A stretch of DNA of 34,527 bases from Mollicutes bacterium (GTDB taxonomy: Bacteria; Bacillota_I; Bacilli_A; RF39; UBA660). Positions 1 to 34,527 of the stretch are shown here, piece by piece; positions within the stretch are counted from its first letter, which is position 1; every line of letters starts with the position of its first letter. The notes below the pieces were generated by a model, which was given only the letters and a program-made list of their open reading frames with translations, was not told the origin of the DNA and ran no database searches. The DNA lies in the NCBI GenBank assembly GCA_012799635.1, contig JAAZKW010000013.1, positions 1-34,527 on the forward strand, read 5' to 3'. A program made the translations under genes and the position numbers.

Positions 1-2
1 AT

Positions 3-224
3 GAATACAACAGAGAATATAAACAAAAACTCAACGAGATATATGAAATAATAGAAGATTTTTCATATTATGAAAAAAGATTCTTTAAAGACTATTTTAT
101 CAATGGGGTCAAATTGCGTAATTTTGAGAAAGAATTTGCTTGTGGTGAAAGAATGGTCGATCACATAAAAGAAAGCTCAATAATCAAATTTGCACTTGCT
201 ACAGATTTAGCAGTATATAAATAA
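3..224 (+). CDS. C-terminal fragment of an unidentified protein (5' end outside window)
   Basis: Open frame 3 from the window edge: EYNREYKQKLNEIYEIIEDFSYYEKRFFKDYFINGVKLRNFEKEFACGERMVDHIKESSIIKFALATDLAVYK*; directly followed by a terminator hairpin. Confidence 0.6.
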   Translation, partial: EYNREYKQKLNEIYEIIEDFSYYEKRFFKDYFINGVKLRNFEKEFACGERMVDHIKESSIIKFALATDLAVYK

Positions 225-247
225 AATCACTTCGGTGATTTTTTTAT
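223..247 (+). terminator. Rho-independent terminator
   Basis: AAATCAC-TTCG-GTGATTT followed by a T run. Confidence 0.8.
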
Positions 248-285
248 TTGGAAAAAGTTAATTGTTGTAAGAAAGGAATATATTT

Positions 286-429
286 ATGATAAGTAAAATT
301 TTAGGAATCATATTTTTAATATTAATGGGATTATTTACTATATGTTCTTGTAAAGTAGCTGATTGGGCTGACCAAGAAATGGAAGAAGAATTAAAAAGGA
401 GAGAGCAAGATGAAAAAGAAAACATATAG
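286..429 (+). CDS. Small membrane protein or lipoprotein-like ORF (47 aa)
   Basis: MISKILGIIFLILMGLFTICSCKVADWADQEMEEELKRREQDEKENI*; hydrophobic N-terminus ending in Cys; RBS-like gaaagga upstream; overlaps the next ORF. Not in the supplied ORF track. Confidence 0.5.
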   Translation: MISKILGIIFLILMGLFTICSCKVADWADQEMEEELKRREQDEKENI

Positions 430-613
430 AGCGATAATAGATAATGATGGACATATTACAACAATGATTGTTGGTGGTGAGAGTAAGAAATCAGTTACAA
501 AAGAGTTAACTGATTTTTTTATTAAGACGAAACAAATAAAAGATTATAGAAGATTTGATATTCATCTAAAAGAAGTAATGTATATAAATGGTGAATACAA
601 AACTATTGAATAG
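410..613 (+). CDS. Hypothetical protein (67 aa), mobile-element cargo
   Basis: ORF with RBS (aaaaggagagag); compact arrangement with neighbours. Confidence 0.55.
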   Translation: MKKKTYRAIIDNDGHITTMIVGGESKKSVTKELTDFFIKTKQIKDYRRFDIHLKEVMYINGEYKTIE

Positions 614-621
614 GTGATTCT

Positions 622-888
622 ATGAAGATAGAAAAATTAAAAGAAAAACTTAAGAAGTATGAAAATATCCCATTATCAGAAATTAATATTAATGATGTTG
701 ATGAAATAACGGATATAAAGATCAATAAAAGAAAATCAAGTAATGATAGAATACTTGATTTTTTAAATACAGTAAAAAATCCATATGTTTTTAAACATAA
801 TGGGAGATTAGTTCGAATTGGTTTTGCTGATACAAATATAACAGCAGATGAATGTTTAACTAATGTGCTTAAAAATCTTTATAGATAA
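622..888 (+). CDS. Hypothetical protein (88 aa), resembles DUF6870-type conjugative-element small protein
   Basis: ORF with RBS (taggtgattct); DVDEITDIKINKRKSSNDRILDFLNTVKNPYVFKHNGRLVRIGFADT pattern; family recalled, not searched. Confidence 0.55.
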   Translation: MKIEKLKEKLKKYENIPLSEININDVDEITDIKINKRKSSNDRILDFLNTVKNPYVFKHNGRLVRIGFADTNITADECLTNVLKNLYR

Positions 889-953
889 TTTTGCACCTTA
901 GTTATTTTTTATATTTTTAATTATCATTTTCATAAAGTGGAAGGAGAATATCT

Positions 954-2654
954 ATGGCTGGTAGAGGTAAGAAAAAACTTAGTAAAAATTCTACTGTTGC
1001 AAATTGGCTAGTAGGTATTTATACTAGAAGATCTTTTGATGATAATGAAGAAAAAGAATCTAATACAATAACTAATCAAAAAGAGATGATAAATAATTTT
1101 GTTTCAAAAGAAAACAATATGACAATAGTTGATTATTATGTAGATGATGGATATACAGGTACAGATTTTGATAGACCAGGATTTCAAGAAATGATGAAAG
1201 ATATATCAGATGGAAGAATTAATACAATTATTGTTAAAGATTTATCCAGATTAGGTAGAAATAGTTTAGAAGTTGGTAAATATATTGAAGATATCTTTCC
1301 TATATATAATATAAGAATAATAGCTATCAATGATAATGTAGATTCATTTAAAAGACCTGAATCTATTAATGATTTAATGGTTCCAATTAAGAATTTAATA
1401 AATGAAAGTTATGCTAGAGATATTTCTAAAAAGGTTTCTTCTGCTTATTATACAATGGCTAGTTCTGGTAAATTTGTAGCTGGAACATCTCCTTATGGAT
1501 ATACATTTGATGAAAACGATAAACATCATCTTGTAGTAGATCCAAATGAAGTAGAAACAGTTAGATTAATATTTAAAATGGCTTTAAAAGGCGATGGTAG
1601 AGTTAAAATAACTAAATATTTAAATGATCACAATATTTTATGTAGAAAGGAAATACAAAGAAGAAGAAAATATAAATTATCTTTAGATCCTTTAGAAGAA
1701 ACAATAAAATATAAATGGTCAACTTCTACAATAGGAAGAATGCTAACTAATGAAATATATATAGGTAATTTAACTCAATTAAAAACAAAAAGGGAAAGTT
1801 TCAAAAATCATAAAGTAATAAATGTTGATAAAGAAGATTGGGTAAGATTTGAAAAAGCACATGAACCAATTATAACCAAAGATGATTTTGATAAGATACA
1901 AGGGTTAATTAAAGTAAATGCAAAGAGATTATCAAATACTGTAGAAAGAACTTATTCAATATATAATGGAGTTTTAAAATGTGCTGATTGTGGTAGAGCA
2001 ATGTATAAACAAGAAGATAGTAGAGGAAATCGCCAGCTATCAAATTATTTTTGTAATACTTATTTATATATAAGTAAAACTTCTTGTAGCTCTCACAAAA
2101 TAAAAACAGAAGATTTAAATGATATAGTTTTAGAATCAATTCAAATGCAAGTTAAGTTAGTAATTGAATTAGATAGAAGTTTAAAACGACTATATTTTAA
2201 GAATAATAAAGAAACAGTTGAAAGTGAGTATAAAAATAATACCAGAATAGCTGAACTTAAAATAAACAATTTAAAGAACAAAAAAATTCAATTATATGAA
2301 GAATGGAAATTTAATAATATAGATAAAGATGAATTTATGAATCAATCTAAACTTATTGAAGAAGATATTAAATTAGTAGAAGAAAAACTTGAATTAATAA
2401 CTAAGACATACAGAGATAATATAAAAATGATTAAAAGAAATGATTATTGGATAAATCATTATAGAAGAAATAAAAAAATAAAGAAATTATCAAGAGAAGT
2501 TATTAAAGAACTTATCGATGTTATTTATATAACTGCTGATGGTAATGTAGATATTCATTTTAAATACAATAATGAATATAAAGAATTGGTAACATATTTA
2601 GAAAATGAAGGAGCTGTTAAGGAATGTCAAAATGGAGAGTTGGTATTTACTTAA
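954..2654 (+). CDS. Large serine recombinase (site-specific integrase/excisionase)
   Basis: N-terminal resolvase domain GIYTRRSFDD...TNQKEMI...DDGYTGTDFDRPGFQEMM...KDLSRLGRN; recombinase domain; zinc ribbon CADCGRAM...C; C-terminal coiled coil. RBS ggaaggagaa. Confidence 0.95.
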   Translation: MAGRGKKKLSKNSTVANWLVGIYTRRSFDDNEEKESNTITNQKEMINNFVSKENNMTIVDYYVDDGYTGTDFDRPGFQEMMKDISDGRINTIIVKDLSRLGRNSLEVGKYIEDIFPIYNIRIIAINDNVDSFKRPESINDLMVPIKNLINESYARDISKKVSSAYYTMASSGKFVAGTSPYGYTFDENDKHHLVVDPNEVETVRLIFKMALKGDGRVKITKYLNDHNILCRKEIQRRRKYKLSLDPLEETIKYKWSTSTIGRMLTNEIYIGNLTQLKTKRESFKNHKVINVDKEDWVRFEKAHEPIITKDDFDKIQGLIKVNAKRLSNTVERTYSIYNGVLKCADCGRAMYKQEDSRGNRQLSNYFCNTYLYISKTSCSSHKIKTEDLNDIVLESIQMQVKLVIELDRSLKRLYFKNNKETVESEYKNNTRIAELKINNLKNKKIQLYEEWKFNNIDKDEFMNQSKLIEEDIKLVEEKLELITKTYRDNIKMIKRNDYWINHYRRNKKIKKLSREVIKELIDVIYITADGNVDIHFKYNNEYKELVTYLENEGAVKECQNGELVFT

Positions 2655-4192
2655 GATTATCGTCAGATGACGATGATGATAAATTAGAATCAAATAGTAT
2701 TACAAATCAAAGAAGTTTAATTAATTATCATTTATCTGATATGAAAGATATTAGTGTATATAAGTGTTATGCAGATGATGGATATACTGGTACAGATTTT
2801 GATAGACCAGCATTTCAAGAAATGATGGATGATATAAGAAATAAAAAAATCAATTGCGTTATCGTAAAAGATTTATCTAGACTTGGAAGAAATTATATCA
2901 ATGTAGGTCATTTTATAGATGATACACTTCCTAGATATAAAATTAGATTTATAGCTGTTAATGATAATGTAGATTCTTATTTAAGACCAGAGTCAATGAA
3001 TTCATTAGAAGTGTATTTTAAAAATCTAATGAATGAGAGTTTTGCTAAAGATATTTCTAAAAAAGTTAGAACATCTTTTGAGATTAGTAAAAAGAATGGT
3101 AACTTTATAGGAGTAGTTGCTCCATTTGGATATTTAAAAGATCCTGATGATTGTCATAAATTTATCGTAGATAAAGAAGCTGAAAAGATAATAAAAAACA
3201 TATTTAAAATGGCTTTAAATGGAATAAGTAGGCAAGATATAGTAAAAGAACTTAATAAGAATCATATACCAACACCAGCTAAGTATATGAAGAGTTTTTG
3301 TAAAAGTAAAAATCCTAATATAGGAATTGAATGGACAGTTGTTATGCTTGATAAAGTTTTAAGAAATAAAAATTATATCGGATGTTTAGTTCAAGGTAAA
3401 AAAACTAGAATTAGTCACAAAAATCATAATACAGTTAGAGTTCCAGAAGATGAATGGATTATAGTTCCTGATCATCACAAAGCAATTATTAGTGAAGAAA
3501 TATTTAATCAAGTTCAAAATATTGTTTATAACAGAAACTCTAGAGTAAGTTCAAATGGTAAACTATATAAATATACTGGATATTTAAAATGTGCTGATTG
3601 TAATTCTTCCATGAAAAAATTTAATCGACCAAATAGTAATAGTACATTTTTTTATTGCAGTACATATATAAAAAACAAAGAATGTTCTAAACATTATATT
3701 ACTGAGAATGATTTAGATAGTACCTTATTAGAAATTATTAATAAGTATATAGAAGTTATAACAAATTTATCTGATAAAATAAACGATGATATATCTATGT
3801 CATATATAGAATATGAAAAAGAGAATAAAGAATTTAAAATAATTGAATTAGATAAAGAGGAACAAAAATATAGAAAGTTAATTGAAGAAGTTAAAGAAGA
3901 TTATAAAAATGATTATATATCTAAAGGAGACTTCGAATTATTTAAAGATAAATACATGTATCAATTAAATAAAATATTACTTGAAAAAGAAGAACTGAAT
4001 AATAGTAAATCAAATCAAGATAATATAGATCGAATCAATCGAATCAAAAGAATAGGAAAAATAGATTATATAGATAGAAATATAATTATTGAATTAATTG
4101 ATAAGATTTTAATTCATGAAAATGGAGATATAGAAGTTATTTTTAAATATAAAAATTTATATGAAGATGCTCTTAGGTATCTCAATTCGTAG
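2624..4192 (+). CDS. Second large serine recombinase
   Basis: GIYLRLSSDDDDD...SNSITNQRSLI...DDGYTGTDFDRPAFQEMMDD...KDLSRLGRN; zinc ribbon CADCNSSM...C; overlaps the previous ORF by 31 bp in another frame. Confidence 0.95.
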   Translation: MSKWRVGIYLRLSSDDDDDKLESNSITNQRSLINYHLSDMKDISVYKCYADDGYTGTDFDRPAFQEMMDDIRNKKINCVIVKDLSRLGRNYINVGHFIDDTLPRYKIRFIAVNDNVDSYLRPESMNSLEVYFKNLMNESFAKDISKKVRTSFEISKKNGNFIGVVAPFGYLKDPDDCHKFIVDKEAEKIIKNIFKMALNGISRQDIVKELNKNHIPTPAKYMKSFCKSKNPNIGIEWTVVMLDKVLRNKNYIGCLVQGKKTRISHKNHNTVRVPEDEWIIVPDHHKAIISEEIFNQVQNIVYNRNSRVSSNGKLYKYTGYLKCADCNSSMKKFNRPNSNSTFFYCSTYIKNKECSKHYITENDLDSTLLEIINKYIEVITNLSDKINDDISMSYIEYEKENKEFKIIELDKEEQKYRKLIEEVKEDYKNDYISKGDFELFKDKYMYQLNKILLEKEELNNSKSNQDNIDRINRIKRIGKIDYIDRNIIIELIDKILIHENGDIEVIFKYKNLYEDALRYLNS

Positions 4193-4247
4193 AAATTATG
4201 GTATAATTGATTAGTAAAGTTACTTACAGAAAAAAGGAGTGATTTCT

Positions 4248-4346
4248 ATGAGTAGTACAAACGAAAATCCAAGTGTTGCTAAAAATGTCATCAACTGTTA
4301 TCCAGGTCATATGAATAAGGCAAAAAGACTAATTATGTTCCTATGA
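4248..4346 (+). pseudogene. rbgA: Probable truncated 5' remnant of rbgA (ylqF), ribosome biogenesis GTPase
   Basis: ORF MSSTNENPSVAKNVINCYPGHMNKAKRLIMFL* with RBS aaaaaaggagtg; VIN(C)YPGHMNKAKR matches the RbgA N-terminal signature V-I-x-W-Y/F-PGHM-x-KAKR; stops after 32 codons. Confidence 0.5.
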
Positions 4347-4523
4347 ATCTTTTACTGTGAAAGGATTAGAAAATGGTATTTTTGGTAGATGATTTAAAAT
4401 TTTGTAAAGGAAACTTTAATCCATCATCCTTAATGAAAATACTATTAATTATTAAATAAATTAAATAAAAGTAAATGCAGATTATGTGTTTGTTTTTTAA
4501 GTTATAAAATTAAAATACTTCTC

Positions 4524-4560
4524 TTGACGTCAACGTATAATATGTTATTATAAATAGTAA
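4524..4560 (+). promoter_or_regulatory. Putative sigma-A promoter for the 4577 ORF
   Basis: TTGACG with a downstream ATTATAAAT box, just before RBS aaggagag. Confidence 0.35.
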
Positions 4561-4576
4561 GGAGAGATTATATATT

Positions 4577-5704
4577 ATGAAACAAACAAAAGCTAAAAAT
4601 AAATATACTGAAGAATATATTAATTTTTATCAAAAAATTATTGAATTTGAAGAATTAAATCGTGGGAAAATACAAGGAAATATAAGAGATAATTTTAATA
4701 GAATTAAGAAAGACTTGGAGATTTTAATTAATGATACGACAAATCTTACATACGATGATTTTGAAAAACAATCAAAAGCTTGTAATTTTAAAGAGAGATT
4801 TGAAAGTATTACGGAGAGTTTTATTTTTATACAAGATGTTATCAATGTAAGATATCCTAGTTACTTTAAAAACACCTTAGCTGATGTTGTAAGTTCTGCG
4901 ATTTCTTTTCTTTTGGATTTACGATATTTAGTTCCCAATTTAATGGGTTATACTGATTTTGAAAAAGATGAATTAGAAAGAGATTTAAGGTTTCAGCAAT
5001 CTTTTGATGAATCAGCTATCATTGAAGCAATACTTAATTTGCCAAATCCAGAATACCTAGCAGGAGTTTATCCTATATCCGAAGAAATGCAAAAAGTTCC
5101 CGTAGATGTTTCTTCAATTAAAGGGTTAAACGGTGTTATTGGTGTAAATGAAGCAGAGATGGTTCGAAATTTTATAAGAGAACAATTATTAATTCATTGT
5201 CTTGGAAGCTTACCAGAAGAATATTTTACGAATAAAGCTTTTATAAAAGAAGTGATTTATGGTGATTATATAGGCAGCACAATCGAATATACTTCTAAAG
5301 GAAATATTATATTAAGGAATAATCTAAAAGAAAGTCAAGAATCTTTACAGTATGTATTTGACAGTAATAAATTAAAATATATATATCAAACGTATTTACT
5401 TAATTCTTATGAAGATGAGCTTGATGTCAAAGCTTCAACGATATATTATTGTCCTTCTCTTTTAGGTAAAACAGAGATTATAGAACTTGTAGAACGCTTT
5501 ATATTTGATGCTTCAAGTAAAGAGTTTAAGGAAAAATATTTAGAGTATTTTAAGGATGGTGATTATGGGATAATAAGAGATGAAATGAAAACTAAGGCAA
5601 AAGTAAAGTCTTCTTTCTCTTATACCAGGAAAGCTGATGAAAATAGTTTTGATAGGTTATTTGGTTTGAATATAAACAATGAAAACCCAGTAAGAAAACG
5701 ATAA
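4577..5704 (+). CDS. Hypothetical protein (375 aa)
   Basis: Long ORF, RBS aaggagaga, terminator downstream; no family recognised. Confidence 0.75.
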   Translation: MKQTKAKNKYTEEYINFYQKIIEFEELNRGKIQGNIRDNFNRIKKDLEILINDTTNLTYDDFEKQSKACNFKERFESITESFIFIQDVINVRYPSYFKNTLADVVSSAISFLLDLRYLVPNLMGYTDFEKDELERDLRFQQSFDESAIIEAILNLPNPEYLAGVYPISEEMQKVPVDVSSIKGLNGVIGVNEAEMVRNFIREQLLIHCLGSLPEEYFTNKAFIKEVIYGDYIGSTIEYTSKGNIILRNNLKESQESLQYVFDSNKLKYIYQTYLLNSYEDELDVKASTIYYCPSLLGKTEIIELVERFIFDASSKEFKEKYLEYFKDGDYGIIRDEMKTKAKVKSSFSYTRKADENSFDRLFGLNINNENPVRKR

Positions 5705-5716
5705 TTTTAAAATAAT

Positions 5717-5746
5717 TAGAAAAGATGAATTTCTTTTCTTTTTTTA
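5717..5746 (+). terminator. Rho-independent terminator
   Basis: AGAAAAGA-tgaatt-TCTTTTCT followed by T run. Confidence 0.65.
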
Positions 5747-5801
5747 TTTATAAATCTTTATATAATTAATAAATGAGAGTATAATATGTATAGGTGATTA
5801 A

Positions 5802-8039
5802 ATGAAAGAAATAAAGCCATTATTAAAACTTACTAATGTTAGTAAATTTTATTACAACAAAGGCATGGTTGCTAGCGGTTTTACTAAGGTTAGTTTAGAG
5901 TTTAGCTTAGGTGAATTTGTTGTTATTACAGGAGAAAGTGGTTCTGGTAAATCAACATTATTAAATGTTATATCTGGACTTGATACATATGAAGAAGGAG
6001 AAATGTATATTAATGGGAAGGAAACATCTCATTATACCGAATCAGATTTTGAAGACTATCGTAAGACTTACATAGGTAGTATTTTTCAAAGTTTTAATTT
6101 AGTATCAAGTTATACGGTTTATCAAAATATTGAACTAGTTCTTCTTTTAAATGGATATAAGAAAAAAGATATAAAAGAAAAGATAATTGATTTAATAAAA
6201 AAAGTTGATTTATATAAATTTAAAAATACTAGAGTATCTCGTCTTTCGGGAGGGCAAAAACAAAGAGTTGCAATTGCAAGGGCATTAGCTAAAGATGTTC
6301 CCATTATTATAGCTGATGAACCAACTGGTAACCTTGATCTTAAAAGTACTAGTAGTGTTATTAAATTATTATCTGAAGTAGCTAAGGATAAATTAGTTAT
6401 TATTGTTACTCATAATTATGAACAAGTAGCAAAATATGCAACAAGAAAAATAGAAATGCATGATGGTCGTATTAGAGAAGATATCTTATTAAAGGAATAT
6501 GAAAAAGGGATTTCTGAAATATATCGTTTTAAAAGTTTGACTTTTGCTAATAAAATTAGACTAGGGGTTAGAAATGCTTTTAATATTGCTCCTAAATTTT
6601 TCTTAATGTTTTTAGTTTTTTTATTTGTCATCTTTGCTTTTTTAGGACAGTATTCTTCGTTTAAAAAACGTGAAATTGAAATAAGTCAAAGTGGTGAAAA
6701 TGCTTTTTTCCCAGGTACTGATGTTAAGAGAATTGTTATAAATAAAAAGAATAAAGAGATTATAACTAAGGATAATATTAAAGAACTTGAGTCATTAAAA
6801 TATATTAAGAAAGTAAATGAATTTGATGCTGTCTATGACCAATATTATAACCTAGAAAGTCAAGATGTTTATTTATATGGTACTATTGATGATATTAAAA
6901 GCATTAAAAAGGTTGATAAAGGAAGAATGCCAAATAAACCAAATGAAATTGTTGTTAAAGGCAGTAAAGATGATTATTATATTTCTTCTTATGAAAAGTT
7001 ATTTGCGGCTTCTCTTCATTTAATGGATAATTCTTCTAAAAGGATTGGTAGTGATGAATATAAAGTTGTGGGTATTATTTATTCTCATGATTTTAGTTAT
7101 TATTCAACTTTTTATGTTGGAAAAGAGTTTATTGAAAAAGCAAAAATTGATACTAATGTTAAATATAGTCTTACTAAGGTTAAATTTCCTGGAGGCGAAG
7201 AAAGATCCACTGATGGATATTCTTTTTCTATTAAACCAAGCAATAAGGTAACTAAAGGAAATGCAATCATTGCTAATGAAATAAATATTAATTGTCAATA
7301 TGCTTGGTGTAAGAATAAGAAGATAAATATTAATATTGAAAATATTTATTTTAAAGAAACTATTGATGTTCTAGTTACAGGAATATTTAGTAAAAGTAAT
7401 TATACTAATTATTTTAGTAAAGATGAATATCCATATTATGATATGGTAACGGGAGTAATTCTTGTTTCTTTTGAAGACTATAATTATTTATATAATAAAG
7501 ATATTTATCAAAGCTCTGTAATTGTAGATGATGAAGTTCATGTTGATGAAGTAGCAAGTAGGCTTGATGAAATGGGATATAAAACTCTTAAAATAAAAGA
7601 TGCACTTTCTAGTGAATTTGAATCAACCGAAATATTAAGTGCTCTTAAAATATTTAGAGTAATTGTAACAACTATTTTATTATTTGTTTTATTCTTTATT
7701 GCTTATTTTATAATTAGATTAATTCAAAAAAGTAAAAACGTTTATTATTCTACTGTAAGAATACTTGGTGGTACTAAAAAGAATATTGCTAGTTTAATTA
7801 AAATAGAATTATTTGTTGTTTTTAATTTAACTTTTATGATAACTATGTTATTTGTTTTATTAGTTAAATTAGGTATTTTAAATAGTAAAACAATTATTAG
7901 TTTAACTAATTATTTAAAATTAAATGATTATCTTTTGATATATTTAATATTACTTATTATGAGTTATTTAATATCTCTTAGATATTCTAGAAATTTATTT
8001 AAAAAATCAGCAATGAATACATATCGTGAGGAGGTTTAA
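5802..8039 (+). CDS. ABC transporter, fused ATP-binding and FtsX/MacB-like permease
   Basis: Walker A GESGSGKST, signature LSGGQKQR, Walker B IIIADEPTGNLD; TM segment near residue 260 and C-terminal TM segments. Confidence 0.92.
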   Translation: MKEIKPLLKLTNVSKFYYNKGMVASGFTKVSLEFSLGEFVVITGESGSGKSTLLNVISGLDTYEEGEMYINGKETSHYTESDFEDYRKTYIGSIFQSFNLVSSYTVYQNIELVLLLNGYKKKDIKEKIIDLIKKVDLYKFKNTRVSRLSGGQKQRVAIARALAKDVPIIIADEPTGNLDLKSTSSVIKLLSEVAKDKLVIIVTHNYEQVAKYATRKIEMHDGRIREDILLKEYEKGISEIYRFKSLTFANKIRLGVRNAFNIAPKFFLMFLVFLFVIFAFLGQYSSFKKREIEISQSGENAFFPGTDVKRIVINKKNKEIITKDNIKELESLKYIKKVNEFDAVYDQYYNLESQDVYLYGTIDDIKSIKKVDKGRMPNKPNEIVVKGSKDDYYISSYEKLFAASLHLMDNSSKRIGSDEYKVVGIIYSHDFSYYSTFYVGKEFIEKAKIDTNVKYSLTKVKFPGGEERSTDGYSFSIKPSNKVTKGNAIIANEININCQYAWCKNKKININIENIYFKETIDVLVTGIFSKSNYTNYFSKDEYPYYDMVTGVILVSFEDYNYLYNKDIYQSSVIVDDEVHVDEVASRLDEMGYKTLKIKDALSSEFESTEILSALKIFRVIVTTILLFVLFFIAYFIIRLIQKSKNVYYSTVRILGGTKKNIASLIKIELFVVFNLTFMITMLFVLLVKLGILNSKTIISLTNYLKLNDYLLIYLILLIMSYLISLRYSRNLFKKSAMNTYREEV

Positions 8040-8044
8040 GTAAT

Positions 8045-10468
8045 ATGATAAGACTTGAAAATGTTAATAAATATTTTAATAGATATCAAAAAAATGAAAT
8101 CCATGTTATCAATAATACAACTCTTACTTTAGAAAAAACAGGTCTTGTAGCTTTAATTGGTCCATCGGGATGTGGTAAAACAACTTTACTTAATGCCATT
8201 GGTGGTTTAGATAAAGTTAATAAAGGAAATATTTATGTTAATGGTAAAAGAATTACTAAAAGAAATGCAGGATATATTGATAAAGTAAGAAGTCTTAATG
8301 TTGGCTATATTTTTCAAAATTATTATTTATTAGATAATAAGACTGTTTTTGAAAATGTAGCTATTGCTTTAAGAACTATTGGTATTAAAAATAAAAAAGA
8401 AATTAAAAAAAGAGTTGAATATGTTCTTGATACACTAGGTATGTATCGTTATCGTAATAGACTTGCATCTATGTTATCTGGAGGTCAAAGACAAAGAGTT
8501 GGTATTGCAAGAGCAATTGTTAAGAATCCTAATATTATAATTGCAGATGAGCCGACAGGTAATCTTGATAGTCGTAATACTATTGAGATAATGAATATTA
8601 TTAAATCAATAGCTAAAAATAGATTAGTTATTCTTGTTACTCATGAAAATGAACTAGCTAAGTTTTATGCTGATCGCATTTTAGAACTTGAAGATGGTGT
8701 TATTACTAAAGATTATAAAAATAAGCATAATGATACTATGGATTATCGTATTGAAAATGAATTTTATTTAAAAGATTTTAAGTTTAAAACTGATTTTGAA
8801 AATAAAGATAATAAAATAAGGATTTATAATGATAAACAAAATGATATTAAACTTACTATTGTTGTCAAAAATAATAATATATATATAAAAGGTGGTAAGA
8901 ATGATAAGCTTGAAATTGTTGATGATGAGTCAAACATTAAATTCATTGATGATCATTATAAAAAAATAGATAAAAGTATGTATGAAAAATATGAATTTAA
9001 TTTTGAAAATATTATTGATAAAAATATTAAATTAAAATATTCTTCCATTCTTAATATTTTTTCATTAATATTTAATGGTTTTAAGAAAATATTAGATTAT
9101 TCAATTATTAAAAAGCTATTATTACTAGGTTTTTTAGCTGCAGGATGTTTTATTACTTATTCAACTTGTAATATCTTTGGTCTTAAGAATATTAAAGATG
9201 AATACTTTGTAACTAAGAATCCTAATTATTATGATATTAAAATTAATAAAATAGATTCTAAAAAATATCTTGAGATGGAAAAAATAGATAGTGTTGATTA
9301 TCTTTTACCAGGTGATACACAAATTAGTTTTGGTTTAAATTTTCCTTATTATTATCAAACAACTATTGCTACAGGAACAATAACAGGGTCTTTAACTGCA
9401 AATGATCAAATTAAAGAAGAAGATATTATTTTAGGAAAAATGCCCAGTGATAAATATGAAATTGTTGTAGATACTAAAGCTTTAAATAAAATATTAGAGT
9501 TATCTATTGTTAAACATGTAGGAATAAAAAATAAAGAAGATTTATTAAATATTAAATGTAAGATAAGAAATATGCAAGATTTTACAATTGTAGGTATTAC
9601 TGATTTACAAAGCCCTTCGATATACGCTGATAAAGATATTTTAATAAATATATTATATGGGAATAATAAAGATTATTATGATAATATTATCTTTAAAAAC
9701 GAAGAGCAATTACCTTTTAAAGATCTTTCTTTAGAAGAAATTAAATTAAAGCAAGGTAAGATTCCAGATAATGATTATGAAGTAATGGTTAATTATAAAC
9801 AAAAAGGCGAGTTCCCTCTTAATAAGAATATAGATGAAAAAATAGGTAATAAAAAGTTAAAAGTAGTGGGTTATTATGAGATAGATAATAATGATAAATA
9901 TTATTATGTAACTAAGAATACTTTAAAATTAAAAGTAATTGATAATGCTAAAGATATTTCTATTATGCCGAAGAATGAAACAGTTGTTCAAGAATTAAAT
10001 GAACAAGGTTATAATATTATATCTAATTATAAAGTAAGTAAAGATTTATATACAAAATCTCAAAGTAAAAATGTTAAAGCAGGTCTTATTGCTAGTGGCA
10101 TAGTTCTTGTTATTTCTTTTATAGAGATATATTTAATGATAAGAGCATCGTTTTTATCTCGGATTAAAGAAATAGGTATATATAGAGCAATTGGTGTTAA
10201 GAAAATAGATATCTATAAGATGTTCTATGGCGAAATATTTGCTCTTACAACTATTGCTTGTGTTCCAGGTTGGTTATTTGTACTTTATGCTTTAAATAGT
10301 TTAAAGGTAATTAGTTATTTTGAAAGAAATTATTTAGTAAATCCAATTACAGCTTTAGTTAGTCTTGTTATCATATATGTTTTTAATTTAGTTATTGGTC
10401 TTTTACCAGTTCATCGCGTAGTAAGACAAACTCCAGCTCAAATCCTTGCTAGAAAAGATATTGATTAG
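8045..10468 (+). CDS. ABC transporter, fused ATP-binding and FtsX/MacB-like permease
   Basis: Walker A GPSGCGKTT, LSGGQRQR, IIIADEPTGNLDSRNT; C-terminal FtsX-like RIKEIGIYRAIGVKKIDIYKMF and TM segments. Confidence 0.92.
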   Translation: MIRLENVNKYFNRYQKNEIHVINNTTLTLEKTGLVALIGPSGCGKTTLLNAIGGLDKVNKGNIYVNGKRITKRNAGYIDKVRSLNVGYIFQNYYLLDNKTVFENVAIALRTIGIKNKKEIKKRVEYVLDTLGMYRYRNRLASMLSGGQRQRVGIARAIVKNPNIIIADEPTGNLDSRNTIEIMNIIKSIAKNRLVILVTHENELAKFYADRILELEDGVITKDYKNKHNDTMDYRIENEFYLKDFKFKTDFENKDNKIRIYNDKQNDIKLTIVVKNNNIYIKGGKNDKLEIVDDESNIKFIDDHYKKIDKSMYEKYEFNFENIIDKNIKLKYSSILNIFSLIFNGFKKILDYSIIKKLLLLGFLAAGCFITYSTCNIFGLKNIKDEYFVTKNPNYYDIKINKIDSKKYLEMEKIDSVDYLLPGDTQISFGLNFPYYYQTTIATGTITGSLTANDQIKEEDIILGKMPSDKYEIVVDTKALNKILELSIVKHVGIKNKEDLLNIKCKIRNMQDFTIVGITDLQSPSIYADKDILINILYGNNKDYYDNIIFKNEEQLPFKDLSLEEIKLKQGKIPDNDYEVMVNYKQKGEFPLNKNIDEKIGNKKLKVVGYYEIDNNDKYYYVTKNTLKLKVIDNAKDISIMPKNETVVQELNEQGYNIISNYKVSKDLYTKSQSKNVKAGLIASGIVLVISFIEIYLMIRASFLSRIKEIGIYRAIGVKKIDIYKMFYGEIFALTTIACVPGWLFVLYALNSLKVISYFERNYLVNPITALVSLVIIYVFNLVIGLLPVHRVVRQTPAQILARKDID

Positions 10469-10472
10469 TAAA

Positions 10473-10506
10473 GTTTAAGCAAAATTGTTGCTTAAGCTTT
10501 TTTATT
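10473..10506 (+). terminator. Rho-independent terminator
   Basis: GTTTAAGCAA-aattg-TTGCTTAAGC then TTTTTT. Confidence 0.75.
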
Positions 10507-10534
10507 ATCTTATAATATATATGGAGGATATAAA

Positions 10535-11725
10535 ATGAGAAATGTTGGTACTATATCAAGGGGAATAAGAACACCTATTATAAAAGATGGTGATGATTTG
10601 GTTAAAGTAGTCGTAGATAGTCTTTTAAAAGCATCTAAGACGGAGGGATTTTCATTTCGTGATAAAGATGTTGTTGCAATAACCGAAGCTGTTGTTGGAA
10701 TAGCAACTAGTAATTATGCAACAGTAGATCAAATAGCAAAAGCTATTAAAGATAAGTTTAATTCAGATAATATTGGAGTAATTTTTCCTATATTAAGTAG
10801 GAATCGTTTTGCAGTATTATTATCAGCAATAGCTCGTGCCACTAAAAAAATAACTTTACAAATAAGTTATCCAGCTGATGAAGTAGGAAATGATATTATG
10901 GATAAAGAAAAATTAAAAAAACTAGGAATTAATCCTTATAATCATGTAATAACTGAAGCAGAATATCAAGAGAAGTTTGGAGATTTTAAACATCTTTTTA
11001 CTGGTATTAATATGGTTAACTTTTATAAAGATGTTATTGTTAAAGAAGGGTGTGAAGCCGAAATAATTCTTGCAAATGATCCTAGAGCGATTTTAAGTTA
11101 TACTAATGATGTCTTAGTATGTGATATTCATTCAAGATATGAAACTAAAGAAATTCTTAGAAATAATTCTAAAGGTAAAGTTATTGGTCTTGATGAAATA
11201 TTAACTTCTTCGGTTGATGGAAGTGGATATAATACTAAATATGGATTATTAGGATCTAATAGGGCAACCGAAGAAAGAGTTAAATTATTTCCTGAAGCTG
11301 GAGATAGTTTTGTATATGAAATTCAAGATGAATTAAAAAAAGCAACAGGAAAAACAATTGAAGTTATGATTTATGGCGATGGTGCTTTCAAAGATCCTGT
11401 AGGTCAGATATGGGAACTTGCAGATCCTGTTGTATCACCGGCATATACCAAAGGTCTTGAAGGCTCGCCAAACGAATTGAAACTTAAATATTTGTCAGAT
11501 AATAAATTTAATCATTTAAGTGGCGAAGAATTAAATGAAGCAATGAGAAATGCTATTAAAGAAAAAGATAAGAATTTAAAAGGAACAATAGAAACTCAAG
11601 GTACAACTCCAAGAAGATATGTTGATTTATTAGGTTCTCTTGCTGATTTAACTTCAGGCTCTGGTGATAAAGGAACGCCTGTAGTTCTGATTCAAGGTTA
11701 CTTTGATAATTATGCTAGTCAATAA
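10535..11725 (+). CDS. Coenzyme F420-0:L-glutamate ligase (CofE/FbiB)-like protein
   Basis: MRNVGTISRGIRTPIIKDGDDL...FRDKDVVAITEAVVGIATSNYATVDQIA... and MIYGDGAFKDP patterns; RBS tggagga. Confidence 0.75.
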   Translation: MRNVGTISRGIRTPIIKDGDDLVKVVVDSLLKASKTEGFSFRDKDVVAITEAVVGIATSNYATVDQIAKAIKDKFNSDNIGVIFPILSRNRFAVLLSAIARATKKITLQISYPADEVGNDIMDKEKLKKLGINPYNHVITEAEYQEKFGDFKHLFTGINMVNFYKDVIVKEGCEAEIILANDPRAILSYTNDVLVCDIHSRYETKEILRNNSKGKVIGLDEILTSSVDGSGYNTKYGLLGSNRATEERVKLFPEAGDSFVYEIQDELKKATGKTIEVMIYGDGAFKDPVGQIWELADPVVSPAYTKGLEGSPNELKLKYLSDNKFNHLSGEELNEAMRNAIKEKDKNLKGTIETQGTTPRRYVDLLGSLADLTSGSGDKGTPVVLIQGYFDNYASQ

Positions 11726-11736
11726 AATACAAGTGT

Positions 11737-11765
11737 TTGACTATTTAATAACATTCTGTTATTCT
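11737..11765 (+). promoter_or_regulatory. Putative sigma-A promoter for tRNA
   Basis: TTGACT - 17 bp - TATTCT about 40 bp upstream of the tRNA. Confidence 0.5.
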
Positions 11766-11806
11766 AAATTTTGAAAAAATAATATCTTTTTTAGATATTG
11801 TTTAAT

Positions 11807-11883
11807 GGCCCGTTGGTGAAGGGGTCTAACACACAAGGTTCTCAACCTTGGATTCATGGGTTCGAAACCCATACTGGTCACCA
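11807..11883 (+). tRNA. tRNA-Glu(CUC), CCA encoded
   Basis: GGCCCGT..GGTGAAGGGGTCTAACAC..CAAGG-TTCTCAA-CCTTG..ATGGG-TTCGAAA-CCCAT..ACTGGTC-A-CCA; anticodon loop TTCTCAA gives anticodon CTC. Confidence 0.9.
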
Positions 11884-11894
11884 AGATAATAAAA

Positions 11895-11924
11895 AATTGG
11901 TCATATTTTGACCGGTTTTTTTAT
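11895..11924 (+). terminator. Terminator after the tRNA
   Basis: AATTGGTCA-tattt-TGACCGGTT (two G-U pairs) then T run. Confidence 0.7.
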
Positions 11925-12061
11925 TTATTAGGATATGCTTGTAGATTCAAAATCCTTTAGTTCTTAGATATTTGTATCTAAAATTGTAAAGAATATTTTC
12001 TTAGTTCATATTTTTTTGTTTATTATATAATTTACTAAATAACAGTGATAAATAATAATTC

Positions 12062-12090
12062 TTGACAATGTAATGGGGATGTGTTAAGGT
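12062..12090 (+). promoter_or_regulatory. Putative sigma-A promoter
   Basis: TTGACA - 17 bp - TAAGGT immediately upstream of the hypothetical ORF. Confidence 0.5.
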
Positions 12091-12114
12091 ATGTGGCAAG
12101 AAAGGGGGATGTTT

Positions 12115-12969
12115 ATGACTGAGTTAAATAATTTAGCTTTAAAATTAAAATTTGTGAAAAATAATTTTCCTAATGAGTCTGAAAAGTTTTATTCGTTTGT
12201 GCGACGTGTATCATCAATAATAAAAGCACCAGTTATTACACCATCTGAACTAGTAATGAGCTTGTCTTTAATTGCATATAAATCAGGTGTAGAAGATGTA
12301 GAAGATATTGAAACAATATTAATTGATGATCTAACTGATGATAAGCGGTATTCTCAATTAAAAGATCGGGATGAGTTAGTTCATTTTGCGAAGATTATTG
12401 ATAAAATAGCAGATGATAAAGAATTCGCAAAGGAGTTTAGAAAACTGTTTGAAGAAAAAATTATTATTCCAATAGCAAACAATCATATATTAGTTCGCCC
12501 TAAGGTTGAAGAATTTTCAAAATATATTGTTGCTGCAGTTGAGTTTTGGACTGATGAATTAAAAAGAGGTCCTAGTCAATTAATTACTGATTCAACAGTA
12601 AAAAAGGTTGAATATACTGATGAACAATTAAGTGAGTATAAATACCGTTTAGGAAAAATTATTTTTGATTGTGTTGTTAACAAAGGAAAAGCATGTCATT
12701 TAGATGTTGATTATTGCCCTAATAATTTATTATATAAAGCAGGGAAAAAATTAAATAATTCTATGTTTGCTTACCTGCAGGCTATTTCTACAACAATCAC
12801 AAAAGATATAATGATAATAGAAAAAAATGGTGGAACAAGAATTATTTCTTTCAAAGACAACTTTACTTTAAGAACACAAGAAGAAATAGATGATTATTTA
12901 TTAGTTTATGGACAATCAATGCCTGAAGAATCAATACCTGAAGATTCTCATCCAAAATTACGACTTTAA
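12115..12969 (+). CDS. Hypothetical protein (~284 aa; ORF track start 12091 probably too early)
   Basis: Long ORF. RBS aaaggggg lies at 12101-12108, and the putative -10 box ends at 12090, so ATG at 12115 fits best. Confidence 0.7.
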   Translation: MTELNNLALKLKFVKNNFPNESEKFYSFVRRVSSIIKAPVITPSELVMSLSLIAYKSGVEDVEDIETILIDDLTDDKRYSQLKDRDELVHFAKIIDKIADDKEFAKEFRKLFEEKIIIPIANNHILVRPKVEEFSKYIVAAVEFWTDELKRGPSQLITDSTVKKVEYTDEQLSEYKYRLGKIIFDCVVNKGKACHLDVDYCPNNLLYKAGKKLNNSMFAYLQAISTTITKDIMIIEKNGGTRIISFKDNFTLRTQEEIDDYLLVYGQSMPEESIPEDSHPKLRL

Positions 12970-12983
12970 TAAATGAAAAAACA

Positions 12984-13011
12984 AAAAGATTGAATTGCTC
13001 AATCTTTTTTT
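12984..13011 (+). terminator. Terminator hairpin
   Basis: AAGATTGA-attgc-TCAATCTTTTTTT; A run on the other side means it may serve both converging genes. Confidence 0.8.
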
Positions 13012-13023
13012 GTTAATACATTA

Positions 13024-14316
13024 TTAAAGCATTTCAATACTGTTGTCAGAAGCATCATTATTTTCAACATTAGTTCCTATAAAGGCCTTCTTAATGTCAT
13101 CATCATCTTTACCAAAATCATCTTCAATACTTATTACTCTTATAACTTCTTCGATACTTGTAGTTCCATTAATAACTTTTTCAAGACCATCTTCAAGTAG
13201 GGAAGTAGTATCTTTATTATAAACTAAACGTCTTAATTCTTCTTTAGGAAGATTATTAGTAATAGCATCTCTAATACTTTGATTTAATAGTAGCACTTCA
13301 TGAACAGCAGATCTTCCTTTATAGCCATCAAAACAATCTTCACAACCAACTGGTTCATAAATAGCATTAATATCTTTTTTTAAGATTACTTTAAACAAGT
13401 TTTTTTCATAAGCTGAAGTTTCTCTAGACTTACGACATTTTAAACAAAGTTTTTTAACTAGTCTTTGAGATATAATTGCAGTTAAAGAAGAACCTAACAA
13501 ATATTTTTCAACTTCCATATCTGTAAGTCTTTCAATAGTATTAAGGGAATTATTAGTATGAATAGTAGATAAAACTAAGTGACCCGTAATAGAGGCTCTT
13601 ACAGCAATTCTAGCTGTTTCATCATCTCTAATCTCTCCGATCATTATAATATCTGGATCTTGACGTAAGATACTTCTTAAAGTAGTGTTGAAATCTAATC
13701 CGATTTCACTCATAACTTGTACTTGATTTAAACCTTTTATTTTCATTTCTACAGGATCTTCAACAGTAATAATGTTTTTTTCAGGTACATTTAATTTTTG
13801 AAGAATACTATAAACGGTTGTTGATTTACCTGAACCAGTAGCACCTGCCAATAAGATAATTCCATTAGGTGATGCTACTGCTTTTTGGACTTTATTATAA
13901 TTATGTTCAGAAAAACCAAGAGATTCAAGTCCTGCTAAAGACATCGAATAGTCTAATATTCTTATAACTATTTTTTCTCCAAAAATAGTTGGAAGAGAAG
14001 AAACACGAAGGTCAAGTTTAATTTCTTGAGTTAAATGTTTAATAGCACCGTCTTGAGGTAATCTTGATTCAGTAATATTCATTCCACTTATTATTTTAAC
14101 TCGAGTTGATAAATTCTTTTTTACAGATAAAGGAACACGACAATAATCGTGAAGGTCACCATCAATTCTGATTCTTACGTTTATACCTGTTTCATCGGGG
14201 TCAAAATGAATATCTGAAGCATCTTTTTCAATAGCATCTTCGATGATTTCATTAACGATATCTACTACAGGCTTATTGTCATAGTCAAATTCTCTAAACA
14301 TAGTATCATTTACCAA
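13024..14316 (-). CDS. GspE/PulE/PilB-type secretion/pilus assembly ATPase
   Basis: Walker A GATGSGKST, LRQDPDIIMIGEIRDDETA, SITGHLVLSTIHTNNS, C-x2-C...C-x2-C zinc motif (CLKC...CEDC). Confidence 0.92.
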   Translation of the reverse strand: MVNDTMFREFDYDNKPVVDIVNEIIEDAIEKDASDIHFDPDETGINVRIRIDGDLHDYCRVPLSVKKNLSTRVKIISGMNITESRLPQDGAIKHLTQEIKLDLRVSSLPTIFGEKIVIRILDYSMSLAGLESLGFSEHNYNKVQKAVASPNGIILLAGATGSGKSTTVYSILQKLNVPEKNIITVEDPVEMKIKGLNQVQVMSEIGLDFNTTLRSILRQDPDIIMIGEIRDDETARIAVRASITGHLVLSTIHTNNSLNTIERLTDMEVEKYLLGSSLTAIISQRLVKKLCLKCRKSRETSAYEKNLFKVILKKDINAIYEPVGCEDCFDGYKGRSAVHEVLLLNQSIRDAITNNLPKEELRRLVYNKDTTSLLEDGLEKVINGTTSIEEVIRVISIEDDFGKDDDDIKKAFIGTNVENNDASDNSIEML

Positions 14317-14404
14317 TCCCTTTACTGTATTTATTATAATATATTATTTGAATTTTAACAATATAATAATTATTTACAATTATAATATATAATGTTAATA
14401 TACA
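14317..14404. promoter_or_regulatory. Divergent intergenic promoter region
   Basis: Only divergent gap in the window; very AT-rich, with multiple TATAAT-like motifs (e.g. ttataatatataatgt). Confidence 0.4.
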
Positions 14405-14422
14405 TTGAAGGAACAGGTGCTT

Positions 14423-15262
14423 ATGAAAACAATGGAAAAAAGTTTAGGTTTTTATGCCTTTTGTAAAGAAGATGAATTTAGGATAAATGTAATAAAGGCA
14501 ATGCTTGCAAATAAAAAGGCTAGTATTTTACCTGTTCAAAAAAAATTTGCGAGATTGGTAAATGAAACAAATAAGTATTTACATCCAATACTAAAGAAAA
14601 ATAATAAAGATGATTTTATAGCAAGGTGTGATTTTTCAACTGATGTTGATAAAAGCGTATATAAATATTTTTTATTACTTTTAGCATATTTTAATATTAA
14701 AAGGAAAGATATTGGCTACTATATATTATTTGAACTTAAAGCAATGCTATATTTTGAAATTATAAAATGGTACTATAATAATAATAATAAAGTCAATTTT
14801 ATAACAAGATTGTGTTTATTTGATGATATTAATAATTCCACTTTTGCTAGCGTTTATGTTAGAAATGTTTTATCAGGAAGAGAAGATTTAAATGTTGTTT
14901 TTAATGATTTTCAATTTAATTTAATTTTTAAAGAGCCTTTTTCATTAATGTATGAATGTTTTATTCGAGACGAGATATTGGATAAACTTAAAATTGCTGC
15001 TGCCATTTTTTTAGATTCTCGATTAAAATACTTTGTTTATGATAGTATAGCATTTGAGTTTGCTGCATATAATATTATTATTGATAGATATGATTTTAAA
15101 TTTACTATAAGAGATGTATTTGATGAAATGCATGAAATCGGTTTAATAACATTTCCTAATGAAACAAATGATAAAAAAAATTTTAAAGAGTTTTTTTTAA
15201 AAATAATTAGTTATTCAGAACAAGTTCAACAAGAGTTTACAGAGTATCAAAATAGTCTTTAA
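14423..15262 (+). CDS. Hypothetical protein (~279 aa; ORF track starts at TTG 14405)
   Basis: Long ORF; ATG at 14423 preceded by RBS-like aggtg; 11 bp from ispE. Confidence 0.7.
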   Translation: MKTMEKSLGFYAFCKEDEFRINVIKAMLANKKASILPVQKKFARLVNETNKYLHPILKKNNKDDFIARCDFSTDVDKSVYKYFLLLLAYFNIKRKDIGYYILFELKAMLYFEIIKWYYNNNNKVNFITRLCLFDDINNSTFASVYVRNVLSGREDLNVVFNDFQFNLIFKEPFSLMYECFIRDEILDKLKIAAAIFLDSRLKYFVYDSIAFEFAAYNIIIDRYDFKFTIRDVFDEMHEIGLITFPNETNDKKNFKEFFLKIISYSEQVQQEFTEYQNSL

Positions 15263-15273
15263 AGGCAAATAAA

Positions 15274-16107
15274 ATGAATGAAATTATAGTATTATGCCCC
15301 GCCAAAATCAATTTGTTTTTAAATATTATTGGTAAAGATAATCACATGCACTATTTAAGAGCAATTAATCAAAGTGTGAATTTATATGATATTCTTAAAA
15401 TAAAGGTTAATAATACGGGTAAGATAAATATTATATGTAATAACCCCTTAATTCCATTAGATTATAATAATACAATATATCAGGCGGTTTTAATTATGAA
15501 GAAAAATTATAATATAAAATATGGCTTTGATATAAAACTTACTAAAAATATTCCTATATCTTCTGGTTTAGGTGGTGAGTCAACCGATGCAGCAGGTACT
15601 ATTTTAGGTATAAAGGATATCTTTAAACTTGATATCTCAATAGATAAACTTATTAAGTTAGGAATGCTTATTGGAGCTGATGTTCCTTTTTGTATAATCG
15701 GGGGAACATGTATGGTTGAAGGCTTTGGTGAAAAAATTCAAAAAATAAATTTACCTTTACAGCCAATGATAATTATTAAGCCTAATTTTAAAGTTAGTAC
15801 TAAAGAAGCTTTTGAAGAATATGATAAAAGATGTGCAAAATATATGGAACTTAATGAGTATGTGATTGGTTATAATGATTTTGAAAAAACATCTTCTAAA
15901 GAAATACAAGTAATTAAGAACACACTTTTAGAAAATGGAGCAGTATTATCATTTATGAGTGGATCAGGGCCAAGTGTTGTGGGTATTTTCAATGATAGTA
16001 ATAAACAAAAAAAAGCATATTTAACTTTAAAGAAACATTTTTTAGCATATAAGGTTTATAACGTATTTTCTTCAGAAGGTGTTAGAATATTAAGGAAAGG
16101 CAAATGA
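15274..16107 (+). CDS. ispE: 4-diphosphocytidyl-2-C-methyl-D-erythritol kinase
   Basis: GHMP kinase motifs: CPAKINLFLNIIGKD, NIPISSGLGGESTDAAGTI, MSGSGPSVVGIF. Confidence 0.92.
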   Translation: MNEIIVLCPAKINLFLNIIGKDNHMHYLRAINQSVNLYDILKIKVNNTGKINIICNNPLIPLDYNNTIYQAVLIMKKNYNIKYGFDIKLTKNIPISSGLGGESTDAAGTILGIKDIFKLDISIDKLIKLGMLIGADVPFCIIGGTCMVEGFGEKIQKINLPLQPMIIIKPNFKVSTKEAFEEYDKRCAKYMELNEYVIGYNDFEKTSSKEIQVIKNTLLENGAVLSFMSGSGPSVVGIFNDSNKQKKAYLTLKKHFLAYKVYNVFSSEGVRILRKGK

Positions 16108-16131
16108 TTTTAAAAAGGAAATAGATAGGAA

Positions 16132-17085
16132 ATGGAGAAAATTAATAATTATAACAAGAAAGTAATAATAAAGAATGAAAATAATGAGATTTTGTTTAGT
16201 ACTAATGATGTACAGTCAATATATTTATATCCCTTAAGTCTGAAAGACTATATTTTAAATATAAATAGTAAAAAACCAATTTTATTAAATATTATTAAAT
16301 ATGATAAAAAAATTAATTATGATATTTTTTTACGAAACGAATATTTTAATAATTTAAAATGTGTTGAATTATTAGTAGATGATAATTATGATATAATAAC
16401 TAATATAATAAATTACTTGTATGACAATAATATATTAATAACTTTAAATATTAAAAATATCAATAAAATCCCTGACTTGTTTTTAATAAAAAACATTAAT
16501 AAAGTAATATATATTAAAATTTTTTGGAATTATTATAATATAAAACTTTTTGAACAAAAACTTGCAATAATAGAAGAATACAAAACACCAAAGTTAAGTA
16601 TTTTAATTAAAAGTTATTTAAATATTAACAAAATAAATTCATATGAAAAATATATAAATCTTTTTAGAAAATGGGGGGTTGACATTTATCAATTATCAAA
16701 AAAGTTATTGCCGTATAATGTAAATAATGTTAAGGTAGATAAACAAATTATTGAAAAAATTAGGTTTTTAGAAAAAAAATATGACCATTTTTTTATTAGT
16801 GTTAAAAATTTAGAAGATTATTATTATCCTAAGTTTCGTTTAGATAATCGTAATAGTAAAGTATGTTTTGCTTGTTATTTAAAACCTTATTTATATAAAA
16901 AAGATATAATTGCTTGTAAGGTTGAAGAGATATTATTAAATAAAAGTAAATGGCAAGTTAGTAATTTTGATAAATGTGGAAAAAATTGTAGTGATTGTGC
17001 ATCGATATATGAAAATGATATGTTATCTTTAATAAAATCAAAGATAAAAAATGTTAAGATATCTGTGGAAATAATAAAGGAGTGA
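16132..17085 (+). CDS. Radical-SAM-like protein lacking the CxxxCxxC motif, retaining C-terminal auxiliary Cys
   Basis: C-terminus CFACYLKPYLYKKDIIAC...KCGKNCSDCASIYENDMLSLIKSKI parallels the 19799 radical SAM protein (CYSSLVSPILYGPNLVIC...KNCSSCCSIFDNQVLEMIKAQL); N-terminal IYLYPLSLKDYI parallels HYYPLSILDYA; no CxxxCxxC present. Confidence 0.6.
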   Translation: MEKINNYNKKVIIKNENNEILFSTNDVQSIYLYPLSLKDYILNINSKKPILLNIIKYDKKINYDIFLRNEYFNNLKCVELLVDDNYDIITNIINYLYDNNILITLNIKNINKIPDLFLIKNINKVIYIKIFWNYYNIKLFEQKLAIIEEYKTPKLSILIKSYLNINKINSYEKYINLFRKWGVDIYQLSKKLLPYNVNNVKVDKQIIEKIRFLEKKYDHFFISVKNLEDYYYPKFRLDNRNSKVCFACYLKPYLYKKDIIACKVEEILLNKSKWQVSNFDKCGKNCSDCASIYENDMLSLIKSKIKNVKISVEIIKE

Positions 17086-17091
17086 AAACAA

Positions 17092-17877
17092 ATGATATTA
17101 TTATTAGGTAAAAATGGTTCAGGTAAAACACATATTGCAAATGGACTAGATAAATTAGGTTTGAAAAAATCAATTAGTTATACTACTAGAGATATGCGTT
17201 TAAAAGAAAGGAATGGTATTGATTATTTTTTTATTTCAAAAGAAAAATTTATGAAATTAATCCAAGAAAATTTTTTTATAGAGTATAAACGTTTTAATGA
17301 TAATTTTTATGGTACTCCCAAAGAAAACCTATATAACAGTGATGTTATTATCGGAGATAGTTCCATTAATAATAATATTTTTTGTGCAGCAGATCGAGTA
17401 TTATTTGTAGAAACCCCAATCCAAAATCGATATGATGGAATGCTTAAAAGAGGAGATAGCAGAGAAGTAATATTTAATCGTATTCATGGAGAAAATGCAG
17501 AATATTTATTTTGTAAACCCATTGAAGTTGTTTTTAATAATCATAAAGATGATGTAATAAAAAAAGTATATCATATGATTAATAATCCTAGTGAAAAAGA
17601 AATCATAAGTTTTAGGGAATTTATTATTAATAGGCTCCATTGTTATAATCCTTTTTTACATTCTGATGAGTTGTTGCAATTTTTAGATTATGAAGAGCAT
17701 CTTATTAGAAAGCTTTTTGTTCAAAATAAGCTTTCATATGAAACATATGAAGAATATATATTAAGATTTTTAAAAGATAATCATTTTTGTTTTGAAAAAA
17801 ACGATGACAATTTAACATTAAATTTTAATAGCGGTCCAATAAGGACAAGAATGTTGAGATATTATAATGAAAGATAA
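17092..17877 (+). CDS. Guanylate-kinase-like P-loop protein with C-terminal extension
   Basis: GKNGSGKTH, SISYTTRDMRLKERNGIDYFFISKEKF, FIEYKRFNDNFYGTPKENL, RGDSREVIFNRI match the guanylate kinase fold; ~90 extra C-terminal residues. Confidence 0.8.
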   Translation: MILLLGKNGSGKTHIANGLDKLGLKKSISYTTRDMRLKERNGIDYFFISKEKFMKLIQENFFIEYKRFNDNFYGTPKENLYNSDVIIGDSSINNNIFCAADRVLFVETPIQNRYDGMLKRGDSREVIFNRIHGENAEYLFCKPIEVVFNNHKDDVIKKVYHMINNPSEKEIISFREFIINRLHCYNPFLHSDELLQFLDYEEHLIRKLFVQNKLSYETYEEYILRFLKDNHFCFEKNDDNLTLNFNSGPIRTRMLRYYNER

Positions 17878-18712
17878 TATTAATTTAAATAAATATTATT
17901 ATCATAGTATTAAAGATAGCTTTATCATTGATCAAATAATGAAGAAAGGAATATTATCTAGAAAAAATCAAAGCAAAATAGGAAAAGAAAATTTCACTCA
18001 TAGAAAAGATTTTATTAAAGCTAAATATTCTAATTATATTAGCATTTCTAAATATAAGACATTATCTTTTTTTATGTTCAATCTTCCCTTTGTAACTTTA
18101 ATAATAAAAAACAATTATCAATTGATTACGAAAGATGATTTGATCGAAGGCGAGTATTTAATTTTAGATAAAATAATGGTTGAGGACATAATAGGAGTTG
18201 GAATTAATGAGGAGTATTTAAAATCGAACAAGTCTTATAAACATTTAAATGATTATAAGAAAACAATAAATAATCTTCTTAAATATAATCTTCCTTTTTA
18301 TAATTTATTAAGTGGCGAAAAAATAACAATTAATAAGAATTTAAAAAATAATAATAAAGGAATTAAATTATTGCTTCTTTCGACTAAGTATTCAGGTAAA
18401 AAAGATGTTGTTTATATGTTAGAGAAAAAATATAATTTTAAGATCGATAATTATAATGAAAATGATAATGTTATATATTTTAAAGAAGTAAAAGATGAAG
18501 AATATGATTTGATTATTCATTTAGAGACGCTTGTTAATAAATATCGAAGATATTATATTAAAGTTCCAAATGAAATTAATAATTATTATAAAGAGGAACA
18601 AAAAATATATAAAAAATGGAATAATTACTCTAATTATTATATAATAAAAACACAAAGCAGTATTAAAGAAAAATTAAAAGAAGTTGAGAAAATAATTAAT
18701 TTTTATTTATAA
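17867..18712 (+). CDS. Uncharacterised protein; possible ART-like N-domain plus degenerate P-loop C-domain
   Basis: YYHSIKDSFIIDQIMKKGILSRKN...YISISK...EGEYLILDKIMVEDIIGVGI resembles the H-[S/Y]-E layout of ADP-ribosyltransferase folds; later LLLLSTKYSGKKDVVYMLEKKY resembles a Walker A. Overlaps the previous gene by 11 bp. Confidence 0.45.
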   Translation: MKDNINLNKYYYHSIKDSFIIDQIMKKGILSRKNQSKIGKENFTHRKDFIKAKYSNYISISKYKTLSFFMFNLPFVTLIIKNNYQLITKDDLIEGEYLILDKIMVEDIIGVGINEEYLKSNKSYKHLNDYKKTINNLLKYNLPFYNLLSGEKITINKNLKNNNKGIKLLLLSTKYSGKKDVVYMLEKKYNFKIDNYNENDNVIYFKEVKDEEYDLIIHLETLVNKYRRYYIKVPNEINNYYKEEQKIYKKWNNYSNYYIIKTQSSIKEKLKEVEKIINFYL

Positions 18713-18722
18713 GGAGTTAAAG

Positions 18723-19271
18723 ATGAGGAAGAGTATTCAATCAAAAAGAACTAAATTTACAGTAAGTACATATATGAAAGAAGCCCTTGACTATGAAATA
18801 GTTTTATTTAAAGAAAAAAAGATGTTTATTACAATTAAAAAGTATAATAAGACAAGTGGTTCATTTACTATTATAAATAGGCAAGGACAAAAGATTGATT
18901 ATATTAATGATGGTTATTATGTAGTTGAAATTACACCATTAAATGAAAATTATAATATAAGATTTTATGTTGATAATAATAAAAGATTAATAGATTATTA
19001 TATTGATATAACTTTAGAGAATAAAATAATTAATAATATACCTTGTTATGTAGATTTATATTTGGATATAGTACATTATCCTGATGATGATAGTTTTGCT
19101 TTTTGTGATGAAGATGAATTAAAAGATGCTTTGGATAAAAAATTAATTAGCAAAAAAGATTATTTATTTGCATATGAAATTGGTAATAAATTATTGAAGG
19201 AATTATTAAATCATAAGAATAAATATATAAATATTGATGTAATAAAATATATTAATCAATATTTTAAATAA
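18723..19271 (+). CDS. DUF402 family protein
   Basis: RFYVDNNKRLIDYYIDIT...YVDLYLDIV...DEDELKDALDKKLISKKDYLFAYEIGNKLLKEL matches DUF402. Confidence 0.8.
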   Translation: MRKSIQSKRTKFTVSTYMKEALDYEIVLFKEKKMFITIKKYNKTSGSFTIINRQGQKIDYINDGYYVVEITPLNENYNIRFYVDNNKRLIDYYIDITLENKIINNIPCYVDLYLDIVHYPDDDSFAFCDEDELKDALDKKLISKKDYLFAYEIGNKLLKELLNHKNKYINIDVIKYINQYFK

Positions 19272-19282
19272 AGAGGATATAG

Positions 19283-19783
19283 ATGAAGAAAAAATTATTA
19301 AGTAAAACATATTTAAGAGATGTTACAAAATATGAAATAAAATTTGATTTATCAAATGATGATTATTATTTAGCTGTTAAAAAGTTAATTGAAACTAAAC
19401 CATTTATTCTAACAAATGGTTTAAAGGTAATGGATAAGGGTTATTATATTTTAGAATTGCTTCCAAAGAATGAAAATTATTCACTTAGAGTATATTTTAA
19501 TGAAAACAAAGAAATTCTAGAATATTATATTGATATTAGTTTAAATAATGGAATGGATGAGGAATGTAGGATTCCATATTATGATGATTTATATATTGAT
19601 ATAACGATTGTTAAAGACAAAGTAGAGGTTCTTGATGAAGATGAGCTTGAAGAAGCTTTACAATCTGGATTAATAAGTAAAGAAAAATATGAGCTTGCCC
19701 ATAAAGTAAAAAATCAACTATTAAAAGAAATAAAAGATAAAAGTAATAAATATATTAATATGGATTTAAAATCTTTATTATAG
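19283..19783 (+). CDS. DUF402 family protein (paralog of previous)
   Basis: RVYFNENKEILEYYIDIS...YDDLYIDITIVKDKVEVLDEDELEEALQSGLISKEKYELAHKVKNQLLKEI. Confidence 0.85.
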   Translation: MKKKLLSKTYLRDVTKYEIKFDLSNDDYYLAVKKLIETKPFILTNGLKVMDKGYYILELLPKNENYSLRVYFNENKEILEYYIDISLNNGMDEECRIPYYDDLYIDITIVKDKVEVLDEDELEEALQSGLISKEKYELAHKVKNQLLKEIKDKSNKYINMDLKSLL

Positions 19784-19798
19784 AAAGGGAAAATTATT

Positions 19799-21145
19799 AT
19801 GCAACTTGTATTAGGAGACGAAAATGAAGTTTATGAACTTGCTAGTTTAAAAATAAAAGAAACTGAAAATAAATATATTAAAAAAGGCATTAATGATTTA
19901 TCAGAGAAAGAAAAGAAAATTAAAGCGAAAAGTTTAGTATTAGTATATAAGAAGACAAATAGAGTTATATTAGAGTTAAATATGATTCAAAATCAACATT
20001 ATTATCCTCTTAGTATATTAGATTATGCAAGAATTATGAAAAAATATATGAAAAAGGAGATTCCATCATTACCAATTATGTCATTAGATTCTCATGATTA
20101 TAATTTTTGTGATTTTAATTGTAAGGATTGTTTAGCTATTGATACAAGGCAATGGGCTCAAAAAAATTTGGGATATACTACATATGATATTGAAACTTAT
20201 GAAAAGACTTTAAAGGAAATATCAAGGTATTCCCAAAAAAGAGGCCTTGATAGTGTAAGGTTTGAGATGTCTGGTGAAGGAAATCCCGATATGTATCCTC
20301 ATAGGGCAAGAATAATAGAATATGCAGCAACAAAATGTAATATGAAGTGTGTTTATGTGTCCTCTGGAAGTATGTTAGATGAAAAGACGATTGATGCGTT
20401 ATGTAAATATGCTTACTATATAAGAATTAGTTTACCAGGCATTAATAATGAATCTTATTCTCTTTATTCTAATCAAGTATCTGATAATAAATTTACATAT
20501 GATGATGCTATGAATTTAATTGAAAAATTAGTTAAAAAAAGAAAGGAATATAATAGAGAAGACAAACTAATGATTGGTGCAAGAGCATGTATGAGACCGG
20601 AAAATGAAGGATATTATATAAAAACTGCTAAGAAACTTGGAGAAATTGGCGCTGATAGTTTTCAAATAGTTAAAATATTAATTCCTTTAGGTGATAAAAT
20701 AGAAAAATATCGAATACCTCAAGAAACGGTTGATGAATTAACCCACTTACATAAAAATTATGAAGATTATGGCTTAATGCATATCCAAACTCCTCATAAG
20801 CTTGATTATATGTATTATCATCGTGAACTTGAGGATCTTACTAAACCTAGTCAATGTTATAGCTCACTTGTATCACCAATTTTGTATGGTCCTAATTTAG
20901 TGATTTGCACTCATTGGGAAAAAATTAAAGATATTAATAATTCCCACTACGGTAAAATGAGGGGAAATATAAATGAGCTTGAAGATATAATGCATAATGA
21001 ACATGCCAATTATATTCGTAATATCGTTCCCAAGAATTGTTCTTCTTGTTGTTCAATATTTGACAATCAAGTATTAGAAATGATTAAAGCTCAACTTGTT
21101 CTTGTTGATGACCTAGATGATGTTGAGTTTTATTTAACTTATTAG
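19799..21145 (+). CDS. Radical SAM protein with C-terminal auxiliary-cluster-like Cys
   Basis: CDFNCKDC (CxxxCxxC), RFEMSGEGNPDMYP, C-terminal CYSS...CTHWE...CSSCCSIFDN. Confidence 0.88.
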   Translation: MQLVLGDENEVYELASLKIKETENKYIKKGINDLSEKEKKIKAKSLVLVYKKTNRVILELNMIQNQHYYPLSILDYARIMKKYMKKEIPSLPIMSLDSHDYNFCDFNCKDCLAIDTRQWAQKNLGYTTYDIETYEKTLKEISRYSQKRGLDSVRFEMSGEGNPDMYPHRARIIEYAATKCNMKCVYVSSGSMLDEKTIDALCKYAYYIRISLPGINNESYSLYSNQVSDNKFTYDDAMNLIEKLVKKRKEYNREDKLMIGARACMRPENEGYYIKTAKKLGEIGADSFQIVKILIPLGDKIEKYRIPQETVDELTHLHKNYEDYGLMHIQTPHKLDYMYYHRELEDLTKPSQCYSSLVSPILYGPNLVICTHWEKIKDINNSHYGKMRGNINELEDIMHNEHANYIRNIVPKNCSSCCSIFDNQVLEMIKAQLVLVDDLDDVEFYLTY

Positions 21146-21153
21146 GAAAAGTT

Positions 21154-21948
21154 ATGTATTCATTTAATATTGTTTTAACAGAAAAATGTAATATAAGTTG
21201 TCCTCATTGTTATATGTCTTGTAGTCATCTTTCAAACGGAAGAACAATGAGCAAAGAAAATATTACAACTATTATTAAGAGGCTTCCATTAAATACACGT
21301 AAAGTGGTGTTGACTGGAGGTGAAGTTTTTTGTGAAAAAGAATTACTTTTTTATGCTATAAAAACAATTAGAAAGCATTATCCAGATGTTATTATTGAAT
21401 TAGAATCAAATGGAAAATATATATATAGTAAGGAAGATATAAAAGTAGTATTAACATATTTAAAGACCATTGGTGTTAATAGTATTGTATTTTCTGATGA
21501 TCCTTTTCATCAACAAGGAGGTGTTGATCTTTTAAAGGTAAGAAAGATTAAAGAATATGAGGATAATAATACTCCAAAAATAAAATATTTAATTTTAAAT
21601 AAAGCTCTTGAAATTGGAAGGGCTAGAAATTTAGATGATAATAAAGTTGAAAAAAGAAATTGTATGAATAATGAAAATACAACAAATAACCCATACTTTT
21701 TTGTTGATGTAGAAGGTTTTGTTTATTTGTGTGCATGGAAAATAATTCCTCATATAGGTAATATTATATATGAACAGTTAAGTGATATTCTTTTTAGACT
21801 AAAAGAAGAATTTAATAGTTTAATTTTACGTGGAGAAATACTCAAGGCTATTAACATAAACCACAATCCCAAAGAGAATCAGAAAATAGTTAATGATAAA
21901 GGAGAATGTATGCTTTGTTATACTACCTTTTCCAGAAAGAAAAAATAA
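21154..21948 (+). CDS. Radical SAM protein
   Basis: TEKCNISCPHCYMSC (CxxxCxxC), VVLTGGEVFCEKELL; later FFVDVEGFVYLCAW...GECMLCY. Confidence 0.92.
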   Translation: MYSFNIVLTEKCNISCPHCYMSCSHLSNGRTMSKENITTIIKRLPLNTRKVVLTGGEVFCEKELLFYAIKTIRKHYPDVIIELESNGKYIYSKEDIKVVLTYLKTIGVNSIVFSDDPFHQQGGVDLLKVRKIKEYEDNNTPKIKYLILNKALEIGRARNLDDNKVEKRNCMNNENTTNNPYFFVDVEGFVYLCAWKIIPHIGNIIYEQLSDILFRLKEEFNSLILRGEILKAININHNPKENQKIVNDKGECMLCYTTFSRKKK

Positions 21949-21953
21949 TGTTC

Positions 21954-21983
21954 TTGACATTAATAGGTCAGTTATGTTACGAT
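21954..21983 (+). promoter_or_regulatory. Putative sigma-A promoter for the 22016 ORF
   Basis: TTGACA - 18 bp - TACGAT in the gap after the radical SAM operon. Confidence 0.45.
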
Positions 21984-22015
21984 ACTCATCCTGATAAGAA
22001 AGGGAGGTTTGTAAT

Positions 22016-22549
22016 ATGCAAGATAAAGAAAATATGCCTTATAATTTAGCACTTGAAAGAAGAGTAAGAGATTTTGCAACTGTTGATATTAATGTAATAG
22101 CAGGACAACAAGATAATCCCCAAAGATATGATGCTATTGAAGCAATCGATTTTTTTACAAGGAACTATACTGAAGCAGAACTTTATGATTTAATATTAAA
22201 AGCTAATATTACTGACGACAACTATTTGGCAGGAAGACTATGGGTAATTAATAACAAGAGATATAGATATGATGTTTTAACAAAAAAAGAATCTCTTGAT
22301 ATCGAAACAATCTTAAAAGAGTGTTTAAATGAAAATGACATCAAAGGGCTTTTTTTAAATACATTTAATAAATATGCTCCGGAATTATTTAATGAGATGA
22401 GAAATGCAATTCAAAGCAAAAATATTGGAAAGGCAATGAGCATAAGTAGAAAGCTTTCATACTTAGCAGCAAGAAATATTTATTTTGATATGAATAAAGA
22501 ATTGAACTTTGGAAAAGGACGAGTTAGGAAGATAAAAGACGCAGCTTAA
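22016..22549 (+). CDS. Hypothetical protein (177 aa)
   Basis: ORF with RBS gggaggt, own promoter and terminator; family not recognised. Confidence 0.7.
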   Translation: MQDKENMPYNLALERRVRDFATVDINVIAGQQDNPQRYDAIEAIDFFTRNYTEAELYDLILKANITDDNYLAGRLWVINNKRYRYDVLTKKESLDIETILKECLNENDIKGLFLNTFNKYAPELFNEMRNAIQSKNIGKAMSISRKLSYLAARNIYFDMNKELNFGKGRVRKIKDAA

Positions 22550-22563
22550 AAAGCTGTTTTTTA
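22541..22563 (+). terminator. Terminator overlapping the stop codon
   Basis: CAGCTT-aaa-AAGCTG-TTTTTT. Confidence 0.7.
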
Positions 22564-22641
22564 TTGTAAAGAAAGTGTCTTTAATCTTTACAAGCGCCAA
22601 GATAAAATTTATAATATATTTTAATTTCAGGGAGGCGCGTT

Positions 22642-24909
22642 ATGAATAATCAAATTCCAGTTCTTATCTTACATGAGTTAATTATTCTTCCTAATCAAGA
22701 GCTTAAACTTGATTTATCTAATGAGCTATCTAAAAGGATTATTAAAGTAGCATCTAAGGATAGTAATAGTGAAGTTTTAATTATTGCGCCAAGATCTTTG
22801 GCTGAAACAGAACCTTCGATAGCAGATCTTCCTACAATAGGTGTAGTTACAAATATAAAAAGTAAAATAGAACTTTCTAATGGCAAAATGAGAGTTGTTT
22901 TAAGAGGTAAAGAGCGTGTTAGAATAGAAAAATATTATCAAAATCCTGAGACTAATATTTTAAAATGTAGTATATCGTTAGTTGAATTGCCATTATTTGA
23001 TAAAGCAAAAGAAAAAAGCATTCGAAGAAAATTAATTTCTCTTGTAAAAGAGTATATTAGTAAAGATAAATCGGTTAGTAATAGTATTGTATCTTCGATT
23101 GAAAAAAACGAAGACTTAAATATTATTACCGATATTATTACTTCATTTATTCCCTTAAGTTTTAATAAAAAATTAGAATATATGGAATGTATTAATCCTT
23201 TAATAAGAGCAACAAATTTAATAGATGATTTAAATGAAGAAATATCAATTAATGCTATTGATGATGAGTTAAATGAAAAATTGGAACAAAATCTTGAAAG
23301 TAGTCAAAGAGAATATATTTTAAGAGAAAAATTAAAAGAGATTAATAATGAACTTGGGTTAAGTAAAGAATCGGATGTTCTTAAATATAATGAACTAATT
23401 GATACTTTAAAAGTTAATAAACAAACTAAAGATAAACTTTATAATGAAGTTCACAGACTTTCCTCAGCTTCTGAATATAGCCCTGAAGCTGCTGTTATTA
23501 AAAATTATTTGGATACCGTAATTAATCTTCCTTGGGATAAAGAAGTAAAGCAAACTACTAGTTCTAAAGAAATTTTAAATAGTTTAAATCAAACCCATTA
23601 TGGTCTTGATAATATTAAAGAAAGAATTTTAGAATATGTTGAACTAAAAAATAAGAATCCTAAATTAAAATCACCGATAATATGTTTTGTTGGACCACAA
23701 GGGGTAGGAAAAACATCAATAGCTATGTCTATAGCTTCTGCTTTGAATAGAAATTTTTATAAAATAAGTGTTGGTGGTTTAAATGATTCAACAGAACTTA
23801 TTGGCTCAAGAAGAACATATCTTGGAGCAGCTCCAGGTAAAATTATTCAAGGAATACTTAAATGTAAAAGTAAAAATCCTTTAATATTAATTGATGAAGT
23901 AGATAAAATGGTTAAAGATTATAAAGGTGATCCTGCTTCTACAATGTTAGAGATTCTTGATGAAACACAAAATCACTTATTTACAGATAATTATATTGAA
24001 GAACCATTTGATATTTCTAATGTAATGTTTATTTTAACAGCTAATAGTAAGGAAAATATTCCCGAAGCTTTGCTTGATAGATTGGAAATAATAGAGCTTT
24101 CTAGTTACTCTGTATATGAAAAAATTGATATCGCAAGAAATTATTTAGTTAAAGATATTTTTGAAGAATATAAAAGTGATTTAAAAATAAATAAAGAAGT
24201 AATAGAATATATTGTTGTAAATTATACAAAAGAACCAGGGGTAAGAGAGCTTAAAAAAATTCTTGAAAAGTTAATTAGAAAAGTATGTGTATATGATTCT
24301 GATTATAAAAGTATTACAACAGCACTTGTTAATAAATATTTGGGATTAAAGAAAACTAATTTCTTACCTAACATTAGAGACTTTGGAATAGCTAATGTTC
24401 TTGCTTGTATAAATAGTGGTGGACTTGTATCTCATGTTCAGGTTGCTAAAGCATCTGGTAAAGGTGATGTTATTGTTACAGGTAACAGTGGCGATATTTT
24501 AAAAGAAAGTGTTCAAGTAGTTTTAGGTTTTTTATTAAGTCAATATGACATAAAAAAAGATAATATTGATATTTATGTTCATTTTTTAGAAAACGCTAAA
24601 AGAAAAGAGGGACCTTCAGCAGGAGTTGCAATAGCAGTAGCTTTATTATCAATGTTTGAGAAAAAATTAATTCCTTCGGATGTTGCTTTTACTGGAGAGT
24701 TAACCTTAAAAGGAGATATTCTTCCTGTGGGAGGAATAAAAGAAAAGATTTTAGCTTCGTCATCAAGTGGAATTCAAAAAATATTTATTCCTAAAGCAAA
24801 TGAAAATGATTTAATAGGAGTTCCTATTGAAGTTTTGGATAATATTGTAGTTAGAATGGTTAACAATTTTAGTGAAGTTTATGAAGAACTTTTTTATAAA
24901 GAGTTGTAA
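22642..24909 (+). CDS. lon: ATP-dependent endopeptidase La (Lon)
   Basis: N-terminal LON domain (ILILHELIILPNQE), AAA+ GPQGVGKTS...LILIDEVDKM, catalytic KEGPSAGVAIAVALLS...TGELTLKGDILPVGGIKEKILAS. Confidence 0.96.
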   Translation: MNNQIPVLILHELIILPNQELKLDLSNELSKRIIKVASKDSNSEVLIIAPRSLAETEPSIADLPTIGVVTNIKSKIELSNGKMRVVLRGKERVRIEKYYQNPETNILKCSISLVELPLFDKAKEKSIRRKLISLVKEYISKDKSVSNSIVSSIEKNEDLNIITDIITSFIPLSFNKKLEYMECINPLIRATNLIDDLNEEISINAIDDELNEKLEQNLESSQREYILREKLKEINNELGLSKESDVLKYNELIDTLKVNKQTKDKLYNEVHRLSSASEYSPEAAVIKNYLDTVINLPWDKEVKQTTSSKEILNSLNQTHYGLDNIKERILEYVELKNKNPKLKSPIICFVGPQGVGKTSIAMSIASALNRNFYKISVGGLNDSTELIGSRRTYLGAAPGKIIQGILKCKSKNPLILIDEVDKMVKDYKGDPASTMLEILDETQNHLFTDNYIEEPFDISNVMFILTANSKENIPEALLDRLEIIELSSYSVYEKIDIARNYLVKDIFEEYKSDLKINKEVIEYIVVNYTKEPGVRELKKILEKLIRKVCVYDSDYKSITTALVNKYLGLKKTNFLPNIRDFGIANVLACINSGGLVSHVQVAKASGKGDVIVTGNSGDILKESVQVVLGFLLSQYDIKKDNIDIYVHFLENAKRKEGPSAGVAIAVALLSMFEKKLIPSDVAFTGELTLKGDILPVGGIKEKILASSSSGIQKIFIPKANENDLIGVPIEVLDNIVVRMVNNFSEVYEELFYKEL

Positions 24910-24959
24910 TTTTTTAAAAAATGTGTATAATATAAGACATTTAAAGGGGGAAATAGGAT

Positions 24960-25661
24960 ATGAAAAAGAAAACTAAGCTTTTAATTGTTATTATTTTCTT
25001 TTTGATATCCTTTTATATTTCATTTGATGTAATTGATAAAAAACCGATTATAATTAATGAACCTAAAATAATTCAAAAAGAAAAATATGAAGAACAAATC
25101 ACATCATTAAAAGATAAATATCAAAATGATGATGTTAAAGCTATGCTTTCAATAGAAAACACTTCCTTTTCTTCGGTCATAGTTCAAGGAACTGACAATA
25201 GTTATTATTTAAATCATTTACCAGATAAAACTAAAAATATTATTGGCTCAGTATTTATTGATTACCGTATTGATATTGAAAATACTAAAAAGATCCTTAT
25301 ATATGGTCATAGTTCTCCTTCGTTTACAATTCCAATTATGATAATAGAAAATTATGAGAATAAGGATTATGCCCTTAAAAATCCATATATATATTTAGAA
25401 ACAGAAAAAGAGAAAAAGAAATATCAAGTAATTGGATCAACTATTGAAACTAATGATTGGACTTATATGAAATTAGATTTTAAAGATGAAGAAGAATTGC
25501 AGGAACATTATGATTATTTATTAAGTAAAAGTTTTTATAAATTAGATAGTTTAAATGCCAAAGATGAAATATTAATAATTCAAACTTGTTCTACTAATAA
25601 GAAGTATAAAAATTATCAAAAGAAATATTTTTTAGTTATAGCTAAAAAGATTAAGGAATAA
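24960..25661 (+). CDS. Class B-like sortase (non-canonical)
   Basis: N-terminal TM; SSVIVQGTDNSYYLNHLPDKTKNIIGSVFIDYR...ILIYGHSS...IIQTCST; RBS aaaggggg. Confidence 0.85.
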   Translation: MKKKTKLLIVIIFFLISFYISFDVIDKKPIIINEPKIIQKEKYEEQITSLKDKYQNDDVKAMLSIENTSFSSVIVQGTDNSYYLNHLPDKTKNIIGSVFIDYRIDIENTKKILIYGHSSPSFTIPIMIIENYENKDYALKNPYIYLETEKEKKKYQVIGSTIETNDWTYMKLDFKDEEELQEHYDYLLSKSFYKLDSLNAKDEILIIQTCSTNKKYKNYQKKYFLVIAKKIKE

Positions 25662-25705
25662 TATAATAAAAACAACAAGAATATTTAATGAATTTAATCA
25701 AATTA

Positions 25706-25739
25706 TGAAGATAAAAACCGGGTTTTTATCTTTTTTTAA
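25706..25739 (+). terminator. Strong Rho-independent terminator
   Basis: AAGATAAAAACCCGGGTTTTTATCTTTTTTT hairpin. Confidence 0.85.
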
Positions 25740-25758
25740 TAAAAAAATACGTTTTTAC

Positions 25759-25933
25759 TTGACAAATATGCAGAAAAATGTAAAATAAGTAACTAACAAG
25801 TTGGGTATTTTTGCCTTAACTTCTCAGGGGATTTTGGATTATTATTAAAAATAAGCCTCAATTTTGAAGTTAATGGTGATATCTAACTTTTGATATATAA
25901 ATCATTAATTAAATAAAAAGGAGGCTTTTATTA
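25759..25933 (+). promoter_or_regulatory. Promoter plus structured 5' leader of the surface protein gene
   Basis: TTGACA box near 25759; then hairpin-capable segments AAGTT..AACTT (~25799-25823), AAGTTA (25867-25872)/TAACTT (25884-25889), and AAGCCTC (25853-25859)/GAGGCTT (25921-25927), the last covering the SD aggagg. Confidence 0.5.
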
Positions 25934-28900
25934 ATGAAAAAACATTTATTAAAGTTAACTAAAATACTTGTTGTATTTGCGTTAATGCTTAACGTTTTTG
26001 AGCCTTTAATGGTACTTGCTGCAAAGCCTACTACTGCAGAAAAGGGACAAATTTATAATCCTCAAACTGATACAGTAGGAGATAGCGCAACTATTACTGA
26101 AGGTTCATTTACTAACCCTGGTGATGTACAGGTACAAAAGATAGTATCTAAAACAACAACTGAAGGTGTTTATAATGTTGAGTTTAAAGTACGTGGTAAA
26201 AAAGTACAAGAAACTTCAGTTAGACCTGTTTATGCTGTTGTTGTAATGGATACATCTGGCTCAATGAGAAATACAGCAGGAAATCCAAAATGGACAAATG
26301 CGGTTAACGGGGCTAAGACTTTTGCATCTACATTACTTCAAGAAATTCCAACTGCTCAAATTGCTTTGGTAACGTTTGCAGGTGATAAGTATCCAAATCA
26401 GGCATGGGATGATGCTGAAGTGCGTAGAGGATTTGCAAGTAGCAATCTTAATAACGTAAACTTTGGTGATGCAGAAGGTGGAACAAATGTTGAAGCTGGT
26501 TTAAGAGAAGCAAGAATTCTTTTATCTAATACTTCAATACCATCAAATGCAGCAAAATTTGTTGTTCTTATTGGAGATGGTGAGCCAACATTCTATTATG
26601 ATGATAATGGTAAAACTCAAGGTCCAGGTAATGGCTATAGTGAGGAGTCTATTCAAGAAGCTTATGGCGAAGCAAATTTAATTAAAAATGCTGGAGTAGA
26701 TGTATACACTTTAGGTTATTCAGTAACTCCAGGTGGAACCGCTGAAACTGTACTTAAAAATATAGCATCAAAACCAGAAAATTATTTTGCAGCTAGTCCA
26801 GAACAAGTGTCTGCTGCATTTATAGCAATTGCAACACAAATTTCTACATTTGCTGCAGGAGTTAATCCAACAATTGTTGATAATGCTGGCTCGGCATTTA
26901 CTATCACAAGCGGAAGTGGAACATTATCGCTTGAGGGTGATATAACTGAAGAATGGAAATCAGTAGGTTCACTTCAAATAACTATTGATGGTAATTCACC
27001 AACTGGTTGGTATCCAACTAATGATGGTTTTACATTATCATATACTGATTATAATAATGTAAATCAAACTATTGATTATAATACTAATCCAGAAGTATAT
27101 TGGATTCAAAACAAATATAATTATGTAATTAATTATTATAAAGATAGCATTAGTTCTTCAAATTTTATAACTAAAGAAGAAGGCGAGGCATTTCTTGGTG
27201 AAGAAATTACTGCTGATACAACAGTACATATACCACCTGGATATAAATTTGTTGGCGAAGCTCCAAAGATGACTATTGTTGAAACAGGAAATGTTTTAAA
27301 TGTAGTTTATGTAAAAGATACCTTTGGATATAAAGTAGAATATTATTATGACAATGTAAAAAATGATAATTTAACAGTAACTGGTTCAGCTGAATATGGC
27401 AGCATAATTAATACATATACAGATAAATTAATAGCTGGTTATGAATTGGAAAAAACAGAAAATTTCCCACTTACAGTAAGTGAAAATGAAAATAACAATG
27501 TTATAAAAGTATATTATAAAAAGGGACAATATAATTACACAGTTAATTATTATTATGATAATGTTCAAGATACTACAGCAACAGAAAATAAAACTGCTTA
27601 TTATCTTGATGTTATTGAAACTTATGAAGAAAAGAATAAAACGGGTTATAAACTAAGTCATGTTAATGGGATTCCACTTACAATAGGTGCTAATCCTGCT
27701 GAAAATTATATTAATGTATATTATGTAAAAAACACTTTTGGATATACAGTAGAATATTATTATGATGGTGTTATAGATACTAGTAAGACCGAAAGTGGTA
27801 CGGCATTATTCGAAAGTCAAATTACAACATATACTGATAAAAATATTACGGGATATAAACTTGAAAAAGAAGAAAACTTACCACTTACAATAGGTGCTAA
27901 TCCAGATAACAATGTAATCAAGGTATATTATGTAAAGAATACCTATGCATATACAGTAGAATATTACTATGATGGCGTTATCAATAATTCTAAAACTGAA
28001 AGTGGTACGGCATTATTTGGAAGTCAAATTACAACATATATTGATAAGAATGTTGATGGATATAAGTTTGAAAAGACAGAAAATCTACCACTTACAATCA
28101 CAGCAGTAGCAGCAAATAATGTTATAAAAGTATACTATGTAAAAAATATGATTGGATATACTGTAGAATACTACTATGATGGTGTTATCAATAATTCTAA
28201 AACTGAAAGTGGTACAGCATTATTTGGAAGTCAAATCACAACATATACTGATAAGAATATTGCTGGATATAAGTTTGAAAAGACAGAAAATCTACCACTT
28301 ACAATAACTGGGGTAGCAGCAAATAATGTAATTAAAGTATATTATGTAAAAGATAGCTTTGCTTATACAGTAGAATACTACTATGATGGCATTATAAATA
28401 ATTCTAAAACTGAAAATGGTACAGCATTATTTGGAAGTCAAATCACAGGATATACTGATAAGAATATTACTGGATATAAACTTGAAAAAGAAGAAAACTT
28501 ACCTTTAACAATTACAGAAGTAGCAGCTAATAACGTAATCAAAATATATTATGTAAAGAATACTTATGGATATACAGTAGAATACTACTATGATGGTGTT
28601 ATAGATAATTCTAAAACTGAAAATGGTACAGCATTATATAATAGTAAAATTACAACATATACTGATAAAAATATTACAGGTTATAAACTTGAAAAAGAAG
28701 AAAATTTACCACTTACAATCACAGAAGTAACAGCTAACAATGTGATCAAGGTATATTATGTAAAAGATAGCTTTGCATATACAGTAGAATACTACTATGA
28801 TGGCGTTATCAATAGTTCTAAAACTGAAAATGGCACAGCATTATATAATAGTAAAATTACAACATATACTGATAAAAACATTGCAGGATATAAACTTGAT

Positions 28901-29707
28901 AAAGAAGAAAATTTACCTTTAACAATCACAGAGGTAGCAGCTAATAATGTAATTAGAGTATATTATGTAAAAGATACTTTTGCTTATAGAATTGAATATT
29001 ACTATGATAATGTAATAGATAGTTCTAAAACAGAGACATCTAGTGCATTATATCAAGATGTAATATCAACATATACTGATAAAAACATTACTGGATATAG
29101 ATTAGATAAGACAGAAAACTTACCACTTGTTGTTGGTAATGTTGAAAACAATAATGTAATTAAAGTGTATTATGTAAAAAATACATATCAATTTAAAGTA
29201 TTTTACTTCTATGATAATTTAATAGATAGTTCTAAGACAGAGACATCTAGTGCATCATATCAAGATGTAATTGATACATATACTGATAAAAATATTACAG
29301 GTTATAAACTTGATAAAGAAGAAGGTCTTCCACTTACAATCACAGAAGTAGCAGAAAATAATGTTATTAAAGTATATTATGTAAAAGATACTTTTGGATA
29401 TACAATAGAATATTACTTTGATGAAGTAATAGATGAAACCCTAACAGAAAATTTAACAGCAATATATGGAGAAGAAATAAGTACATATCCTGATAAATTA
29501 ATTGAAGGTTATATACTTAACAAAGTAATAGGATGTCCGCTTATAGTAAGCGAAGATCCTAAGAAAAATGTAATTCAAGTACATTATGTAACTTATGGAC
29601 AAGGTACAATTGAAGATCCAGAACCTCCACATACTGAAGTAGTTGTTTCAAATAACAGAAGTATAAATACTGTTTATCTTTATAAAAAAGAGGAAGAAGA
29701 AAAATAA
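25934..29707 (+). CDS. Secreted vWA-domain surface protein with tandem MucBP-like repeats
   Basis: Signal peptide MKKHLLKLTKILVVFALMLNVFEPLMVLAAK; MIDAS DTSGSM; vWA features ALVTFAG, VLIGDGEPT; 69-aa repeats YTVEYYYDGVI..SKTE..GTAL...TYTDKNITGYKLEKEENLPLTI...NNVIKVYYVK. Confidence 0.92.
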   Translation: MKKHLLKLTKILVVFALMLNVFEPLMVLAAKPTTAEKGQIYNPQTDTVGDSATITEGSFTNPGDVQVQKIVSKTTTEGVYNVEFKVRGKKVQETSVRPVYAVVVMDTSGSMRNTAGNPKWTNAVNGAKTFASTLLQEIPTAQIALVTFAGDKYPNQAWDDAEVRRGFASSNLNNVNFGDAEGGTNVEAGLREARILLSNTSIPSNAAKFVVLIGDGEPTFYYDDNGKTQGPGNGYSEESIQEAYGEANLIKNAGVDVYTLGYSVTPGGTAETVLKNIASKPENYFAASPEQVSAAFIAIATQISTFAAGVNPTIVDNAGSAFTITSGSGTLSLEGDITEEWKSVGSLQITIDGNSPTGWYPTNDGFTLSYTDYNNVNQTIDYNTNPEVYWIQNKYNYVINYYKDSISSSNFITKEEGEAFLGEEITADTTVHIPPGYKFVGEAPKMTIVETGNVLNVVYVKDTFGYKVEYYYDNVKNDNLTVTGSAEYGSIINTYTDKLIAGYELEKTENFPLTVSENENNNVIKVYYKKGQYNYTVNYYYDNVQDTTATENKTAYYLDVIETYEEKNKTGYKLSHVNGIPLTIGANPAENYINVYYVKNTFGYTVEYYYDGVIDTSKTESGTALFESQITTYTDKNITGYKLEKEENLPLTIGANPDNNVIKVYYVKNTYAYTVEYYYDGVINNSKTESGTALFGSQITTYIDKNVDGYKFEKTENLPLTITAVAANNVIKVYYVKNMIGYTVEYYYDGVINNSKTESGTALFGSQITTYTDKNIAGYKFEKTENLPLTITGVAANNVIKVYYVKDSFAYTVEYYYDGIINNSKTENGTALFGSQITGYTDKNITGYKLEKEENLPLTITEVAANNVIKIYYVKNTYGYTVEYYYDGVIDNSKTENGTALYNSKITTYTDKNITGYKLEKEENLPLTITEVTANNVIKVYYVKDSFAYTVEYYYDGVINSSKTENGTALYNSKITTYTDKNIAGYKLDKEENLPLTITEVAANNVIRVYYVKDTFAYRIEYYYDNVIDSSKTETSSALYQDVISTYTDKNITGYRLDKTENLPLVVGNVENNNVIKVYYVKNTYQFKVFYFYDNLIDSSKTETSSASYQDVIDTYTDKNITGYKLDKEEGLPLTITEVAENNVIKVYYVKDTFGYTIEYYFDEVIDETLTENLTAIYGEEISTYPDKLIEGYILNKVIGCPLIVSEDPKKNVIQVHYVTYGQGTIEDPEPPHTEVVVSNNRSINTVYLYKKEEEEK
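27104..29587 (+). repeat. Tandem repeat array: 12 units of 207 bp (69 aa)
   Basis: Equivalent codons (mostly the V of YYVK) at 27104, 27311, 27518, 27725, 27932, 28139, 28346, 28553, 28760, 28967, 29174, 29381, 29588: constant 207-bp spacing. First units most divergent. Confidence 0.9.
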
Positions 29708-29736
29708 GTTGTAAGTTTTAATTACAAATTATAATA

Positions 29737-29771
29737 AAAGTGAAGAAATATTTAAAAGTCTTCACTTTTTC
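29737..29771 (+). terminator. Rho-independent terminator
   Basis: AAAAGTGAAGA-aatatttaaaag-TCTTCACTTTTT. Confidence 0.85.
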
Positions 29772-29876
29772 CTTGTTATATTTGTTGCTTTTTATATATT
29801 AAAAAAGTATAATTAATATGTAAAATAAGAAAAATCTATGTGACTTTTCTTAATTTTATTTAAAAAGGAGTAATAA

Positions 29877-30329
29877 ATGAAAATTGATTTAAATGAGCTT
29901 AATTATAAAGATAAAATAGAAGTTAATGAAATGTTTTCTTATGAAGAAGAATATTTAAAACTCAGTAATATAATAAAACTTGATAATGTAAAAGTAAAGG
30001 GATATATATATCAAAATGAAGCTGAAGAATATTTATCTAAAGTATTAGTAAAAGGGACCCTAATTTTACCAGATAGTATAACTTTAGAACCAATTGAAAA
30101 ACCATTTGAAATAAAGCTTGATGAAGTAATAGATGAAGTGGTTGAAAACAACCAAAATACACTTGATTTAAAAGAGTATTTGTGGGAAAATATAGTACTA
30201 GAGGTACCAATTAGATTCACAAAATCAGATGCTAAGAATCTAAAAGGTAATAATTGGCAAGTAATAGAAGAAAATTATATCGATCCTCGATTAGAAAAAT
30301 TAAAAGAACTATACAAAGGTGGTGAATAA
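29877..30329 (+). CDS. yceD: DUF177/YceD-family protein
   Basis: Position immediately upstream of rpmF; C-terminal [15 protein letters not shown] typical of YceD/DUF177. Confidence 0.85.
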
Positions 30330-30330
30330 A

Positions 30331-30519
30331 ATGGCTGTTCCTTTTAGAAGAACAAGTAAAACCAAAAAAAGAATGAGAAGAACTCACTTAAAGAAAGAAG
30401 TTGGAGCTTTAACTAAGTGTCAAAAGTGTGGGGCAACAATTCGTCCTCATAGAGCATGTGTTAAATGTGGGTTTTATGCTGGTAAAGAGGTTATCTCGAC
30501 CGGAAGCAAAGAAGAATAA
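30331..30519 (+). CDS. rpmF: 50S ribosomal protein L32
   Basis: [19 protein letters not shown]...[28 protein letters not shown] at 30331 preferred over the track's 30319. Confidence 0.97.
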
Positions 30520-30545
30520 ATCTTTAATATTTTACATTTATTAAT

Positions 30546-30578
30546 GAAAAAAGTAAATTAGGTATTTACTTTTTTTTA
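30546..30578 (+). terminator. Rho-independent terminator
   Basis: AAAAAGTAAAT-tagg-TATTTACTTTTTTTT. Confidence 0.85.
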
Positions 30579-30603
30579 TGTCTATAGTAATATTATGGTA
30601 GAC

Positions 30604-30631
30604 AGTGGCACACTGTGGTAGAAAGTGGGGG
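30604..30631 (+). promoter_or_regulatory. Probable MraZ-binding operator (three GTGG boxes)
   Basis: GTGGcacactGTGGtagaaaGTGGggg: GTGG at 30605, 30615, 30625, exactly 10 bp apart, just upstream of mraZ. Confidence 0.75.
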
Positions 30632-30637
30632 ATTTAA

Positions 30638-31072
30638 ATGCTAATAGGAGAATATCATCATAGTATTGATGATAAAGGCCGAATTGTTATCCCTACCAAG
30701 TATCGTATGGAGCTTGGAGAGTCTTTTGTTATTACAAGGGGACTTGAAAAGTGTCTATATATTTATTCAATGAATAAATGGAACGAACTTGTAGAGAAAC
30801 TAAATGCTCTTCCTTTTACAAAAAAGGATGCGCGTGTATTTATAAGAACCTTCTTTTCAGGTGCAACTGTTTGTGAATTCGACAAAAGCGGTCGGATTAA
30901 CATTATCTCCCCATTGGTTAGTTACGCCGGTCTTAGCAAAAATTGTGTTATTATCGGCGTAAATGACCGCCTAGAAATTTGGGATGAAACAACCTTTAAT
31001 ACTTTTATTGAAAAGAGTAGTAAAGAGATGGAAGATATTGCGGAGAATTTATTTGAAGACTTATCATTATAG
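30638..31072 (+). CDS. mraZ: Transcriptional regulator MraZ
   Basis: MLIGEYHHSIDDKGRIVIPTKYR...SGATVCEFDKSGRINI. Confidence 0.97.
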   Translation: MLIGEYHHSIDDKGRIVIPTKYRMELGESFVITRGLEKCLYIYSMNKWNELVEKLNALPFTKKDARVFIRTFFSGATVCEFDKSGRINIISPLVSYAGLSKNCVIIGVNDRLEIWDETTFNTFIEKSSKEMEDIAENLFEDLSL

Positions 31073-31988
31073 TGTTTTAAAAAAAGAAGTAATAGAAAAT
31101 CTCAATATTAAAGAGGATGGTATATATGTTGATGCTACAGTCGGATATGCTGGACACTCTAAGGAAATCTTAGAAAAGTGTAAAAAGGGTTATTTGTTCG
31201 CCTTCGATGAGGATATAAATGCAATTGAGTATTCAAGAAAAGTTTTATCTTCAATACGTGATAACTTTCAAATTTTTAAAGAAAACTTTGTCAATATGAA
31301 AAATGTTTTGAATGACGTGGATGTTACAAAAGTAGATGGAATTCTTTTTGACTTAGGGTTTTCTTCACCACAAATTGACGATTCATCAAGGGGGTTTTCA
31401 TTTATGGTGGATGGTCCGCTTGATATGAGGATGAACAAAGATGGGAAGATTTGTGCTAAAGATATTGTAAATTCTTATTCAAAAGAAAAACTTATGCAAG
31501 TATTTTATGAATATGGCGAAGAAAAGTTATCTAAAGTTATTGCCAATAAAATATATGAAGAAAGAAAAGCTAAAGAAATTAATAGTACTTTAGAACTAGT
31601 GGCAATAATTAAAAAGGCAGTAGGAGCTAATTATTTTTATAAACGTCATCCTGAAAGACAAATATTTCAAGCAATTAGAATAGAAGTTAATAAAGAGCTT
31701 GATGTACTTGAAAAAGTATTGCCCGATGCAATAGATCTTCTTAATAAAAAGGGAAGAATGTGTGTAATAACATTTCATTCCCTAGAAGATAGAATAGTTA
31801 AGAAGATATTTAAAAAATATAGTGATATTAATAGTTTATATAAAGGACTTCCCGAAAAAGAGATTCCAGATAAATATAAACCAAAGATAAAAATTATTAA
31901 TCATAAAGTAATAATAGCAAGTGAAAAAGAATTAAAAGAAAATTCAAGAAGTCATAGTGCGAAATTAAGAATAATAGAAAGGATCTAA
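31053..31988 (+). CDS. rsmH: 16S rRNA (cytosine1402-N4)-methyltransferase RsmH (probable TTG start)
   Basis: YHYSVLKKEVIENLNIKEDGIYVDATVGYAGHSKEIL...FDLGFSSPQIDDSSRGFSF...HSLEDRIVK; TTG at 31053 preceded by cggag; track ORF starts earlier at 30984. Confidence 0.93.
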   Translation: MKTYHYSVLKKEVIENLNIKEDGIYVDATVGYAGHSKEILEKCKKGYLFAFDEDINAIEYSRKVLSSIRDNFQIFKENFVNMKNVLNDVDVTKVDGILFDLGFSSPQIDDSSRGFSFMVDGPLDMRMNKDGKICAKDIVNSYSKEKLMQVFYEYGEEKLSKVIANKIYEERKAKEINSTLELVAIIKKAVGANYFYKRHPERQIFQAIRIEVNKELDVLEKVLPDAIDLLNKKGRMCVITFHSLEDRIVKKIFKKYSDINSLYKGLPEKEIPDKYKPKIKIINHKVIIASEKELKENSRSHSAKLRIIERI

Positions 31989-31989
31989 A

Positions 31990-32283
31990 ATGGCTAGAAA
32001 GAAAGGAAAAAGATTAAAGCTTCTAAAAGGTGAAAAACTAATGTATTTTACTATTCTTTTTTTAATGGCTTTTATCCCAATAATGTATGTTTATACATCA
32101 AATATGGTTACAAAAACAAACTATGATGTTGAATCATTAAAAAATAAAATAGAAAAACAAAAAGAAGAAAATGAAAGCTTATCAATGCAAAAAGATGAAT
32201 TAGCATCACTTGAAAATATTCAAAGTATTGCAGATGAATATGGCCTTTCTTATGATAATACTAGTATTTTAGTAGTTAAGTAA
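31990..32283 (+). CDS. ftsL: FtsL-like cell division protein
   Basis: 97 aa, basic N-terminus, single TM, coiled coil; lies between rsmH and the PBP gene. Confidence 0.8.
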   Translation: MARKKGKRLKLLKGEKLMYFTILFLMAFIPIMYVYTSNMVTKTNYDVESLKNKIEKQKEENESLSMQKDELASLENIQSIADEYGLSYDNTSILVVK

Positions 32284-32285
32284 TT

Positions 32286-34391
32286 ATGAAAAAAAAGGTA
32301 ACAGTTAGACCAGACATTATAACTTTTTTAATTGTTACTTTTTGTTTGCTTGGAATTATTGGTAAGCTTATATATGTGTCATTATCTTCAAAGGTAGATG
32401 GTAAAGATTTAAAGTTATTGGCATCTAAAAGATATACTAAGACAAAAACGCTTCATGCATCAAGGGGAAATATATATGATCATAATGGTGAAGTGTTAGC
32501 TTTATCAGTTAATTCATATGATTTAATTGCTTATGTTAATCCTAAAAGAACTACGAATATTAATAAACCAAATCATGTTGTTGATAAAGAAAAAACGGCT
32601 AGATTACTTTCTCCAATAATTGGAATGAGTGAAGCAGATATTTTAGAACAATTAAATAAGAATTTGGTTAATGAAAATCTATATCAAGTGGAATTTGGAA
32701 GTAAAGGCAAAGGACTAACTGAAAAGGTAAGAAAACAAATAGAGTTGTTAAATTTACCAGGAATAGATTTTATCGAAGGAACTAAAAGATATTATAAGAT
32801 GGGAGATTTTGCATCATATATTATTGGTTATGCTAAAAAGGGGGAAGATAATCAAATAAAGGGAGAACTTGGAATAGAAAGTTATTTTAATAATGAATTA
32901 TCTGGAGAAGATGGTTATATTAAGTATGAATCTGATGCTCGGGGATATAAGCTTCCTTATAGTAAAGAAATGAAAGTACCTGCTAAAAAGGGAGAAGATA
33001 TATATTTAACAATAGATAGTAATATAGAACTAATTACTAAGAATGCTTTAGGAACTCTTTCTAAAAATTATAATTTTGATTGGGCAATTATGTCAGTGTT
33101 AGATGCTAAGACTGGGGAAATTGTAGCCTCAAGCACATATCCATCTTTTGATCCAAATAATTTAAATACTTTAAAAGATTATTTAAATCCTTTAGTTTCC
33201 TATGCTTATGAACCAGGTTCGACTATGAAAATATTTTCATGGTCAGCAGCAATGGAAGATGGAAGTTATAATGGAAATGCTACCTTTGAATCAGGATCAA
33301 TACCAGTGGCCGATGTAGTTATTTCTGATGCAAACAGAAAAGGGTGGGGAACAATAACTTATGATAAGGGTTTTGCTTATTCATCTAATGTTGGGGCATC
33401 ACGTCTTGCTTTAAGTATTGGCGCTGAAAAACTGACTCATCAATATGATTTATTTGGCTTTGGTAAAAAAACCGGAATAGAACTTTCTGGGGAACTGGAA
33501 GGAACAGTTAATATTAGGTATAAATCAGAGCTTGCAAATGCAGCTTTTGGTCAAGGGTTAACGGTGACTCCAATTCAGCTAATGCAAGCTGTTACATCTA
33601 TTTGTAATGATGGGATTATGTTAAAACCATATATTGTTAAAAGAATAATTGATGAAAATGATAATATAACTTATGAGGGAGCAAGAAGTGAAGTAGGAAG
33701 AGTAATTAGCAAACAGACTGCTGATAAAATGAAGAAGCTTATGTATAGTGCTAATTATGAAGGATTATCTACTTACTGGAGACCTAATACAGTAACAATG
33801 TTAATGAAAACAGGTACTGCTCAATTAGTAGTTAATGGAGAGTATTCTAAAGGTCTTTATGATACGATTTATTCAATAGTAGGAATCTTTCCTGAAGATA
33901 ATCCTAGATATATAATATATTCTGCAGTTCAAAGAATAGCAGGACCTCAAAGAGGTTTTGCTAACGTAGTAACAAAAGCTGTTGATGAAATAGCATCGTA
34001 TGCAAATATTACTAAAACAAATAATATTGAAGGTAAAACTCAAATTATAAAGTTAAAAAATTATATATCAAAAAATGTTAATGATACAGTTAATGAATTA
34101 AATCAAATTAATTTAAAACCCATTGTTATTGGTAATGGTTCATATGTAATTAATCAATATCCTAATCAAAAAAGTAAATTAGTACCAAATACAAAAGTAT
34201 TTATTATAACTAATTCAAAGGAAGTAATTATTCCTAATATGATTGGTTGGAGTTATTCAGAAGTAAAGAGTTTTGTAACGATAGCAGGTATCCAATATCA
34301 AATAAATGGTAGTGGTTATGTAACAAATCAAAGTATATCAGAAAACACTATATATGATAAAAATAGTGTGTTAGAAATAACTTTAAATTAA
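32286..34391 (+). CDS. Class B penicillin-binding protein (PBP2x-like) with PASTA domain(s)
   Basis: N-terminal TM, RGNIYDHNGEVLALS, SxxK as STMKIFS, SSN, KTGTAQ, C-terminal PASTA-like segments. Confidence 0.94.
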   Translation: MKKKVTVRPDIITFLIVTFCLLGIIGKLIYVSLSSKVDGKDLKLLASKRYTKTKTLHASRGNIYDHNGEVLALSVNSYDLIAYVNPKRTTNINKPNHVVDKEKTARLLSPIIGMSEADILEQLNKNLVNENLYQVEFGSKGKGLTEKVRKQIELLNLPGIDFIEGTKRYYKMGDFASYIIGYAKKGEDNQIKGELGIESYFNNELSGEDGYIKYESDARGYKLPYSKEMKVPAKKGEDIYLTIDSNIELITKNALGTLSKNYNFDWAIMSVLDAKTGEIVASSTYPSFDPNNLNTLKDYLNPLVSYAYEPGSTMKIFSWSAAMEDGSYNGNATFESGSIPVADVVISDANRKGWGTITYDKGFAYSSNVGASRLALSIGAEKLTHQYDLFGFGKKTGIELSGELEGTVNIRYKSELANAAFGQGLTVTPIQLMQAVTSICNDGIMLKPYIVKRIIDENDNITYEGARSEVGRVISKQTADKMKKLMYSANYEGLSTYWRPNTVTMLMKTGTAQLVVNGEYSKGLYDTIYSIVGIFPEDNPRYIIYSAVQRIAGPQRGFANVVTKAVDEIASYANITKTNNIEGKTQIIKLKNYISKNVNDTVNELNQINLKPIVIGNGSYVINQYPNQKSKLVPNTKVFIITNSKEVIIPNMIGWSYSEVKSFVTIAGIQYQINGSGYVTNQSISENTIYDKNSVLEITLN

Positions 34392-34414
34392 AATATTCAT
34401 ATGTGTAATAGTTT

Positions 34415-34527
34415 TATGATAATGTCAGTATAGTTAGTTTTTTGAAAATGTCAGTCTTATATAATATAATCTTCCTAGAAAGGAAGAAAATAATGAAAGG
34501 AAATATAATATTAACTATGAAAGAACA
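34415..34527 (+). mobile_element. Probable left end and transposase start of an insertion sequence (truncated by window)
   Basis: AATGTCAGT direct repeats at 34421 and 34447; RBS agaaaggaag; ORF from 34493 MKGNIILTMKEQ resembles N-termini of ISNCY-type transposases (ILTMxEQ). Confidence 0.45.

Follow-up and report, generated by a model that had tools for sequence, protein, structure and literature searches.

The window, a contig of 34,527 nucleotides from a Mollicutes bacterium (JAAZKW010000013.1, assembly GCA_012799635.1), harbors at 16132-21948 a conserved unit of seven genes encoding two radical SAM enzymes (rSAM1 and rSAM2), a pseudo-radical SAM paralogue (psR), a guanylate-kinase-like protein (GMKL), two DUF402 proteins and a window-specific protein. 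We read this unit, with a probability of about 0.4, as a horizontally moving biosynthetic cassette that would produce a small molecule via nucleotide or nucleotide-linked sugar intermediates. The gene set, its conservation, the motifs and the fold class were observed. No description of this gene combination was found in the literature or in curated families, in line with the initial annotation, which had recognized no pathway with this set.

Layout and boundary of the cluster

Nine ORFs lie in the same direction at 14405-21948, separated in order by 11, 24, 6, -11, 10, 11, 15 and 8 bp and followed by a gap of 67 bp; the tight, co-directional packing reported in the initial annotation is thus accurate (gaps of at most 24 bp and one 11-bp overlap). 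The same annotation treated all nine genes as one system, and 16132-21948 does recur elsewhere, but its boundary was off by two genes: the 14405 ORF and ispE fall outside the conserved unit, and none of the other rSAM1 loci that were read contains them. Its assignments of two radical SAM proteins, a guanylate-kinase-like protein, two DUF402 proteins, a radical-SAM-like protein devoid of the cluster cysteines and ispE are confirmed by profiles or fold, ispE (at 15274) matching TIGR00154 with 189.9 bits, above the cut-off. Membership of ispE in the cassette was rejected, since it is missing from the other loci and since the presence of ispH in the source genome makes an MEP pathway likely; ispE was found in only 4 of 117 genomes of the window's family. 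A chance adjacency of unrelated housekeeping genes would fit ispE and the 14405 ORF, but for 16132-21948 it is contradicted by the joint recurrence of these genes in distant genomes, beside other neighbors, and by their absence from most relatives, which makes this explanation almost certainly wrong.

A TTGACA-18-TACGAT match starts at 21954, where a promoter had been proposed, but promoter-like matches are uninformative in this AT-rich region (89 found versus 78.9 +/- 9.0 expected). The closest terminator-like site on the + strand lies at 22541, beyond the next gene, and a weak 5-bp site occurs at 15673 inside ispE; the initial annotation had seen no internal terminator. The transcript may therefore continue across 22016-22549. 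No convincing DNA repeats bounding the cassette were found.

Distribution and mobility

The set at 16132-21948 recurs in 14 loci of 13 genomes, gut metagenome-assembled genomes of Bacilli and Clostridia, with different flanks and with ispE missing from the other loci, which supports the co-localization independent of ispE that had been proposed beforehand as a check on the system. In the window's family, 5 of 386 genomes (about 1%) carry a strong GMKL match, and in all five GMKL is adjoined by rSAM1 or, where the contig ends, by the beginning of rSAM1. The identity of rSAM1 between genera (66-70%) exceeds that of Lon within the genus (only 60-63%), which fits either transfer or strong constraint; gene order around Lon is not conserved within the genus, so that no empty insertion site could be recognized. 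Neither rSAM1 nor its divergent paralogue gave a match when phages, plasmids and viral contigs were searched.

Radical SAM enzymes and a putatively dead paralogue

rSAM1 (19799-21145, + strand; PF04055, 5.4e-10) carries the C104-x3-C108-x2-C111 motif, an SGEG motif and four C-terminal twitch-type cysteines (C353, C370, C414 and C417); CX3CX2C and the four cysteines are invariant in a 12-sequence alignment. rSAM2 (21154-21948, + strand; Pfam radical SAM, 3e-9) shows the same arrangement, with C12-x3-C16-x2-C19 and C170, C193, C252 and C255 invariant in 11 sequences. By motif, both are twitch-type (BtrN-type) radical SAM enzymes with putative clusters. The third member, psR (16132-17085, + strand, 317 aa), matches no sequence family, but profile comparison with rSAM1 (E 9.7e-21, probability 99.3) and a radical SAM fold in its AF2 model (pLDDT 84.8; best PDB fold matches SuiB, PqqE, viperin and BlsE) identify it as a clear rSAM1 paralogue. 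CX3CX2C and a GGE-like SAM motif are missing from psR and all its homologues, whereas four twitch-type cysteines (C245, C262, C286 and C289) are invariant in 11 of 11 sequences (psR and 10 homologues). Judged from these motifs, psR appears to be a catalytically dead paralogue of rSAM1 in which only the fold and the auxiliary cysteines are left. Clostridial psR proteins are fusions with an aldo/keto reductase whose D, Y, K and H positions are visible.

Fold and profile comparisons of rSAM1 lead in several directions. It exceeds no NCBIfam family cut-off and its PDB sequence search gave nothing useful; the fold matches of its AF2 model (pTM 0.79) are headed by DesII (1.6e-8), with TigE (1.8e-7), SuiB (3.5e-7), CteB, viperin and BlsE also listed, the scored ones all at a TM of about 0.5. 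DesII is a TDP-sugar enzyme and viperin is nucleotide-binding, and these two matches, with that of BlsE, were counted for the nucleotide-linked reading; the mixed nature of the fold matches and the closeness of rSAM2 to a peptide epimerase were counted against it. Fold similarity therefore cannot tell a nucleotide-sugar enzyme from a RiPP enzyme here.

Some of these matches are part of the case for a different explanation, in which rSAM1 and rSAM2 would modify a peptide or a protein of the cassette, psR would act as the substrate recognizer and the nucleotide enzymes would be accessory. The closest named family of rSAM2 is the YydG/EpeE peptide epimerase (1.5e-17, 64 bits versus a cut-off of 300; PDB sequence match 8ai3, 1.9e-17), the rSAM1 and psR models match SuiB, CteB, TigE and PqqE, a separate N-terminal domain (about residues 1-90) is present in rSAM1, and a small conserved protein of 150 aa, for which a PDB sequence search gave nothing useful, occurs in most Bacilli relatives. 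However, neither the window nor L042 nor the Clostridial loci encode the 150-aa protein, every RiPP model scores far under its cut-off, the conserved set has no exporter or peptidase, and no precursor-sized ORF fits in the gaps between the window genes, a point rightly made in the initial annotation. Additionally, the order bbb-aa-bb-a predicted for the N-terminal domain in a low-confidence model would differ from the usual RRE order. A RiPP or protein-modifying system is considered unlikely.

A further possibility is a nucleotide-analogue antiviral or stress system similar to prokaryotic viperin, in which rSAM1 would modify a nucleotide and kinase-like proteins would convert it to a triphosphate. 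All 12 rSAM1 proteins match the NCBIfam viperin model as their top-ranked model (best 4e-11), rSAM1 matches the PADLOC pVip profile (8.5e-11) and viperin in fold, GMKL and the NDP-kinase-like proteins of other loci would be suitable partners, two loci (L047 and L077) add NADAR and PRTase proteins, and the patchy distribution is typical of defense genes. Against this, rSAM1 reaches 39.2 bits with viperin NF038283 (cut-off 180) and the match is confined to the core barrel; it has four invariant auxiliary cysteines, while viperin is not known to have an auxiliary cluster. Hydrolases outnumber kinases and the set contains no defense family; no PADLOC system was matched, since the similarity to pVip is of the general radical SAM kind and the remaining matches are weak. 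This system is distinctly unlikely.

Nucleotide-handling and exchangeable partners

GMKL (17092-17877, + strand) comprises a guanylate-kinase-like N-terminal half (Pfam Guanylate_kin, 1e-18) and a conserved C-terminal part of about 100 aa. Its profile matches guanylate kinases at 6e-21, although with TIGR03263 it scores 79.5 bits, under the cut-off of 160.45; the P-loop is intact and most GMP-site residues are kept (GKNGxGK, YTTR, R36, E39, DY and YG are invariant in relatives). Another GMK-type match lies elsewhere in the source genome. The DUF402 proteins a (18723-19271, + strand; PF04167, 2.9e-12, 47.0 bits) and b (19283-19783, + strand; 2.8e-13, 50.2 bits) exceed the gathering score of 23.9 and belong to a nucleotide-phosphatase family whose members Ntdp and FomD hydrolyze nucleotide phosphates (PMC11602121). 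Protein a keeps the acidic motifs DLYLD and DEDEL; protein b, which is conserved in the other rSAM1/rSAM2 loci, matches the FomD model at 3e-5, far under the cut-off, and its sole PDB sequence match is FAU-1 (1.1e-3).

The 281-aa protein encoded at 17867-18712 (+ strand) is specific to the window; relatives have a YfcE-like metallophosphoesterase and the 150-aa protein in this position. Profiles from four libraries (Pfam, NCBIfam, PHROGs and PADLOC) gave no match, and 243 family genomes yielded a single marginal one at 2.3e-4, covering residues 211-280 of the C-terminal part, so that no homologues suitable for structure prediction were obtained. Comparison with GMKL and with the 161-aa P-loop protein of the cassettes showed no relation; its earlier designation as an ART-like or degenerate P-loop protein is unsupported.

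In other loci the partners vary (phosphoesterase, Nudix, AAA_28, PRTase, HIT, NADAR and NDP-kinase-like proteins) and the same modules turn up again in distant loci. Nearly all exchanged partners resemble nucleotide-handling families: they fall in or near the nucleotide and phosphate families DUF402, Metallophos_2, NUDIX, AAA_28, PRTase, PHP and NADAR (GP30.3), the HIT-like and NDP-kinase-like ones being assigned by motif. Kinase- and phosphatase-like folds can also act on non-nucleotide substrates, which was counted against the nucleotide-linked reading, as was the composition of the window copy, which has no glycosyltransferase, reductase or exporter; glycosyltransferases are present in many other loci. 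As a whole, the partner genes favor a small nucleotide-linked metabolite.

The initial annotation had proposed a nucleotide-handling and radical-chemistry system that modifies a nucleotide, an RNA or a protein; the combination itself is supported, and modification of RNA or protein has no positive support. For RNA or tRNA as the substrate, nucleotide-like folds would have to act on RNA, as DUF402 proteins of the RNase W/FAU-1 type can do (PMC11602121; note the FAU-1 match of protein b), and bases are conceivable substrates of the PRTase and NADAR partners. Conversely, neither an RNA-binding domain nor a radical SAM RNA-modifying family was matched, a distribution of about 1% within the family does not resemble that of a housekeeping RNA modification, and the glycosyltransferases and the aldo/keto reductase would be out of place, so that this explanation is very improbable.

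Proposed pathway

For the nucleotide-linked biosynthetic cassette, we infer the following substrate class and order of steps. rSAM1 would cleave SAM at its CX3CX2C cluster and abstract hydrogen from a nucleotide-linked substrate; its four-cysteine twitch cluster would then accept an electron, giving a BtrN-like two-electron oxidation (in BtrN, the auxiliary cluster has four cysteine ligands and a role in this oxidation; PMC9012708). Together with psR, which may be an Fe-S partner serving as electron relay and/or substrate holder, rSAM1 would oxidize or rearrange a nucleotide or nucleotide-linked sugar. Twitch proteins have one auxiliary cluster each, and intermolecular electron transfer has been shown for radical SAM enzymes with PapB (PMC10470005). 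rSAM2 would perform a second radical step, GMKL (elsewhere P-loop, AAA_28 or NDP-kinase-like proteins) would set the phosphorylation state, and the DUF402 proteins (elsewhere also metallophosphoesterase, Nudix or HIT proteins) would remove the nucleotide part. Where a locus also encodes an aldo/keto reductase or glycosyltransferases, the product may be further reduced or glycosylated. Substrate-binding residues could not be read, which was counted against this reading.

A broader and rather doubtful proposal is a new class of pathway: a radical SAM enzyme that functions only together with an obligate dead paralogue, the source of a second Fe-S site, would remodel a nucleotide to a nucleotide-linked metabolite, and kinases and hydrolases would be swapped freely among lineages to give strain-specific variants. 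If the main reading is correct, the cassette would add a radical SAM family that has no curated model and is conserved beside a dead paralogue keeping only the auxiliary-cluster cysteines. The psR/rSAM1 pair would then be a natural test of the auxiliary-cluster role in SPASM/twitch enzymes, a function called largely unresolved in the cited papers, and the cassette would point to a nucleotide-linked metabolite from little-studied small-genome gut Bacilli and Clostridia.

Comparison with known systems

rSAM1 resembles BtrN and MoaA in having CX3CX2C and one C-terminal auxiliary-cluster site (four cysteine ligands in BtrN; PMC9012708), but differs from them by its N-terminal domain, by passing no curated family cut-off and by its accompanying dead paralogue, in which just the auxiliary site is left. 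Among PDB folds it is matched best, along 416 alignment columns, by the TDP-desosamine radical SAM deaminase DesII, and glycosyltransferases accompany many cassette loci; however, identity is about 15%, and rSAM1 has four auxiliary cysteines and, in the model, a mixed N-terminal domain, whereas the N-terminal domain of DesII is all-helical and the enzyme has one cluster (PMC11434129). pVip gives the best NCBIfam and PADLOC profiles for rSAM1 and shares a nucleotide kinase-like partner, but rSAM1 falls far short in bits (39 versus 180), has auxiliary-cluster cysteines and is joined by many hydrolases. YydG/EpeE is the best named sequence relative of rSAM2, yet at 64 versus 300 bits, and the window cluster lacks both a YydF-like precursor and yyd transporter genes. 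Finally, Ntdp and FomD share their Pfam family with the DUF402 proteins, and the acidic motifs are kept in the window copies, but here the two form a tandem pair within a radical SAM cassette, and the acidic motifs have been lost from the second copy of several relatives.

Gene row and limits of the cassette

The window is a single contig from an assembly that is small and AT-rich (1.15 Mb in 61 contigs, 89% complete), in which nine ORFs at 14405-21948 all lie on the + strand with a spacing of -11 to 24 bp. The initial annotation correctly named ispE, the guanylate-kinase-like protein (GMKL, 17092-17877), two DUF402 proteins (18723-19271 and 19283-19783), two radical SAM enzymes (rSAM1, 19799-21145; rSAM2, 21154-21948) and one radical-SAM-like protein (psR, 16132-17085). 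Its ART assignment for the protein at 17867-18712, which has almost no detectable relatives, found no support in any profile library searched. The proposed co-localisation of the 16132-21948 set independently of ispE is borne out, since the set recurs elsewhere and ispE lies in no other locus; ispE and the 14405 ORF, also counted in the system, are both absent from every other locus and fall outside it. Because ispE (15274-16107) is rare in the family (4/117 sampled genomes, 2/10 of the genus) and ispH is also encoded in the genome, ispE is probably an ordinary MEP gene adjoining the cassette. Judging from these ispE counts and ispH, the MEP pathway is patchy in a lineage that mostly lacks it.

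Elsewhere in the window, 954-4192 encodes two large serine recombinases side by side, with Resolvase, Recombinase and Zn-ribbon domains, and then two ABC transporter genes; this stretch, some 12 kb upstream of the cassette, is probably a mobile element. A F420-0:gamma-glutamyl ligase-family protein (10535-11725) adjoins tRNA-Glu. At 24960-29707 a sortase-like gene neighbours one for a 1257-aa protein containing a von Willebrand A domain; this is probably a locus for a surface pilus or adhesin.

Distribution and movement

rSAM1, used as bait, was found in 2 of 193 sampled genomes of the order. GMKL gave strong matches (E < 1e-27, a clear gap from ordinary guanylate kinases, which reach 1e-19 at best) in 5/386 family genomes, all five with rSAM1 adjoining, in one case only its start at a contig end. 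A scan of 84,980 species returned 12 loci in gut-type MAGs of Bacilli and Clostridia, four of them from the same family genomes; additionally, the Clostridial genome of locus L044 carries a second, divergent rSAM1 copy (L077), giving 13 genomes and 14 loci. Of 297 sampled genomes of that Clostridial order, no other has rSAM1, and none of the searched collections of phages, plasmids and viral contigs yielded it. The cassette is real, rare, conserved and new as a set; its function is a proposal.

Mean GC is 0.221 in the window's cassette genes versus 0.268 in their neighbours, and the cassette is also AT-richer than its surroundings in most Bacilli loci, though not throughout the Clostridial ones. 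rSAM1 is 66-70% identical between genera, above Lon within the genus (60-63%). These sequence contrasts fit horizontal spread and do not prove it; an empty insertion site was looked for and not found. In two other loci (L035:4844-6176, L039:179-817) the Nudix-psR end of the cassette has ParB-like genes immediately upstream, and recombinase or IS-like genes surround a third (L038); both are hints of mobile-element carriage.

Locus types

The Bacilli type reads psR, GMKL, metallophosphoesterase, 150-aa protein, DUF402, DUF402, rSAM1, rSAM2, GT2 and DUF4422 glycosyltransferase, sometimes with an added methyltransferase or UDP-galactopyranose mutase. The window is a variant in which 17867-18712 replaces the phosphoesterase and the 150-aa protein and the glycosyltransferases are absent. 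That 150-aa protein (L034:2653-3108 and homologues), missing from the window, is strongly conserved, its gene overlaps the DUF402 gene, and it gave no family match and no useful PDB match. In several relatives (L035:10247-10729, L041:3154-3636 and others) the second DUF402 copy has lost its acidic DEDEL motif and is a possible second pseudo-enzyme of the cassette. A rearranged locus, L042, carries Nudix, AAA_28, HAD, polysaccharide pyruvyl transferase and FrhB-like genes.

The Clostridial type (L044-L046) comprises rSAM1, rSAM2, a psR-aldo/keto reductase fusion, P-loop proteins and DUF402, together with an NDP-kinase-like protein (NxIH motif kept; a sequence reading with no family match), a protein resembling transglutaminases on visual inspection, and a divergent PRTase-like gene alongside one for a PHP-domain protein. 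At L047 and L077, rSAM1 is accompanied by PRTase-like, HIT-like and NADAR (GP30.3) proteins; the divergent rSAM1 adjoins all three genes at L077:1-4140, which has the HIT-like and NADAR-like ones in common with L047.

Radical SAM proteins

In rSAM1, CX3CX2C lies at 104-111 and is accompanied by an SGEG motif and by four Cys (353, 370, 414, 417) invariant in 12 sequences and the divergent copy; rSAM2 has the same design. The rSAM1 model (pLDDT 73.7, pTM 0.79) matches DesII first, then TigE, CteB, SuiB and viperin, with numbers that do not separate them. Profile comparison shows psR to be a homologue of rSAM1 (E 9.7e-21, 326 columns), and the PDB matches of its model (pLDDT 84.8) are radical SAM enzymes. 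psR lacks CX3CX2C and the GGE-like stretch and keeps four Cys (245, 262, 286, 289) in all 11 homologues; since psR cannot bind the SAM cluster, conservation of this Fe-S site argues for a role as redox or structural partner.

Proposed function and comparison with known enzymes

Partner folds swap between loci, and most belong to or resemble families of nucleotide phosphoryl transfer or hydrolysis. An oxidised sugar-like intermediate is consistent with both the aldo/keto reductase fusion and the glycosyltransferases. Members of the DUF402 family are hydrolases of nucleoside di- and triphosphates or of cytidylyl phosphonates (PMC11602121). Taken with BtrN chemistry, these features make a biosynthetic cassette for a nucleotide-linked small molecule the most likely explanation (probability roughly 0.4); of this, gene set, motifs and fold are observed and the rest is inferred. 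rSAM1 with psR would oxidise or rearrange a nucleotide or nucleotide-linked sugar, rSAM2 would perform a second radical step, GMKL would control phosphorylation, and DUF402 would serve in release.

DesII, the first fold match, was rejected as the identity of rSAM1, since it has only a single cluster and its N-terminal domain is all-helical (PMC11434129). The four C-terminal Cys of rSAM1 resemble the cluster type of BtrN, which has a four-Cys twitch cluster and catalyses a two-electron oxidation (PMC9012708).
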